Assembly (NCBI GenBank): GCA_003132145.1
Contig: PKWU01000039.1
Location: forward strand, 16,593 to 80,592
DNA length: 64,000 nucleotides
Source: Granulicella sp.
GTDB taxonomy: Bacteria; Acidobacteriota; Terriglobia; Terriglobales; Acidobacteriaceae
Direction of reading: 5' to 3'
Shown: positions 1 through 64,000 of the stretch, in pieces
How the letters are laid out: the number at the start of each line of letters is the position of its first letter
Position numbering within the stretch: the stretch's first letter is position 1
Translations under genes and position numbers: made by a program
The notes under the pieces: model-generated
The model's database searches: none
What the model was told of the DNA's origin: nothing
The model's input: only the letters and a program-made list of their open reading frames with translations

Positions 1-42
1 GCACCGGCGGGCAATACCGCGATGCTGGCGCCGGCGAAGTGA
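1..42 (+). CDS. 3' end of an upstream gene cut by the window edge (uncertain)
   Basis: The first 42 bases read in frame 1 as 13 codons rich in Ala, Pro and Gly, then TGA. The next gene's -10-like box starts 15 bases later. This is compatible with the C-terminus of a gene that begins outside the window, but so little is visible that neither the product nor the coding status can be shown. Confidence 0.25.
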   Translation, partial: APAGNTAMLAPAK

Positions 43-57
43 GCCTTCGCCTCGCAC

Positions 58-70
58 TATACTCGGAGAG
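58..70 (+). promoter_or_regulatory. -10-like box just before ccmA
   Basis: TATACT occupies 58-63 and the ATG of ccmA is at 71, leaving 7 nt. A purine-rich GGAGAG touches the start codon, too close for a normal ribosome binding site. A start at or next to the ATG (leaderless or near-leaderless mRNA) is an inference. No good -35 box was seen. Confidence 0.35.
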
Positions 71-841
71 ATGAACGAAACAGCTCACGAGACCGGGTCA
101 ATTCATACGAACAAACCAGATCAGGCGAGCGGAGCGGTGCGCGTGGCGGCCGCGCGGCTGGATGCGGTGTCGAAGCTGTATGGAGGGTTCGCGGCGCTGC
201 GCAAGGTGACGGTGGGGTTCGCGGTGGGCTCGTCCACGGTGGTGCTGGGGGACAATGGGGCGGGCAAATCGACGCTTCTAAGGCTGATTGCAGGTCTGAT
301 TGTGCCGACGCGGGGCACGGTGAAGGTCTTCGGTGATGAGCCGCGCTGGCAACGGCGGCGCATTGCGTATATGAGCCATGAGGCGATGCTTTACGACGAG
401 CTTTCTGCGATGGAGAACCTGCGCTACTTCGCAGAGCTACAGAGCGATGGATGTGGCTGCGTCTGTGGTGCGCCGGAACGGGCGCTGCGCGCGGTGGGGC
501 TGGACCCGGCGCTGACGCGGCCCGTGGGGCAGTACTCGCAGGGAATGAAGCAGAGGGCTTCGCTGGCGCGTGTACTGCAGACTGACCCCGAGTTGCTGCT
601 GCTCGATGAGCCGTTCTCCAACCTGGACGTGGATTCGGCGAGGCACATGGTGGAGCTGCTGATGGAGTTTCGCTCGCGCCCGGTGAGTGCAGCTTCAACC
701 GAGCAGGGCGCGCGAGGGCGAACGATCATTCTGACCACGCACCAGGCGCACCTGGCCGAGCCGCTGGCCGAGACGACGCTGACCATGCGGGCGGGGACGA
801 TTCTGTCTATCGTTGGCGCGGCGCGGGAGGGGGCGCAATGA
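71..841 (+). CDS. ccmA: ABC transporter ATP-binding protein, CcmA-like (heme/cytochrome c maturation)
   Basis: This 256-residue protein is a single ABC ATPase. Walker A GDNGAGKST is at about residues 60-68, the signature YSQGMKQR at 155-162, Walker B LLLLDE at 175-180, and a switch-histidine region ILTTHQ near the C-terminus. CcmA normally pairs with CcmB to power the release of heme from the CcmC-CcmE complex in cytochrome c maturation. The assignment rests on the neighbours, because ccmB, ccmC and ccmD follow on the same strand. The first 20 or so residues precede the conserved fold and may be a lineage extension. The last codons overlap the start of the next gene by 4 nt (ATGA), which suggests translational coupling. 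Confidence 0.85.
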   Translation: MNETAHETGSIHTNKPDQASGAVRVAAARLDAVSKLYGGFAALRKVTVGFAVGSSTVVLGDNGAGKSTLLRLIAGLIVPTRGTVKVFGDEPRWQRRRIAYMSHEAMLYDELSAMENLRYFAELQSDGCGCVCGAPERALRAVGLDPALTRPVGQYSQGMKQRASLARVLQTDPELLLLDEPFSNLDVDSARHMVELLMEFRSRPVSAASTEQGARGRTIILTTHQAHLAEPLAETTLTMRAGTILSIVGAAREGAQ

Positions 842-1359
842 AGCCTGCCAAGACAGCGAAGACCAACGCGGCGCGGCTGCTGGACTCGCTGGGGATTGCG
901 TATGAGGCGCGGGCTTACGAGGTCGATCCCGAGGACCTGAGCGCGATTGCGGTGGCGCGCGAGGTTGGGCTGCCCGCCGAGCAGGTCTTCAAGACGCTGC
1001 TGACGCGGGCTTCGAGCGGCGAGTACTTCTTCGCGGTGGTTCCCGGCGACTGCGAACTCGACCTGAAGAAGCTGGCGGCAGCGGCCGAGGTGAAGCGGGT
1101 GGAGCTGGCGTCGCTGAAGGAGGTGGAACCGCTGACCGGCTATGTGCGCGGCGGGGTGACGGTGATGGCCGCGAAGACCCCGTTCCCTGCCTATGTGGAC
1201 GAGACGATCGAGCTGCATGAGGTGATTTCGATCTCGGCGGGAGTGCGCGGGACTCAGCTTCTGCTTGCGCCCGCGGACTACCTGCGCGCGAGCAAGGGAA
1301 CGCTGGCCGATCTGACCAAGATTCTGCGGGACGCGGCCGGCGCGGAGGCGGGCGGATGA
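838..1359 (+). CDS. ybaK: Cys-tRNA(Pro)/aminoacyl-tRNA deacylase, YbaK/EbsC family
   Basis: At 173 residues this has the usual length of the YbaK/EbsC family, which hydrolyses misacylated Cys-tRNA(Pro). Family features are AARLLDSLGIAYEARAYEVD at the N-terminus, VFKTLL at about residues 46-51, FFAVVPGD, DLKKLAAAA, and the G-G-x-S/T-like stretch GYVRGGVTVMA. It sits inside the ccm cluster, overlapping ccmA by 4 nt upstream and ccmB by 4 nt downstream. It is therefore probably co-translated with them, although no direct role in heme delivery is known for this family. Confidence 0.85.
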   Translation: MKPAKTAKTNAARLLDSLGIAYEARAYEVDPEDLSAIAVAREVGLPAEQVFKTLLTRASSGEYFFAVVPGDCELDLKKLAAAAEVKRVELASLKEVEPLTGYVRGGVTVMAAKTPFPAYVDETIELHEVISISAGVRGTQLLLAPADYLRASKGTLADLTKILRDAAGAEAGG

Positions 1360-2075
1360 GCCGAGTGATGAGCGAGCTACGGAACGACCTGCGCGGGCTG
1401 AGGAGATACTTCGGCCACGTGTGGTGCCATCTGCGGAAGGACCTGCGGCTGGAGTGGCGCTCGCGCGACTCGGTGGTTGGAATGCTCTTCTTCGCGCTGC
1501 TGGTGGTGATAATTTTTTCGCTGGCGTTCGATCCCACGGCGGCTGTCTCGCGCGAGATTGCGGGCGGGATTCTGTGGGTCGCGCTTCTGTTCGCGTCGTT
1601 CACGGCGCTGAACCAGTCGTGGACGCGGGAGCAGCGCAATCGCGTGCTGGATGCGCAGCGGATGTCGCCCGCGCCGGCGTCGGCGCTGTTTCTCGGCAAG
1701 GCGCTGGCCAACCTGATCTTCGTGGCGCTGATCGAGGTGGTGCTGTCGCCGCTGTTCATCGTCTTCTACAACCTTCATGCGCTGGGCGAGGGTTGGATGC
1801 TGGCGATCGTGATGCCGCTGGGGACCTGGGCGCTGGTCTGCAATGGGACATTTTTCGCGGCAATGAGCCTGCGCACGCGCAACCGCGAGCTACTGCTGCC
1901 GCTGATTATGGTTCCGATCTCGATTCCCGCGCTGCTGGGAATGATGCAGGCGACGACCGCGATCCTGACCGGCGAGAGCGATCCGGCGATATGGATTCGG
2001 CTGCTGGTGGCGTACAACATTGCGTTCACGACGGTTTGCCTGCTGCTGTTCGAGACGGTGCTGAGCGCGGAGTGA
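1356..2075 (+). CDS. ccmB: Heme exporter protein CcmB (ABC permease)
   Basis: A 239-residue integral membrane protein with about six hydrophobic segments, for example GMLFFALLVVIIFSLAF, GILWVALLFASFTALN and LLPLIMVPISIPALLGMM. The N-terminal cytoplasmic stretch LRKDLRLEWRSRD and the EQRNRVLDAQRMSPAPASALFLGK region are typical of CcmB. It forms the membrane half of the CcmAB transporter that acts with CcmC and CcmD in the cytoplasmic membrane. Its ATG overlaps the ybaK stop (ATGA). ccmC follows after about 180 nt, a gap that carries a palindromic repeat. Confidence 0.9.
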   Translation: MSRVMSELRNDLRGLRRYFGHVWCHLRKDLRLEWRSRDSVVGMLFFALLVVIIFSLAFDPTAAVSREIAGGILWVALLFASFTALNQSWTREQRNRVLDAQRMSPAPASALFLGKALANLIFVALIEVVLSPLFIVFYNLHALGEGWMLAIVMPLGTWALVCNGTFFAAMSLRTRNRELLLPLIMVPISIPALLGMMQATTAILTGESDPAIWIRLLVAYNIAFTTVCLLLFETVLSAE

Positions 2076-2157
2076 GCGAACTCGTTGCGGCAGCGGCGAA
2101 GCGGAAGTTTTGCGGGAGAAAGTTGCGTGCGATTGGTGTAGTACGCAGCTCATCGGG

Positions 2158-2213
2158 GTCCTTCGACTCCGTTTGTCGCAAATGCGCGCCAAACTCCGCT
2201 CAGGTTGACAGCA
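2158..2213. repeat. Interrupted copy of the CCTTCGAC...CTCAGG palindrome
   Basis: The ccmB-ccmC gap holds CCTTCGACTCCG, about 20 intervening bases, then ACTCCGCTCAGG. The two ends are the outer halves of the CCTTCGACTTCGCTCAGG palindrome seen intact near 8305 and 22937. The interior has its own GTTTG/CAAAC arms. It looks like a copy whose centre was replaced. Confidence 0.4.
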
Positions 2214-2241
2214 AGAAGCTGCGGGGTTGGCGTCTTCTTGG

Positions 2242-2256
2242 TAGACTCATAGAACG
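2242..2256 (+). promoter_or_regulatory. -10-like box before ccmC
   Basis: TAGACT at 2242-2247 ends 9 nt before the ccmC ATG at 2257. This suggests that ccmC has its own short-leader promoter in addition to read-through from ccmB. Confidence 0.3.
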
Positions 2257-2991
2257 ATGAGGCACACACGAATCTACCGCGCGGTTGGCATCTGCTGGGT
2301 GGTCCTGACGCTGGCTGCGCTTGTGTATGCCACGCGGCTGGCGCTGGTGGTGGCACCCACGGAAGCGACGATGGGCAACGTGCAGCGCATCTTCTACTAC
2401 CATGTTCCGACGTCGATGCTGAGCCTGCTGTTCCCCTACGTGAACTTCGTTGCGTCGGTCTTTTATCTGGGCTGGCGGAGGCGCGATCCGCTGCGAGCGA
2501 TGGCGGCGGACGCAGTGGCAATTTCGGCGGCGGAGGTGACGGTGGTCTTCAGCAGCCTGTCGCTGCTGACGGGAATGCTGTGGGGGCGCGCGGCGTGGGG
2601 CATCTGGTGGACGTGGGACGCGCGGCTGACCAGCATGTTGCTGCTGTGGCTGCTGTATGTGAGTTACCTGATGCTGCGCAAGCTGTCGGCCACCGGGCAG
2701 ACGCAGACGCTGGCGGCTGTGCTTTCGGTGTTCGCGGCCATCGATGTGCCGATCGTCTTCATGTCGATCCGGTGGTGGCGGACGCAGCATCCCGCGCCGG
2801 TATTCTTCGGCGGACAGGACAGCGGCATCGACCCCTCGATGATGCCGGCCTTCGGATGGAACGTGCTGGGGTGGGCGATGTGGGGCGTCTTCCTGCTGGC
2901 GTTCCGCTACGCGCTGGAACGGCGGCGGCAGGAGAGGGAGCAGGAAGCGGCGCTTAAATCCATCGAAGGGTCGCTGGAGATCGCACAATGA
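2257..2991 (+). CDS. ccmC: Cytochrome c biogenesis protein CcmC (heme lyase subunit)
   Basis: A 244-residue polytopic membrane protein of the CcmC/CcsA family. The heme-handling WWD motif appears as WGIWWTWDARLTSML at about residues 112-126. Flanking histidines are in IFYYHVPTSM at about 48 and in RTQHP at about 178. About six membrane segments are visible. The protein binds heme at the periplasmic face and passes it toward CcmE. Its stop overlaps the ccmD start (ATGA). Confidence 0.93.
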   Translation: MRHTRIYRAVGICWVVLTLAALVYATRLALVVAPTEATMGNVQRIFYYHVPTSMLSLLFPYVNFVASVFYLGWRRRDPLRAMAADAVAISAAEVTVVFSSLSLLTGMLWGRAAWGIWWTWDARLTSMLLLWLLYVSYLMLRKLSATGQTQTLAAVLSVFAAIDVPIVFMSIRWWRTQHPAPVFFGGQDSGIDPSMMPAFGWNVLGWAMWGVFLLAFRYALERRRQEREQEAALKSIEGSLEIAQ

Positions 2992-3167
2992 GACTGAGCT
3001 GGATATTCGGCAGCAGCATGGAGGCGCACCACCTGTTGGCCGCATACGTTGCGGTGTGGCTGATTCAGGGTGGGTATGCAGGGTGGATTGCGTGGCAGTG
3101 GGTGCGCGCCGGGAAAGAACTGCAACCGGACCTCTCGCTCAACTCCGGCGATGACGACGACCTCTGA
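2988..3167 (+). CDS. ccmD: CcmD-like small membrane protein
   Basis: This 59-codon ORF is missing from the supplied track. It begins MRLSWIFGSSMEAHHLLAAY, has one hydrophobic segment (LLAAYVAVWLIQGGYAGWIAW), then a short polar tail ending in an acidic SGDDDDL. CcmD is a small one-span protein, normally encoded right after ccmC, that helps release holo-CcmE from CcmABC. The 4-nt overlap with ccmC, the size and the single membrane span support the call. The sequence is too short for a firm family match. Confidence 0.75.
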   Translation: MRLSWIFGSSMEAHHLLAAYVAVWLIQGGYAGWIAWQWVRAGKELQPDLSLNSGDDDDL

Positions 3168-3171
3168 GACA

Positions 3172-3214
3172 GAAAAAAACAACGAAGCCGAAAAGGTTCT
3201 CCCGGCTTCGTTGT
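3172..3214 (-). terminator. Intrinsic terminator-like hairpin, orientated leftward
   Basis: A perfect 12-bp stem (ACAACGAAGCCG at 3179-3190, CGGCTTCGTTGT at 3203-3214) has a 12-nt loop. On the minus strand it is followed by seven T (the A-run at 3173-3179). On the plus strand no T-tract follows. It lies just after ccmD, so it may stop antisense transcripts from entering the ccm genes. It may also end ccm transcription less efficiently in the other direction. Confidence 0.6.
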
Positions 3215-3373
3215 CCGAGGGTTATCGCATCGATGCGTGGATTCTGACTTGTGGCGGAATCACGCGTCATTGATATAGACCCCGATAGCCAGCAAAAAGT
3301 TTCGCGCCCGATATTTCCACTCGATCGTGATGCCCGCTTGCCGATGCGCGCTTGTGCCGCTAGACTCGCAGAG

Positions 3374-4636
3374 ATGCAAAAGATGCGAAAAGTTGGGGCG
3401 GCTGCGCTCGCCGCGCTGCTGCTGTGCGTGGGTTGCCATCGCGGGCGCTTCCCGGATGTGCTCGCGGGATATAGCGAGTTTGCGTATGTCTCAAATGGCG
3501 AGTCGAACACGGTCTCGGTGCTCGACCTGGTGTATCTGCGAGCGGACCGGACACTGCAGGTTGGCATCCAGCCGACCGGCCTGGCGGTAAACCCGAAGCG
3601 GGACGAGGTGTATGTTGTGAACGCGGGAACGGTCGCGGGCACGGGATCTGTGTCGGTGATCGACACGGATGCGAACCGCGTGGTGGCGACCATCCCGGTA
3701 CACAAGCTGCCGTACTTCATCGACGTGGACGCGGCCGGCGGGCGCGCGTATGTGGCCAACAGCGGATCGAACACGGTGAGCGTGATCGACTTGGCGCGGA
3801 GGCGCGTGATCGGCGTGGTGGGCACCGGCGAACAGCCTGGGCTGGCGCGCATCTCGCGCGACATGCGATCGCTGGTGGTGAGCAACCGGGGCGGCGGCAG
3901 CGTCTCAATCTACGCGGTTGAGCCATACGCGACGGCGGAAGGAGCGGGAGCTACCGGCCACGCAACCGCGTCGAAGATTACGGCGAAGGAGCAGTTGCCT
4001 CGTCTGCGCGCGGTCTTTACGGGCTGCCTGGGCGCGACCGACGCGGTGATACTGGACGACTCGTCGAAGGCGTTTATCGCCTGCTCCGGCGGGCACCAGG
4101 TGATGGCGGTGTCGCTGGCCGCGGCGCCGGAGTCGTGGGCGGCGAAGCAGAACGCAACGCTGCTGACCGACCACATGCTGGCGCTGATGGACGTGGGCCA
4201 GACTCCGGTGCAGTTGGCACTGAAGCCGGACGGGGGCGAGATCTTCTGCGCCAACTTCGGATCGGACTCGATCAGCGAGATTGAGACCGGGACGAACGAG
4301 GTGGGCGGAACGTACACCATCGGGAGCAAGCCGGTGTACGGGGTTGTGAGCGCGGACAACGGGACGCTGTGGGTCTCGGACTTCGGCGGCGACTCGATCA
4401 ACCTGTGGAGCATCGATGACGGCAAGCTGGCGGGCAGCGTGCGCACCGGTCATGCGCCGGACGCGCTTGCCTTCTCCGCCGACGAGCACCTGCTTCTGGC
4501 GGTGGACGCGCGCTCGGGCGACGTCTCGGTGGTGCGCACGGCCAACAAGAAGGGCGAGGCAACGCTGTTCACGATCCTACCCGCGGGCGTCTCGCCCAAC
4601 GACATTGTGGTGAAGGCAATGCAGGCCAGGCCATGA
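3374..4636 (+). CDS. YVTN-type beta-propeller lipoprotein
   Basis: Starting at ATG 3374, after a TAGACT box at 3361-3366, the protein has 420 residues. The ORF track extends it to an upstream GTG, but the signal sequence MRKVGAAALAALLLCVGC supports the internal start. The Cys at the end of that signal suggests a lipoprotein, although the lipobox is not ideal. The body is a chain of propeller blades of the type AYVSNGESNTVSVLDL, VYVVNAGTVAGTGSVSVIDT and AYVANSGSNTVSVIDL, ending VSDFGGDSINLWSIDD and SGDVSVVRT. Such proteins are common surface or periplasmic scaffolds in acidobacteria. The substrate is unknown. Confidence 0.8.
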   Translation: MQKMRKVGAAALAALLLCVGCHRGRFPDVLAGYSEFAYVSNGESNTVSVLDLVYLRADRTLQVGIQPTGLAVNPKRDEVYVVNAGTVAGTGSVSVIDTDANRVVATIPVHKLPYFIDVDAAGGRAYVANSGSNTVSVIDLARRRVIGVVGTGEQPGLARISRDMRSLVVSNRGGGSVSIYAVEPYATAEGAGATGHATASKITAKEQLPRLRAVFTGCLGATDAVILDDSSKAFIACSGGHQVMAVSLAAAPESWAAKQNATLLTDHMLALMDVGQTPVQLALKPDGGEIFCANFGSDSISEIETGTNEVGGTYTIGSKPVYGVVSADNGTLWVSDFGGDSINLWSIDDGKLAGSVRTGHAPDALAFSADEHLLLAVDARSGDVSVVRTANKKGEATLFTILPAGVSPNDIVVKAMQARP

Positions 4637-4674
4637 AGAACAGTTGAGCGACTGGCCGCGATAACGGGCGAGGG

Positions 4675-7164
4675 CTACACCTGGCGGGCGAGGACGAGGG
4701 TGATGTCGTCGGGCTGCTCGGCTGCGCCGAGCCATGCGTCGAGGGCGAGCAGGACCTGACGGGAGATGACCTCCAGCGGCTGGTCGCGGTAACGGGCGAC
4801 GATCTCCATGAGGCGGGCTTCGCCGAACTCGCCGAAGTCGTTCTCCGGCTCAGTGATGCCGTCGGAGTAGGCGACGAGGATGTCTCCGGAGTGCATCTTG
4901 AAACGGGCCTCCTCGTAGCGCATTCCGTCCATCAGGCCGACGACAGTGCCTCCGCGGTCGAGGCGGCGAACCACCTTCCCTGCCCGGTTGAGGATGAGCG
5001 GCGGCAGATGGCCGGCGTTGGAGTAGGTGAGCTGCGCGGTGGCCACATCGTAGTGGGCGAGGAAGAGCGTGGCGTACTTTTCCGGCTGCGTGCTGCGATA
5101 GAGATGGCGGTTGAGCAGCGAGAGGATGCGGCCGGGCGACTCGAAGAGCTTGCCGCTGTCTCCGGCCAAGTCCTCGCGGCTGGCGGTAAGGGCGGCGATG
5201 GCGCTCTCGCTGTAGACCAGGTCCTCGCTGGCCAGGCGGTAGGCGCGCACGGCGGAGTGCAGCGTGGCCATCAGCAGAGCGGCGGAGATTCCCTTGCCGC
5301 TGATGTCGCCCAGCGCGATGCCTACGCCGGACTCCGTGCCCTGCGATCCGTCGGGATTGTCGGGGTGATGGAAGATGAGGAAGTCGTAGTAGTCCCCGGA
5401 GACGGTGCGCGCCGGGCGGCAGATGCCAAACAACTGGAGCGTGGGCAGGTCGTGAACCTGCTGCGGGAAGAGGTTGGCCTGCACCTCCTGGGCGATGGTG
5501 AGTTCGCTCTGCATGCGCTCTTTTTCCTGCTGTTCGACGAGCAGGCGTTCGAGCGAGCCGGTCATGCGGTTGAAGGAGCGGGCCAGCTCGCTGAGCTGGT
5601 CGCTCTTGGCGGCGGGCGCGGCACCGATGCGATGCACGAAGTCGCCGCGATCGACGCGCTGGGTGGCGGCGTAAAGTTCCTCGACCGATGTGGTGATGTG
5701 CAGGCTGAGGCGTTGCGCCGCCCACAGGGCAAGCGCCTCGATGAGCGCGAAGAGGATGCAGAGCACGGCCAGGCCAATGCTGATGGCCCGGGTGACGATG
5801 CCTCCGAGCGAGCTGCCGAAGAGCTGGCGGTAGAGTATGGACGGGCGGGAGTGGACCACGATGGGGACGTTGTTGCGATCGCCCGTCTCCCAGTCGCGGA
5901 TGTCCATGGTGGAGATGAAGGGGACGCCGAAGTCGCCGAGGTTGACGGGCTGGGGCTCGGCGCCGCCGTAGACCGAGGTGCGCTCGATGTCGCTGTCGAG
6001 GGAGCGGGTGCCGGTATTTTTCGAGGCAGAGGCTGGAGCTGCGGCGGAGGCGACGGGAGATGTCTGCGGTGCGCCGGTCCTGAGGCCGGAGACGCGCACG
6101 CGTCCAAGCCCCCGCGCGACCACGTCCAGCAGGGCGCTATCGACCGGAAGGCTGGTGATAACGGTGAGCAGGCCGCTACCTTCGGTGTGGCGCTGGTCGA
6201 TGGCGACCAGGAAGAGGTCCTGACCGTCTAGGACCAGGCCGCGGAACTGGTTGCCGTGCAGGTCCGTGGCCCAGAGGGGCAGTCCGAGAGGCAGGCCGGA
6301 GGCGGTATCTTGCGCGGTTGCGGACTGCTGCTCGGCAGTGCTGGATTGCTGTGCTCTGGCGGGCTGTGCGCCGGTTGCGGCAGGCGGCGCGAAAAATTGC
6401 GGCGCAATGTAGGGCGCTCCGTTGAGGTAGACCGCGCTGTGCCGGTGCAGGCGCGCAAGCAGCGGGTCAGGGGCCGATTCGCCCAGCGTCGCGTTCTGGT
6501 TGGTGGTCTGGTTGGTGGTCTGGTTGGTGGTCTGGGCCGCCAACTGGGCCGCGGCATCGGATGCGGTCTGCGCCGCGGAAACCGCCGCAGATCGCGCAGC
6601 AGTTCCGCTGGCCGTAGGACGCGGCCTTCGTTGAAAGCCCGGCGGTCCCGGCGGACGCGGGCCCATCGGCTGCTCGGCACGGTCGCGTATCATGCGCGCA
6701 ATACCCGAGGCGCGTGAGGAACTCATCGCGCCAAGCGTGTCCAACTGCTGGTGCATACGCGAGTCGGCGAGATGGATGGAGAACTGGCCCGCCGCAATGT
6801 AGGCCGAGATGGCCGCCAGAGTCAGGAAGAGGACGACCGGCGCGAGACCGATCAGCAGATAGGTGAGGATGAGCTTGTTGCGCAGGCTCCACAGAAGATG
6901 CTGGTGGAGCAGACGCCAGGCTAGTGGAACCGCCAGGCTGAAGAGCGCCAGACCGGCCAGAAGCTGCATCCAGCCAAGCAGGGTGCTGCCTCTGCTGGGT
7001 GCCAGGCGCAGAAGCCAGATCAGCCCAAAGCCGAGCGCCAGCCAGAAGACCGCGCCGGCCACTCCGGTGGGAGGGCGACGGCGCCACCGGCGGAAGGCGC
7101 GCGCCGCGGGTACTGGGGGCTTATGCCGTCCACCGGATTGAACCGTCTTCTGCATTGGACTCAT
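4675..7164 (-). CDS. Membrane sensor PP2C-type serine phosphatase (RsbU/SpoIIE-like) with HAMP domain
   Basis: The start chosen is ATG 7164, which overlaps the stop of the upstream gene (ATGA) and gives 829 residues. The track's longer version runs antisense-free through the neighbour and is not needed. Three hydrophobic segments lie near the N-terminus (VAGAVFWLALGFGLIWLLRL, a second at about 55-75, ILTYLLIGLAPVVLFLTLAA). A long low-complexity extracytoplasmic region follows, then another membrane segment (ITRAISIGLAVLCILFALIE), a HAMP-like linker and a C-terminal PP2C domain. The metal-binding motifs are SGDYYDFL, ALGDISGKGISAALLMA and AYSDGITEPENDFGEFGEARL. The family dephosphorylates anti-sigma antagonists. 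The partner is not encoded nearby. Confidence 0.85.
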   Translation of the reverse strand: MSPMQKTVQSGGRHKPPVPAARAFRRWRRRPPTGVAGAVFWLALGFGLIWLLRLAPSRGSTLLGWMQLLAGLALFSLAVPLAWRLLHQHLLWSLRNKLILTYLLIGLAPVVLFLTLAAISAYIAAGQFSIHLADSRMHQQLDTLGAMSSSRASGIARMIRDRAEQPMGPRPPGPPGFQRRPRPTASGTAARSAAVSAAQTASDAAAQLAAQTTNQTTNQTTNQNATLGESAPDPLLARLHRHSAVYLNGAPYIAPQFFAPPAATGAQPARAQQSSTAEQQSATAQDTASGLPLGLPLWATDLHGNQFRGLVLDGQDLFLVAIDQRHTEGSGLLTVITSLPVDSALLDVVARGLGRVRVSGLRTGAPQTSPVASAAAPASASKNTGTRSLDSDIERTSVYGGAEPQPVNLGDFGVPFISTMDIRDWETGDRNNVPIVVHSRPSILYRQLFGSSLGGIVTRAISIGLAVLCILFALIEALALWAAQRLSLHITTSVEELYAATQRVDRGDFVHRIGAAPAAKSDQLSELARSFNRMTGSLERLLVEQQEKERMQSELTIAQEVQANLFPQQVHDLPTLQLFGICRPARTVSGDYYDFLIFHHPDNPDGSQGTESGVGIALGDISGKGISAALLMATLHSAVRAYRLASEDLVYSESAIAALTASREDLAGDSGKLFESPGRILSLLNRHLYRSTQPEKYATLFLAHYDVATAQLTYSNAGHLPPLILNRAGKVVRRLDRGGTVVGLMDGMRYEEARFKMHSGDILVAYSDGITEPENDFGEFGEARLMEIVARYRDQPLEVISRQVLLALDAWLGAAEQPDDITLVLARQV
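6497..6532. repeat. 12-bp tandem repeat, 3 perfect units, inside the PP2C gene
   Basis: TGGTTGGTGGTC is repeated three times without mismatch. In the coding strand it gives TTNQ repeats in the extracytoplasmic loop (residue pattern TTNQTTNQTTNQ). Perfect units of 12 bp keep the reading frame, so copy number could vary without inactivating the gene. Confidence 0.8.
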
Positions 7165-8192
7165 TCTACTGCGCGCTGAGCGCTCTGTTGCTCGCGCTCG
7201 GTGCGTTCTTCCTGGCGGGCCACGGAGAGAGCATACCGCGTGGCGGAGAAATGCGCTCCGGCAAGCAGCAACAGGCCGGAGAGGAACGCCCACATCATCA
7301 GGCTGACCGAGACGTAGAACGGGCCGTAGACCGACGGGAAGTCGAGGTGCGGAAGCGCGAGCACGTAGAGGACCTTCGCGCCCTCCCACAGCAGGCCGAT
7401 GACGATGGCCGTTGGCAGCACGGCGCGCGCCGGAACCTTGCGGTTGGGCAGTATCCAATAGATGAGGAAGAAGATCGAAATGCTAACCACCGCGGCAAGG
7501 ACCTGCAGCGTTCCCTCGGTGAGAAATTGGAAGACGATGTTGTCGATGTGGCCGAAGAATATCCAGGTGAGTACCGTCTGCTGCCCGGCGGTGAGCGCGA
7601 CCGAGGTCATCGCCAGCGCACCGACCGCAAACGCCAAGCCCAGCGAGACAATCTGGTTGCGAATGTACGAGCGGTTCTTGGCGACGCCCCAGACCTGATT
7701 CAGCGCGACCTCCAGCGGAAGAAATACGCCGGTGGAACTGATCAGCAGCATCACGATGGAGAAGACCTGCGTGCCCTTGTGCGGGTGCGCCAGCTTGTCC
7801 ATGTTCTTCATGATGAAGTCCTGCGAGGTGGGCAGAAAGTTGCCCATCATCTCGCCGACAACCTTCTCCATGATGCGCGAGTGGAAGACCTGGCGCGAGA
7901 TCGTCAACATCATCACAATGAACGGAAAGAGCGAGAGAATGACGTTGGCCGCAACCGAAAACGCATATGTGTGGACTTCGGTTTGAACCATGTAGTGAGC
8001 CAGTGCGGAGATCTGTGCGCCGGTCCCTTCGCGGCGCACGACCGGGCGCACCTGCGCGATGGGAACGACGGAGGGGGCTTCGTGGGAGTCTTGCGTGGGA
8101 TTGCCTGAGACCATTGGGTTGATAAGCGCTCCAGGACCGGCGAGGAGGAAAGCGGGCCAGCCAGGCTCACGCGCGGCACGGAGACTCTTCAA
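7161..8192 (-). CDS. YihY/virulence factor BrkB family membrane protein
   Basis: This is a 343-residue protein if the first ATG is used. ATG 8114 (MVSGNPTQDS) would give 317 residues and fits the family better. It has about six membrane segments, including ILSLFPFIVMMLTISRQVF, VFSIVMLLISSTGVFLPLEVALNQVWGV, LAFAVGALAMTSVALTAG and FFLIYWILPNRKVPARAVLPTA, all characteristic of YihY/BrkB. The older ribonuclease BN label for this family is regarded as wrong, and the function is unsettled. Its stop overlaps the start of the phosphatase gene by 4 nt, so the two are probably translated together. Confidence 0.85.
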   Translation of the reverse strand: MKSLRAAREPGWPAFLLAGPGALINPMVSGNPTQDSHEAPSVVPIAQVRPVVRREGTGAQISALAHYMVQTEVHTYAFSVAANVILSLFPFIVMMLTISRQVFHSRIMEKVVGEMMGNFLPTSQDFIMKNMDKLAHPHKGTQVFSIVMLLISSTGVFLPLEVALNQVWGVAKNRSYIRNQIVSLGLAFAVGALAMTSVALTAGQQTVLTWIFFGHIDNIVFQFLTEGTLQVLAAVVSISIFFLIYWILPNRKVPARAVLPTAIVIGLLWEGAKVLYVLALPHLDFPSVYGPFYVSVSLMMWAFLSGLLLLAGAHFSATRYALSVARQEERTEREQQSAQRAVE

Positions 8193-8271
8193 CGAACGAC
8201 CGGCAGAACGTGGCTCTGTTATTAGGCTAGCAGACGGGCGCAGATTGAATGATGAACTCGCATTGCAGGCC

Positions 8272-8339
8272 GCAAAAGAAGATGCGGAGATTCTTCCCCG
8301 TTCCCCTTCGACTTCGCTCAGGGTCAGGGTCAGAATGAC
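8272..8339 (-). repeat. TCATTCTG-type nested palindromic repeat carrying the CCCTGAGCGAAG core
   Basis: Read on the minus strand: GTCATTCTGA, a CCCTGAGCGAAGTCGAAGGG palindrome, then GAATCTCCGCATCTTCTTTTGC. The same order, TCATTCYG - inner palindrome - GAATCT - CTTTTGC, occurs at 22918, 36661 and 62651. The left end overlaps the last codons and the stop of queG. Confidence 0.75.
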
Positions 8340-9706
8340 AACTTACGGATCATCTGGCGCGCCCAGTCCGCTGCATCTGCAAGCACAGGGTCGTCGCCCG
8401 CGGCCCAGGTTTCGAGTTGTGGCAGAAAACGCGCTTCGCCGCTGTTGCCCATGGCGATGGCGACGTTGCGCAGCAGCCGCTTGCGGCCGGTGCGCTCCAG
8501 CGGAGAGCCTTTGAAGCTGCGCCTGAACTGGGGCGCGTCCATCGCGGCCAGCCAGTCCAGCGCAGGATGGATCAGTTCGGGCCGCGGTTGCATTGACTCC
8601 CACCCATTCCGCGCAGGACGTGGGATGGATGGGACACCCGTGCGAAGTGTCTCGCCGGGAGGATTGCCGGGAGCCTCATCAGACGGCTTGCTTTGCTGAT
8701 TGCGAAGCAGCTTGGAGTTCCACGGGCAGACGTCCTGGCAGATGTCGCAGCCGAAGACGTGGCGGCCCATCGGCGCGCGCAGACTAGGGTCGATTGCGCC
8801 CTTCTTCTCAATGGTGAGGTAGGCGATACAGCGCGAGGCATCCATCGTTCGCGAAGCATTGGGGGATTTCGAGCCAAGCAGCGCGCCGGTGGGACAGGCA
8901 TCGATGCAGCGAGTACAAGTTCCGCAACTGTCGTTAGATAATAGTGAAAATGAATGTATTACTGTAAGTTCATCGGGAGTTGATGCGGCGCGCGCACCGC
9001 CCACTTCCCTCGCCTGTTCCTTTTCGGCTTCGGTCAGCTCCACCGGAAGGTCTGTGACGACGACGGCGAGCAGGAGCCATGAGCCGAGCTGCTGGTTGAT
9101 GAGGCAGGTGTTCTTGCCGATCCAGCCGACGCCAGCCTCGGCGGCCAGAGTGCGCTCGACGAGCGGGCCGGTGTCTACATAGCAGCGGGTGGTGCAGGCG
9201 GCGCGCGCGAGCAGTCCCGCCTCGATCGCGCGCAGACGGGCGAGCAGCTCGTTGTGGTAGTCGGTTGGGGCCGAGGTTCCGTCGTTGAGCGTGCGGCCGC
9301 TCCATGCGTAGCGGGCGATCCAGCCCGATCCCGGGGGCGCGGGATCAATCGTGAGTGGAGTTGCGGCGCCCGGCGACTGGGCCAACTGATTCTGGCTACG
9401 CACAGACGGCGCGGCAAAGTTGTAATTCAGCGCGCAGACAATGGCCGAGCGCGCCCACGGCATTACCGCGCGCAGATTGCCGCGGATGAGGGTTCCCGAC
9501 TCGTCGCGGCGCTTGAGATAGTCCATCTCGCCGGCGTGGCCCGCGTCGATCCACGCGGAGAATCGCGCCGCCTCCTGCGTGGCGGCTGGGTCGTCCGACC
9601 CGCGGATCTCGGCGACACCACAGACGTCGAAGCCCGCGGCGCGCGAGGATTCATCGAGCCAGAGGCGCAGCTCCGTGTTCCATCGGGTTGATCTATTTGC
9701 GGTCAT
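8330..9706 (-). CDS. queG: Epoxyqueuosine reductase QueG
   Basis: The start at ATG 9706 (MTANRSTRWN) gives 458 residues. The track ORF starts further upstream in sequence that overlaps the next gene. QueG reduces epoxyqueuosine in tRNA to queuosine using cobalamin and two 4Fe-4S clusters. The ferredoxin-like cysteines are CGTCTRCIDACPTGAL and CDICQDVCPWN. YVDTGPLVERTLAAEAGVGWIGKNTCLI is the QueG core signature. The protein is longer than the usual 350-390 residues. One insertion (VPSIPRPARNGWES) is encoded by a palindromic repeat, and others lie around QSPGAATPLTIDPAPPGS and REVGGARAASTPDELTVIHS. The last three codons and the stop fall in another repeat. Confidence 0.92.
   Translation of the reverse strand: MTANRSTRWNTELRLWLDESSRAAGFDVCGVAEIRGSDDPAATQEAARFSAWIDAGHAGEMDYLKRRDESGTLIRGNLRAVMPWARSAIVCALNYNFAAPSVRSQNQLAQSPGAATPLTIDPAPPGSGWIARYAWSGRTLNDGTSAPTDYHNELLARLRAIEAGLLARAACTTRCYVDTGPLVERTLAAEAGVGWIGKNTCLINQQLGSWLLLAVVVTDLPVELTEAEKEQAREVGGARAASTPDELTVIHSFSLLSNDSCGTCTRCIDACPTGALLGSKSPNASRTMDASRCIAYLTIEKKGAIDPSLRAPMGRHVFGCDICQDVCPWNSKLLRNQQSKPSDEAPGNPPGETLRTGVPSIPRPARNGWESMQPRPELIHPALDWLAAMDAPQFRRSFKGSPLERTGRKRLLRNVAIAMGNSGEARFLPQLETWAAGDDPVLADAADWARQMIRKLSF
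8599..8639 (-). repeat. GGTGYCCCATCC...ATGGGTGGG palindromic repeat inside queG
   Basis: On the coding strand it runs GGGTGTCCCATCCATCCC, then a short centre, then GGAATGGGTGGG. The same ends flank the two insertions in the DegT gene at 56589 and 57330. It encodes about 14 residues (GVPSIPRPARNGWE) that interrupt an otherwise conserved region after the second cluster motif. Confidence 0.7.
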
Positions 9707-9774
9707 CGGTCTTTGCGGCGTGGACTTCCCTTCCTTGCGGCGCCGCCCATGCGCTGGTTCAAGGGTAAATCGCC

Positions 9775-9788
9775 TACAATCGAAGGAG
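9775..9788 (+). promoter_or_regulatory. -10-like box before the HAD hydrolase gene
   Basis: TACAAT at 9775-9780 ends 8 nt before the ATG at 9789. The intervening CGAAGGAG places an SD-like AAGGAG directly against the start codon. Confidence 0.3.
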
Positions 9789-10535
9789 ATGCTATCTTCC
9801 TCTTCTTCCCCCTCAAAAAACATCCATTCAGCGACTGCGAACGGGGCTAATCGTGCGAACGATGCGAATCGTGCGAAAGACGACGCGCAGTGGCCGGAGA
9901 ACGCCGCGCAGCGCATTGATGCAGTTCTATTCGACTACGGCCAGGTGCTCTCCGGCCCGCCCGATGCGGCGGCGTGGGCCACGCTGCGCGCGGTCAGCGG
10001 GTTGGACGAGGAGCGGCTGCACGCGGCCTACTGGAACTTTCGCCACGACTACGACCGTTGCGCGCTGACCGGCAGGACCTATTGGGATGCGGTCGCCGGC
10101 CACGCGGGAGTTCGCTTCGACCCGGTGCAGATGGATGAGCTGATGGCGGCGGATATCGACCTGTGGACCCAGCTCAACCAGCCCATGGTGGAGTGGGCCG
10201 GGCGGTTGCAGCGCGCGGGGGTGCGGACAGGGATTCTGTCGAACATTGGCGACGCGATCGGCGAGGGAGTGGTGGCGCGGCTGCCCTGGCTGGCAGGCTT
10301 CGACCACTGCGTCTGGTCGCATACGATGCGAACGGCAAAACCCGATCCGGCGATCTACCTGAAGACGGCAGGAGCGTTGAAGACAGCAGTGGACAGGATT
10401 CTGTTTATCGACGACCGCGCAGAGAATGTTGCCGCCGCCGCGAAGCTCGCAATGCAGGCCGTGCGTTACACCACGCACGCGGAGTTCGAGCGCGAGATGC
10501 GCGGGCGGGGACTGGGCTGGCTGCTGGACGCCTGA
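9789..10535 (+). CDS. HAD family hydrolase (HAD-IA type)
   Basis: With ATG 9789 the protein has 248 residues. The Rossmann-like HAD core begins at about residue 43: motif I DAVLFDYGQVLSG, motif II TGILSNIGDAI, motif III lysine in MRTAKPDPAIYL, motif IV ILFIDDRAENV. The YGQVL variant keeps the first Asp but has Gly where the second catalytic Asp is usual. This occurs in some HAD-IA branches and leaves the activity open. The N-terminal 40 residues are low-complexity, with a 9-nt tandem repeat (aatcgtgcg / aacgatgcg) giving ANRANDANRAKD. Substrate unknown. Confidence 0.8.
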   Translation: MLSSSSSPSKNIHSATANGANRANDANRAKDDAQWPENAAQRIDAVLFDYGQVLSGPPDAAAWATLRAVSGLDEERLHAAYWNFRHDYDRCALTGRTYWDAVAGHAGVRFDPVQMDELMAADIDLWTQLNQPMVEWAGRLQRAGVRTGILSNIGDAIGEGVVARLPWLAGFDHCVWSHTMRTAKPDPAIYLKTAGALKTAVDRILFIDDRAENVAAAAKLAMQAVRYTTHAEFEREMRGRGLGWLLDA

Positions 10536-10632
10536 GCGGTTTGGATAAGGGCCGGAGAACAGCTATAGCCGGGCGCGCGAAGACGAACGCGAACTCACAA
10601 AAGTAACTGTACCCATTCACGAATAGACACGG

Positions 10633-10638
10633 TATAGT
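10633..10638 (+). promoter_or_regulatory. Candidate -10 box upstream of the 2065-residue protein
   Basis: TATAGT lies about 50 nt before the first ATG (10690) and about 100 nt before the second (10741). It is the best -10 match in the 150-bp gap after the HAD gene. No clear -35 or SD box was found. Confidence 0.3.
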
Positions 10639-10689
10639 TTCGTTTCATTAGAGATTCTCAGATTCGGACAACTTAATCAGTTCGGTTCC

Positions 10690-13600
10690 ATGGATATTGA
10701 GGGCAGGCTGCACTCCGCACAACGCCGCAGCCATAGCACCATGATGAAGTCCGTTCAGACCGTCAATGCTGCGGATCGATTGTCGGACGATGAGCCGATC
10801 CGCGAGAGAGTGCATCCGCCGCCGGTGTTGGATGGAGCGCGCACGAGGGCCGGCGCTCTCGAGTGGGGCCTGGCCTGGACTCTCGCGTGGCTCCTTTCCT
10901 GCGCTCTGACTCTGGCGTTGCATGCGCAGGCGTCGCCCGCGACAGGCCCGCAGCAGCTTGCCTTCAGTGGGCTGCGCGTGGTGCTCAACCAGGGCCAGCC
11001 GCAGGGCCAGATCAATGCGCTGCGGGTTGGCGCAACGGGCAACCTCTATCTGCTGATCGACCAGAAGGACGGAGTGCGTCTTCTGGAGACGGACCCCACC
11101 GCAACCAACATTCTGAACCAGGCGCAGATCGGCGCGAAGAACGACGTCGGACTGGCCATGGCTCTGGACCCGGCGGGCAATGTCTACGTCACCGGGACAA
11201 CCGGCTCCGGCTCGCTCGCGGCGACCTCCGGCGCGGCCTTCCCGAACTTCAGCGGCACAGCGACAAACTCCTTTGTGGCGAAGTTCGGCGCCAGCCTCGG
11301 CAGCCCGATCTTTGTGACCTTCTGCGGCGGCGGGACCATGGATGCCAGCTCGATTGCCGCCACCAGCGATGCGGTCTTCATCACAGGCACCGTCTACCTG
11401 CCGAATGGGACAGTGCCGGTGACGCCTGCGGGGATCATTCAGGCTCCGGCGTTTGGCAGCTCGTGGAATGGATTTGTGGAGAAGTTCTCCGCGTCGGGAT
11501 CTTCCCTGCTCTACGCAACCTACCTGAGCGGGGCAAGCGGCAGCACCGCTCCCGCGGCCATCGTCGCCGACTCCTCCGACAACGCGTATATTGCTGGCAC
11601 GACCACGGCTCCGGGCTATCCGACCGTCGCGGCACTGGTGCCGAACCAACTGGTGACGACGGCGCTGGGCACAACTTCGGGCTTTCTCACCAAGCTGACT
11701 CCGGCGGGCGATGGGATTACGTTTTCAACTTATATTCCCGGCGCTGGGATCAGCTCTCTGGCCATCGATTCCACAGCTAACAACCTGCTGCTTGCTGGAT
11801 CGATTTCGCTGGGGCAGTTTCCCGTGGCCAGCGTCTCCACTCCGCTCACAGCGGTTAGCTACCAGGTGCTGCTGCGGATGACTCTGGACGGCAGTTCAGT
11901 GCTGGGATCGACTGTGCTTGCGCCGGGGACGCAGTCGTTTGTGGCGGCGGGCGCGGCTGGAACGGCGTGGGTGGATGGGAGCCTGGGGCTGCCTCTACTG
12001 CCGTTGACGCCGCTCTCGACCATTGGCAACAGCTTTGCCCTGCGCGTGAACGCGGCGAACCTGGTGGACCAGACAGCCCGCTTCGGCGGCATTGCGGCGT
12101 CGAATCCCAGCAGCGCAAGCGCGCCGGTCGCGCTGACCAGCGTGGCAATCGACGCCAGCGGCAACGCTCTCTTCGGCGGCAGCTTTGCGCCGTCCGCAAG
12201 CCAGAGTTTATTGGCGACCGAGACATACGATCTGCCGTTGAACGATGCGTCAACCACGGCGTTTCCATCGACGGTCCACGGCGCGGTCCTTCCTGTTTCG
12301 GCGTGCAATGGGAGCCTGTGCGCGGGTGCGGCGGCGTATCTCGCCAAGCTGACGATTCCGGCAAGCGCGGCGACGGCCACGGCGGCGCTGGCGCTCTCGG
12401 TGGACGACTCGCCCAACCTGACGCTGCGAAACCTGGGATCGGCGCAGGCGACCGGGGTGCAGATCGCGGTGCCAGGCAGCTTCACCCAGGCCACCAACTG
12501 CGGCTCGACGCTGGCCGCGGGTGGCGAGTGCAGCATTGCGCTCACGGGTACGGGGCCGGGAAGCATCACGGTCTTCGCCACCAACTCCACATCGCAGACG
12601 CAGGCGTTGCCCGCGCTGGCATCGGGCGTGGTGCAGTTTCCGGTGGTCTTCTCGCCCAAGGAGCTGGACTTCGGCGTGGTCAGTTCGGCCAGTGGAGCGG
12701 TGACGCGAACCGTTACGGTGACAAATCTGACGCAGCAGAGCCAGAGCTTCGCCTCCGCGCTCGATGTAAGCAGCAAGACCACGCTGCCCTACATCTTCGC
12801 CGAGAAGACCAGCGACTGCACGCTGGCGGGAAACAATTTTCTGCTGGCGCCGAATGGGGTCTGCCACATTACGATCGGGCTGACGGCGTCGAGCACGGCA
12901 ACCAACGACGGCGCGATCCAGAATAACTGGCTGATCGGCGCGCGCGACGTGCAGATGACGGCCTACGGACAGGCCGCCGCGCTCTCGCTCTCGGCCCTGG
13001 AGATCGACTTCGGAACGCAGTACACGGGCGGGCTGCGGCCGGCGCGCTACCTCTATCTCTCGAACAACTCGACCATCTCTTTTTCTCACTCCGCGGTCAC
13101 GTTGCCCGCCACGTCGCCGTTCAGCGTGACGGACAACTGTCCCTCGACGCTGGAGCCGCAGACCGTCTGCCAGCTTCAGCTTGCGTATCAGAACGCGAAG
13201 ACGCCCGCGGCCGATGCAGACACGCTCTCGCTCGACCAGGGGCTGACGGCGCTGGTCATGGGCCGTTCGCTGCCGCAGCCCGCGGCCAACGGCTCGAGCG
13301 TCAATCCCAACCTCAGCGTTTCATCCTTGTCGCTCAACTTCGCCAACGCGGTGGTGGTTACCGGCGTCTCCAGCAGCACGCAGACGCTGACCGTCACGAA
13401 CACGGGCACGACTGCGTTTGCGCTCTCGCTGGTGGTCTCGGGTGACTTCACGGACAGCACAAATTGCACTGCTACGCTGCTCGGCGGCGCATCGTGCAAT
13501 GTCGTTTTCACCTTTGTGCCATCGCAGCCGGGCACGCGTCAGGGACTGCTGGCCGTCACTGCGGGCGCGGGGACGACGCCGGCCTACGTCGCTCTCTCCG

Positions 13601-16600
13601 GCGTCGGCACGGGAATTATATCGCCCGCCAACAACGGCACACTGAACTTCGGCGGCGTCATCGCGGGCCAGCCATCGGTCCAGTGGTACAAGATCACGCA
13701 GCCCTTCACCAGCTTCGCCGTCGCAACCGCATCGACGACGCTTGGCTTGCCCTACACTGCCGTGATCGTTGAAGACATCGGCTATGGGCATGGTCAACCG
13801 CCCAGCAGCGCGTTCACCACCAGCGCGACGGGCACTTGCTACAACTGCTGGGTGGGCGTGCAGTTCACCCCGCCCGTAACTGGCCTGATTGCCGGAACAC
13901 TCACCCTCACCTCGTCTGCAACCGGAAGCCCGTACGTGCTCTCGCTGACCGGCAACGGACTGCCGCTCACCGGCCTGCTGCTGACGCCGGTGGTGCAGGA
14001 CTTCGGCCCGGTGCCGATCAACAGCGCGAGTACGACGGAGCTGTTTGCGGTGACGAACCTGGTCGCGGGCGGCAGCTCGATCACGGTGGCAACGCCTGCG
14101 GTCACGGGCGACTTCAGCGTCTCGAACGCCATCAGCGGAGGCGCATCCTGCGGAGGCGCGCTGGCCTACACTGCATCGTGCTTTATTCAGATCGACTTTG
14201 CGCCCTCGGTCGCCGGGCCGCGCACGGGCACGCTCACCATGCAGGCGGGCAGCTCGACGGCAATCGCGGTGCTGACCGGATACGGCGGGACTGACCCCGG
14301 CCTCTCGCTCACTCCCAATGCTCTGGTCTTCAACAATGTTCTCGGCAGCTCGTCCACGCAGCAGACGGTCACGCTGCTCAACACCAGCACAACCGCCGAG
14401 TTGGTTGGCACGGTTGTTGCGACGACGACAAGCTCCAGCGCAACCAGCTTCAGCGCCAACGGCTGCAACAACGCCACGCTCGCCGCTGGAGCCACTTGCT
14501 CGATTGCTGTCACGTTCACTCCGGCGACCGCTTCGGCGGCAGGAACGCTCACGGTTCCCGTCACCAGCACGGTGGGCGGCGCACCGGTGCTGACCAACTA
14601 CACGGTGCCGCTGACCGGCGCGTACACCACGGAGGACGAGGGGCTGGAGATCGTCGCCGACGACGCCCAGTACGGGCCGCAGGCGACCGGCGCGACCGGC
14701 GTGACGCGGCAGTTCACCATCGACAACCTCACGGCGAAGTCGCTGAGCCTGGCGATTGCGCTGCCGCGCCAGTTTGTGTTGAGCGGCACGCCCTGCGCGG
14801 GACTTGCGCCGAATGCAAGCTGCAATTTTTCGGTCGCTTTTCTGCCGCTGGACAACGGCGACCTGACGGGCACGCTCTTCGCCACAGGCACGCCCACCGA
14901 TGGCTCGGCCACGCTGGACGGCCTCAGCTATGTCGAGGGCTACGGCGTGGGAGGGGTAACGCTCTCGGTGACGGGGAACATTCTTCCCGGCGTGGGTGAG
15001 GTGCTGAGCCTCGGACAGGTGGCGTCGGGACTATCTTCACAGCCGCAGACACTGACGCTGACCAACGCCTCGACCACTGCGACGCTTACCATTCGACGCA
15101 TCACCAGCGGGTGGCCGTTCCTTTCGACCACGACATGCGGCACAACACTTGCGCCTGCCGCGTACTGCACGGTCACGCTCACCTACACGCCGGTCAACCA
15201 GGTGGCGGCCGGCTCCAACCCGCCGGTCTCGACCACCGACAGCGGCGAGCTGGTGATCGAGAGCGACGCCGCATCCAGCCCGGATCTGATCGATCTGACC
15301 GGCAGCTCCACTCCGGTCACGGTCTCGTCGCCCTCGAATGCCGCGCCGTTGGCCACGATTACGCCATCGCAGAGTTCGCTCACGTTTGCCAGCACCATGG
15401 TGGGCAACGTCAGCGCGCCGCAGACGGTGACGCTGGACAACACGGGCACGGCGACGCTCTACATCAACAACATTCTGACGTCGCCCGACTACACGGTGTC
15501 GACGAGCAACTGCGCGAGCATTGTTCCCGGCGCAAGCTGCACGCTCACCGTGACGTTCACGCCGCAGAGTTCGACGCAGCAGGGATCGGGCAGCGGGATG
15601 CGCGTCAGCTCCATCGAGGTCTCCTCCAACGCCAGCACATCGCTGGAGTTTATCTCGGTGGTTGGCGTCACCAGCCCGTCCTCGCTGACGATCGCGCAAA
15701 GTTCGCTCAACTTCGGCACCGTGCTGGTGGGCGCCAACTCGAACCTCCCATTGGAACTGATTAACACAAGCACCAGCCCAATCACCTTCGGCATTCTCTC
15801 CGCCAGCACCACGCTCACCGCTGCCTCGGGGAGCTACACGGTCGCGCTGGGCAACTGTCCACAGCCCGGCCAACTGCTGCCCGCCAACACAAACTGCACC
15901 CTGCAGGTTGGATTTGCGCCGACCCAGTCGGGGACCCTTACCGGCACGCTCTCGATCGCAAGCTCCGCCTCGACCCTGCCGCTGATGGTCTCGCTGACCG
16001 GCGTGGGCGAGCAGTCGCACCTACAGATTCTGCCCACCAGCCTGAGCTTTGGCTCGATTGCAGTCGGCTCACCGTCCAGCCTGTCGCTGACGCTCTCCAA
16101 CGGCGGCACGGCGCCGATCACCGGCGTTGCGCTTTCCGCTACGGACGACTACGCCGTCACCGTGCCCTGCGCGGTAACCACGCTGGCGCCAGGGGGAAGC
16201 TGCGTGGTCACCGTCACCTTTACGCCGACCAAGACTGGCACGGACAATGGGACACTGACCGTGACCAGCTCGGATGCGACCTCGCCCGACGCCGTGCCGC
16301 TGACCGGAACGGGCTTCGTCAATGGGACGTTCACCCTCACCGTCAACGGCGGCGCGAGCGCATCGGCCACGGTCGCCAGCGGATCGCCCGCGAGCTACAA
16401 CCTGACCGTGACGCCGGGCAACAACTTCAGCGGAACGGTGGTGCTCAACTGCACGCCCATTGCAGCGGCGCAGTACGCCACCTGCTCGCTTCTGCCGTCG
16501 AGCGTGACGCTCGCAGGTGCCGCGCAGAACGCCGTCGCCACGCTGAACACGGTCACCGAGGTCAGCTCCAACTCGCTGCCCGCCACGCCTGGGGGCAGCA

Positions 16601-16887
16601 GACGCAGCATCGGCGGCACAGCGCTCTGCCTGCTCTTCCCTGCACTGGTCTTCACCTGGAAGGCGCGCAACTCGCGGCACAAGGCATGGCGACGCGACGG
16701 TCCAATTGTGTGGGCGATCTTCGCGGCCATTATACTGCTCTCGGCCAGTGGATGCGGCAGCAGCAGCACCAACTCCAACCTGCGCTTTTCGCCGCCCGGA
16801 ACCTATCAGTACCAGGTGACCGCAAGCTCGGTCAGCGGCGCTGTGCAGATCACGCAGACGGTGACGCTGAACCTCACTGTGCAGTAG
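10690..16887 (+). CDS. Giant exported choice-of-anchor-D / Ig-repeat protein with N-terminal SBBP-like propeller
   Basis: 2065 residues from ATG 10690, or 2048 from ATG 10741. Neither start has a clear ribosome site. A signal-like segment, LAWTLAWLLSCALTLALHAQA, follows an unusually long N-region. Residues 80-520 resemble SBBP/propeller repeats (ALDPAGNVYVTGTTGSGS, SSDNAYIAGTTTAPGYP). Residues 550-1860 hold about twelve Ig-like units of about 100 residues, each with LNFGxVxxGxxSxxQTVTLxNTG, then CxxxLxxGxSCxxxVxFTPxxxGxxxGTLxV, as in choice-of-anchor-D/HYDIN-like domains. The C-terminus has two hydrophobic segments (GTALCLLFPALVFTW, WAIFAAIILLSASGCGSSS) separated by basic residues, then a short Ig-like tail. 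It is probably a cell-surface adhesion or matrix protein. It converges on ribBA, overlapping by 14 bp. Confidence 0.8.
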   Translation: MDIEGRLHSAQRRSHSTMMKSVQTVNAADRLSDDEPIRERVHPPPVLDGARTRAGALEWGLAWTLAWLLSCALTLALHAQASPATGPQQLAFSGLRVVLNQGQPQGQINALRVGATGNLYLLIDQKDGVRLLETDPTATNILNQAQIGAKNDVGLAMALDPAGNVYVTGTTGSGSLAATSGAAFPNFSGTATNSFVAKFGASLGSPIFVTFCGGGTMDASSIAATSDAVFITGTVYLPNGTVPVTPAGIIQAPAFGSSWNGFVEKFSASGSSLLYATYLSGASGSTAPAAIVADSSDNAYIAGTTTAPGYPTVAALVPNQLVTTALGTTSGFLTKLTPAGDGITFSTYIPGAGISSLAIDSTANNLLLAGSISLGQFPVASVSTPLTAVSYQVLLRMTLDGSSVLGSTVLAPGTQSFVAAGAAGTAWVDGSLGLPLLPLTPLSTIGNSFALRVNAANLVDQTARFGGIAASNPSSASAPVALTSVAIDASGNALFGGSFAPSASQSLLATETYDLPLNDASTTAFPSTVHGAVLPVSACNGSLCAGAAAYLAKLTIPASAATATAALALSVDDSPNLTLRNLGSAQATGVQIAVPGSFTQATNCGSTLAAGGECSIALTGTGPGSITVFATNSTSQTQALPALASGVVQFPVVFSPKELDFGVVSSASGAVTRTVTVTNLTQQSQSFASALDVSSKTTLPYIFAEKTSDCTLAGNNFLLAPNGVCHITIGLTASSTATNDGAIQNNWLIGARDVQMTAYGQAAALSLSALEIDFGTQYTGGLRPARYLYLSNNSTISFSHSAVTLPATSPFSVTDNCPSTLEPQTVCQLQLAYQNAKTPAADADTLSLDQGLTALVMGRSLPQPAANGSSVNPNLSVSSLSLNFANAVVVTGVSSSTQTLTVTNTGTTAFALSLVVSGDFTDSTNCTATLLGGASCNVVFTFVPSQPGTRQGLLAVTAGAGTTPAYVALSGVGTGIISPANNGTLNFGGVIAGQPSVQWYKITQPFTSFAVATASTTLGLPYTAVIVEDIGYGHGQPPSSAFTTSATGTCYNCWVGVQFTPPVTGLIAGTLTLTSSATGSPYVLSLTGNGLPLTGLLLTPVVQDFGPVPINSASTTELFAVTNLVAGGSSITVATPAVTGDFSVSNAISGGASCGGALAYTASCFIQIDFAPSVAGPRTGTLTMQAGSSTAIAVLTGYGGTDPGLSLTPNALVFNNVLGSSSTQQTVTLLNTSTTAELVGTVVATTTSSSATSFSANGCNNATLAAGATCSIAVTFTPATASAAGTLTVPVTSTVGGAPVLTNYTVPLTGAYTTEDEGLEIVADDAQYGPQATGATGVTRQFTIDNLTAKSLSLAIALPRQFVLSGTPCAGLAPNASCNFSVAFLPLDNGDLTGTLFATGTPTDGSATLDGLSYVEGYGVGGVTLSVTGNILPGVGEVLSLGQVASGLSSQPQTLTLTNASTTATLTIRRITSGWPFLSTTTCGTTLAPAAYCTVTLTYTPVNQVAAGSNPPVSTTDSGELVIESDAASSPDLIDLTGSSTPVTVSSPSNAAPLATITPSQSSLTFASTMVGNVSAPQTVTLDNTGTATLYINNILTSPDYTVSTSNCASIVPGASCTLTVTFTPQSSTQQGSGSGMRVSSIEVSSNASTSLEFISVVGVTSPSSLTIAQSSLNFGTVLVGANSNLPLELINTSTSPITFGILSASTTLTAASGSYTVALGNCPQPGQLLPANTNCTLQVGFAPTQSGTLTGTLSIASSASTLPLMVSLTGVGEQSHLQILPTSLSFGSIAVGSPSSLSLTLSNGGTAPITGVALSATDDYAVTVPCAVTTLAPGGSCVVTVTFTPTKTGTDNGTLTVTSSDATSPDAVPLTGTGFVNGTFTLTVNGGASASATVASGSPASYNLTVTPGNNFSGTVVLNCTPIAAAQYATCSLLPSSVTLAGAAQNAVATLNTVTEVSSNSLPATPGGSRRSIGGTALCLLFPALVFTWKARNSRHKAWRRDGPIVWAIFAAIILLSASGCGSSSTNSNLRFSPPGTYQYQVTASSVSGAVQITQTVTLNLTVQ

Positions 16888-18133
16888 GCGCGACGGCGGC
16901 GGAAGCGTCCAGCGGAACCCGCACCTGCTCGACGATCTCGATGCCAAAGCCCTGCAACGCAGGGATGTGGGTAGGAGTGTTGGTGAGCAGGCGGATGCGC
17001 TGAATGCCGAGGTCGGAGAGGATCTGGCTGCCCAGGCCGATCTGGCGCAGGGTGCGGCGCGCGCGCTGCATGCGCTCCTGGCTCAGCTCGCTGGTCCGCG
17101 GATCGCGTTGCGGTTCACGGTGCAATACAAGCCGGTTTGGCGCCATCTCGCCCGACGATGCAATGCCGCTACGGTCGATGCCGAAGCCGCGCGCTCCGTT
17201 GTGCAGATAGATCAGCGCACCCTGGCCGGCCTCGGCGATCATGCGCAAGGAATTGTCCAGCAACGCGCGGCAGTCGCAGAGCGTTGCCCCGAAGACTTCG
17301 CCGGTGAGGCAGTGAGTGTGGACGCGCACCAGCACCGGATCGGCTCCGAACGAGTTGCTGCTCTGGCTGTCAATCTGGCCGCCGATTCCGTAGACCAGAG
17401 CGACGTGCGATTCCGTGACCTCCATCTCGCTCTCGTAGGCAATCATGCGGAAGTCGCCGTACCGAGTGGGGAGAATGGACTCGGCGACGCGCTGGATGTA
17501 ACGCTCGTGCTGCAGGCGGTAGCGGATGAGCGAAGCGACGGTGAGCATCTTGAGGCCATGCTCGGCACAGAAACTGACCAGGTCGGGAACGCGGGCCATG
17601 GTGCCGTCCTCGTTCATGATCTCGCAGATGACGCCGGCCGAGACCAGACCGGCCATGCGCGCCAGATCGACCGAGGCCTCGGTCTGCCCGGCGCGCACCA
17701 GCACACCGCCTTTGCGCGCGCGCAGGGGAAAGACGTGGCCCGGGCGCGCCAGGTCGTTGGCGGTGGAGCTGGGGTCGATGACGACGCGGATGGTATGCGC
17801 GCGATCGGCGGCGGAGATTCCCGTGGTGACTCCCTCGCGGGCCTCGATCGACTCGGTGAAGGCGGTGCCGAAGCGCGAGGTATTCTCCGACGTCATGGGG
17901 GCGAGGCGAAGGTAATCGGCGCGCTCCTCGGTCAGCGCGAGGCAGATGAGCCCGCGCCCGAAGCGCGCCATGAAGTTGATGGCCTCGGGGGTGACGAACT
18001 CGGCGGCCAGCGTGAGGTCGCCCTCGTTCTCGCGGTCCTCGTCATCCACGACCACAACCATCCGCCCCGCGCGAATCTCTTCAACGGCCTCTTCCACACT
18101 GGCGAACGCGCTCTTCTTCAATCCGTCTGGCAT
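16874..18133 (-). CDS. ribBA: Bifunctional DHBP synthase / GTP cyclohydrolase II-like protein (RibBA), divergent second domain
   Basis: 419 residues. The N-terminal 3,4-dihydroxy-2-butanone 4-phosphate synthase domain is complete: [16 protein letters not shown] at about residues 30-45, [39 protein letters not shown] and [13 protein letters not shown]. The C-terminal half has the GTP cyclohydrolase II zinc site [14 protein letters not shown]. However, the usual RQEGRGIGL stretch is HNGARGFGI here, and the following helix region is replaced by a charged linker ([20 protein letters not shown]). The domain resumes with [18 protein letters not shown]. The first step of riboflavin synthesis from ribulose 5-phosphate is therefore well supported, while the GTP step is uncertain. 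No other rib gene is nearby. Confidence 0.88.
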
Positions 18134-18194
18134 CTCACACCCTTTATACAGGCCCGGGCAGTTTCACCGTAACTACCGGCAGCAACACAAGCAA

Positions 18195-18222
18195 AAGCGC
18201 CGCCCGTTGAAAGGCGGCGCTT
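18195..18222 (-). terminator. Hairpin between the 75-residue ORF and ribBA
   Basis: A perfect 10-bp stem (AAGCGCCGCC / GGCGGCGCTT) has an 8-nt loop. On the minus strand it ends in GCTTTTGC, a short T-run. It lies about 37 nt after the stop of the small gene and 62 nt before the ribBA start, so it is a weak terminator or attenuator between them. Confidence 0.55.
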
Positions 18223-18258
18223 ACTTAAAATCTTCAAAGGTTCAGCTTCAAGCATATC

Positions 18259-18486
18259 TTACAGCATCGACTCGATCTCGAATCCCCAGGCTTCGAGCAG
18301 CGCCTCCGGGATGTACTTGGAGTTTTTGTTGTGCCTCGCCCACTCACGCAGACGGGTGGAGCGGATGTACTGGTCGGGGGTCAGTTTGAACTCTTTGACG
18401 ACCTGTTCGAAGGAGGTTACGGTGGGGACAACCGGGCCGATCGGCTCGGGTTTGCCCCAGTTTGGGTTTCCACGACGCTTTGCCAT
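18259..18486 (-). CDS. Small conserved hypothetical protein (75 aa)
   Basis: A short basic-to-neutral protein beginning [20 protein letters not shown], with a predicted helical middle ([45 protein letters not shown]). The tail resembles a DNA- or RNA-binding helical hairpin, but I recognise no named family. The clean codon pattern, the separate hairpin behind it and the AT-rich upstream region support a real gene. Its start MAKRR is the first ATG, preceded on the minus strand by AGGACCCTAGAATA, with no strong SD. Confidence 0.65.
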
Positions 18487-18666
18487 TATTCTAGGGTCCT
18501 TTGTTCAGTCAGGGCTCTTGCCAGCCGAACGCCGAGCATCGCACGGCATCTGACACATTACTTTCTAGTCTCATTCTAGGGCATTTATGGGCAAAAAGCA
18601 AGGAAAATCGCTACAAATTGGCCCGGAAACAGCGTGACTATCCGAATTATCGGATGCAAATGCAGA

Positions 18667-19509
18667 TCAGAAAATCTGAAAATTCACCTCCATATTCAGT
18701 TCTGCTTCAACGGGTTTCCCATCCAACTGCGCTGGCTTAAAGACGTACTGCCTAACTGTGTTCGCTGCATTTTCATCCAGGCCGAATCCGAGAGGTCTCA
18801 ACAACCAAACCTCATCCACTCGCCCGTTCTCCTAAACATGAAGGTACAATGAAACCGATCCCGATATTTTCTTGTCTCTTGCTTCCTGACTAAAATTCGG
18901 TTCGGCCATCTTGATGACAACTGGGTTAGTGTATTTTGATACGGACTTCTCGACATCGATCCAGTTTCCGTCCTTAAATATGTGGTAGCAATCGCATGTC
19001 GGTTTTGTCGGGCTTTCCGTTGGATGGGTTTTGTCAACCGCAGCTGGCAGCATATGTGCCACCAGATTGGGTAGGCCTGCGATTGCCGTATCCAAATCCG
19101 GGAAAAACAGCAACGCCTGCAACTGCGGAATCACCACCGCCGGGTCTGCCCCTTGCAGTTCGATCTCCAGCTTCATCTTCGAGAGTCCCACCGCAGCCAT
19201 ATTCGTCCCGTTGCGGACCAACGTCACGCGATTGCCCTGTAAGACGATCTTGCCACCCTTGAGTTTAACCGAGTTGTCGTGGAATGCTTCCAATCCATGC
19301 AATGCAACGGGGCCAGGCGCAATCCCGCCGTTGAACCATTTGTACTGCGCCACTGCATCGGCCGAGTAGCTGCGCAACCCCAGTTGCTTGCCGTGCAGTG
19401 CATCCTGCAAGGCACGCGCATCGGTCTGACCATAGGACGAGAAGGGGAGAGATAGCGCCATGGCCACCGACAGTACTGTCGTCCAGATCGTTCTCATGCA
19501 GGCCATCAT
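18667..19509 (-). pseudogene. TonB C-terminal domain protein interrupted by an in-frame amber codon
   Basis: The track ORF (18832-19509, 225 aa) ends at TAG 18832-18834 in the middle of a TonB C-terminal fold: AEPNFSQEARDKKISGSVSLYLHV then stop. Reading on in the same frame gives 54 more codons, ENGRVDEVWLLRPLGFGLDE then NAANTVRQYVFKPAQLDG, which continue exactly as a TonB domain should, before TGA at 18667-18669. The TAG falls at the V-x-E-N-G position, normally Asp or Glu. The N-terminus is a signal peptide (TVLSVAMALSLPFSSYGQ) followed by a domain I do not recognise. It is either a one-base nonsense pseudogene, a suppressed amber codon or a sequencing error. Confidence 0.75.
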
Positions 19510-19665
19510 AGCTCAATTGACGGGGATCGTCTGGATTAAGACCGTGCCGACGGGCTTTCCATCCAGCGTTGGAGCGCGGCCTGCCAGTACAAGTTCAGAG
19601 TGAGTGCAAAGCCTATCGCGCCGGCGTGGCGCAGGTGAGTACTCGGACGTCATGGGTACCCGCCA

Positions 19666-19677
19666 TATAATCCACCT
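19666..19677 (+). promoter_or_regulatory. Consensus -10 box, probable leaderless start
   Basis: TATAAT at 19666-19671 lies 6 nt before the GTG at 19678. A transcript starting at the normal distance would begin at the start codon itself. No ribosome binding site is possible in such a transcript. Confidence 0.45.
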
Positions 19678-20421
19678 GTGACCGCCGATTCCGCTCCCGA
19701 ACGCCAGCAGCACATCCAGACGCGCCAGCCGCGCGGCCAGACCCTGCTCTTCGACGCCGACGACACGCTGTGGGAGAACAACATCTACTTTGAGCGCGCG
19801 ATTGCGGCGTTCATCTCCTACCTCGACCATCGCACCCACACTCCCGAGGAGGTCCGCGCCCACCTGAACCGCGTGGAGCACGCAACCATTGCGGCGCACG
19901 GCTACGGCCTCAAGAGCTTTCGCCGCTCGCTGGTGGCCTGCTTCGAGCAACTGACGGACGCCCCCATCACCGCGGAGAAACACGCGCGCATTCTCCGCTT
20001 CGTCGAGTCCATCGCCGAGCATGAGATCGAACCGCTCGCCGGCGTGGCCGCAACCCTGGCCGAACTGGCCACGCGCCACCGCTGCCTGCTGGTCACCAAA
20101 GGCGATCCCGAAGAGCAGCGCGACAAGCTCGCCCGCTCCGGCCTCGCCGCGCATTTCTTCGCCGTCGAAGTTCTTCCCGAGAAGAACGCCGCCGCCTATC
20201 GTGCCCTCGCCGCACAATACACCTGCGACCCCGCGCGCACATGGATGATCGGCAACAGCCCCAAGTCCGACATCAACCCCGCGCTGGCCGCCGGCCTGCA
20301 CGCGGTCTTCCTGCCGCACGATTTCACCTGGGTGCTGGAAGAGGAGGCCGTCCGCGGGCCCGCGACCGGTCAGCACCTGCTCGAACTTGCAGCCTTCGCC
20401 GACCTTATCCGCCACTTCTAG
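19678..20421 (+). CDS. HAD family hydrolase (YjjG-like)
   Basis: 247 residues from a GTG start. HAD motif I is LLFDADDTLWENN at about residues 23-35, with both catalytic aspartates. The cap domain follows (YFERAIAAFISYLDHRTHTPEEV), then motif II LLVTKGDP, the motif III lysine region and motif IV MIGNSPKSDINPAL. The family dephosphorylates small phosphorylated metabolites. The substrate cannot be read from the sequence. The minus-strand ORF of 334 codons across this region is a shadow. Confidence 0.85.
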   Translation: MTADSAPERQQHIQTRQPRGQTLLFDADDTLWENNIYFERAIAAFISYLDHRTHTPEEVRAHLNRVEHATIAAHGYGLKSFRRSLVACFEQLTDAPITAEKHARILRFVESIAEHEIEPLAGVAATLAELATRHRCLLVTKGDPEEQRDKLARSGLAAHFFAVEVLPEKNAAAYRALAAQYTCDPARTWMIGNSPKSDINPALAAGLHAVFLPHDFTWVLEEEAVRGPATGQHLLELAAFADLIRHF

Positions 20422-20427
20422 GGATGC

Positions 20428-20433
20428 TATACT
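20428..20433 (+). promoter_or_regulatory. Candidate -10 box for tRNA-Leu(GAG)
   Basis: TATACT lies directly after the stop of the HAD gene and 57 nt before the mature tRNA 5' end. No convincing -35 box was seen, as its position falls inside the HAD coding end. Confidence 0.35.
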
Positions 20434-20489
20434 GACCCTCGGATTGCACGTCGCTCCTGCCACCGAAGAAGTGTGTGTGCAGGCTCCAT

Positions 20490-20574
20490 GCGGAGGTGGC
20501 GAAATTGGCAGACGCACTAGCTTGAGGTGCTAGCGCCGCAAGGCATAGGGGTTCAAGTCCCCTCCTCCGCACCA
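20490..20574 (+). tRNA. tRNA-Leu (anticodon GAG), CCA encoded
   Basis: The acceptor arms GCGGAGG and CCTCCGC pair perfectly. The anticodon stem CTAGC/GCTAG encloses loop TTGAGGT, giving anticodon GAG. A long variable arm (GCCGCAAGGC) marks a class II tRNA. The T-arm is GGGGTTCAAGTCCCC. The CCA end is encoded. Confidence 0.97.
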
Positions 20575-20597
20575 ATTTTTTGCAACAAGCACTTCCC

Positions 20598-20632
20598 AGA
20601 GCCAACCCAATCCGGTTGGCTCTTCGCTTTTT
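20598..20632 (+). terminator. Intrinsic terminator after tRNA-Leu(GAG)
   Basis: A 10-bp stem (AGAGCCAACC / GGTTGGCTCT) with a 6-nt loop is followed by TCGCTTTTT. It lies 24 nt after the tRNA, so the two tRNA-Leu genes are probably separate transcription units. Confidence 0.8.
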
Positions 20633-20746
20633 GCCGCAATGCCGGGAGTTGACGCGCAAACCATCGCCCGGCGGAGGGAACACGGTACAATTCAGTTGTC
20701 CAAAGCGGACACAAACGACGAAGGAAGTTGCTTCCTTCGACACCAC

Positions 20747-20831
20747 GCGAGAGTGGCGGAATTGGCAGACGCACCAGACTTAGGATCTGGCGGAGCAATC
20801 CGTGGGGGTTCGAGTCCCCCCTTTCGCACCA
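20747..20831 (+). tRNA. tRNA-Leu (anticodon UAG), CCA encoded
   Basis: The acceptor arm GCGAGAG pairs with CTTTCGC (one G-T wobble). The anticodon stem CCAGA/TCTGG encloses loop CTTAGGA, giving anticodon TAG. The variable arm and the T-arm GGGGGTTCGAGTCCCCC are normal for tRNA-Leu. The CCA end is encoded. Confidence 0.97.
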
Positions 20832-20883
20832 ACCCACCAACCACGGCCCATCGCCGCAGTTGCAGCATCGCATCGAAAACCCT

Positions 20884-21195
20884 ATGAGCCAATTGAAGCA
20901 GCCCGCAGAACCGCAATCCGTCACGCTCACGAAGACCGAGGACTACCGCAACAGCTACGCCAACAGCGTGCAGGTGCGCATGAGCGTCTGGGACTTCTTC
21001 CTGGTCTTCGGCACCATGCACCAGAACTCGCCCGCCGAGGTGAAGATCGAGAACTTCCAGGGCATCTACCTCAGCCCGCAGCAGGCCAAGGCGCTGCTGA
21101 ACGTGCTCGGCCACAATCTGGCCCAGTACGAGCAGACCTTCGGCGAACTGGCGCTGGAGCCGCGGTTCGTGCCGCCCAACGGTCCCGTCCACTAA
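20884..21195 (+). CDS. DUF3467 domain protein
   Basis: With ATG 20884 the product has 103 residues. The longer track ORF would read through the tRNA. Features of DUF3467 are YRNSYANSVQVRMSVWDFFLVFG, then MHQNSPAEVKIENFQGIYLSPQQAKALLNVLGHNLAQYEQTFG. The family is small, cytoplasmic and of unknown function. The gene starts 53 nt after tRNA-Leu(UAG) and ends 3 nt before the glycosyltransferase gene, so all may be on one transcript. Confidence 0.85.
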   Translation: MSQLKQPAEPQSVTLTKTEDYRNSYANSVQVRMSVWDFFLVFGTMHQNSPAEVKIENFQGIYLSPQQAKALLNVLGHNLAQYEQTFGELALEPRFVPPNGPVH

Positions 21196-21198
21196 CCT

Positions 21199-22881
21199 GT
21201 GACCGCCCGCTCGCCAAGCCGAAACCTGCTGCGCCACGCGCGCGCCCAGACGCCTCTGTGGCAGCTCTATCCGGTCTTCTTTGCCGCCGTCTATCTCTCG
21301 CACCTGACGCTGCTCCGCCTGCCCTACTTCTGGGACGAGGGCGGCTACTACATCCCTGCCGCGTGGGACTTCTTCCGCACCGGAACGCTGATTCCCGTCA
21401 CCACGGTGAGCAACGCGCACCCGCCGCTGCCGTCGGTTCTGCTGGCGGGCTGGTGGCATCTCTCGGGCTTTGTCCCCAGCGGAACGCGCACCTTCATCTG
21501 CATGGTCACGGCCGCCGCTCTGCTCGCAGTTTTTCGCCTGGCTCGCAACCTGCTGGGCGCGCGCGCCGCGGTTGCGACCACTCTGCTCACTGCCGTCTAT
21601 CCAATATGGTATGCGCAGAGCACGCTGGCCCACGCAGACATCTTCGCCGCTGCGTTCACGCTATGGGGTTTGTCGTTCTATCTGCAACGCGCCAGTTTCA
21701 CAGAAACTCCGCTTGTGGCCACAGACGCGGGTTCCCCACGTCTCGATTCTGAGATGTGCGTTTCGACTCGCACAAAAATCTACGCAGCCACTCTCTTCTC
21801 GCTGGCCGCGCTGTCGAAGGAGACGGCAATCGTCACGCCGGTGGCGCTGGCGATCTGGGAGGGAGTTCTTCTCCTGCGCGACCGCAGCGTCGCCGGAAGA
21901 TCGCGCGCGCGCGCGGGATGGCTGGCCGCGCTTCTCTCTCCCATTCTTCCCCTCGCGGCCTGGTACGCGTACCACTTCCATCGCACCGGATTCGTCTTCG
22001 GCAACCCGGAGTTTCTGCGCTACAACGCCACCGCCAACCTGGACGCGCACCGCATCGCGCTCTGCCTGTACCACCGGCTGCTGCACCTGACCATGCACAT
22101 GAACATGTTTGTGCCAGTGCTGTGTGCCTTGGCCGCGTTTCTGCTGCTCCCGGCCATCGCTGCGCGCGCGCGTCTGGCACGGCCCGTGCTCAACGCCATT
22201 GCCGTGATTCTGCTGGCCAACTGGATCGCCTTCTCTGTGCTCGGCGGAGCGCTGCTCACCCGCTATTTGCTGCCCATGTTTCCGCTCGTCCTACTGGTCG
22301 CGGTGGCCGAGTGGCAGCTCCGCCTGCGCGACTGGGGATGGATCGCCGCGCTCAGCACGGCGGCGTTTCTTGCCGGCATCTGGATCAACCCGCCCTACGC
22401 CTTCGCGCCCGAGGACAACCTCACCTATCGCGACATGATCGTGCTGCACCAGAGGGCGATCGCGCTGATCGCCGAGCAATGGCCGCAGGCAACGGTGCTG
22501 ACCGCGTGGCCCGCCTACTCCGAGCTGGAGCGGCCCGAACTGGGCTACACCAAAGTCCCCATCCAGGCGGTCGCAATCCAGAACTTCTCGCGCGAACAGA
22601 TCGAAGCAGCAGCGCGGATGGAGCAGGGCGCGACCGGTTCTGGCGGCTACGACACTGCCCTGCTCTTCTCCACCAAGTGGGCGCCGCCCTTCGGCCAGGT
22701 CAACCTCGCCCTTCGCAACGCACCGGCAGACGCGCGCTACTTCGACTTCCACGAGGACCTGCTGCCCGCCGAGGCCGCATCCATCCTGCACGGCGATGTG
22801 GTCTGGCAGGCCTCCATCCGCGGCGAGTGGGTGGCCGTCCTGCGCTTTCCCCGCACAAAGGAACAATCAACCAGCCGGTAA
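21199..22881 (+). CDS. Membrane glycosyltransferase, GT39/ArnT-like
   Basis: 560 residues from GTG 21199, three bases after the preceding stop. The N-terminal signature LPYFWDEGGYYIPAAWDFFRTG carries the Asp-Glu pair expected in the first periplasmic loop of GT-C enzymes (GT39/ArnT), and NAHPPLPSVLLAGWWHLSG is the matching conserved segment. About ten membrane segments follow (for example AALLAVFRLARNLLGA, LNAIAVILLANWIAFSVLG, LLPMFPLVLLVAVAEW). The C-terminal 150 residues are soluble. Such enzymes move sugars from polyprenyl carriers onto lipids or proteins outside the membrane. The acceptor is unknown. Confidence 0.8.
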   Translation: MTARSPSRNLLRHARAQTPLWQLYPVFFAAVYLSHLTLLRLPYFWDEGGYYIPAAWDFFRTGTLIPVTTVSNAHPPLPSVLLAGWWHLSGFVPSGTRTFICMVTAAALLAVFRLARNLLGARAAVATTLLTAVYPIWYAQSTLAHADIFAAAFTLWGLSFYLQRASFTETPLVATDAGSPRLDSEMCVSTRTKIYAATLFSLAALSKETAIVTPVALAIWEGVLLLRDRSVAGRSRARAGWLAALLSPILPLAAWYAYHFHRTGFVFGNPEFLRYNATANLDAHRIALCLYHRLLHLTMHMNMFVPVLCALAAFLLLPAIAARARLARPVLNAIAVILLANWIAFSVLGGALLTRYLLPMFPLVLLVAVAEWQLRLRDWGWIAALSTAAFLAGIWINPPYAFAPEDNLTYRDMIVLHQRAIALIAEQWPQATVLTAWPAYSELERPELGYTKVPIQAVAIQNFSREQIEAAARMEQGATGSGGYDTALLFSTKWAPPFGQVNLALRNAPADARYFDFHEDLLPAEAASILHGDVVWQASIRGEWVAVLRFPRTKEQSTSR

Positions 22882-22888
22882 TCATTAC

Positions 22889-23013
22889 CGGCATTTTCGG
22901 AATTGATATAGACCAATTTTGTTTGTCATTCCGTACCCTGAGCGAAGTCGAAGGGGAAGGAATCTGCTTTTGCTTGCTCCACAATGCTCTGCACCATTAC
23001 CGAAAATGCTCTA
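22889..23013. repeat. MITE-like repeat with terminal inverted repeats and a nested TCATTCCG core
   Basis: The left end GGCATTTTCGGAATTGA and the right end CATTACCGAAAATGCTCT are imperfect inverted repeats. Inside lies the TCATTCCG - CCCTGAGCGAAGTCGAAGGG - GGAATCTGCTTTTGC unit. A sister element with the same ends but a different inner palindrome is at 62613. There is no ORF inside. It fills most of the gap between the glycosyltransferase and the TPR protein gene. Confidence 0.7.
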
Positions 23014-23081
23014 AGCCTGGATCAAACTGAACCAAATCGGAAGAACGCCGTTCGCCGCGGCGCATCCACCCGCGCGCCTTC

Positions 23082-23096
23082 TATAATCGAGCCATC
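23082..23096 (+). promoter_or_regulatory. Consensus -10 box before the TPR protein gene
   Basis: TATAAT at 23082-23087 ends 9 nt before the annotated GTG at 23097. A second GTG in another frame overlaps it, so the exact start is open. The spacing again implies a leader of only a few bases. Confidence 0.4.
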
Positions 23097-24767
23097 GTGG
23101 TGAGAAATTTATCTGGCACTATTCGTCGGCTCAGTTCCTTTGCGATTCTGCTTGCCGCGCTGACTTCGTGCTGCCTCGCGCGCGCCCAAAGTCAGGCGAG
23201 TGAGGATGCCAGCTCGGCGGCGGACATTCGCCAGCCCGGCGGGCGGCTGGTTCTGGTTCTGCCGTTTGAGAACCGCTCCGGCCAGGCCAATCTCAACTGG
23301 ATCGGCGACTCGTTTCCCTACACGTTGGACCAGCGGCTCACCTCGGCGGGATTTTTGACCATCAGCCGCGACGACCGCCAGTACGCGATGCAGCACCTGG
23401 GCCTGCCGCCGGACTTCCGCCCCAGCCGCGCCACCACCATCCGCATCGCGCAGACGCTGGACGCGGACTTCGTCGTCATCGGCAGCTTCAACGTCATCAA
23501 CCCCGGGGCCTCGGACAGCCGCATCGAGGTGCAGGCGCAGGTGCTGGAGGTCAACCAGTTGCGCATGTCCGCGCCGCTCGTGGATTCCAGCGAACTTTCG
23601 CGCCTCTTCGACGTGGAGAACGCCATCGCGTGGAAGGTGGCCGGGCGCATGGACCCGCACTTCGCGGTGGCCGAGCAGACGTTTCTGGCGGCCTCCGGCG
23701 GCGTCCGCCTCAGCTCGTTCGAGGACTACATCCGCGGCACCTCCGCGCCCACCCAGGAGGAGCGCCTGAATCGACTTAAGGCCGCCGTCGCCGAGACGCC
23801 CAACTACAGCGCGGCGCTGCTGGCGCTGGGCAAGGAGCAGTATGCGGCGCTCCAATACGAGGCCGCCGCCGCCACTCTGGCCAAGGTGCCGCCCAGCGAC
23901 CGCATGGCGCTGGAGGCCAACTTCTATCGCGGACTGGCGCGCTTTAACATCGCCCACTACGCCGAGGCCGCCGCCGCCTTCGCATTCGTGGCCGCCAGCC
24001 TGCCGCTGCCCGAGGTGGTCAACGACGAGGGCGTCGCCGCCAGCCGCCAGGGTAAGGACGCGACAGCGCTCTTCACACAGGTGATCGCGGCCGATCCCAA
24101 CGACGCCGACTATCACTTCAACCTGGCCGTCGCGCTGCTCGGGCGCAGCGACATTGCCGGAGCCACGCATGAGGTCGAACAGGCGCTGAATTTGCACGGC
24201 GACGACCCCGAGGCCACCGAGATGCTCGCCCGGTTGCAGGCAACGCACGACTCAACCGCCAACCTGAAGTCGATTATGAGTGCGGGCGGATTCGATCCCA
24301 CCACGCGCATCCGCCGCACCTGGTCGGAGGCATCGTTCCGTCAGGCGGCGTTCCAGCTCGATCAGATGCGCGCCCTGCAGATGGCCTCGCTGCCGCCCGT
24401 CCAGCAGGCGGTGCAGTACACGCAACTGGGCGATGAATATCTGGCGCAGGGCCTGCTTCCAGAGGCGGAGCAGGAGTTCCACACCGCGCTTGCAGCCAAC
24501 CCGAGGAGCGCCGCGGCGCGCGCCGGGATCGCCCAGGTGCGCGAACGCAGCGGATCGACCGACGACGCGCGCGCGGAGGCGCAGAGTTCGCTCCAACTGG
24601 CGCCCAACGTCGCCGCCTACCTGGTGCTGGCGCGGATCGACCTGCAGATCAACCAGCTCTCCGAATCCGCCTACAACGTGGCCAACGCGCTGCGGCTGGA
24701 GCCGAACAACTCCGCCGCGCTGGGCATGAAGACCGCGCTCGCGGCCCGCGGACAGAACATTCCATAG
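23097..24767 (+). CDS. Exported TPR protein with N-terminal TolB/FlgO-like domain
   Basis: 556 residues from GTG 23097. A signal peptide (LSSFAILLAALTSCCLARAQS) includes a Cys, but not in a clear lipobox. Residues 45-185 contain VLVLPFENRSGQANLNWIGDSFPYTL and AQTLDADFVVIGSFNVIN, matching the FlgO/TolB-N type of domain that senses or binds envelope components. From about residue 210 onward there are tetratricopeptide-like repeats (ALLALGKEQYAALQYEAAAATL, YHFNLAVALLGRSDIAGATHEVEQAL, LGDEYLAQGLLPEAEQEFHTAL). It probably acts as a periplasmic scaffold. No dedicated partner gene is adjacent. Confidence 0.75.
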   Translation: MVRNLSGTIRRLSSFAILLAALTSCCLARAQSQASEDASSAADIRQPGGRLVLVLPFENRSGQANLNWIGDSFPYTLDQRLTSAGFLTISRDDRQYAMQHLGLPPDFRPSRATTIRIAQTLDADFVVIGSFNVINPGASDSRIEVQAQVLEVNQLRMSAPLVDSSELSRLFDVENAIAWKVAGRMDPHFAVAEQTFLAASGGVRLSSFEDYIRGTSAPTQEERLNRLKAAVAETPNYSAALLALGKEQYAALQYEAAAATLAKVPPSDRMALEANFYRGLARFNIAHYAEAAAAFAFVAASLPLPEVVNDEGVAASRQGKDATALFTQVIAADPNDADYHFNLAVALLGRSDIAGATHEVEQALNLHGDDPEATEMLARLQATHDSTANLKSIMSAGGFDPTTRIRRTWSEASFRQAAFQLDQMRALQMASLPPVQQAVQYTQLGDEYLAQGLLPEAEQEFHTALAANPRSAAARAGIAQVRERSGSTDDARAEAQSSLQLAPNVAAYLVLARIDLQINQLSESAYNVANALRLEPNNSAALGMKTALAARGQNIP

Positions 24768-24844
24768 GACCGTGCGTTGGAAAGATGCTGAACGAAATGT
24801 CCGCCTGTTGCCGTATGGTTAAGGCGTGGCCCTAAGCCACCGAG

Positions 24845-26179
24845 GTGAGTCCTTTGCTTCGTCTTCCAATCCTTCGCTCGCTCGCAGCTCTCGCCGCACT
24901 CGCAGCGCTGCTTCCGGTCAACACTCCGGCGCAGACCGCAGCCTCGACTCCTCTAGTGGTCAAGCTCAGCATCCACGACACCATTCAGCCCATCACCGCC
25001 GAGTACCTCAAGCGCGGCCTGGACGACGCGGCCAGCCGCCGCGCCGCAGCCGTCCTCATCTCCATGGGTACGCCCGGCGGCCTGCTCGATTCCACCCGTG
25101 AGATGGTCGCCGACATCGAAGCCTCGCCGGTTCCCGTCATTATCTTCATCGAACCCTCCGGCAGCCGCGCCGGTTCCGCTGGTTTCTTTCTGCTGGAAGC
25201 GGCAGACATCGCCGCGATGGCGCCGGGGACCAACGCCGGAGCCGCCCACCCCATCCTCGAAGGCACCACCATGGACCCGGTGCTGAAAGAGAAAATCGAG
25301 AACGACGCTGCGGCCTTTCTGCGCTCCTACGTCACCGTGCGCGGGCGAGACGCCAAGGATGCCGAGGACGCCGTGCGCAACTCGAAGTCGTTCAGCGAGT
25401 CCGAGGCGCTCAACCTGCACCTGATCGACGTGGTCGCGCCCGACGACAACGCTCTGCTGGCGGCATTGAATGGACGCACCATCAAGCGCTTCCACGGCGA
25501 GAGCGAGAAGCTCGACTTCACCCACGCCGTCCTCGTCGAACTTCCGCCCTCCACGCGCGAGCGCCTGCTGACGCGCCTCACCAGCCCCGACCTCGACGTG
25601 CTTCTTCTGCTCTGCGGCGGGCTGCTCATCTACCTCGAATTCAACGTGCCCGGCACCATCGTCCCCGGCGCGCTGGGCACGCTGATGATGCTTCTGGCAA
25701 TCTTCGGCCTGAACCTGCTGCCCGTGCAGCACACCGCGATCCTGTTGCTCTTCGCCGCGCTGGCGCTCATGGTGCTGGAGGCGAAGTTCGCCAGCCATGG
25801 AGTGCTCGGCACGGTCGGCATTCTGTGCCTTGTCTTCGGGCTGGCCACGCTGGTCAACGGGCCAACGCCGGAGATGCGCGTCCACTTCGGCGTGGCCGCT
25901 GGCGCGGGCGTCGGCTTCGGCGTCATCACCTTCGGCCTCGCGTGGATCGCCGTGAAGGCGCGTCAAGCCAAACGTCTCACCGGGCCGCAGGCGATGGTTG
26001 GCCAGGTTGCCATCGCAATGACACCGATCCTGCCCGCCGGTGAGCTTCCCATCGGCCAGGTCGAAGTCCGCGGCGAAATATGGAAGGCCACCCTCCCGCC
26101 CAACACCCCACCCGTCCCCGCCGGCACTCCCCTCACCGTCCGCGCCGTCGACGGGTTGACGCTAACAGTCGCACAATAA
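24845..26179 (+). CDS. Membrane-bound ClpP-class serine protease of the NfeD1b family
   Basis: 444 residues from GTG 24845. A signal peptide (LAALAALAALLPVNTPAQT) leads to a ClpP-like domain: ISMGTPGGLLDSTREMVADIEASPVPVIIFIEPSGSRAGSAGFFLL, where the Ser in GSAG aligns with the catalytic serine. A lysine in DPVLKEKIEND is the likely general base (Ser-Lys dyad). About four membrane segments follow (LLLLCGGLLIYLEFNVPG, LGTLMMLLAIFGLNLL, LLFAALALMVLEAKF, GVGFGVITFGLAWIAVK), then a C-terminal NfeD OB-fold (GQVEVRGEIWKATL). Relatives cleave stomatin-like proteins. The stomatin in this window is 20 kb away. Confidence 0.85.
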   Translation: MSPLLRLPILRSLAALAALAALLPVNTPAQTAASTPLVVKLSIHDTIQPITAEYLKRGLDDAASRRAAAVLISMGTPGGLLDSTREMVADIEASPVPVIIFIEPSGSRAGSAGFFLLEAADIAAMAPGTNAGAAHPILEGTTMDPVLKEKIENDAAAFLRSYVTVRGRDAKDAEDAVRNSKSFSESEALNLHLIDVVAPDDNALLAALNGRTIKRFHGESEKLDFTHAVLVELPPSTRERLLTRLTSPDLDVLLLLCGGLLIYLEFNVPGTIVPGALGTLMMLLAIFGLNLLPVQHTAILLLFAALALMVLEAKFASHGVLGTVGILCLVFGLATLVNGPTPEMRVHFGVAAGAGVGFGVITFGLAWIAVKARQAKRLTGPQAMVGQVAIAMTPILPAGELPIGQVEVRGEIWKATLPPNTPPVPAGTPLTVRAVDGLTLTVAQ

Positions 26180-26215
26180 AAATAGGTCTTAACCAACAAC
26201 AGATAGGGGCTCTCA

Positions 26216-27226
26216 ATGATCTTCTCAATCTCAGGCGCACTCGAAAAAGCTGAAAAGATACAATCTGGAACCTTCGTCGGCTTAAATATCTGGGAACGCC
26301 AACATATTGAGGAGTGGGTTAGGGAGAATCCTGAAATATTGGGTGAAGACCTCCTCGTCCTTACAATTGAATTCGACAGGTTTGTGAACAGCAGCGACCG
26401 TCTTGATTTGCTTGCGCTCGACCGCAATGGCAATTTGGTTGTCGTAGAGCTCAAGAGGGATTCTGCCGCCGGATACGCTGACCTTCAGGCAATCAGGTAC
26501 GCGGCGATGGTTTCTTCAATGACTATCGATAAGCTGATTCCTTATTACACGGCGTATCGGCAGAAATACTATAGTGTGCAGCTTAGTGAAACCGATGCTA
26601 GAAGCCAAATCACCGAATTCATCGAATCAGAACAGTTCACGGAGATTTCGTCTAAACCACGGATCATCCTTTGTTCGGAGGGCTTCTCTCCAGAAATCAC
26701 AACAACGGTTTTGTGGCTTCGAGATTCTCAGATAGACATCAGTTGCGTTAAGATCACCCCGTATAAAGTGGGCGAAAAGATCATCATTGTTCCGAAGATA
26801 GTGATACCTCTAGAAGAAGCGAAGCAGTACCTAATTGACATCAAGGTAAAAGAAGAAAAGATCGAACAGTCGGTGCACAAGAACCGCCCCAGAACAATGC
26901 GGGTCTTGATCGAAAACAAACTAGTCAATGCTGGAGATATTATTTACCTCAAGAATGGGTTGCCTTCTTGGGTTCATTATGTTGATGGCGATCCTACGTT
27001 TGAGGCCACAATCACTGGGAAGCTGGGACAAAAAGATGCCGTCCGATGGAAAAAGGACGGGCTGGAATACTCGGTCTCAGCATTGGCCTGGAACATATTC
27101 AAAGACCTACATCCGGAGCATAAAGATCCCGGCGGAGTGAATGGAAGCTGGCATTGGGTCAATTCTGATGGTACCCCGCTTTGGGATATTGCGGAGAAAT
27201 TCCTCGCCAAACCAGAGGCCAATTGA
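26216..27226 (+). CDS. NucS/DUF91-like PD-(D/E)XK nuclease fused to a RAMA-like domain
   Basis: 336 residues. Residues 26-105 read WERQHIEEWVRENPEILGED, then RLDLLALDRNGNLVVVELKRD: the Asp at 69, Glu 78 and Lys 80 fit a PD-(D/E)XK active site as in the C-terminal half of NucS. Residues 228-328 (LIENKLVNAGDIIYL, TFEATITGKLGQ, GLEYSVSALAWNIF, NGSWHWVNSDGTPLWDI) resemble a RAMA domain, a fold associated with restriction enzymes and DNA methylases and thought to read modified DNA. The GC is about 47% in the first 60 nt, clearly lower than the flanks, which suggests transfer. No methylase or other defence gene adjoins it. The RAMA call is from pattern only. Confidence 0.7.
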   Translation: MIFSISGALEKAEKIQSGTFVGLNIWERQHIEEWVRENPEILGEDLLVLTIEFDRFVNSSDRLDLLALDRNGNLVVVELKRDSAAGYADLQAIRYAAMVSSMTIDKLIPYYTAYRQKYYSVQLSETDARSQITEFIESEQFTEISSKPRIILCSEGFSPEITTTVLWLRDSQIDISCVKITPYKVGEKIIIVPKIVIPLEEAKQYLIDIKVKEEKIEQSVHKNRPRTMRVLIENKLVNAGDIIYLKNGLPSWVHYVDGDPTFEATITGKLGQKDAVRWKKDGLEYSVSALAWNIFKDLHPEHKDPGGVNGSWHWVNSDGTPLWDIAEKFLAKPEAN

Positions 27227-27241
27227 GCACTTTGGGACGGT

Positions 27242-28858
27242 CTACTCGATAATCCGCGCCACCACATCGTAGTCGTGCGACTCGGTAATCTCCGCGCGAT
27301 AGAAGGTTCCGGGGACGAGCGACTCGTGCGGGCCGAAGTCGTTGATCAGCACTTTGCCGTCGATCTCCGGCGCGTGCAGCGCGGTGCGGCCCTGCCACAG
27401 CAGATCCGTCTCGTCGCTCTCGCCCTCCACCAGCACATCCACTTCCCTGCCCACCCACGTGGCCTTCGCCTTGGCGCTGATCTTCTGTTGCAGCTTCATC
27501 AGCCTGCGTCGGCGCGCCTCGATCGTCCGCTTCGGTACCTTCAGCGCCGCGTCCAGCGCGAAGGCCGCCGCGCCCTCCTCGTCCGAGTAGCCGAACACCC
27601 CCAGCCAGTCGATCTTCGCCGCGGCAACAAACTCGCATAGCTCCTTGAAATCCGCGTCCGTCTCGCCGGGAAATCCGACGATGAAGGTGCTGCGCAGAAC
27701 AATCCCCGGCACAATCGCGCGCGCCTTCTCGATGAGCCGCAGAAAGACCTCCGCCGTGCCGCCGCGCTTCATCCGCTTCAACACGCTGGGTGACGCGTGC
27801 TGCAACGGCACATCGAGATACTTCGCAATCGTCTCGTGCCGCGCAATCGTCTCCAGCAGCCGCGTCGTCACCTTGTTGGGATAGGCGTACAAAAACCGCA
27901 GCCACTTCAACCCCGGCAGCACGGCCAGCGCATCGAGCAGCGTCGCCAGCCCATCGCGCAGTCCCAAATCTTCGCCATAACAAGTCGTGTCCTGCCCAAT
28001 CAGCGTGATCTCTCGAACGCCCTGCGCGATCAGCCGCTGGGCCTCGGCGACGATGGACTCCAGCCGCCGCGAGCGAAACTTGCCGCGCAGTTGCGGGATG
28101 ATGCAGAAGCTGCACGGGTGGTCGCATCCCTCGGCGATCTTGATGTACGCCGACGACCTCGGCGTAGTCAGAATGCGCGGCGTCTCGTCGCTGTAGAGAT
28201 ACTCCGGCAGCGCGGCGGTCGCGCCCTCCCACTGCGCGCGCGAGAAGCGGCCCTGACGCTCGCGCAGATCGCCTTCCGCACGGGAGGTCGGCGCAAGCTG
28301 CGGCGCAACCTCTGTCGAATTGATCGGAAGACTGTGCTGATGCACGGCGCTTGCAGCGCGGCTGACCAGAATATTGAACGGCGAACTCTGAGCCGCAGCC
28401 GGCGTCGCCGGCGCACTCAGCCCGGCGGCTTCCAGAATCGCCTCCAACTCGCCCGTGCCGACCACCGCATCGACTTCGGGAATATTTCTCTGAATCTCGT
28501 CGCGGTAGCGCTCCACCAGGCATCCCGCAACGATGAGCCGCCGGGCTTTTCCGCCGTTCGTGACCTTGTGCTGCGCCATCTCCAGGATCGCGTTCACCGA
28601 CTCCTGCTTGGCCGAGTCGATGAAGCTGCATGTGTTGACGACCAGAATTTCGGCGTCCTCGGCCCGCGCGGTCAACTGGCCGCCGGCGCGGTCCAGCAGT
28701 CCCATCATCACCTCGGAGTCCACTAGATTTTTCGGACAGCCCAGCGAGACGAATCCGATGGTTGGCCGCGCGGAACCATTTGTCCGCGGCGGCGCGGAAT
28801 GCGGCTGCGCGGCATCGTTCAAAAGTTCATTAGACGGTTCGAGGATGGAAGAAGGCAC
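27242..28858 (-). CDS. rimO: Ribosomal protein uS12 methylthiotransferase RimO
   Basis: Radical-SAM enzyme that adds a methylthio group to Asp of ribosomal protein S12. The start is set at GTG 28858 (MPSSILEPSN), giving 538 residues. The track ORF extends into the upstream gene. The N-terminal MTTase domain begins IGFVSLGCPKNLVDSEVMMG. The radical-SAM cysteines are CDHPCSFCIIP. IVGFPGETDADF and a C-terminal TRAM domain (GREVDVLVEGESDETDLLWQGR) follow. The usual length is 430-460. The excess is a 30-residue N-terminal lead and an insertion of about 60 residues between the MTTase and radical-SAM domains (around PATPAAAQSSPFNILVSRAA). Convergent with the NucS-like gene, 15 bp apart. Confidence 0.92.
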   Translation of the reverse strand: MPSSILEPSNELLNDAAQPHSAPPRTNGSARPTIGFVSLGCPKNLVDSEVMMGLLDRAGGQLTARAEDAEILVVNTCSFIDSAKQESVNAILEMAQHKVTNGGKARRLIVAGCLVERYRDEIQRNIPEVDAVVGTGELEAILEAAGLSAPATPAAAQSSPFNILVSRAASAVHQHSLPINSTEVAPQLAPTSRAEGDLRERQGRFSRAQWEGATAALPEYLYSDETPRILTTPRSSAYIKIAEGCDHPCSFCIIPQLRGKFRSRRLESIVAEAQRLIAQGVREITLIGQDTTCYGEDLGLRDGLATLLDALAVLPGLKWLRFLYAYPNKVTTRLLETIARHETIAKYLDVPLQHASPSVLKRMKRGGTAEVFLRLIEKARAIVPGIVLRSTFIVGFPGETDADFKELCEFVAAAKIDWLGVFGYSDEEGAAAFALDAALKVPKRTIEARRRRLMKLQQKISAKAKATWVGREVDVLVEGESDETDLLWQGRTALHAPEIDGKVLINDFGPHESLVPGTFYRAEITESHDYDVVARIIE

Positions 28859-28887
28859 ACTCTCATGGTAGCAGCGGCCACACAGTT

Positions 28888-29436
28888 CTAGCGGCTTGCG
28901 TAGGACTTGATCCCGGCCAGCAGGCCCTCGGCGAACCGCTTTGCCTGGCCCGCCAGCGAGGCGATCTTCTGCGCGGGTCTGCGGATGCCGTTGCCGATGG
29001 TCTCGACCACCTCGACGGTCGCCGTCAGCGCAGCCGTCACCATTCCATCGACCCGCGCCACCTGGCGCTGGGTGCGCAGGTTGGCGTCGGCCAGCGTCTC
29101 TTCGAAGTGCTGCGCGGTGCCGCGCACCAGATCGCTGGTCTCCAGCAGATTGTCTGCGATGGCACGCACCTTCGGTGCATTCTCGCTGAGCAGATACTCC
29201 GCGGTCTGGCTGATCTGGGTTGCCGAATCGATCAGCGGAAGCACCTTCTGCTTCAGCTCGTCGACCGTCTCCGCCAGGCCCTTGATCGCCTTGACGGACT
29301 TTGCCGCGAGGACGATCAGCGCCGTGACCTGCACCAGCATCGCCAGCGCAACCAGCCCGATAAAGATCGTCAGAAGATTGGTATTTATCTCGGAGACTGC
29401 ATCCGTTCCCTGGAACCACATCGCCAGCATCGTCAT
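28888..29436 (-). CDS. Membrane-anchored coiled-coil protein, DUF948-like (hypothetical)
   Basis: With ATG 29436 the product has 182 residues. An N-terminal membrane segment (LLTIFIGLVALAMLVQVTALIVLAA) is followed by a heptad-rich helical domain (VDELKQKVLPLIDSATQISQTAEYL, LRTQRQVARVDGMVTAALTATVEVV). This layout resembles DUF948/YtxG-type proteins, which often neighbour YtxH proteins, as here. The role is unknown, perhaps an envelope-stress scaffold. It lies 29 bp upstream of rimO on the same strand and may be cotranscribed. Confidence 0.65.
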   Translation of the reverse strand: MTMLAMWFQGTDAVSEINTNLLTIFIGLVALAMLVQVTALIVLAAKSVKAIKGLAETVDELKQKVLPLIDSATQISQTAEYLLSENAPKVRAIADNLLETSDLVRGTAQHFEETLADANLRTQRQVARVDGMVTAALTATVEVVETIGNGIRRPAQKIASLAGQAKRFAEGLLAGIKSYASR

Positions 29437-29510
29437 TCGTCCCCTTCCGTACGCTAGGCCGCAGCCTGTCCGGCGCCCAACAATGCGACGCCGGAGCTCA
29501 ACCCAAGGAA

Positions 29511-29900
29511 CTAAGCCTGCGGCTCGGTGGTTGTGTTGATATAGGCTTCCTTGCCCGCGTCGACCGCGGCCTCGACCTTGGCCTGCTGCTCGTTGATCAG
29601 GCTCTTGCCCTTTTCCACGTACTGGGTCCACTGGGTGCGGCCCTTGTCGTAGTACTCGCGCCCCTTGTCGATCGACTCCTTGGCCTGGCGCTTGCCTTCC
29701 TCAACCAGCTCAGAGGCCTTCTGCTTGCCCTGCTCGACCAGTTCCGCGGCCTTGTCCCTGGCCTCGCGCGCGCCGTTCAACAGTTCCTCGCGGGTCTCTT
29801 TGCCGGCCTTCGGCGCATACAGCACCCCGATCACCGCGCCGATTCCCAGCCCGGCTAGGAACCATCCAATCCCACATGATCCGCATTCGTTGTCTGCCAT
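29511..29900 (-). CDS. YtxH domain protein
   Basis: 129 residues. The short hydrophobic N-terminal anchor IGWFLAGLGIGAVIGVLYAPKAGKETRE is the YtxH signature. The rest is a charged amphipathic helix with repeats of (A/Y)xxxGKxxAxELVEEGKRQA type, like LEA-type stress proteins. In Bacillus ytxGH are general-stress genes. The start codon is preceded on the minus strand by AGGAGAAGACG, a good ribosome site. It is followed 74 bp downstream by the DUF948-like gene. Confidence 0.85.
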   Translation of the reverse strand: MADNECGSCGIGWFLAGLGIGAVIGVLYAPKAGKETREELLNGAREARDKAAELVEQGKQKASELVEEGKRQAKESIDKGREYYDKGRTQWTQYVEKGKSLINEQQAKVEAAVDAGKEAYINTTTEPQA

Positions 29901-30083
29901 CGTCTTCTCCTGTCCAGCCTTCTGGTAAGTCGTTTGTCCTTCTCCGTTATACGATGCACATTATGCCACTGGTGTGAATGCGCAAACGGAGAATGCGCAT
30001 TGTCTGCACACCTGCCTAGGATGCTAAGTATAGTACCTCTTGGGGCGTCATTCCGACTGTGGATGGGAGAAAATGCCGCCCTG

Positions 30084-30186
30084 GAGCGAAGCCGTGGAGG
30101 CGGCGCGGCGGTGGGAGCGATCCTGGGCGCCATCTTCGGCGGAGGCAAGGGAGCGGCCATTGGCGCGGCGGACGGCGGAGCGTGGC
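30084..30186 (+). pseudogene. Fragment of a glycine-zipper protein gene
   Basis: One plus-strand frame reads RGGGAAVGAILGAIFGGGKG then AAIGAADGGAW, a clear glycine-zipper motif of the kind found in acidobacterial envelope proteins. It has no credible start, signal peptide or continuation and runs directly into the antisense end of the TIGR03435 gene. It is read as a remnant left by a deletion or insertion. Confidence 0.55.
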
Positions 30187-30192
30187 GGAGGG

Positions 30193-31353
30193 TTAGTTGG
30201 GCGAGGGCTTCTCGACGTGGTCGATGGCGATCACATCCACCGCTGTCTTCTGCGCCGTCAGCTTCAGCCCAAGCTGCTGCTGAATCGCATCGAAGAGGTT
30301 CGGCGCTTCCGATACATCCGACGCATTGACTTTTGGCGGATGTCCGTTGAACTGCCAATCTTCGGGAGTGAACGTGACGTTGTTGTCGAATCTGCCCGGT
30401 ATGTCTGTCCGGTTCACCACTGGCTTGTCCAGAACCAGCATTTGCAGAAAGTCGGTGAAGTCCGTCATCGTCCCATTGACCAGATGCAGCGTCAGGCCGC
30501 CGGTTCCTTGCGCGTAGTAGAAACCGGGGAGTGTCCCTTTCACTTGCGTAGGCGTCAGCTTTTGTCCCGTCTTCCCGACGGTCAGCACATACGCCGCAAG
30601 ATCCCGCTTATCGTGATGAAACTTCAACGCGAAGCGGTCCGCCAGCAGCTTCCGAACCATGATTCTCATCTGGTCGGTATTCGGCGTGCCCGGTTGGTCC
30701 GGATTCGCTTCGATGTCGTATCGATCGCTGTCCATCCATCCCGGCCCGTTCACAACCTGCTTCACCTGCAAGCTGTAGGCAAAGGTGACCAGATCGTTCA
30801 GCGATCCGTTGCGGACCACCATGCTGCGTCCCTGGAGCACGAGGCCTTGCAAGCTCGACCCTCCCGAGGGGTTCGGCTTGATGGTCGCGACTTCGAACGA
30901 CGGGTCTGCATCCGCCGCCATCGGCTTATCCGGCTTGGGTGGCTCGGGGATGTCCCACGCCGTCTCTGGCGTGGCGAGCAGCAGGGTCAGCGGAAACGGC
31001 TGTCCGCCCTGGGTCCATGTCCCGCTGATGCTCTTGCCGCTGGCGTCCAGCTTGCCCTCGAAACTGCCGCCGAGCATGTCGACCGCAATCTTTACAGCAG
31101 AACCCTGCCGAGTCACCGACGTGACCGGAATCGGCTGCGGAGTCTGATCGATGCTGTACATCTTCGCGCTCCAGCCGTCCTTGTCTCCCTTGTAGATATT
31201 GAAGATGATCCGCAGGTCCTTACCGACCTTCAATGTTCCCTGCCAGTTGCCCGAGAGGTCGCCCGGCGCAGAGGGAGCAGCGGCCTGCGCGCGCAGGGCG
31301 GGGGTTGCGATCAACGCAGCGAGTGCAACGAGGCTCAGCATCAATTTCTTCAT
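30193..31353 (-). CDS. TIGR03435 family exported protein
   Basis: With ATG 31353 and a GAGGAGAT ribosome site 6 nt upstream, the product has 386 residues. Signal peptide MKKLMLSLVALAALIATPALRAQA. A small beta-domain (GNWQGTLKVGKDLRIIFNIY) precedes the TIGR03435 region: FEVATIKPNP, GRSMVVRNGSLNDLVTFAYSLQVKQVVNGPGWMDSDRYDIEA, MRIMVRKLLADRFALKFHHDKRDLAAYVLTV and PVVNRTDIPGRFDNNVTFTPE. The family is strongly expanded in acidobacteria and related soil bacteria. Its function is unknown, though it often neighbours BlaR1/TonB-type sensors. None is adjacent here. Confidence 0.88.
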   Translation of the reverse strand: MKKLMLSLVALAALIATPALRAQAAAPSAPGDLSGNWQGTLKVGKDLRIIFNIYKGDKDGWSAKMYSIDQTPQPIPVTSVTRQGSAVKIAVDMLGGSFEGKLDASGKSISGTWTQGGQPFPLTLLLATPETAWDIPEPPKPDKPMAADADPSFEVATIKPNPSGGSSLQGLVLQGRSMVVRNGSLNDLVTFAYSLQVKQVVNGPGWMDSDRYDIEANPDQPGTPNTDQMRIMVRKLLADRFALKFHHDKRDLAAYVLTVGKTGQKLTPTQVKGTLPGFYYAQGTGGLTLHLVNGTMTDFTDFLQMLVLDKPVVNRTDIPGRFDNNVTFTPEDWQFNGHPPKVNASDVSEAPNLFDAIQQQLGLKLTAQKTAVDVIAIDHVEKPSPN

Positions 31354-31539
31354 CGAACGATCTCCTCGAATAACGGATGGACTGCATGGCCCACAGCCCA
31401 CCGTTAACCGGCAAGAAGGAGCCGTGCTCCATAATACGCAATCCCGCCGCGGCAGGTTCAAGTGAATTGCCGGGCACTATCAAATTCATTGCATGAGCAG
31501 AGATTGCGCCGTACTGTGTGCCCGGTGCGCGGGCGGGCC

Positions 31540-33354
31540 TTATTTTTTTGCCTTGGCGGCTGATTTTTTGGCGGGGGACTTTGCCTGCGGCTTTGGCTTG
31601 GCAGCTTTCTTCGCGGCTTGCTTTGCCGGTGACTTGGCGGCAGGCTTTGGCTTTGTCTCCGATTTCGGCTTGGCGGCGGCCCTTGCTTCCGGCTTGGCGT
31701 CTGCCTTTGGCTTCGCCTCCGGCTTCTGCTTGGCTGCCGGTTTCGCAACCGTCTTGGCCGACGGCTTTGGCTTTGTCTCCGGCTTCGACTCGACGGCTTC
31801 GGCGGCGGCTTCCGCCTGCTGGCGCAGCGCGTGAAGCACCACGCGGAACATCTCTTCCTCGGGTGCGGGCTTACCGGTCCATATCTCGAACTGCCGCGCG
31901 CCCTGGTGGACGAACATCTCCACGCCCGTGATGATGGGGATCGACAACTGGCGCGCGAGGTGGAGCAGCGGCGTCTCCAGCGGGTTGTACACCAGGTCGA
32001 AGACCAGCCTGGTATTGAGGTCCCTGGCCTCCAGCAGGGGCGCGGTCTTGTTGCCCGCCATGCCGACCGGCGTGGCATTGATGATGGCGTCGAAGGACGT
32101 CTTGGCCAGGGCCTCCTTGCGGATGGTCTTGGAGCCGGACTGGCGCGCCAGCTTCTGCGCGGTCTCGGCTGTGCGGTTGAGGATGAAGACGTTTGCGCCC
32201 TTCTCGCGCAGGCCGAAGACGGCGGCGCGCGCCGCGCCTCCCGCGCCCAGCACCAGGACCTTGGCGCCGGCCAGCGGCATCCGCTTCTCCAGCGGGCCGG
32301 TAATGCCCGCCACGTCGGTGTTGAAGCCGTAGAGCTTGCCGTCCTGCGCGCGCAGCACCGTGTTGCATGCGCCGATCCTGGCCGAGAGCGGGTCGGTGCG
32401 CTCCAGATGCGCCATGATCTCCTGCTTCAGCGGCATGGTGACGCTGACGCCCTGGATGGGGATGTCGTACACCAGCTTCAGCAGGTCGGAGAGCCGGGCG
32501 GTCTGCAGTGCCAGATAGACGGCGTTGACCGTCTCGCGGCGGAAGGCCGTATTCATCATGATGGGCGAGAGCGAGCTGCGGATCGGGTTTCCCGCCACGC
32601 CGTAGATCTTGGTGGCCGCGTCAACCTGGTCGATGCGGTAGGTCTCGATCAGCGTCCGCGAGGCGATCTGCCCCGGCCCGGTCTCCTCGCCCACGGTGGC
32701 GGCGGCGAAGGTGAAGGCCGATCCGGCGCGCACGCCCAGCACGCGCGAGATGATTCCAGCGTCGCCCATGCAGATGCCGATGAGGTTCGAGTTGTCGTTC
32801 ATGCGCTCCAGAAAGCGGATCAGCGTGACGTTGTCGTAGAGCGCCTTGGCGGTGGGAACGACTTTGATGAAGTCGGGGCTGAAGGCCTCGCTGCGGTTGA
32901 ATATCCCGTCCAGATCGTGCGTTCCCATGAAGTCGTGATAGCTGATGAGCAGGCCGATCCCGGTCTCGCGCAGCTTCTGCAGGTCGGCCTTCTTCATTGC
33001 CTCGGCGGATTCCAGTTCAAGGTCCACCAGATGGAACCCCGCAGCCGCGCATTTGGTCAAAATCTCCAGTTCGGCGGCCAGTGATCCGGCGAACTTGCCG
33101 CCATTCACGGTGCGTCGACAGGTTGCGATCACGGTGGCCGCCGTATTTTCGGCGAAGAACTGCTTGAACCGCGGCAGCGCAAGCAGCGGTTTCTCAAGAT
33201 AATCCAGGCGAAACTCGAGGAACGGCGTCTCTTTGACCGCGGAGGTCGCCTTTTCGATCATCTCAGCGGGAGTGGCGCCTGCGATGGCCACGCACACTTT
33301 GGCAATGCGGGAGCGGAGAAACTGGGAAGCGTGACTGGGTACGTTCAAACTCAT
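31540..33354 (-). CDS. aroDE: Fused type I dehydroquinate dehydratase / shikimate dehydrogenase with lysine-rich tail
   Basis: 604 residues from ATG 33354. Residues 1-220 form the type I dehydratase (AroD): FLEFRLDYLEKP, LLISYHDFMG with the catalytic His, and FIKVVPTAKA with the Schiff-base Lys. Residues 235-500 form the shikimate dehydrogenase (AroE): YGVAGNPIRSSLSPIMMNTAF, VTMPLKQEIM, GFNTDVAGI, NADP loop VLVLGAGGAARAAVFGL, INATPVGMAG and EMFVHQGARQFEIWTG. It performs steps three and four of the shikimate pathway. The last 83 residues are almost only Lys, Ala, Pro, Glu and Ser (AKSPAKQAAKKAAKPKPQAK), like histone H1. That is not part of either enzyme. Confidence 0.92.
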   Translation of the reverse strand: MSLNVPSHASQFLRSRIAKVCVAIAGATPAEMIEKATSAVKETPFLEFRLDYLEKPLLALPRFKQFFAENTAATVIATCRRTVNGGKFAGSLAAELEILTKCAAAGFHLVDLELESAEAMKKADLQKLRETGIGLLISYHDFMGTHDLDGIFNRSEAFSPDFIKVVPTAKALYDNVTLIRFLERMNDNSNLIGICMGDAGIISRVLGVRAGSAFTFAAATVGEETGPGQIASRTLIETYRIDQVDAATKIYGVAGNPIRSSLSPIMMNTAFRRETVNAVYLALQTARLSDLLKLVYDIPIQGVSVTMPLKQEIMAHLERTDPLSARIGACNTVLRAQDGKLYGFNTDVAGITGPLEKRMPLAGAKVLVLGAGGAARAAVFGLREKGANVFILNRTAETAQKLARQSGSKTIRKEALAKTSFDAIINATPVGMAGNKTAPLLEARDLNTRLVFDLVYNPLETPLLHLARQLSIPIITGVEMFVHQGARQFEIWTGKPAPEEEMFRVVLHALRQQAEAAAEAVESKPETKPKPSAKTVAKPAAKQKPEAKPKADAKPEARAAAKPKSETKPKPAAKSPAKQAAKKAAKPKPQAKSPAKKSAAKAKK

Positions 33355-33389
33355 AGGCGCAATCGCGTATCTTACACAGCAATCGCTCA

Positions 33390-33510
33390 GGATGCAACTT
33401 TTCCAGTAAATATCTGCGATTGCGGAGGTTAGCCGCCAAACCGAGCGGTTTGGCGAACGCTCAACATTAACCTCCAAAAGAGACGGAAAGTGCGGCTAAA
33501 AGTTGCATCC
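33390..33510. repeat. Nested inverted-repeat element in the aroDE-pgeF gap
   Basis: Three inverted repeats are nested. The outer arms are 13 bp (GGATGCAACTTTT at 33390-33402, AAAAGTTGCATCC at 33498-33510). The middle arms are 8 bp (GGAGGTTA at 33424, TAACCTCC at 33468). The centre is a 10-bp perfect palindrome with a 2-nt spacer (CGCCAAACCG AG CGGTTTGGCG, 33434-33455). No target duplication is obvious. It could fold as a long cruciform, act as a divergent operator, or be a mobile MITE. Confidence 0.65.
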
Positions 33511-33595
33511 AACAGGGGAAAAATCTCGATGGACGAGAAACTTACCTGTCCTGCCAAGGCACGGCGCACGGGTGAAACCATAAAATGGGTGAGGG

Positions 33596-34786
33596 ATGAA
33601 GCGACCGAACGATGCACAGGCGACCGGCGAGGTGGACGATCTGCTGGCCTCCGTTGGCCTGGGCCACGGACGGCGCAAGACGCTCGCCGGCTCCTGGCAG
33701 AATGGGGAGCGGCTGGCGAAGACTACGCGTGCCCGCCAAAATGCGCAGTCTGGACCTGCCGCGGCGCACAGGGGCGAGGGAACGCGGAGCGACAAGGCGG
33801 CGAAGCGAGTCGAACCGGTTCGCGCGCCGGGCTGGCTGCGCTACGCCTGGCTGCGCCACGGTTTCAGCACGCGCGCCACGGGTGTCTCCTCCATCTACGG
33901 TTCGGGTGCAGGCGTTGGCTCGCTCAACCTGGGTTGGACCCAGCAGGACGACCCGGCCAATGTGGCCGAGAACCGTCGCCGATTTATGGCCGCGGTCTTC
34001 AGCCAGCCAATAAACTCTGGCACCCCATCCATTTCCGGGCCATCTGATCCCTGTTCCCTGTTGCCTGATCCCTCTCTCGTGACCCTGCGCCAGTTCCACT
34101 CAGGAATGTTGCGCACCGTAGAGCGCGAAGACCTCGCCCAGCCCGCCCGCCTCCAGACCGCCGACGGGCGCGCCGTACTGCGTGCAGACGGGATGATGAC
34201 CGACGTACCCGGCGTCTTTCTCGGCATTCAGACCGCCGACTGCGTCCCGGTGCTGGTGGCCGACGTGCGCCGGCGCGCTGTGGCGGCCTTCCATGCGGGC
34301 TGGCGCGGCACGCTGGCCCGCATCGTCGAGCGCGGCATCGGCGCCATGCGCCTGCGCTACGGCTCGCGCCCCGAGGACCTGGTGGCCGCCATCGGCCCCT
34401 CCATCGGCCCCTGCTGCTACGCGGTCGGCGAAGAGGTGCGCTTCCAGTTCGAGTCTCAATTTGCCTACGCGCCCGATCTCTTCAGCGAGGTCTTCGACTC
34501 CGACCCCGTGCGCGACAAGTACCCGCTCCTCTTCCTCACCGCGCGCGCGCCGGGCCACAGCAACATCGGCCCACAGATCCATCTCGACCTGTGGCAGGCG
34601 AACCGCCGCCAGTTGCTCGACGCAGGCGTCCCCGCCAGCCGCATCACCGTCGTCGGCGAATGCACCGCCTGCGCCGGCCTGGGGACCGCCGCCGGAAGAA
34701 AGTACTTCTCCCACCGCGCCGAAAGCGGCTTCACCGGCCGAATGATGGCCGTCATCGGCGTGGCAGAGGCAGCAAGCAATAAATAA
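33596..34786 (+). CDS. pgeF: Peptidoglycan editing factor PgeF / polyphenol oxidase (laccase) family
   Basis: 396 residues from ATG 33596. Family features are GFSTRATGVSS, SLNLGWTQQDDPANVAENRRRFM, the metal ligands in QFHSG, GIQTADCVPVLVAD and AAFHAGWRGTLARIV, and GPSIGPCCYAVGEEV. Members of this family (YfiH) have been shown to remove faulty peptidoglycan precursors, and in other bacteria act as oxidases or purine nucleoside enzymes. The first 80 residues are an unusual extension. A coding insertion (GTPSISGPSDPCSLLPDPSL) is built from a partial palindromic repeat plus a period-7 array. It converges on the next gene 13 bp away. Confidence 0.88.
   Translation: MKRPNDAQATGEVDDLLASVGLGHGRRKTLAGSWQNGERLAKTTRARQNAQSGPAAAHRGEGTRSDKAAKRVEPVRAPGWLRYAWLRHGFSTRATGVSSIYGSGAGVGSLNLGWTQQDDPANVAENRRRFMAAVFSQPINSGTPSISGPSDPCSLLPDPSLVTLRQFHSGMLRTVEREDLAQPARLQTADGRAVLRADGMMTDVPGVFLGIQTADCVPVLVADVRRRAVAAFHAGWRGTLARIVERGIGAMRLRYGSRPEDLVAAIGPSIGPCCYAVGEEVRFQFESQFAYAPDLFSEVFDSDPVRDKYPLLFLTARAPGHSNIGPQIHLDLWQANRRQLLDAGVPASRITVVGECTACAGLGTAAGRKYFSHRAESGFTGRMMAVIGVAEAASNK
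34045..34072 (+). repeat. Heptamer array (4 units) inside pgeF
   Basis: Units TGATCCC TGTTCCC TGTTGCC TGATCCC lie in the coding insertion of pgeF, 15 nt after the half-palindrome CACCCCATCCAT. The same unit type recurs at the 5' end of nadA (63959). Confidence 0.75.
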
Positions 34787-34799
34787 GTTTGCGGAACGA

Positions 34800-35828
34800 T
34801 CAGTGCGATGCGGTTGCCGCAGGCGTAGGTACAGGAGCTGCGACCGGAGTGGCCGTAGGATCGTTCTTCGCATGTCTGTGGAAGAGAATCCGAATGATGT
34901 CGGGCGCGAACTCGTACATCTGCCCGCCCAGCGCGCCGAACAGCGTCACCTCGCTGCCGTTCTCCAGCGTCAACCCGATGCCCCGCTGGTTGGCTGGGTA
35001 GTATGCATTGGAGATTGCGCCCGATATGTAGTTGCCCAACACGTTCGATGTATTGAACTGGTTCTTCCCGTTGTCGCCGTGACATTCAACCGTGGATAGC
35101 GCGGCAACCCAGATGCGGCTCTTGATGGAGCCGGTCCCCTTGCGGAAGTAGCGCGGATCCTGATGCAGCAACTGGGGCAGAAGGGCGTTGCCGATCAGCG
35201 CGCCGTTGACATTATCGGCATAGCTGGCGCCGACGCGCTTGAAGTATCCGGTAGGCCCCCAGCCGTAGCCGCTGTTGCTGTCGACCAGTTCGCTGTATCC
35301 TCCGCCGACCACAAACGCCCAGCCGAAGTAGAAAGGATCGATGGTGCTGTGCAGCGCGAGATTCCACTTCTGCTTGCCGGAGAGCGGGGTGGCCTGCCCG
35401 TTCATCACCACATTGAAGTTGGGCACCACGCCCAGCAGACGCTGCTGCTCCTCGGCCTTCAACTCGCGCTCGGACTCGTCGTGCTGTTGCTGCTTCGCAT
35501 CCGTTGGGCCTGGCGTAGCAGCCGGAGGCGTGGAGTTTGGTGCAGGCGCAGAAGCCGGTGCAGTTGCCGACGGAGGAGTCGCGGCCGAAGCAGGCACGCT
35601 CTGCGGCGACGAAGAAGACGTGGATGCAGCCGGAACGCTGTTCTGTGGCTCCGGTGCCTCCGGCAGCGCGAGCGCCGCCGACTCCACCGTCTGCGCGACG
35701 ATGGACAGAGTGGGTTGCACCGCAGCCGTCTGCGTGAGATGTGTCTGTGCCTGCATCGAAGTGGCAAACGAAAGAGCCAGAGCCATAAACGTGGCTGAAA
35801 TAAAAATGGGGGGAAAGAGTGGTCTCAC
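34800..35828 (-). CDS. Exported acidobacterial conserved protein (hypothetical)
   Basis: 342 residues. A signal peptide (FISATFMALALSFATSMQAQ) is followed by about 90 residues rich in Pro, Ala and Ser, then a compact domain starting VVPNFNVVMNGQATPLSGKQKW. It contains DPFYFGWAFVVGGGYSEL, GYFKRVGASYADNVNGALIGNALLP, LLHQDPRYFRKGTGS and ISNAYYPANQRG. I know this pattern as a recurrent acidobacterial family without an assigned role. It may be an outer-membrane or periplasmic protein. The low-complexity linker is probably flexible. Confidence 0.7.
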   Translation of the reverse strand: MRPLFPPIFISATFMALALSFATSMQAQTHLTQTAAVQPTLSIVAQTVESAALALPEAPEPQNSVPAASTSSSSPQSVPASAATPPSATAPASAPAPNSTPPAATPGPTDAKQQQHDESERELKAEEQQRLLGVVPNFNVVMNGQATPLSGKQKWNLALHSTIDPFYFGWAFVVGGGYSELVDSNSGYGWGPTGYFKRVGASYADNVNGALIGNALLPQLLHQDPRYFRKGTGSIKSRIWVAALSTVECHGDNGKNQFNTSNVLGNYISGAISNAYYPANQRGIGLTLENGSEVTLFGALGGQMYEFAPDIIRILFHRHAKNDPTATPVAAPVPTPAATASH

Positions 35829-35967
35829 TTCATTAGTCTATCGCACAGAGCTGCGCACAAACCCTTTGGCAGCAGGCGGCGCAGGGGCCTGCACCTGACT
35901 TGCAACTGGGGATAGAGTCTGTGCGTTCGCGCGCGGTGCGGTAGGCTGGATCGATGAGGACAATGCG

Positions 35968-36621
35968 ATGAAATTCGAGATGGAAAAAACTCCCGCGCGC
36001 CAGATCTACAACCTGCTGATCGGCCTGGTGGCCCCGCGGCCCATCGCCTGGGTCACCAGCATGGATGAAAATGGCCGCCTGAACGCCGCGCCATTCAGCG
36101 CCTACAATTACCTATGCACCGATCCGCCGATCGTCGGCATGGGCGTGATGAACCGCCCCGGCCGCGGCTTCCTCCCCAAGGACACGGCGCGCAACATCCG
36201 CCGCACCGGAGAGTTTGTCATCAACGTGGTGACGGAAGACCTGATCGAGAAGATGAACATCTGCGCCACCGACTTCCCCGCCGAGGTCAGCGAGCTGGAG
36301 ATGGCGGGCCTGACCACCGCGCCCTCGTCGGTCGTCAAAGTCCCGCGCATCGCCGAGGCCCACGCCGCGCTCGAGTGTAAGGAGTTCACCACCATGGAGA
36401 TCGGCCGCTCGCGCATCGTTCTGGGTCGCGTCGTCGCCATGTTCGTCGAAGACCAATTCATCGTGCCGGAGCAGAACGGCGCCGGCCCCTACATCAGGTC
36501 CGAAGAGCTGCACGCCATGGGCCGCATGAACGGCCTCGGCAGCTATGTCAAGACGCGCGACGCCTTCGTCACCGTCCCCCGCATCTCGTTCGAAGACTGG
36601 GAGAAGGGCAAGCGCTCATAA
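35968..36621 (+). CDS. Flavin reductase-like, FMN-binding split-barrel protein
   Basis: 217 residues. The flavin reductase-like fold is shown by YNLLIGLVAPRPIAWVTSMDENGRLNAAPFSAYNYLCTDPPIVGMGV, then KDTARNIRRTGEFVINVVTEDL and FVEDQFI. It likely binds FMN and uses NAD(P)H. Some relatives reduce flavin for monooxygenases, others act on unrelated substrates, so the partner is unknown. A TAGGCT box lies 20 nt upstream. The stop codon lies inside an 18-bp tandem repeat. Confidence 0.85.
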   Translation: MKFEMEKTPARQIYNLLIGLVAPRPIAWVTSMDENGRLNAAPFSAYNYLCTDPPIVGMGVMNRPGRGFLPKDTARNIRRTGEFVINVVTEDLIEKMNICATDFPAEVSELEMAGLTTAPSSVVKVPRIAEAHAALECKEFTTMEIGRSRIVLGRVVAMFVEDQFIVPEQNGAGPYIRSEELHAMGRMNGLGSYVKTRDAFVTVPRISFEDWEKGKRS

Positions 36622-36671
36622 ACCATCATCCTCAAATAAACCGTGAACCTCCAATAAACCGTCATTCTGGC
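36618..36671 (+). repeat. 18-bp tandem repeat, 3 units, over the flavin reductase stop codon
   Basis: Three units begin with ATAAACC at 36618, 36636 and 36654 (period 18). The rest of each unit is diverged (ATCATCCTCAA, GTGAACCTCCA, GTCATTCTGGC). The third merges into a TCATTCTG palindromic repeat. Confidence 0.6.
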
Positions 36672-36702
36672 GCAGCCAGAATCTCTGTATTTTCTTTTGC
36701 CT
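36661..36702 (+). repeat. TCATTCTG palindromic repeat, minimal form
   Basis: GTCATTCTGGCGCAGCCAGA is followed by ATCTCTGTATTTTCTTTTGC. This is the outer frame of the family at 8272, 22918 and 62651, with only a tiny centre (GCGC). It lies between the convergent flavin reductase and mlaF genes, where it may serve as a bidirectional stop. Confidence 0.6.
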
Positions 36703-36717
36703 GTTCTCGCTTCGCTG

Positions 36718-37584
36718 CTATTCCAGATAGCGCTTGACCCACGGATCGTCGGAGCGCACCAGCTCCTCGGTCGTTCCGTGGAAGACAATCTTCCCCTCGT
36801 TGAGCAGAAGAAACTTCGTGCCTTCATCGATGCCCCCGTCCGCACCGTCCTTGGGCAGGAGCTTCATGCCGCCAGTCGCTGGATCGAAGCGGTGGGTGGC
36901 AAGGATGAACGCGTCCTGCAGGCGGTGCGTCACCACCAGCGAGGTGGTATGCCAGACGTCGCGCTGCTTCATCACCAGCTCGATAATGGTGGTCGATGTG
37001 ATGGGGTCGAGCCCGCCGGTGGGCGAGTCGTAGAGGATCAAATCGGGATGGCTGATGATCGCGCGAGCAATCGAGACGCGCCGCCGCATCCCGCCCGAAA
37101 GCTCAGACGGAAACTTGTCAATCGCCGCCTCCAGCTCGACGAACTTCAGCGCCTCCACCACGCGCGTGTGCGCCTCGGCCTCCGGTACGCGCTCCTCGTG
37201 CAGCCGGTACGCCACGTTGTCCTCGACGTTGAGCGAGTCGAACAGCGCCGACTCCTGAAAGACCATGCCGATGCGCGCGCGCAACGCGTAGACCTCTCGC
37301 CGCCGCAGTTTGTCGATCTCCTCGCCGAAGACGCGAATCGTGCCCGAATCAGGCTTGAGCAGGCCATTCGCCAGCTTCAGCAGCACCGACTTGCCGCATC
37401 CCGCCGGGCCAAGCAGCACCAGCGTCTGTCCGCGCTCCACCGAGAAAGAGACCTCCTGCAACACCGGCTTGCCGTCGAAGGCAATCGACACATCCTCGAA
37501 CTGCACCACGGCACTCCCGTCGCCGGCCGCGCCGGCGGTTGCCGTGCTGGAACTACTGCCCGGGTTGGCGTGGTCTTCAGGCAT
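36718..37584 (-). CDS. mlaF: ABC transporter ATP-binding protein, MlaF-like
   Basis: With ATG 37584 the product has 288 residues. The track ORF of 584 codons continues antisense-free into mlaE and is not real. Motifs: Walker A LLGPAGCGKSVLLK, Q-loop MVFQESALFDSLNVEDNVAY, signature LSGGMRRRVSIARA, Walker B LILYDSPTGGLDP. The FQESALFDSL and DSPTGGLDP forms are typical of MlaF, which with MlaE moves phospholipids between membranes to keep the outer leaflet asymmetric. mlaE lies 8 bp upstream. mlaD, mlaB and mlaC are not in the window. Confidence 0.9.
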   Translation of the reverse strand: MPEDHANPGSSSSTATAGAAGDGSAVVQFEDVSIAFDGKPVLQEVSFSVERGQTLVLLGPAGCGKSVLLKLANGLLKPDSGTIRVFGEEIDKLRRREVYALRARIGMVFQESALFDSLNVEDNVAYRLHEERVPEAEAHTRVVEALKFVELEAAIDKFPSELSGGMRRRVSIARAIISHPDLILYDSPTGGLDPITSTTIIELVMKQRDVWHTTSLVVTHRLQDAFILATHRFDPATGGMKLLPKDGADGGIDEGTKFLLLNEGKIVFHGTTEELVRSDDPWVKRYLE

Positions 37585-37592
37585 GGGCGCTC

Positions 37593-38372
37593 TCAACTGC
37601 CGAAGATGCCGATCATCAGGCGGGTAACGATGAAGTCGACGATGATGATGAACACCGACGAGACGACCACCGCCTGGGTCGTCGCGCGTCCCACGCCCTG
37701 CGTCCCGCCCGTGGTCCTCATGCCGAAGAAGCAGCCCACGGTGGCGATGATGAACCCGGAGAAGATTGGCTTGGTCAGTCCCTGCACGATGTCGCCATGC
37801 ACCAGGCTGCTGTAGGAGCTGTGCAGATAGGAGCTGGCGTTCAGCCCCAGCATGTTGACCGCCACCAGCGTTCCGCCCACAATTCCAGAGAAATCGGCGA
37901 TGATGGTCAGGAAGAAGAGCATGAAGACGGTGGCGATCAGGCGCGGCGTCACCAGCTTGCGGATGGGATCGGTCCCCAGCGCGCGCATGGCGTCGATCTG
38001 CTCGGTCACCTTCATCGAGCCCAGCTCCGACGCCATGCCCGCCGCGTTGCGCCCGCTGACCATCAGCCCGGTCAGCACCGGCCCAAGCTCCTTCACCATG
38101 GAGAGCGCGACCAGCGATCCGGTCATGCTGACCGCGCCAAACTCCTTCAGCGCGGTCACCGATTGCAGCGCCAGAACGCATCCGGTGAAGAACCCGCTCA
38201 TGATGATGATCGGCATCGAGCCGGCGCCGATCGAGTCCATCTGGGTGAAGATGTCGCCCCAGTAGAGCGGGCGCGAGAAGATGTCGGCAATCGCCCTGCC
38301 CGACAGGATCGAGTACTCCTGCACGGCGGCGACCTGCTTCTTGATGAAAACCTCTGGCGACAGGATGGGCAT
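37593..38372 (-). CDS. mlaE: MlaE family ABC permease
   Basis: 259 residues, about five membrane segments. The MlaE core is clear: SMPIIIMSGFFTGCVLALQ, ELGPVLTGLMVSGRNAAGMASELGSMKVTEQIDAMRALGTDP, LVTPRLIATVFMLFFLTIIADFSGIVGG and GCFFGMRTTGGTQGVGRATTQAVV. It forms the membrane part of the lipid transporter with the MlaF ATPase immediately downstream. Confidence 0.92.
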   Translation of the reverse strand: MPILSPEVFIKKQVAAVQEYSILSGRAIADIFSRPLYWGDIFTQMDSIGAGSMPIIIMSGFFTGCVLALQSVTALKEFGAVSMTGSLVALSMVKELGPVLTGLMVSGRNAAGMASELGSMKVTEQIDAMRALGTDPIRKLVTPRLIATVFMLFFLTIIADFSGIVGGTLVAVNMLGLNASSYLHSSYSSLVHGDIVQGLTKPIFSGFIIATVGCFFGMRTTGGTQGVGRATTQAVVVSSVFIIIVDFIVTRLMIGIFGS

Positions 38373-38517
38373 ATCTTCTGTGGCTCAGACTATCAGATGC
38401 ACGAGTCACCCCGCTAAGCGATTGCTTCTCCCGTGAGTCGCTCAAGCCGGAGACCACACCGTTGCTCCCCACTCGTCTGCATGGCTACAAAGCGGTTGAA
38501 GGTGAGAAGATGGAGGG

Positions 38518-39609
38518 ATGATTGCTGAGGGCACGGCGCGGACGATGTTGGCTGCGGTGTTGTATGGCAGCGAGGACCTGCGCATGGAGCGGATTCCCAT
38601 ACCGGGAATCGGCGCGGGCGAACTCCTCCTGCGCGTGGGTGCGGCTCTCACCTGCGGCACCGATCTCAAGGTCTACCGCCGCGGCTACCACGCCATGATG
38701 CTGAAGCCGCCGGTGGTCTTCGGCCACGAGCTGGCCGGAGTTGTGGCCGAGGTGGGCGAAGGAGTGACGAAGTTCCGCGTGGGCGACCGCGTGCTGCCGC
38801 TCAACTCCGCCCCCTGCGACAACTGTTTCTTCTGCCGTCACGCTCAGCAGAACCTCTGCGAGAATCTGCTCTTCAACAACGGCGCCTACGCCGAGTACAT
38901 GCGCATCCCGGCGCGCATCGTGGAGAAGAACACGCTGCTTGTGCCGGACAATGTGCCGTTGCAACACGCCGCGCTCACCGAGCCGCTGGCCTGCGTCATC
39001 CTCGGCCTGGAGGCTTCGGGCGCGCGCGCCGGCGACACCATGGTCGTCATCGGGGCCGGACCCATCGGGTTGATGTTTATCCACGCGGCCCAACTGAGCG
39101 GCGTGCGCGTCATCGCGGTGGTCAAGCGCGAGGACCAGATCGCCGCCGCGCAACACTTCGGCGCAACCGATGTGGTGCAGATCACAGCAGGCGTAGACAC
39201 CGTGGCCGCGGTGCGCGCGCTCACCGGCAACGCGCGTGGCGCGGACGTCGTCATCGAGGCCGTGGCCCGGCCCGCCACATGGGAGCAGGCCGTCGGCATG
39301 GTGCGCAAGGGTGGACTGGTCAACTTCTTCGGCGGCCCGCCCAGCGGCACCGTCGTCGGCCTCGACACCAACCGCCTGCACTACGGCGACATCACGCTGA
39401 AGGCGACCTTCCACCTGACGCCGGAGACCGCGCGCACGGCCTTTGGGCTGATCGCCAGCGGGCAGTTCAAATCCGCCGAGTTCATCACGCGCACGGCAAC
39501 TCTGAATGATGTGCCCGCCGTCTTCAAGCGCATGATGACGCGCAGCAGCGACAACCTGCACGACATCAAGACCGCCATCCTTCCCAATGGCGGCGGGACC
39601 GGGCAATGA
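38518..39609 (+). CDS. Zinc-dependent alcohol dehydrogenase (hopanoid-cluster associated)
   Basis: 363 residues, medium-chain dehydrogenase. The catalytic zinc ligands are in LTCGTDLKVYRRGYH and VFGHELAGVV. The structural zinc site is CDNCFFCRHAQQNLC, and the cofactor loop is VVIGAGPIGLMFIHAA. It resembles sorbitol/threonine dehydrogenases. The stop overlaps the hpnC start by 4 nt (ATGA), so it is translated with the squalene genes. Such a dehydrogenase is a usual first member of the acidobacterial hpn cluster, but its substrate is not established. Confidence 0.85.
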   Translation: MIAEGTARTMLAAVLYGSEDLRMERIPIPGIGAGELLLRVGAALTCGTDLKVYRRGYHAMMLKPPVVFGHELAGVVAEVGEGVTKFRVGDRVLPLNSAPCDNCFFCRHAQQNLCENLLFNNGAYAEYMRIPARIVEKNTLLVPDNVPLQHAALTEPLACVILGLEASGARAGDTMVVIGAGPIGLMFIHAAQLSGVRVIAVVKREDQIAAAQHFGATDVVQITAGVDTVAAVRALTGNARGADVVIEAVARPATWEQAVGMVRKGGLVNFFGGPPSGTVVGLDTNRLHYGDITLKATFHLTPETARTAFGLIASGQFKSAEFITRTATLNDVPAVFKRMMTRSSDNLHDIKTAILPNGGGTGQ

Positions 39610-40580
39610 GCGAGTGGATGGAGGCGACCGGCGACGCCCACGCCTGCGACTCGCTCGAAGGCGCGCCAGCCGGCTACTGGACGCCGCAGGACCGGCCCAC
39701 GCTGGACCAGGCGCGCGCCTGGTGCCACCAGCTTGCCACCTCGCACTACGAGAACTTCCACGTCGCCACCTTCTTCCTGCCTCGTCTCATGCGTCCGCAC
39801 TTCGAGGGCCTCTACGCCTTCTGCCGCGTCTCGGACGACCTCGGCGATGAGGTCGGCGACACCGCAACCGCCCTTCGCCTGCTCAACACATGGGGCGCAA
39901 TGCTCGACCAGTGCTACGACGCGCCTGCTCAGTCGCGCCATCCCGTCTTCGTCGCATTGCGCGAGACCATCGTCGCCTGCGATCTGCCGCGCACCCTCTT
40001 TCACGATCTGCTGCGCGCATTTAAGCAGGACCAGATCAAGACCCGCTACGACACGTGGGACGAGGCCGTGGACTACTCGCGCTACTCGGCCAACCCCGTC
40101 GGCCGCCTGGTGCTGATGGTCTGCGGCTACCGCGACGGGCCGCGCGCGCTGCTCTCCGACAAAATCTGCACCGCGCTGCAACTGGCCAACTTCTGGCAGG
40201 ATGCGGTGCGCGACTCAGAGATTGGGCGCAGGTATATTCCCACCGAATACATGCTGCGCTTCGGCGTGGCCGAGGGCCAGATCGAAGGCCGCGTCTTCAC
40301 CCCGGAGTTCGCCGCCATGATGCGCGCGCTGGTTGACCGCACCCGCGCGATGCTGCACCAGGGCGCCGCGCTCAGCATCACCGTGGACGACGAGCTGCGC
40401 GTCACCCTCGACCTCTTCCGCAAGGGCGGCGAGGCGGTCCTCGACGGCATTGCCGCGCAGCACTACGACGTGCTGCGCGGACGGCCCGTGGTGACGCGGC
40501 GCAAGAAATTAATGCTGCTCTTCGGCGCGTTGCTGGACAAACTGCGAACGCGCCGCACGGATGGGGTCCGGGCAACATGA
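39606..40580 (+). CDS. hpnC: Squalene synthase HpnC (hydroxysqualene synthase)
   Basis: 324 residues of the squalene/phytoene synthase fold. The first aspartate-rich motif is SDDLGDEVGD at about residues 76-85, and the second is NFWQDAVRDSEIGRRYIP. In the HpnCDE route HpnD makes presqualene diphosphate, HpnC converts it to hydroxysqualene, and HpnE reduces it to squalene, the precursor of hopanoids. The call of HpnC rather than HpnD rests on the order and the NFWQD form of the second motif. It overlaps both neighbours by 4 nt. Confidence 0.9.
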   Translation: MSEWMEATGDAHACDSLEGAPAGYWTPQDRPTLDQARAWCHQLATSHYENFHVATFFLPRLMRPHFEGLYAFCRVSDDLGDEVGDTATALRLLNTWGAMLDQCYDAPAQSRHPVFVALRETIVACDLPRTLFHDLLRAFKQDQIKTRYDTWDEAVDYSRYSANPVGRLVLMVCGYRDGPRALLSDKICTALQLANFWQDAVRDSEIGRRYIPTEYMLRFGVAEGQIEGRVFTPEFAAMMRALVDRTRAMLHQGAALSITVDDELRVTLDLFRKGGEAVLDGIAAQHYDVLRGRPVVTRRKKLMLLFGALLDKLRTRRTDGVRAT

Positions 40581-41569
40581 GCGATGCGGGCGATCTGCGC
40601 GAGGTTGGCAGCGTGATGGCAGCGGACGGCAGCAACGTGGATGCGCGGACGGCCGCGGCCTACGCCTTCTGCCGTGCCATCGCCCGCCGCGAGGCGAAGA
40701 ACTTCTACTGGGCCTTTCGCGTCCTGCCGCGGCCCAAAAGCGACGCAATGTGCGCCGTCTACGCCTTCATGCGCCGCGCCGACGACATCAGTGACGACGA
40801 ATCGAAGCCCATCGAAGCCCGCCGCGAAGAGATGAAGTCGTGGCTCGAAGCATGGCGCGCGTCGAGAATCTCCGCCTTGAATCAATCCTCGCCCAACACA
40901 AATGAAGACCCCGTCTTCCTCGCGCTCAGCCACACGCAACGAGCCTTCGGAATTCCAGACGAGCTGCTGGAAGAGTTAGTCGCCGGAACCACGATGGACC
41001 TTGAACCTCGAACCTCTGCCCTCGAACCGATTCAGACCTACGCCACCTTCGACGACCTCTACCGCTACTGCTATCTGGTCGCATCGGTTGTCGGCCTGGT
41101 CTGCATCCGGATCTTCGGATACAGCGACGCGCGCGCGGAAATATTCGCCGAAGAGACGGGCGTCGCCCTTCAGCTGACCAACATTCTGCGCGACGTGAAG
41201 GAGGACGTGGATCGGGGCCGCGTCTATCTCCCACTCGATCTGCTCGACGAGTTCGGCGAGTCGCTCGACGAGCTGCGTAGCCTCGCCGCCGGCCGCTCCA
41301 TGACGGAGCGCGAGCGCTCCATGTTGGCGACGCTTGCCATCCGCGCCGAGAAGTACTATCTCGCCGCCGGCAAGCTCACTCCGCTGATCGACCGCGACAG
41401 CCGAGCCGCATTGTGGGTTCTGGTCACCATCTATCACCGCCTGCTCGCCCGCATCGCGCATCGCAAGATGAATGTCTTCGGCGAGCGCATCGCCCTCTCC
41501 ACCGCCGAGAAGCTTGCCGTCCTTCTCCGTGGAGCTACAATGGCCGCATGGAACCGCGTGACAGAGTGA
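40577..41569 (+). CDS. hpnD: Presqualene diphosphate synthase HpnD
   Basis: 330 residues. The first motif is RRADDISDDE, the second NILRDVKEDVDRGRVYLPLD, and YCYLVASVVGLVCIRIFGY lies between. It condenses two farnesyl diphosphates. Two short segments look inserted: SRISALNQSSPNTNEDP at about residues 97-113, and EPRTSALEPI after TTMDL, the second encoded by a period-7 array. It starts within the hpnC stop and runs 22 bp into hpnE. Confidence 0.9.
   Translation: MSDAGDLREVGSVMAADGSNVDARTAAAYAFCRAIARREAKNFYWAFRVLPRPKSDAMCAVYAFMRRADDISDDESKPIEARREEMKSWLEAWRASRISALNQSSPNTNEDPVFLALSHTQRAFGIPDELLEELVAGTTMDLEPRTSALEPIQTYATFDDLYRYCYLVASVVGLVCIRIFGYSDARAEIFAEETGVALQLTNILRDVKEDVDRGRVYLPLDLLDEFGESLDELRSLAAGRSMTERERSMLATLAIRAEKYYLAAGKLTPLIDRDSRAALWVLVTIYHRLLARIAHRKMNVFGERIALSTAEKLAVLLRGATMAAWNRVTE
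41000..41027 (+). repeat. Heptamer array (4 units) inside hpnD
   Basis: Units CTTGAAC CTCGAAC CTCTGCC CTCGAAC encode the extra residues LEPRTSALEP between two conserved helices of the synthase fold. Confidence 0.7.
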
Positions 41570-43014
41570 AGCGCGCCTCCGATCTTCGCCGCCGCGCCGC
41601 CGACGCGCGCCCCACCGACGTGACCGTAATCGGCGCGGGCGTGGCCGGGCTCGCCGCCTCCGTTGCGCTGGCTGGCGACGGTGCCTCGGTGACGCTGCTG
41701 GAGAAGCGCTCCTTTGTCGGCGGACGCGCCTACTCCTACCCGCATCCCGCGCTGGGCGAGACCATCGACTCGCAGCATGTCGTCCTCGGCTGCTGCACCA
41801 ACTTCACGAATCTGATGGAGCAGGCCGCCGCGCAGTGGTCCATCCGCTGGTACGACGAGCTTTGCTTTCTCGAACCATCGGCCTCGGGCAACCCGCGCCG
41901 CAGTTGGATCAAACCCGGCCGCCTGCTTGCGCCCGCGCACCAGGCCATCAGCTTCCTGCGCGCGCCCATGTTGGACCTGCGAGACAAGGCCGCCATCGCA
42001 TCCGGCCTGGCGCGATTTCTGCGCGGCTATCCCGCAAGCGACGCGGAGAGCTTTGCCTCATGGCTCAAGCGCACCAATCAGACCAGCCGCGCCATCCGCC
42101 ACTTCTGGGAACCCATCGTCTCCGGCGCGTTGAACGATACCGCGGAAAATTGTTCCGTGAAGTACGCGGGCAAGATCTTTCACGAGTCCTTTCTGCGCTC
42201 GCCGCAGGCTGGGCGTCTTGGCATCCCCACCAAGCCGCTCACCGAATTCTTCGAGCCAGTCGTAAAGCTGGCGCGCCGCCTCGGCGTCGATCTGCGCCTG
42301 AACTCCGGCGTCGACGCAATCGCGCGCACACCCGAGGGCCGATGGAAGGTCCGCACCGGCGAAACCGAGTTGGAGACCGGCGCAGTCGTGCTGGCCACCG
42401 ACCTCCGCCAGACCGAGCGTCTGAGCAACACGCTGGCCGGGGCAGGCGCCACTCCCGGCGCGTCGAAGCCCTTCCAGTTTGACCGCTTTGTCTCCGCGCC
42501 CATCACCACCATCCATCTCTGGTACGACCGCGAGGTCGCCGACATCGACCACGCCGTGCTGCTCGACACGCGCATCCAGTGGCTCTTCGCCAAGTCCAGA
42601 ATCCGCGGATGGGAGCCCGAGCGCGGCAGCTACCTGGAGCTTGTCATCAGCGCATCGTGGCCGGAGATCGCCATGACGCGCGAGCATCTCCTCGCCTTGG
42701 CCCTGCGCGAACTTGTACTCTTCTTCCCCGCCGTGCGCCAGGCCCGCCTGCTGAAGTCCGCCGTGCTCAAGGAAGCCCGCGCAACCTTCTCCGTCACGCC
42801 GGGCCTCGACGCCTTCCGCCCGCCGCAGACCACCCCCTACCCGCGCCTCTACGTCGCCGGAGACTGGACCGCAACCGACTGGCCCTCCACCATGGAAGGG
42901 GCCGTCCGCAGCGGACGCCTCGTTGCCGGCGAAGTCGCCGGCGACCGCACCCTCTTCCTCGCCCCCGAAACCCCCGCCTCCGGCCTCATGCGCTTCCTCA
43001 GCCGCAACCAATAG
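41548..43014 (+). CDS. hpnE: Hydroxysqualene dehydroxylase HpnE
   Basis: With ATG 41548 the product has 488 residues. The N-terminal FAD-binding motif is VTVIGAGVAGLAASVALAGDGASVTLLEKRSFVGGRAYS. Conserved parts follow: SQHVVLGCCTNFTNLMEQ, ESFASWLKRTNQ, FWEPIVSGALND and the C-terminal FAD site RLYVAGDWTATDWPSTMEGAVRSG. It reduces hydroxysqualene to squalene and closes the cluster. The start lies inside the end of hpnD (22-bp overlap). The longer track ORF start would be deeper in hpnD. Confidence 0.9.
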   Translation: MEPRDRVKRASDLRRRAADARPTDVTVIGAGVAGLAASVALAGDGASVTLLEKRSFVGGRAYSYPHPALGETIDSQHVVLGCCTNFTNLMEQAAAQWSIRWYDELCFLEPSASGNPRRSWIKPGRLLAPAHQAISFLRAPMLDLRDKAAIASGLARFLRGYPASDAESFASWLKRTNQTSRAIRHFWEPIVSGALNDTAENCSVKYAGKIFHESFLRSPQAGRLGIPTKPLTEFFEPVVKLARRLGVDLRLNSGVDAIARTPEGRWKVRTGETELETGAVVLATDLRQTERLSNTLAGAGATPGASKPFQFDRFVSAPITTIHLWYDREVADIDHAVLLDTRIQWLFAKSRIRGWEPERGSYLELVISASWPEIAMTREHLLALALRELVLFFPAVRQARLLKSAVLKEARATFSVTPGLDAFRPPQTTPYPRLYVAGDWTATDWPSTMEGAVRSGRLVAGEVAGDRTLFLAPETPASGLMRFLSRNQ

Positions 43015-43058
43015 ATACCGCCTTTGTCGGACAAGCGGGAAAGAGGTAGGTTGGAAGG

Positions 43059-44966
43059 ATGAGCGATGTGGAGAAGGTCCTTTTAGAAATCACCCGTGCG
43101 AAGAAGAGCAAGGCTCGGCTGGTGTTGGTGGGTGCATTCGCGGTTGTTCTGGTGGTTTGCCTGACGGCGAGCTATCTGACGCAGGGAGCGATGTCGGGCC
43201 GGCCGCGTCAGAGAGTCCAGCCGGGACTGGTGGACCAGCAGCCGTGGCAGACGGCGTCGGCGTTGTCCGGTCTGGCGGTGTCGGCGGAGGAGAAGCAGTT
43301 TGCGCGGCAGGCGGAGCGCCTGGCGGACCACGAGGTGGACCAGGCGTTTGCAATGGCGTTGCGTCAGGCGGAGATGGAGACAACGGTGCTCACCGGGCCG
43401 GCGCTGGAGATTCAGCAGAAGATGAACGCGCTGGCCGGGCAGGTGAAGGATGACCAGGCGGCGGTGGATGGCCTGAACGCGCAGGTGGAGGCGGCGGCCA
43501 AGCGGGGAGGCGCGGCTGCGGCTGCGCTGGGCGACGAGCTGGATGTGGCGAAGGCGCGCCTACAGCTCGACACCGATGAGATGAATGACGCCAGCGAAGA
43601 CCTGGCGCGGGCGAGCGGCGACAAGCGTGCCCAGATTCAGCAGGAGTTGACGGCACGCGAGACGTCCATGCAGAAGTACGACTCACAGGCCAACAACGCG
43701 GGCGAGCCAGCGGCGATCTCGGTGAAGCGGTATGGAACGCTGGCCGGGCGGATTGGCGGGTGGTTCGATCAACGAAGCCGGCAGGATTCGATCGAGCAGG
43801 CGCAGGCGCAGACGCAGGCGGACGCCGCGTCGTTGACAGCGCAGTACGCGGCGCTGCATGAGCAGTCGACAGCGGCGGCGACGACGATCAGGGATGAGAA
43901 TGCGGGCGCGGCGGCCAACGGCGCTGCGCAGTCGAATGCAGCGGTGGGCGGCTCCGACGCGAAGGGCAAGCTGGCGAGAATGGCGCACGTGCATGAACTG
44001 GCACAGATCCACTCGATTCTGGAAGACAGGCTGGACACGGACAAGCAGCTCTCCGCGGTGTATGCGAAGTGGATTGCGCAGGTCGACTCGCAGCACCGGA
44101 TTGTGCTGCACCTGGTCCTGCAGTCGATGGCGGGAATTGCGGCGCTGCTGCTGGGTGCGGTGCTGGTGTGGTGGCTGGTGCAGGCCTTGCTGGACCGCGC
44201 CGTGGACCGCGCCGTTGTGGACGCGCGAAGCATACATACATTGCGCACGGTTGCCAGCCTGGCTATCGAGGGGGTGACGCTGGTGCTGGTGCTGCTGTTC
44301 GTCTTCGGCGCGCCCAGCCAGATGCCGACCATCCTGGGACTGTGTGTGGCGGGACTGACGGTGGTCTTTCAAAACTTCATCCTGGCGTTCTTCGGCTGGT
44401 TTGTGCTGATGGGCCGCAATGGGGTCCGCGAGGGCGACTGGGTGGAGATCAACGGCGTGGCAGGCGAGGTCGTCGATGTCGGGCTCTTCCGCACCACGCT
44501 GCTGGAGACGGGCAACGGAACGGACAAGGGACATCCGACCGGGCGGCGGGCCAGGTTCCTCAACAGCTTTGCGGTGACCGGCCAGTTCTTCAACTTCTCC
44601 ACCACCGGCCAGTGGATGTGGGACGAGATCAGCGTGAATGTGCCGCCGGGCGAGGGTTCGTACCAGACCATCGAGGCGATCCACAAGGCAGTGGTGCAGC
44701 AGACGGAGAAGGACGCGACGCTGGCGGAGAAGGAGTGGCAGGGCGTCTCCAGGCAGCATGTGCTGGGACAGATGTCAGCCGCGCCGTTGGTGAACCTGCG
44801 CCCGGCAGCTTCTGGCATCGACATCCTGGTACGCTATGTGACGCGCGCCAAAGACCGCTTCGAGATGCGCAACAAGCTGTACCAGACCGTAATCGAGCTG
44901 CTGCATAAGCCGGCGGGCACGGCAGCGGACGCGGACGCGGCAGCGGCGGGCGCGGCGGGCGCGTAA
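43059..44966 (+). CDS. Mechanosensitive ion channel protein (MscS family) with long N-terminal coiled coil
   Basis: 635 residues. A membrane segment at residues 20-40 (VLVGAFAVVLVVCLTASYL) is followed by about 260 residues of Ala/Gln-rich coiled coil (EIQQKMNALAGQVKDDQAAVDGLNAQVE, QDSIEQAQAQTQADAASLTAQ). Three more membrane segments come next, then the MscS core: VVFQNFILAFFGWFVLMGRNGVREGDWVEINGVAGEVVDVGLFRTTLLE. The C-terminus is the cytoplasmic beta/alpha part. It likely opens under membrane tension, and the coiled coil probably reaches into the periplasm. The spacing to hpnE (44 nt) allows read-through. SD-like TTGGAAGG precedes the ATG. Confidence 0.85.
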   Translation: MSDVEKVLLEITRAKKSKARLVLVGAFAVVLVVCLTASYLTQGAMSGRPRQRVQPGLVDQQPWQTASALSGLAVSAEEKQFARQAERLADHEVDQAFAMALRQAEMETTVLTGPALEIQQKMNALAGQVKDDQAAVDGLNAQVEAAAKRGGAAAAALGDELDVAKARLQLDTDEMNDASEDLARASGDKRAQIQQELTARETSMQKYDSQANNAGEPAAISVKRYGTLAGRIGGWFDQRSRQDSIEQAQAQTQADAASLTAQYAALHEQSTAAATTIRDENAGAAANGAAQSNAAVGGSDAKGKLARMAHVHELAQIHSILEDRLDTDKQLSAVYAKWIAQVDSQHRIVLHLVLQSMAGIAALLLGAVLVWWLVQALLDRAVDRAVVDARSIHTLRTVASLAIEGVTLVLVLLFVFGAPSQMPTILGLCVAGLTVVFQNFILAFFGWFVLMGRNGVREGDWVEINGVAGEVVDVGLFRTTLLETGNGTDKGHPTGRRARFLNSFAVTGQFFNFSTTGQWMWDEISVNVPPGEGSYQTIEAIHKAVVQQTEKDATLAEKEWQGVSRQHVLGQMSAAPLVNLRPAASGIDILVRYVTRAKDRFEMRNKLYQTVIELLHKPAGTAADADAAAAGAAGA

Positions 44967-45031
44967 GTGCAGAAATAGGGAGAAGCAACTGGTTTGCAAC
45001 CGGCTGGCCCTCCATCATGGAGAGCGCGCCG

Positions 45032-45184
45032 CGCGAATGGGCCTACGCAAAGCACTGGACCGGCTCCGAGCAACGCGATGCCAGCCTCTGACCATGGACC
45101 GACGACTACAACCACCACCGGCCCCATGGTAGCCTCAGCTACATGCCGCCCATCAGCCGCTCCCAGGCCGGTACAACGTCTTGA
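45032..45184 (+). mobile_element. Remnant of an IS481-type transposase (C-terminal end, internal stop)
   Basis: In one frame the sequence reads REWAYAKHWTGSEQRDASL, TGA (45089-45091), then PWTDDYNHHRPHGSLSYMPP ISR and a terminal TGA. REWAYA and the YNHHRPHGSL block are the hallmark C-terminal end of IS481-family integrase-core transposases. Nothing upstream continues the domain, and no inverted repeats were found. It is a decayed fragment. Confidence 0.75.
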
Positions 45185-45241
45185 CTTCTACAGGCACCCA
45201 CCTGGACAGTGGAAGCTTCAAGGTGTCAATCCCGCATTAAT

Positions 45242-46183
45242 TTATTGTCCATCCCCATGGGCTACTGGAGACATTTTGCGCACGACATTAGTCATTGCTG
45301 CAACCATGGAACCCACGTCGCTGATATTCAAAGGTAAAACGAGGGTATTGCCCGCTTTTGCAAGCTTTCCAAACTCGGGGATGTACTGTTCGGCAACTCG
45401 AAGCTGCACAGCCTCAAACCCACCAGGGCTTTTAATAGAGTTTGCAACTAGCTGGATCCCCTCAGCAGTTGCTTGGGCGACTGCAAGAATTGCGGCGGCT
45501 TGACCTTCAGCTTGGTTAATCTGCTGTTGTTTATATCCTTCAGATGCCTTGATGACTTTCTGCTTATCGCCTTCGGCAGCGTTGATAACAGAATCACGTA
45601 CGCCTTCGGACTGGAGTATTACAGCACGTTTCTCGCGTTCCGCTCGCATCTGCTTTTCCATTGCCGCCAACACATCCTGAGGCGGCATGATGTTTTTAAT
45701 CTCGTACCGCAATACCTTCACGCCCCATGCTTCCGACGCCTTGTCCAGTTCCGTTACAACTGCGATGTTAATATGCGTTCTCTCCTCGAACGTTCGATCC
45801 AGTTCAATCTTTCCGATTTCACTTCGTAGCGTCGTCTGGGCAAGCTGCGTTATAGCAAATTCGAAACTGGCAATTCCATACGATGCATTCTTGGGATCGA
45901 AAATCTTGAAATACAGGATGCCATCGACCTTAACTTGTACATTATCGCGAGTGATGCAGATCTGTTCCGGAATTTCCATAGCTCGTTCTTTAAGTGTTTG
46001 CCGGTAACGAATAACATCCATAAAAGGCAACAAAATGCAGAAACCCGCGCCCAGCGTGGAGTGGTATTTGCCCAAACGTTCAACAACATACGCACTTTGT
46101 TGTGGAACAACTACAGCCGTCTTGGAAAGCAGGATAAGTACGAAGACGGCAGAGATTAGAGCGATGACTAAAAGAATGGGCAT
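45242..46183 (-). CDS. SPFH/stomatin-like membrane protein
   Basis: The start at ATG 46183 (MPILLVIALI) has an AGGAGG site overlapping the upstream stop and gives 313 residues. An N-terminal membrane anchor (LLVIALISAVFVLILLS) is followed by the SPFH domain: VVPQQSAYVVERLGKYHSTLGAGFCILLPFMDVIRYRQTLKERAMEIPEQICITRDNVQVKVDG and LRSEIGKIELDRTFEER. A coiled-coil tail follows (MEKQMRAEREKRAVILQSEGVRDS), ending in a conserved oligomerisation region. It resembles QmcA/stomatin-like proteins that pair with NfeD. The GC is about 48% by hand count of 60 nt, lower than its neighbours. Confidence 0.9.
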   Translation of the reverse strand: MPILLVIALISAVFVLILLSKTAVVVPQQSAYVVERLGKYHSTLGAGFCILLPFMDVIRYRQTLKERAMEIPEQICITRDNVQVKVDGILYFKIFDPKNASYGIASFEFAITQLAQTTLRSEIGKIELDRTFEERTHINIAVVTELDKASEAWGVKVLRYEIKNIMPPQDVLAAMEKQMRAEREKRAVILQSEGVRDSVINAAEGDKQKVIKASEGYKQQQINQAEGQAAAILAVAQATAEGIQLVANSIKSPGGFEAVQLRVAEQYIPEFGKLAKAGNTLVLPLNISDVGSMVAAMTNVVRKMSPVAHGDGQ

Positions 46184-46190
46184 ACTCCTC

Positions 46191-46670
46191 CTAAGAAGTA
46201 GCTGAATTCGGTTCAACTGCATCTGCGTTAGAGTTTACAGAGAGCGGGCAAACCTCCAGAGCAATACCGATACTGCGCACAACCCGACATCGCTGACCCA
46301 TTACCAAATCGCTGGGGCCAAGGTTGCGAGCGCTCCAAGTGGTGCCTCTCATTTGTACCTGTCCCTTGGTATCTAGAGAAATATTTTCAGCCGCTATCGC
46401 AATCTGACCACTGAGGTCGTCAATATCCGGCAAGCTAGAATGTGGCCTGAATCTTTGGACTAATTTGGGACGGAATAGGATGGCGGAAGTGAGCGATATG
46501 CTTGAAAATAGCAGCCACTGCAACCACGCCGGACCGCCTAAACCAAGTCCAGCTATAGCACCGATAATAATAGCGGTGCCTCCGAAGAATACAAAGTAAA
46601 AGCCGCCTGCTCCCGACAACTCAATAACAAGCAAGACAAAGCCGAGTATTACCCATATCCACCAATCCAC
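46191..46670 (-). CDS. NfeD family protein (short form)
   Basis: 159 residues. Three N-terminal membrane segments (WIWVILGFVLLVIELSGAGG, FFGGTAIIIGAIAGLGLGG, WLQWLLFSSISLTSAILF) precede an OB-fold (LSGQIAIAAENISLDTKGQVQMRGTTWSARNL). It lacks the ClpP-like protease part found in the long NfeD at 24845. Short NfeD proteins are almost always next to a stomatin, as here (7 bp between the genes), and are thought to shape its assembly in membrane microdomains. Confidence 0.88.
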   Translation of the reverse strand: MDWWIWVILGFVLLVIELSGAGGFYFVFFGGTAIIIGAIAGLGLGGPAWLQWLLFSSISLTSAILFRPKLVQRFRPHSSLPDIDDLSGQIAIAAENISLDTKGQVQMRGTTWSARNLGPSDLVMGQRCRVVRSIGIALEVCPLSVNSNADAVEPNSATS

Positions 46671-46850
46671 TTTTCACCTGACCTTGTAAAACGAGATAGC
46701 AATATTCGTGAAGAGGCTCAACGGTGCCTACCATACGATTCATCTGAGATGATTTGGATAATTCGATGTGCCACGAAGTCTATATCCTTCTTTCTACTAT
46801 GTAAAGGTTTAAGCAAAGCGTTTTTTTAGACAGATCCAAGGCCGGGTGCG

Positions 46851-46874
46851 CCAGGTCTCGATTTTGAGACCTGG
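46851..46874. repeat. CCAGGTCTC...GAGACCTGG palindrome
   Basis: A 9-bp perfect stem, CCAGGTCTC / GAGACCTGG, has the loop GATTTT. It is preceded by GGGTGCG. Only one copy was found in the window. Its position beside the GTGCCCCAT repeat suggests a member of the same mosaic repeat population. Confidence 0.6.
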
Positions 46875-46898
46875 GATCGCTGACATCAGCCTCTCCGC

Positions 46899-46948
46899 GT
46901 GCCCCATTTATGCGCGTTGTTTGCGCCTGGGTGGGGTCGATGGGTGGG
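46899..46948 (+). repeat. GTGCCCCAT...GATGGGTGGG repeat, diverged copy
   Basis: The outer ends match the queG and DegT insertions (GTGCCCCAT and GATGGGTGGG). The centre has GCGC-TTGTTT-GCGC arms. It lies in the atpC 3' flank. Confidence 0.5.
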
Positions 46949-46987
46949 CATTCGCGCAGCGAACCCCTCCCGCCCAAACTCGTCGAG

Positions 46988-47422
46988 TTACGCGCTCTCG
47001 CCCTTGGCCGAGGCCAGCTTTTCTTCTGCCTGGCGTGTCATGGCGTTGGCGTAGTCGTACTTCGCGGCGTCGTCGCCTGCCTCCTGCCACATCTTCTCGC
47101 CCAGCGCCAGTTCCTGTTGGGCTTCGGCTGTGTCGATCTCGCTGGGAAGCACCGCCGTCTCGGCCAGAATCGTCACCCGCTCGGGAAGCACCTCGACGAA
47201 TCCCCACGCGACGAAGAACTTCTGGTCGCCCGAGGTGCCGCCGTGCAGCCGCACCTCGCCCGCGCCTAGCTCCGCCAGCAGCGGCGCAGCGCCGTACAGC
47301 GCCTCCAGATAGCCGGAGCTCGACGGCAGCTCCACCGACTCCGCCGTGGCGTCCAGCAGCAGCCGGTCCGGGCTCACCAGCCGTACCGCCAACAACCCCG
47401 AATTTGCAACCGCCTCAGCCAT
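46988..47422 (-). CDS. atpC: ATP synthase F1 epsilon subunit
   Basis: With ATG 47422 the product has 144 residues. The longer track start reads through a heptamer array. The beta-sandwich region reads LAVRLVSPDRLLLDATAESVELPSSSGYLEALYGAAPLLAELGAGEVRL, and the C-terminal helical hairpin AEAQQELALGEKMWQEAGDDAAKYDYANAMTRQAEEKL. It closes the F1 operon and regulates rotation of the gamma-epsilon-c rotor. 45 bp separate it from atpD. Confidence 0.9.
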   Translation of the reverse strand: MAEAVANSGLLAVRLVSPDRLLLDATAESVELPSSSGYLEALYGAAPLLAELGAGEVRLHGGTSGDQKFFVAWGFVEVLPERVTILAETAVLPSEIDTAEAQQELALGEKMWQEAGDDAAKYDYANAMTRQAEEKLASAKGESA

Positions 47423-47431
47423 CTCGTCCTT

Positions 47432-47466
47432 CAACTGACAACCTGCAACTGACAACCTGCAACTGT
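47432..47466 (-). repeat. Heptamer array (5 units) in the atpD-atpC spacer
   Basis: On the plus strand CAACTGA and CAACCTG alternate (CAACTGA CAACCTG CAACTGA CAACCTG CAACTGT). The array fills almost the whole gap between the atpD stop and the atpC start. An almost identical array follows hflX at 53936. Confidence 0.85.
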
Positions 47467-47467
47467 A

Positions 47468-48943
<1,476 letters not shown>

Positions 48944-48977
48944 CTACGCGAAGCAAAATTCAAGCCACTGCACGAAC

Positions 48978-50069
48978 TCATAGCGCCGCAGCGCCGCTTA
49001 CAATCTCAATAATTTCCTTGGTAATCGCCGCCTGACGCAGGCGGTTCATGGTCAAGCTCAAGCTGTCGATCAGGTCCTCTGCGTTCTTGCTCGCCGCGTC
49101 GGTCGCCGTCATGCGCGCCGCATGTTCCGCCGCCGCCGATTCCAGCAGCGCATGAAATATCTGCGTGGTCACATACTGCGGCATCAGGTTGCGGAACAAC
49201 TGTTCCGGCGGCTGGTCGTAGATGTAGTCCACCTCGGCGGTGCCGAACTTCTTCGCCTCCGACTCGGCGGCCGCGTCGTCCGCCGCGAAGACCGAGACGC
49301 CGGAGGACTGCGCAGCGCGCGCCGCCGCCTCCCTCTGTTCTTCGGTCATCTCTTCGGCCGCGGTAATCTCCTGCGCGCCCAGCTTGCGGATCGGCAACAG
49401 CTTCTCCACCACCAGGCGCTGCGAGATCACGCTCTTGAACTCGTTGTAGACGATGTAGACCGAATCGATCTCCGCCCGCTCGTAACGCTCGACGATGGAG
49501 TTGACCATCCGCAGCACATCGTTATAGTCCACCCTCAGCAACAGCCCCGCGTGCTCCGCCGCCACCTCGACCGGCTGCGCGCGATGCCGCACCGTTTCGT
49601 AGTGGGTCGAGAGGTCGTTGTCGTAGTGCTGCTCGGTCGTCTCGTAGTTTGCCGCAGCCACCTTCTTCTTGTAGAGCGCGATCGCCTTCTTGCCCACCGG
49701 TTCCAGGTCGACGGTCTGGCCCAGAGCGCGCCGCTCGTCGATAAACCGCTGCGCCGCCTTGCCGATGTTCGCGTTGAACGCCCCGGCAAATCCCTTGTCG
49801 CCCGCGACCACAATCGCAAGCACGTTCTTCTCCGCGCGCTCGATCAGCAGCGGGTGCAGAATCTCGCCCGTCTGCTCGTTGTAGAGGTCCGTCCGCCGCA
49901 CCAGCGACACCAGCACATTGGCCAGCATCCGCGCGTATGGTCGCGCCTTCATCGCGCGGTCCTGCGCCCGGCGCAGCTTGGCCGCCGACACCATCTTCAT
50001 GGCCTTGGTGATCTGCCGCGTGTTCTTCACACTGCGGATGCGGCGCCGAAGATCGAGTACATTCGCCAT
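48978..50069 (-). CDS. atpG: ATP synthase F1 gamma subunit, with insertions
   Basis: 363 residues, against about 290 in most bacteria. The terminal helices that form the rotor axle are conserved: ANVLDLRRRIRSVKNTRQITKAMKMVSAAKLRRAQ at the start, and NAEDLIDSLSLTMNRLRQAAITKEIIEIVSGAAAL at the end. The extra length is in the central domain, around TTEQHYDNDLSTHYETVRHRAQP and around TEEQREAAARAAQSSGVSVFAADDAAAESEAKKFG. No cysteines mark a chloroplast-like redox switch. It starts 3 bp after the atpA stop. Confidence 0.95.
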   Translation of the reverse strand: MANVLDLRRRIRSVKNTRQITKAMKMVSAAKLRRAQDRAMKARPYARMLANVLVSLVRRTDLYNEQTGEILHPLLIERAEKNVLAIVVAGDKGFAGAFNANIGKAAQRFIDERRALGQTVDLEPVGKKAIALYKKKVAAANYETTEQHYDNDLSTHYETVRHRAQPVEVAAEHAGLLLRVDYNDVLRMVNSIVERYERAEIDSVYIVYNEFKSVISQRLVVEKLLPIRKLGAQEITAAEEMTEEQREAAARAAQSSGVSVFAADDAAAESEAKKFGTAEVDYIYDQPPEQLFRNLMPQYVTTQIFHALLESAAAEHAARMTATDAASKNAEDLIDSLSLTMNRLRQAAITKEIIEIVSGAAAL

Positions 50070-50072
50070 GGT

Positions 50073-51719
<1,647 letters not shown>

Positions 51720-51808
51720 CTAGCCCTCAATCCAGCCCTGAATCTGCTTTCAATCTCAACTAAATCCTGCGTCCTGAAAACTACGTTCAGCCCATCCAAC
51801 TCTGCGAC

Positions 51809-52348
51809 CTATGCGTTCACCAGCCTCTGCTTGAGCTGCTGCAACTGGGCGCGCAGCGATCCATCGTAGACCGTCGATCCAATCTCCACCACGGCCCCGC
51901 CCAGCAGCGTGGCATCTTCCGCGTACCGTGCGCGTACGCGCGCTCCGGCCAGCTTTGCGATCTGCGCCTCCAGTTGTGCGCGGTCCTCCGCGTTCAGCGG
52001 ACGCGCGCTGGTGATCCGAGCCTCGGTCGCGCCCGCATGCTCGTCCACCACCTGCTTGTACTCGTTGAGTATCTCGTCCAGCTCAGCTAGGCGATGGTGC
52101 TCCAGAATCACCGCGATAAAGTTGCGCACCTGGGGGAACATCGCGATGCGTCCCGCAATCCCGTCCAGCACCTTCAACTTCCCTGTCATTTCTATCGACG
52201 GGTTCTCCAGCACCTCGCGCAGCACGCTGCTCTCTGCCAGGGTCTGCGCAAAATCGTGCATCTGCTGCTGGGCCGCGCCTGCATCCAGACGCGCCGACTC
52301 CGCAACCTCGGCGAAGGCGCGCGCGTAGCGTGGTGCGGAGCTGGCCAT
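51809..52348 (-). CDS. atpH: ATP synthase F1 delta subunit
   Basis: 179 residues. N-terminal RYARAFAEVAESARLDAGAAQQQMHDFAQTLAES, middle NFIAVILEHHRLAELDEILNEYKQVVDEHAG, and C-terminal GGAVVEIGSTVYDGSLRAQLQQLKQRL are typical of OSCP/delta. It joins F1 to the peripheral stalk. The ATG shares one base with the atpF stop (TGATG), suggesting coupled translation. A 95-bp gap without features follows before atpA. Confidence 0.92.
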   Translation of the reverse strand: MASSAPRYARAFAEVAESARLDAGAAQQQMHDFAQTLAESSVLREVLENPSIEMTGKLKVLDGIAGRIAMFPQVRNFIAVILEHHRLAELDEILNEYKQVVDEHAGATEARITSARPLNAEDRAQLEAQIAKLAGARVRARYAEDATLLGGAVVEIGSTVYDGSLRAQLQQLKQRLVNA

Positions 52349-53094
52349 CAGTTCTGTCCCTTCTTCGGCTCGCCGCCCGTCAGCCGCTCGGCGAAGCCCT
52401 GCACCAGCAGACGGTCCGTCTCCGCCGTGACCGCCAGCTTGTGCGCCGCCTGTTCGATCGCAAGTCCAGCCGCGTACTGCTGTAGTTTCTTCTGCGCATG
52501 GCCGGTCGCGGCCGTAATCTCCTGCTCCGCGGCCGCCAGAATCTTCTTCTTCTCGTCATCGACCGTCGCCTTGATGCGTTGCTCTTCGCTCGCCGAATCC
52601 TTCTCCGCCAACTCACGCATCGCGGCAATCTCGCCGTCCAGCTTGCCCAGCCGCTCTTCCACGCCGCTCAGCCGCTCGCGCGCCTCTTCGGTCGCTGTCC
52701 GCGCGTCCACCAAATTCTTCTGGATCGTTGTATTCCGCTCGCGAATGATCTTCGGCAGTAACTTCACCAGCAGCCACGCGATCCCGACCGCCAGCAGCAC
52801 GAAGTTCCCAACCACCGACAAATTCGAGACCATGTCGGTGCTGATGCCCAACTTCTTGCCCAGCCAGACCACGGAGGGAGACTTGAGATACTGGTCGTCC
52901 TCGTTCTGCTCCTGCTGGTTCTTCTCCGGCGTACTCGCGGCCTTCTCCGGCCTATTCGCAGCCGCAGCAGTCTCCTGCCGCGAAGCCTCCGCTGCCTGCG
53001 CCCGCACCCGTGTCTCACGCAGATGCAAACCAATCCCCAGCACCAACGCCAGCGTCAATCCGCCCAGCACACTCCGCCGAAACAAACTTTTCAC
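52348..53094 (-). CDS. atpF: ATP synthase subunit b with N-terminal extension
   Basis: With GTG 53094, overlapping the upstream stop (GTGA), the product has 248 residues, against about 160 in most species. The first 90 residues are a signal-like hydrophobic stretch (LGGLTLALVLGIGLHL) and a polar linker rich in Glu and Gln. The normal membrane segment VGNFVLLAVGIAWLLVKLLP and the long stalk helix (ARTATEEARERLSGVEERLGKLDGEI) follow. The signal-like start could add a second membrane span or be cleaved. Confidence 0.9.
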   Translation of the reverse strand: MKSLFRRSVLGGLTLALVLGIGLHLRETRVRAQAAEASRQETAAAANRPEKAASTPEKNQQEQNEDDQYLKSPSVVWLGKKLGISTDMVSNLSVVGNFVLLAVGIAWLLVKLLPKIIRERNTTIQKNLVDARTATEEARERLSGVEERLGKLDGEIAAMRELAEKDSASEEQRIKATVDDEKKKILAAAEQEITAATGHAQKKLQQYAAGLAIEQAAHKLAVTAETDRLLVQGFAERLTGGEPKKGQN

Positions 53095-53555
53095 TGCGCC
53101 GCCTCCGGTCGAGTCCCGGACGGCATCACCGCTCGCACAATCTGTTCGCTCAACTCCGCGCACACCCCGTCGATCTGAAGTTGCGCGATGGCCACGCTCT
53201 GTTCGATCTCGCCCTTCGCCGCCTTCACCTTCTCCGCGGTCGCCGCGCGCGCATCCGCCAGGGCCAGATCTCGCTGCGCGCCCCACTGCTTCAATTTTTC
53301 CTCGCGCGAAGCCAGGTTCTCCGCCCGCGCCCCGCGCAGCTTGGCTTCGTACTCCGCCGTCCTGGCCTCGGCCGCAGAGATCGCTCCCCTCGCCTGCTCC
53401 ACCGCTCCGCTTGTCCGCGCGCGCCGTTCGGCCAGCACGCGGTCCAGAGGACGCCGCACCAGCAAGCTATAAGCAACCACCAGAAGCAGAAACAGCACCA
53501 TGGTCGGCACAGAGCCGAGCACAAGTCCACCGAGTTGATTCAGTATTTCATCCAT
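53091..53555 (-). CDS. ATP synthase subunit b' (second b-type stalk subunit)
   Basis: With ATG 53555 the product has 154 residues. One N-terminal membrane segment (GSVPTMVLFLLLVVAYSLLV) is followed by a stalk helix (RRPLDRVLAERRARTSGAVEQARGAISAAEARTAEYEAKL). It is the first gene of the F1-stalk operon. The presence of two b-type genes gives a heterodimeric stalk, as in cyanobacteria and acidobacteria. No atpB or atpE is in the window. Confidence 0.9.
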   Translation of the reverse strand: MDEILNQLGGLVLGSVPTMVLFLLLVVAYSLLVRRPLDRVLAERRARTSGAVEQARGAISAAEARTAEYEAKLRGARAENLASREEKLKQWGAQRDLALADARAATAEKVKAAKGEIEQSVAIAQLQIDGVCAELSEQIVRAVMPSGTRPEAAQ

Positions 53556-53636
53556 GACTGGAGCGGGCGTGGGGGCTGCAAAACCCCCTTGAAACGCAGG
53601 CGAAAACGCTGCCTTGCACACTTCGGGTACAGCTCT

Positions 53637-53666
53637 TTTCTAACAAAGCGCGAAGGGGAGTGTCAA
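53637..53666 (-). promoter_or_regulatory. Sigma-70-like promoter for the atp operon
   Basis: On the minus strand TTGACA (53666-53661), 18 nt, then TAGAAA (53642-53637). It lies about 80 nt before the b' start. Confidence 0.55.
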
Positions 53667-53747
53667 ACCCCCATAGAGCGATAATCGGCTAATCAATGCG
53701 GTATTCGCGCAAATCGCTCCGCTTGACTCACCCTCAAAAAATAGCCT

Positions 53748-53775
53748 TTGACAATCCCACAAAGAAGCCTAGACT
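53748..53775 (+). promoter_or_regulatory. Sigma-70-like promoter, divergent from atp
   Basis: TTGACA at 53748-53753, a 16-nt spacer and TAGACT at 53770-53775 on the plus strand. It is one of the best two-box promoters in the window, yet no protein gene follows it. Confidence 0.65.
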
Positions 53776-53781
53776 TTAAAT

Positions 53782-53868
53782 ACCACCAAGACCCGATGTC
53801 CTGGGTCGTACAGGTCGCGTGCACTGGGGACACCACCTCCGCTCCCCGACAGGCGGCCTGTTCTGTTT
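53782..53868 (+). ncRNA. Candidate structured small RNA
   Basis: Directly after a strong promoter, about 85 nt without an ORF can fold compactly. GACCC (53790) pairs with GGGTC (53803). ACAGG (53810) pairs with CCTGT (53857) and encloses GGGGA (53826) pairing with TCCCC (53843). The sequence ends CCTGTTCTGTTT, a weak T-rich end. I could not match it to 6S RNA, 4.5S RNA, tmRNA or a known riboswitch. It lies between the divergent atp promoter and the convergent end of hflX. Confidence 0.45.
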
Positions 53869-53935
53869 AACCCCGCCCCCATACTTGCAACCACACCTTC
53901 GGGCCGTTTGCCCGCATCTCTCCGCTGGCTGCTTA

Positions 53936-53970
53936 CAACTCACAACCTGCAACGCACAACCTGCAACCGC
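53936..53970 (-). repeat. Heptamer array (5 units) right after the hflX stop
   Basis: On the plus strand CAACTCA CAACCTG CAACGCA CAACCTG CAACCGC. It ends one base from the hflX stop codon at 53972. The units match the atpD-atpC array. Confidence 0.85.
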
Positions 53971-53971
53971 T

Positions 53972-55576
53972 TCAATTCTGCTCGCGAAACCGCCGATAGC
54001 GCTCCAGCAGCGACGCCGGCCCGCGCGCCGTCAACACCACCAGGTTCCCCTCGAAGCTCTTCTCCCCCACCACCGCGCCCGCCTCCAGCGCGGCCAGCAA
54101 TGCCCCCTCCGACTGCGGCACCCTCAGCCTCGCATCCACCAGAGGGTCCACCATCAGGGCCTCGTCGATGGCCGCCAGCAGCTCATTCAGCCCCGTCTTC
54201 ATCAGCCCAGAGACAGGAACCGCAACCGGCCCGCCGCTTACCGCACAACCGCCCGCAAGCCGCGCGAGCGCATCCTGCGGCAGCAGGTCGATCTTGTTCA
54301 TCACCTCGATCACCGGCTTGCCCTTCACATCCAGCTCGCCCAGCACCCGCTCCACCTGCATCTTCTGCTCGTCAACCATCGCGCTGGATGCGTCCCTCAC
54401 ATGCAGCAACACCTCGGCCCGCTCCACCTCTTCCAGCGTCGCGCGAAAGCTGGTCACCAGCGTGTGCGGCAGGTTGCGAATGAAGCCCACCGTGTCCGAC
54501 AGCAGGATCTTCCGCCGGCTCGGCAATTGCAGTTGCTTCAGCTTGGTATCGAGCGTGGCAAACATCTTCGACGATTCCAGCACTCCCGCTTCTGTCAGCG
54601 CATTGAAGAGTGTGCTCTTGCCTGCATTGGTGTATCCCACCAGCGCGACCACCGGCACCGGTACAGACTCGCGTCTCTGCCGCTGCTGACGGCGAATCCG
54701 CCGCACCGCCTCCAACTGCTCCTTCACGTGGTCGATGCGCAGGTTGATCTTGCGCCGGTCGGTTTCGAGCTGCGTCTCGCCCGGCCCGCGCGTGCCAATC
54801 CCGCCGCCCAACTGGCTCATCGACTTGCCCCGCCCCGCCAGCCGCGGCAGTTTATATTCCAACTGCGCCAGCTCCACCTGCAACTGCCCCTCGCGCGTCC
54901 GTGCGTGTCTTGCAAAAATATCCAGGATTAACTGTGTCCGGTCGATCACGCGGCACGGCAGCTTTGCATCCAGGTTGCGCAACTGCGAGGGCGTCAGGTC
55001 GTGGTCGAAGAGCACCACGCTCGCCCCGGTGGACGCCACCACGCCCGCAATCTCCGCCAGCTTTCCCTGCCCTACCAGGGTCGCCGCATCCGGCCGGGCG
55101 CGCCGCTGCACCAGCGTCGCCGCAATCTGCGCGCCTGCGCTCTGCGCCAGTTCCTCGAACTCCGCCAGCGATGCGTCGAAGTCAAGCTCGCCAACCGCGC
55201 CGCGTTGAGACGCAGGTTCCTTCGCGGAAGGGACCTCTGTGTTGCCGGATTGTTGAGCGTCCCCTTCGTCTGCGGAGAGATCGGCCTCGGTCGAAACCGC
55301 GGCCGCATCCCGCGCCAGACGCGCCGACGCGCTCAATCGCCGCCGCTGCCCGCTAAACTCCACCGCAACCAGCACGGCGAGCTCCTGGCCCGCCGCCGCG
55401 CGCGCCGCTGTCATAACACGCGCCGCCGCCGCATCCTCCACAAGGCTCACCTGCGGCCTCCGGACCGTACCGCATCCGCTCGTGCCGCATCCGCTCTGGT
55501 CGAGACCAGCCTTGTCTTCATGGTTGGGACCTTCACCTTTGCAATATCGATCGCCCGCCAGGAAATCTCTGCACAA
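53972..55576 (-). CDS. hflX: GTPase HflX
   Basis: 534 residues, longer than the usual 420-450. The HflX domain is at about 130-300: [79 protein letters not shown] and [19 protein letters not shown]. The G domain follows: G1 [15 protein letters not shown]3 [12 protein letters not shown] and G4 VMNKIDLL. It splits stalled ribosomes. The N-terminal 120 residues are lineage-specific and low-complexity, so the true start may lie further in. hfq lies 115 bp upstream on the same strand, a common pairing. Confidence 0.93.
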
Positions 55577-55606
55577 GCTCGCGTTTTGAAAGGGCGGGAC
55601 TGGTAG

Positions 55607-55669
55607 CCCAAGGCTTTAGCCTTGGGTCTCCCCGCCGCAAACCGCCTATTTAAATGCGGCTTTAGCCGC
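55607..55669. repeat. REP-like pair of palindromes between hfq and hflX
   Basis: A 20-bp palindrome CCCAAGGCTTTAGCCTTGGG (55607-55626) and a 14-bp palindrome GCGGCTTTAGCCGC (55656-55669) share the centre GGCTTTAGCC/GGCTAAAGCC and are separated by 29 bp. Such paired units are a known kind of dispersed repeat. Here they may act as a hairpin between the two genes. Confidence 0.75.
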
Positions 55670-55691
55670 CGAGGGAATCTTGAGAACTTGT

Positions 55692-56000
55692 TCAGACATT
55701 TCCTGGAGCGGCCTCGTCCAGCGCCCCGCCCGGCCCATTCTGCGTCCGCAACTCCGGCTTACCCGCGGCCTGGCCTTCTGTGTGCGGTCCCACCCGGCCG
55801 CTCACCACGGTCGAGATCGCGTGCTTGAAGATCAACTGCTCCTGAGCGTTGTTCTCCAGCAGCACCGAGTACTTGTCGAAGGACCGGATCTTGCCCGTCA
55901 GCTTCACGCCGCTCACCAGATAGATCGTGATCGGGCTCTTGTCCTTGCGGACCGTGTTGAGAAACGTGTCCTGAATATTCTGTGCCGGCTTCGATTCCAT
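55692..56000 (-). CDS. hfq: RNA chaperone Hfq
   Basis: 102 residues. Sm1: [41 protein letters not shown]. Sm2: [11 protein letters not shown], with Phe in place of the common Tyr in the YKHA motif. The hexamer binds small RNAs and A-rich mRNA. The 30-residue tail ([20 protein letters not shown]) is disordered. AAGGAGAT lies 8 nt before the ATG. Two 12-nt repeats sit just upstream. Confidence 0.95.
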
Positions 56001-56355
56001 GATTGCCGATCTCCTTGCGGTGGTTTCTTAGGTAGTTTCTTAGGTGGTCTCTCTTGAAAAAAGTAAAGTAAAGGAACGCAGCGCTCTATCGCTTCTCTCC
56101 GAGTTCAGTCCCCACAACGGACATCCCACCAAATGCATCTTCCAAGAAATTCAGAATACAGGCCTTAAGCACGATTATCAACTCCACCAGCCCACTCCTC
56201 CGCGCAAGCAATATACATTCAAGCAGTTGCGCCACGCGAAAATCCCATCCCTCACGTTCTTTTCTTGGTTAGACGCATTGCAGATGCAATGGATTCAGCC
56301 GTCCTGCGTTGTACCATGGCAATCAGTGCCCACCCTCAATCCGCAACCCGTCCCC
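56001..56355. other. hfq-degT divergent intergenic region
   Basis: About 355 bp. It contains the hfq leader repeats (minus strand CCACCTAAGAAA and CTACCTAAGAAA, period 12, at about 56020-56048). The DegT ORF is open back to 56044, but that extension has no conserved content and is probably not translated in full. Confidence 0.5.
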
Positions 56356-57714
56356 ATGCTCGACTTCAGCCGCCAGTACGCCCCGCTACGGCAGGAGGTT
56401 CTCTCCGCCCTCACCGCCGTCTGCGACTCGCAGCACTTTATCCTCGGCCCCCAGGTCGCCGCATTCGAGAAGGCCGCAGCCGCGGCCTGTGCCGCTCGCC
56501 ACGCCATCGGCTGCGCCAGCGGCACAGACGCCCTCTGGCTCGCGCTCGCCGCCTGCGGCATCGGCGACAGTACTGCCAGCACTCGACTGGGTGCCCCATC
56601 CATCGCGGCGACCGGGGTCCCCGGCGAGCGGACTTTGCTCGCTGGGGTGACAGAGCTATGGGTGGGTTCCGACGCCGTCGTCACCACCCCCTTCAGCTTC
56701 TTCGCCACGGCCAGCTCCATCCTGCGCGCCGGAGCGCGTCCCCTCTTCGCAGACATCGACCCCCGCACCTTCAACCTCTCGCCGAACTCGGTCGCCGAAG
56801 TTCTCGCCAGCCCAGCAGGCAAGAACGTCAAAGCCGTCCTCCCCGTCCATCTCTACGGCCAGTGCGCCGATTGGGATGCCTTCGCCGCTCTCCAGCGCGA
56901 CCACCCCGGCCTGCTCCTCATCGAAGACGCGGCCCAGGCCTTCGGAGCGTCGTGGACTACGCCCGGCCAGCCAGCAGGCCGTCCCGCTGGCTCTCTCGGC
57001 GACGCCGCAGCCTTCAGCTTCTACCCCACAAAAAATCTCGCCGCCATGGGAGACGCGGGCCTCGTCACCACCTCCAGCACCGTGATCGACCGCCGCGCCC
57101 GCTCTCTGCGCGCCCACGGAATGACTCGCCGCTACTTCCACGACGAGGTCGGCTGCAACTCCCGCATGGACGACCTGCAGGCCGCCGTCCTCAACGTCAA
57201 GCTCCGCCACATCGACGAGTGGAACCAGCAGCGCCGCACCCGCGCCGCCCGCTACGACCAGCTCTTCCGCGAAGCCAACCTCGCCGTCGAATGGTCCCCC
57301 CCCGAAGCGCTTCACTCAAACAAAGAGTCGGGTGCCCCATCCATCGCAGCAACATCGCGATGGGTGGGATCAGCAGCCACAATCCCATCCGCAGTCACAC
57401 CCTCCACCAAAGACGGCGTCGTTCTCCCCTACACCGACCCGCGCGCCACGCCGGTCTTCCACCAATACGTCATCCGCGCCCCGCGCCGCGACGCTCTGCG
57501 TGCCCGCCTCACCGCGCAGCAGATCGGCAGCGAGATCTACTACCCGGTCCCCATCCACCTACAGGCCGCGCTGCGCGACCTCGGCCACAAGCCGGGAGAC
57601 TTCCCCCAAGCCGAGCGCGCCGCTGCCGAAGTCCTCGCCCTTCCCCTCTACCCCGAACTGCGCGACGACGAGCAGCAAACCGTAGTCGCCGCCATCCGCA
57701 CCTTCTACGCCTGA
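56356..57714 (+). CDS. DegT/DnrJ/EryC1/StrS family aminotransferase with two repeat-encoded insertions
   Basis: The start is placed at ATG 56356 (MLDFSRQYAPLRQEV), matching the family's usual beginning and giving 452 residues. ATG 56284 is an alternative. PLP-dependent sugar aminotransferase: HFILGPQVAAFEKAAAAACAARHAIGCASGTDALWLAL, VTTPFSFFATASSIL, VLPVHLYGQCADWD, LLIEDAAQAFGA, and the lysine in SFYPTKNLAAMGDAGLV. Two insertions break otherwise aligned sequence: about 26 residues after GIGDST (LGAPSIAATGVPGERTLLAG...) and about 40 after WSPPEAL (GAPSIAATSRWVGSAAT). Both are encoded by palindromic repeats. It probably makes an amino sugar for a surface glycan. Confidence 0.88.
   Translation: MLDFSRQYAPLRQEVLSALTAVCDSQHFILGPQVAAFEKAAAAACAARHAIGCASGTDALWLALAACGIGDSTASTRLGAPSIAATGVPGERTLLAGVTELWVGSDAVVTTPFSFFATASSILRAGARPLFADIDPRTFNLSPNSVAEVLASPAGKNVKAVLPVHLYGQCADWDAFAALQRDHPGLLLIEDAAQAFGASWTTPGQPAGRPAGSLGDAAAFSFYPTKNLAAMGDAGLVTTSSTVIDRRARSLRAHGMTRRYFHDEVGCNSRMDDLQAAVLNVKLRHIDEWNQQRRTRAARYDQLFREANLAVEWSPPEALHSNKESGAPSIAATSRWVGSAATIPSAVTPSTKDGVVLPYTDPRATPVFHQYVIRAPRRDALRARLTAQQIGSEIYYPVPIHLQAALRDLGHKPGDFPQAERAAAEVLALPLYPELRDDEQQTVVAAIRTFYA
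56589..56666 (+). repeat. Nested palindromic repeat inside the DegT gene (78 bp)
   Basis: The left arm GGGTGCCCCATCCATCGC and the right arm CTATGGGTGGG enclose a second palindrome (GTCCCCGGCGAGCG...TTTGCTCGCTGGGGTG, 56616-56649). The inner one is nearly identical to 62671-62705. 78 bp is 26 codons, so the frame is kept. Confidence 0.85.
57330..57368 (+). repeat. Simple palindromic repeat inside the DegT gene (39 bp)
   Basis: GGGTGCCCCATCCATCGCAG, a short centre, then CGCGATGGGTGGG. This is the outer frame of the copy at 56589 without the inner palindrome. 39 bp is 13 codons. It encodes GAPSIAATSRWVG. Confidence 0.85.
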
Positions 57715-57742
57715 CTTACCACTTACCACTGACCACTTATCA
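57715..57742 (+). repeat. Heptamer array (4 units) right after the DegT stop
   Basis: CTTACCA CTTACCA CTGACCA CTTATCA begins at the base after TGA 57712-57714. It ends 8 bp before the convergent SH3 lipoprotein gene. Confidence 0.8.
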
Positions 57743-57749
57743 CTGCCTT

Positions 57750-58916
57750 TTACTTCTTCTTCCCCTTCTTATCCTTCTTCACCTCAACCACGGGATGCGC
57801 CTCCGCATCCGGCGCGCTTCCCGCCGCCTGAATCCGCCGCACCAGGTTCCCTTCCAGCCGATAGGTCTTCTCGATCGTTCTCCCCGGCGTCACCATTCCC
57901 GTCGCCGCATCGGGAACCACCGCGCCCGCGTCCGCCGCCAGCACCTTATAGGTAAACGTCGGCAGCTCCATCTGCGCCGTCGCCGACCTGCCGTACGGGT
58001 CCGCGCTCATCCGGATCGTCACCGGAAGATACCCCTCCATATTCTTCTCGCGGTACGCCGTCTCGTAGCGATGCATCTTCAGGTTCCAGGTAAACACCCG
58101 CACCTGGTCGAAGTCGTAAGCCAGCCCCGCCGTATAAGGAGACAGAACCGTCAAGTAGATCGGAATGTCTTTATTGTCCTGCTGGGCGCCGTCGTCGTGG
58201 ACGGTGGTCAGCACATACGCGCCCACGATCCGCTGTCCTTCCGAGTACTTTGCCACCGAGTCGGGCACATCCACATCCACATAGTGAGAGAGCAGCCAAC
58301 CGGCGCGCCCTTTGGCGTCGCGCGCCAGCCACCAGTCCTCCATCGCAATCGCAGGCACGGTCTCAGTTCCCTGCGCATCCGCCGTCTTTACCGGGGCCGC
58401 GCCCGCCGGCATCGGCTTAGGCAGCGTCGCCCGCTCCAGCAGTTGCAGCTTGTCGCCCTCCGCCAGCCGGTAGAAAGTCTCGGTTACCCGGCCCGGCCTC
58501 AGGTGCAGGTTCACATCGTCGCGCACCACCGCCGACGCCACCGCAGGATCGTTCTTGTGCGTCTGGGCTAGGGCCTTGAACTGGTCGAAGACATCCTCGG
58601 TGGCCACCGCCTTCTCGTCGATCCAGCCCACCTCGCCCTTCTCCGTCTTCACATGGTAGAAGCGGCGTCCATGCTCCAGCACGTCGAGCCGCTGGCCGTT
58701 CTCCACCGTCGCGGTGCGGTTGGAGACGGCAGCCACGCGGTCGCGAAGATACGTCTGCTTCACCGTCACATACACCGATCCGCCCGCCGGCCTGGGCCGC
58801 AGATGCGAGCACCCGCTCAACATCGCAAGCCACAGCGCAGCCGCGAAAACGCATGACCCGAAACCACGTCCGGCGGCCCGGCGCGCCGCGACGCGGCAAC
58901 ATAATCCACGGAACAT
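57750..58916 (-). CDS. Lipoprotein with bacterial SH3-like domains
   Basis: With ATG 58916 (MFRGLCCRVA) the product has 388 residues. The track start adds 24 residues without clear purpose. Signal and lipobox: FAAALWLAMLSGC. Residues 50-110 form one SH3-like domain (SVYVTVKQTYLRDRVAAVSNRTATVENGQRLDVLEHGRRFYHVKTEKGEVGWID), and a second follows (DDVNLHLRPGRVTETFYRLAEGDKLQLLERA ... WWLARDAKGRAGWLLSHYVD). The C-terminal third is unrecognised and ends in KKDKKGKKK. Such domains bind peptidoglycan or peptides at the envelope. Confidence 0.8.
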   Translation of the reverse strand: MFRGLCCRVAARRAAGRGFGSCVFAAALWLAMLSGCSHLRPRPAGGSVYVTVKQTYLRDRVAAVSNRTATVENGQRLDVLEHGRRFYHVKTEKGEVGWIDEKAVATEDVFDQFKALAQTHKNDPAVASAVVRDDVNLHLRPGRVTETFYRLAEGDKLQLLERATLPKPMPAGAAPVKTADAQGTETVPAIAMEDWWLARDAKGRAGWLLSHYVDVDVPDSVAKYSEGQRIVGAYVLTTVHDDGAQQDNKDIPIYLTVLSPYTAGLAYDFDQVRVFTWNLKMHRYETAYREKNMEGYLPVTIRMSADPYGRSATAQMELPTFTYKVLAADAGAVVPDAATGMVTPGRTIEKTYRLEGNLVRRIQAAGSAPDAEAHPVVEVKKDKKGKKK

Positions 58917-59074
58917 GGACCTCGGAGAATCAGGTCGCAGGGAGTAATTGGAAGATTTGGATCTCTTGTCCGGCACATCTTCCAGCATAGCAGCGCAAAA
59001 TCCCCGGTGCGTACGTTGCTTCAGAGTGAAAGCGCCCCCACGCCATTCCAGCCCGCCTCAATCACGCATACTCC

Positions 59075-60247
59075 TCAGTGCGTGGCAGCGATCGCCACCG
59101 GCCCGGTCGGGTCCGTCCCCGTCGCGGTTGCCGCCGAAAGATCCAGCTTCCCCGTTGTAGTCGAATCGTAGCTGTACATGGTCAAGTCGGACGATCCGCC
59201 GTTGGCCGCCGCCAGCAGATAGTCGCCGCTGTTGTCCACAGCCAGCCCAATCGGCGCTGAACCGCTGTCAATCGTGCCGGTGCCCAGCGAGGGAAGTAGA
59301 CCGCTGCTGTTTGCGGTTGTGCTGAACTCCGAGATCGTGCTCGTAGTACGGTTCGCCACATAGACGTCCGTGCCGGCGGCGTTCAGTACCACCGCGGAGG
59401 GCTGAACCCCCGTCGTACCCTGCGCCACGGGAACAGGATTCAAAACCCCACCCGACCCAATGCTGTACGCCGCAATCGCTCCGACCGAAGTGCTGTAGCT
59501 CCGCGCAATATACAGGATCGTGCTGTCCGAATTCACCGCCAGCGCATTGTCCATTGTGGACGTCGGAAGCGATGCCAACGTCATCTGATTGGGATTCGAC
59601 ATAGCCCCGCTCGACGCAGCGGTATTGAACTGGATCGACAGATCGCCCCCCGTTCCCAGCGCCACAAACACAAACTCTCCATTCGGGGACACCTTGATCG
59701 CCGATGAGTTAGTCACAGTCGTCCCCCCGGTGATGCCGCTGATGTTTGCACCCGCCTCCGGTGTCAGCCCTCCCGTACTGGAGTCGATCTGATACTCATA
59801 CACCGTCACGACACCCGAGGAGAAGCTTCCATCCAGCGCAAACAGCCACTGCCCATCCGGAGAGATGTCCATCGCAACCACGTCCGTCAAGCCCGAAGTG
59901 ACGCCACTGGTCAGCGAACCCAACACCCCGCCCGACGCAATCGAAAACGCCGCAATCTGGCTGCTCCCTGCCACAAACAGGATCGAGTCCGCGGGATTCA
60001 CCGCCAGCGCCGTCGGCGAAAACCCCAGCGAGACGGGCGACCCCGATACCGCGGTCAGCGTACCCGTCCCCACCACGAACCCGCTCACCGTATCCGCCGT
60101 TCCGTTCGCCACATACACAATATCGCCGCTGGTACTGCTGCTGCTGCTCGAGCTGTCCACAGCAACCCAGAACCCAGCGCATCCCGTCGTCCAACAGAGG
60201 GCCGCCACGCCCAAAGCCCCCGCCACTCGCCGAAGCAATCCCATCAT
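59075..60247 (-). CDS. Beta-propeller lipoprotein (lactonase/YVTN-like)
   Basis: With ATG 60247 (after GGAAGGGAACGG) the product has 390 residues. The lipoprotein signal is LLRRVAGALGVAALCWTTGC. A Ser-rich spacer leads to propeller blades: DIVYVANGTADTVSGFVVG, FSPTALAVNPADSILFVAGSSQIAAFSI, ISPDGQWLFALDGSFSSG and GTDVYVANRTTSTISEFS. It resembles lactonase-fold proteins but has no catalytic residues I can point to. It lies 125 bp downstream of katG on the same strand. Confidence 0.75.
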   Translation of the reverse strand: MMGLLRRVAGALGVAALCWTTGCAGFWVAVDSSSSSSSTSGDIVYVANGTADTVSGFVVGTGTLTAVSGSPVSLGFSPTALAVNPADSILFVAGSSQIAAFSIASGGVLGSLTSGVTSGLTDVVAMDISPDGQWLFALDGSFSSGVVTVYEYQIDSSTGGLTPEAGANISGITGGTTVTNSSAIKVSPNGEFVFVALGTGGDLSIQFNTAASSGAMSNPNQMTLASLPTSTMDNALAVNSDSTILYIARSYSTSVGAIAAYSIGSGGVLNPVPVAQGTTGVQPSAVVLNAAGTDVYVANRTTSTISEFSTTANSSGLLPSLGTGTIDSGSAPIGLAVDNSGDYLLAAANGGSSDLTMYSYDSTTTGKLDLSAATATGTDPTGPVAIAATH

Positions 60248-60371
60248 CGTTCCGTTCCCTTCCATCTTCTCTCTATTCGACTCTACTCCCGGCAAAACAT
60301 CACCCGCCTCTGCTGCCTGTAAACCCAAAAAAGCGGCCCATCGCTGGACCGCTCTGCCCTTCCCTCTGGGA

Positions 60372-62582
<2,211 letters not shown>

Positions 62583-62612
62583 TCACCTCGATTTCGTCTT
62601 TGCTGTTCCCCT

Positions 62613-62769
62613 AGAGCATTTTCACTATTGCTATAGAGAGACAAGAATTGTCATTCCGCAGCGCATCCGCGGTCCCCGGCGAGCGATCTTTGCTCGCTGG
62701 GGTGGAGCAGCGGAGGAATCTGCTTTTGCTCGCACTGTGAGACTCCACACCATTACTGAAAACGCTCTA
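62613..62769. repeat. MITE-like repeat with nested TCATTCCG frame and inner palindrome
   Basis: The ends AGAGCATTTTCACTATTG and CCATTACTGAAAACGCTCT are inverted repeats (about 15 of 18 match). Inside are GTCATTCCG, the inner palindrome GTCCCCGGCGAGCG...GCTCGCTGGGG (62671-62705), and GGAATCTGCTTTTGCTCGC. The ends match the element at 22889, while the inner palindrome matches the DegT insertion. It lies between DUF2203 and katG. Confidence 0.75.
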
Positions 62770-62786
62770 ACAACCAACAACCGTCT

Positions 62787-63224
62787 CTAGTTCAGCCGTT
62801 CCTTCTCCGTCTTGCCCGTCCGTCCAGCCAGCGGCTTGCGCCCGGCAAATCCATCCTCCGGGGTATGCCAGTAGCCGATCTCACGCTCGCCCAGTTGCCA
62901 GCACAGCAACACGTCCTGGCCCTCCATCACCGAGGGAAAGTCCAGCAGTCCCTTCTCCAGATCCTTCACCTGCACTCCGATCTCGTCCATCTCGGCCAGC
63001 GTATCGCGCGCCTCCTGCAAAGCCTTCTCGCGCTCTGTCCGCCGCCGCGCCGCCTGGGCCACATCCACGCGCATTCCGCCCGCCAGGAAGATCCGCTGGT
63101 TCAGCTCGTGCATCTCCCGCTCCAGCTCGCCGGCGCGCGCTCCCGCCGCCTGCGCCCGACGCAACAGCGCCTCCACCACCGGCAGCAGAGTCTGCGCCTC
63201 GCTCAATGTGAACGTCCTGCTCAA
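62787..63224 (-). CDS. DUF2203 family protein
   Basis: The best start is TTG 63224, which overlaps the nadA stop (TTGA), giving 145 residues from SRTFTLSEAQTLLPVVEALL, the usual beginning of DUF2203. The track's 197-codon version runs back antisense to nothing useful and overlaps nadA. Middle: helices ARAGELEREMHELNQRIFL and RTEREKALQEARDTLAEMDEIGVQVKDLEKGLLDFPSVMEGQDVLLCWQLGEREIGYWHTPEDGFAGRKPL, the family's conserved C-terminal block. Function unknown. It is probably cotranslated with nadA. Confidence 0.85.
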   Translation of the reverse strand: MSRTFTLSEAQTLLPVVEALLRRAQAAGARAGELEREMHELNQRIFLAGGMRVDVAQAARRRTEREKALQEARDTLAEMDEIGVQVKDLEKGLLDFPSVMEGQDVLLCWQLGEREIGYWHTPEDGFAGRKPLAGRTGKTEKERLN

Positions 63225-64000
63225 CCTTTGATCTCCAGCATCCGCTCCAGCGCCGCGCGCGCCCAGTGCTTCACTTTGTCTTCTACTTGGATGCGGTTCA
63301 CAACCCGCCCTTCGATTAGATTCTCCAGGGCCCACGCAAGATGCTGCGGAGAGATGCGATACATCGTCGTGCACAGGCATCCCGACTCATCCAGCGTAAT
63401 CACCCGCTTGCCCAGAGGCCGGAAGCGCTCGGCCAGCCGGTTCACCAGATGGATCTCCGTGCCCACCGCAAAGCTCGTTCCCTTCGGCGCCTGCTCGATC
63501 AGCTCGACGATCCGTTCGGTCGATCCCAGTGCATCCGCCTTCTGGCACACCTCCCAGCGGCACTCCGGATGCACCACCACCTGCATTCCCGGCTCCTCGC
63601 GCCGAACTCGGTCGACGTGCTCCGGCAGAAACCGCTGATGCACGCTGCAGTGTCCCTTCCACAGGACCACGCGCGCCGCGCGCAGCCGCTCCAGCGTCAC
63701 TCCCCCATTGATCTGGTAAGGGTCCCAAACCACCATCTCGCTCAGCGCAATCCCCATCGCGTACGCCGTGTTGCGCCCCAGGTGCTGGTCCGGCAGGAAC
63801 AGGATCTTCTCCGCGCGCGCGAAGGCCCACTCGAACGCAGCCCGCGCATTCGACGAAGTACACACCAGCCCGCCGCGTTCGCCGCAGAACGCCTTGATCT
63901 CCGCCGCCGAGTTCATATACGTCAGCGGCAGGATGCCTTTGCCGCTGTCGTTGTTTGCTGTTCCCTGACCCGTGTTCCCTGTCGGGGTCCCCGGCAAGCG
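63221..64000 (-). CDS. nadA: Quinolinate synthase NadA, 5' end beyond the window
   Basis: About 260 codons are visible. NadA condenses iminoaspartate with dihydroxyacetone phosphate on a 4Fe-4S cluster. Visible parts: YMNSAAEIKAFCGERGGLVCTSSNA (first cluster Cys), FLPDQHLGRNTAYAMGI, VVLWKGHCSVHQRF, VVVHPECRWEV (second Cys), LDESGCLCTTMYRISPQHL (third). The track's TTG start is an artefact, because the N-terminal domain is missing and should lie beyond 64000. The first visible codons (LPGTPTGNTGQGTANNDSGK) are built from a palindromic repeat and a heptamer array. Confidence 0.93.
   Translation of the reverse strand, partial: RLPGTPTGNTGQGTANNDSGKGILPLTYMNSAAEIKAFCGERGGLVCTSSNARAAFEWAFARAEKILFLPDQHLGRNTAYAMGIALSEMVVWDPYQINGGVTLERLRAARVVLWKGHCSVHQRFLPEHVDRVRREEPGMQVVVHPECRWEVCQKADALGSTERIVELIEQAPKGTSFAVGTEIHLVNRLAERFRPLGKRVITLDESGCLCTTMYRISPQHLAWALENLIEGRVVNRIQVEDKVKHWARAALERMLEIKG
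63959..64000 (-). repeat. Heptamer array plus half palindrome inside nadA, cut by the window edge
   Basis: On the plus strand TGTTCCC TGACCCG TGTTCCC TGTCGGG is followed by GGGGTCCCCGGCAAGCG at the window end. That is the left arm of the inner palindrome seen at 56616 and 62671. The order heptamer array plus palindrome half mirrors the insertion in pgeF. Confidence 0.7.

Follow-up and report, generated by a model that had tools for sequence, protein, structure and literature searches.

Two short elements of the window (the whole stretch of 64,000 nucleotides of a Granulicella contig that was analysed) have the same outer ends and the same inner frame, and each carries a different palindrome in its centre. 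How could different cores come into one frame? The source genome is a draft metagenome-assembled genome (MAG) of a peat-bog Granulicella (3.17 Mb, 89 contigs). We consider it probable that these elements are nested mobile palindromes, in which an IS630-type MITE (module O) contains a REP-like palindrome (M) that contains C1 or C2, and that they came about through insertion, spread as a unit and exchange of cores.

Composite elements of the window

Four modules were defined: M is GTCATTCYG...RGAATC, C1 is TCCGGGGTCCCCGGCGAGC...GCTCGCTGGGGTGG, C2 is CCCTGAGCGAAGTCGAAGGG, and O comprises the outer arms. Nesting is written with square brackets. The window contained the following features.

62612..62769 (+): composite O[M[C1]], element 2, 158 bp, three nested palindromes
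62612-62613: TA, presumed IS630-type target duplication of element 2
62612..62636 (+): left arm of O, TAGAGCATTTTCACTATTGCTATAG, 22/25 identical to one end of the IS630-family element of genome G008 (L322)
62745..62769 (-): right arm of O, TAGAGCGTTTTCAGTAATGGTGTGG
62649..62729 (+): M module of element 2, TGTCATTCCG...GGAATCTGCTTTTGC, CGTC-REP-like, C1 at its apex
62666..62706 (+): C1 palindrome TCCGCGGTCCCCGGCGAGC..GCTCGCTGGGGTGGA of element 2, GCA on both sides (62663-62665 and 62707-62709)
about 22886..23013 (+): composite O[M[C2]], element 1, left arm degenerate, right arm intact (23002-23013)
22924..22973 (+): M module of element 1
22936..22955 (+): C2 core CCCTGAGCGAAGTCGAAGGG of element 1
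8272..8341 (-): third copy, M-like TTGTCATTCTG..AAGAATC..CTTTTGC with C2 core, without O arms

A preliminary description of this DNA had begun the two elements at 22889 and 62613 and had given them shared terminal inverted repeats, one frame and two different cores. Both elements are real, with the cores described (C2 and C1, respectively), and the three nested levels correspond to O, M and C1; the third copy was missed. The starts move slightly, to about 22886 and to 62612. Element 2 reads TA-GAGCATTTTC...GAAAACGCTC-TA. In element 1 the exact terminal repeat TAGAGCATTTTC is present at the right end only (minus strand, 23002-23013), the left end being degenerate (TACCGGCATTTTC, about 22886-22898) and the 25-nt arms 76% complementary. 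Both elements carry the exact frame GTCATTCCG / GGAATCTGCTTTTGC, element 1 at 22925-22933 / 22959-22973 and element 2 at 62650-62658 / 62715-62729. Because the right halves show 79% identity over 57 nt, chance similarity of the two elements is excluded.

Folded as single-stranded DNA, element 2 was better than 200 of 200 shuffles (z -4.1), and element 1 folded more weakly (z -2.0). The Rfam search gave two tRNAs and nothing else. Element 2 could not be polarised at its own locus (62612), where the intergenic DNA could not be aligned with G008, G021 and others.

Modules in the genome

The census was based on pattern searches of the genome and of an 860 kb sample of stretches. M frames of the form GTCATTCYG-N(2-32)-RGAATC occurred 205 times in the genome, and the reversed control pattern gave none. 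Far from being limited to two copies, each module has dozens of copies genome-wide, and about 25 O elements were found in the sequence examined. The most over-represented 12-mers of the 860 kb sample include those of M and of another palindrome family, N (GGGTGCCCCAT...). The cores held by the M frame are GCGAAGC, AGCGCAGCG, CAGCGCAGCGG, C2 variants and C1. In the named collection, the M/C1 junction pattern matched only the Granulicella sp. MAGs bog_404 and bog_405. The bog_405 record agrees with the source genome at 100% over 2,488 bp, so that the window most likely comes from bog_405. Of 149 Acidobacteriota genomes searched, 90 contained matches to the M-frame pattern; their numbers varied widely, and many of the single matches look unrelated.

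M has a CGTC or TGTC tag followed by a stem beginning with AT (TGTCATTCCG / CGTCATTCTGG). Read by eye, the stem ATTCTGGC-GAA-GCCAGAAT has 8 bp and a 3-nt loop, and the CCG form has mismatches. The tails are CTG, CTC or CCC, not the 3-nt CCA type of the CGTC-REPs, so we term M CGTC-REP-like and not a member. Tandem half units TTTGTTTGTCATTCCGCAGCCCC precede a complete M hairpin in L212, L214, L216 and L226, and their number differs between species (L263 compared with L227). The preliminary description had overlooked that M is a REP-like palindrome of a kind other than O, that O is an IS630-type MITE, and that there are in-frame copies in genes.

Transposases and the outer module

The O elements are 112-158 bp long without an ORF, and 19 of 24 listed elements are bounded by TA..TA. 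Their interiors are M with a short core (about 13), M[C2] (five), M[C1] (one) or P (five or six). P is a GTGGTTTTCCTCAAGAAAACCAC-like hairpin unrelated to M, an alternative interior of O.

L193:16379, L194:8069, L197:15554, L213:9763, L214:2152, L216:4823: O arms with central hairpin P

As the interior can be a form of M or the unrelated P, the O frame exchanges its interior too.

The preliminary description had proposed a search for a transposase with matching ends, and one was found. Among 31 related genomes searched for IS630-type (DDE_3) transposases, G008 contained a transposon of 1030 bp (L322) with ends TAGAGCATATTTCTTATTGGTATATAG and TAGAGCATTTTCCTTTTTGCTATAG (that is, TAGAGCATTTTC...TATAG), whose protein belongs to the IS630 family (NF033545, E 2e-39). 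O matches this transposon at both ends: TAGAGCATTTTCCTTTTTGCTATAG shares 22 of 25 bases with the O arm, and both ends begin with TAGAGCAT. The element of G005 (L337) likewise has TAGAGC ends. DDE_3 matches were long in G008 and G005, and weak and partial in the draft source genome, where fragments and no complete IS630 copy were found; this counts against the explanation we prefer.

Two sites without O keep one TA: CTTC-TA-TCGAGG in G021 (C56 locus) and GTT-TA-TTTTTT in bog_404 (C88 locus). The left TA of O at C56 has decayed to CA in the source genome and TG in bog_404, which counts against the preferred explanation. Judging from its ends and target sites, O is a MITE of an IS630-family (Tc1/mariner-type) transposon.

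No transposase was linked to M, C1 or C2, a further point against the preferred explanation. The genome has two RAYT genes (NF047646), and a RAYT search in viral contigs gave no match. The C16 gene (E 4e-33) is flanked by inverted N, which is also dispersed, and the region (C16:1-1500, L094) is a probable REPtron or TIRtron; the other gene, on contig C2, is flanked by GGGGCGCGGCTTTAGCCGCGCC / GGCGGGGCTGAAGCCCCGCC. N begins with GGGTGCCCCA and has no GTAG/GTGG tag at the hairpin foot, and is closer to the TIR class of RAYT-associated repeats. Since none of O, M and C1 flanks either gene, we rejected the idea that a RAYT mobilises them.

Different cores at orthologous sites

As close relative we used bog_404 (G041), with roughly 84-93% identity in aligned blocks; all loci compared come from MAGs. 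At C22:6104, M is missing in G008 and present in the source genome, and bog_404 carries M[C1]. Here bog_404 contains exactly 44 bp more than the source genome, with GCA duplicated. At C56:4393, where the flanks of the two genomes are nearly identical, the source genome has O[M], bog_404 has O[M[C2]] and a tandem half unit, and G021 has no O. The core change consists of about 8 nt replaced by about 21 nt. This is a replacement and not a clean insertion, and recombination or template switching between copies therefore probably acts too. Two genes gave similar results. In one site of a peptidase-like gene, bog_404 has M and the source genome has an N-type palindrome; in carB, an M-type palindrome of the source genome stands against two half units and M[C1] of bog_404, all in frame.

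Contig C2, from about 21876 (L093), and L097: carB gene with differing in-frame palindromes at the same place in both species

These core changes are our strongest results. They support the core swapping within one frame that had been proposed for the window, without relying on likeness between separate loci.

Could the step at C22 be a loss? M[C1] would then be ancestral, and C1 would have been precisely removed in the source genome by slippage between the GCA repeats. A 44 bp difference bounded by such repeats, with a hairpin within, is a classic slippage context. However, loss leaves the entry of C1 into M and into other families unexplained, and G008, without M altogether, cannot polarise the step. 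We regard loss as rather unlikely; C1 would more probably have been inserted at C22.

Assembly artefacts of repeats in metagenome bins might also produce different cores, as we compared two draft MAGs in which some contigs break off within O elements. The compared loci, however, are internal to their contigs and collinear on either side, a typical read is longer than an element, and the coding insertions keep the frame. Such an origin is extremely improbable.

Palindromes inside genes

The window also contains palindromes within a coding sequence.

56589..56666 (+): N[C1], with N = GGGTGCCCCATCCATCGCGG..ATGGGTGGG and C1 at its apex, in frame in a DegT-family aminotransferase gene (PF01041), absent in G008 and G021
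56612..56649 (+): C1 within this N
57330..57368 (+): second N, without C1, in frame in the same gene, common to G008 and G021, absent in the other aligned orthologues

In prmC, C1 flanked by GACGC adds APGSPASGLGSLGWD ahead of the NPPY motif. This copy is common to the source genome and G008, and is absent in G021 and the other aligned genus members, which have a clean empty site. Through a codon-usage scan of the 860 kb sample, 16 in-frame open sites were called and 13 judged genuine; four others were out of frame or had a stop. Three C1 matches of the in-gene list (L198, L221 and L226:9022) were judged to be chance. By the in-frame copies, mobile palindromic DNA turns into protein sequence in conserved enzymes of this Acidobacteriota lineage.

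The prmC site bears on the question whether the inner palindromes are mobile at all. They might have grown in place through quasi-palindrome-templated mutation; hairpins promote templated changes, and the middle of C2 is similar to the short core GTAGCGAAGCGG. The clean empty site in relatives contradicts this for C1, though not for C2, and C1 is near-identical when alone and in unrelated hosts. Growth in place is thus very unlikely, and mobile units remain the better reading.

Insertion contexts of C1

In two genomes, C1 was found within several kinds of M, N, N', Q (CCTGGGGC..GCCCCAGG), R (GGGCACGCGT..ACGCGTGCC), heptamer arrays and tandem C1 arrays, and also at unique sites. The earlier proposal that small palindromes are inserted into one another is borne out by this range of hosts. 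A repeat 11-mer adjoins C1 in 11 of 19 independent contexts of the source genome, compared with 2.2% of random positions; part of this excess is expected, since repeats are denser in intergenic than in coding DNA.

C1 stood between direct repeats of 3 bp or more in 14 of 25 contexts, where shuffled pairings gave 8.0 (P 0.007). The signal is moderate as a possible trace of target duplication, many contexts having no repeat. A constant 5 bp duplication, suggested by prmC, fails across sites, and about 3 bp fits moderately better.

All M[C1] copies have one common junction. The composite therefore spread as a unit and counts as one insertion, and targeting of the hairpin tip is not deducible from these copies. 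It is doubtful, and offered as a suggestion, that C1 might be a transposase-less element of about 40 bp which favours the tips of other hairpins (and in-frame gene sites), makes a short target duplication and uses hairpin-forming single-stranded DNA as its target. If so, palindromes would be landing pads for palindromes.

At L083, L236 and L245, C1 forms tandem arrays of two or three copies, which are linked by short repeats such as GCAT or GGAAT. Heptamer-like tandem arrays (CAACCTG, GTTCCCT, AACCTCG), some containing C1, are located at 47418-47477 and 53922-53967 of the window and at L025 and L231.

Origin of the nested forms

In the explanation we prefer, O would be moved in trans by an IS630 transposase to TA target sites, carrying M, which would in turn carry C1 or C2 at its tip. 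The inner palindromes would have entered by insertion into existing palindromes, C1 probably with a short duplication (about 3 bp), and each composite may then have spread as one unit. Cores could be exchanged between copies through short-homology recombination or template switching at hairpins, as may have happened at C56.

The main competitor, to which we give somewhat less than an even chance, places most of the change in the last of these steps: C1 and C2 would have entered M once or a few times, and for the most part the core differences would have arisen among dispersed M copies with shared arms, by recombination, gene conversion or template switching during replication. The single M[C1] junction and the core that is replaced, not interrupted, at C56 agree with this, and the tandem half units TTTGTTTGTCATTCCGCAGCCCC beside M suggest slippage at hairpins. 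Yet the shared arms are merely about 12-20 nt, and the host-specific junctions of C1 in several kinds of M, in N, N', Q and R and in heptamer arrays need several separate insertions. The preliminary description had named two sources of swapping, insertion of palindromes into one another and recombination between them. Each of these is supported, and either may lie behind a given swap.

Since close relatives show unoccupied, singly occupied and doubly occupied states of one site, insertion, loss and core exchange should be datable and separable with a few isolate genomes, which bears on how REP-like palindromes spread without a dedicated transposase.

Comparison with known repeat systems

We found no description in the literature of a three-level modular assembly with intermediate states in Acidobacteriota. 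Like IS630-family MITEs, O is short, has no ORF, has imperfect terminal inverted repeats matching an IS630 element of the genus, and has TA at its site. Unlike in them, the interior of O is either M or P, palindromes unrelated to each other, and not a relic of an IS deletion, and the M inside it bears further palindromes.

The small dispersed repeats of cyanobacteria, which Elhai reportedly described in 2008, are said to be very small mobile repeats too; they are likened here by description, not by sequence. The REPs and TIRs of RAYT genes (REPtrons, TIRtrons) resemble the inverted palindromes that flank both RAYT genes, N at one of them, but N has no GTAG tag, and M, C1 and O lie beside neither gene.

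The CGTC-REP superfamily, which includes the rickettsial RPE-4 and RPE-6, has an 8-9 bp stem, a 4-5 nt loop and a 3-nt tail that is mostly CCA, with no transposase known (Di Nocera 2013, PMC3733652). M is alike in its (C/T)GTC tag, the AT start of its stem, its intragenic copies and the absence of a linked transposase. It differs in that Acidobacteriota are outside the five phyla listed, its main tails are not CCA, and its cores are exchangeable and may carry C1 or C2.

REPs nested in other palindromes are known from T. roseum, H. neapolitanus and A. variabilis, with two levels and one fixed pairing (PMC3733652). Here too a small palindrome lies within a larger one, but the nesting reaches three levels, one insert can have several hosts, and orthologous loci are seen both occupied and unoccupied. 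The copies in genes have known precedents in intragenic REPs and in the rickettsial palindromic elements (PMC3733652; PMC10969869), and the likeness to the Rickettsia elements is in the placement of palindromes in frame in unrelated genes. Taken together, the parts of this modular nested system resemble known kinds, namely IS630 MITEs, REPs and rickettsial palindromic elements.
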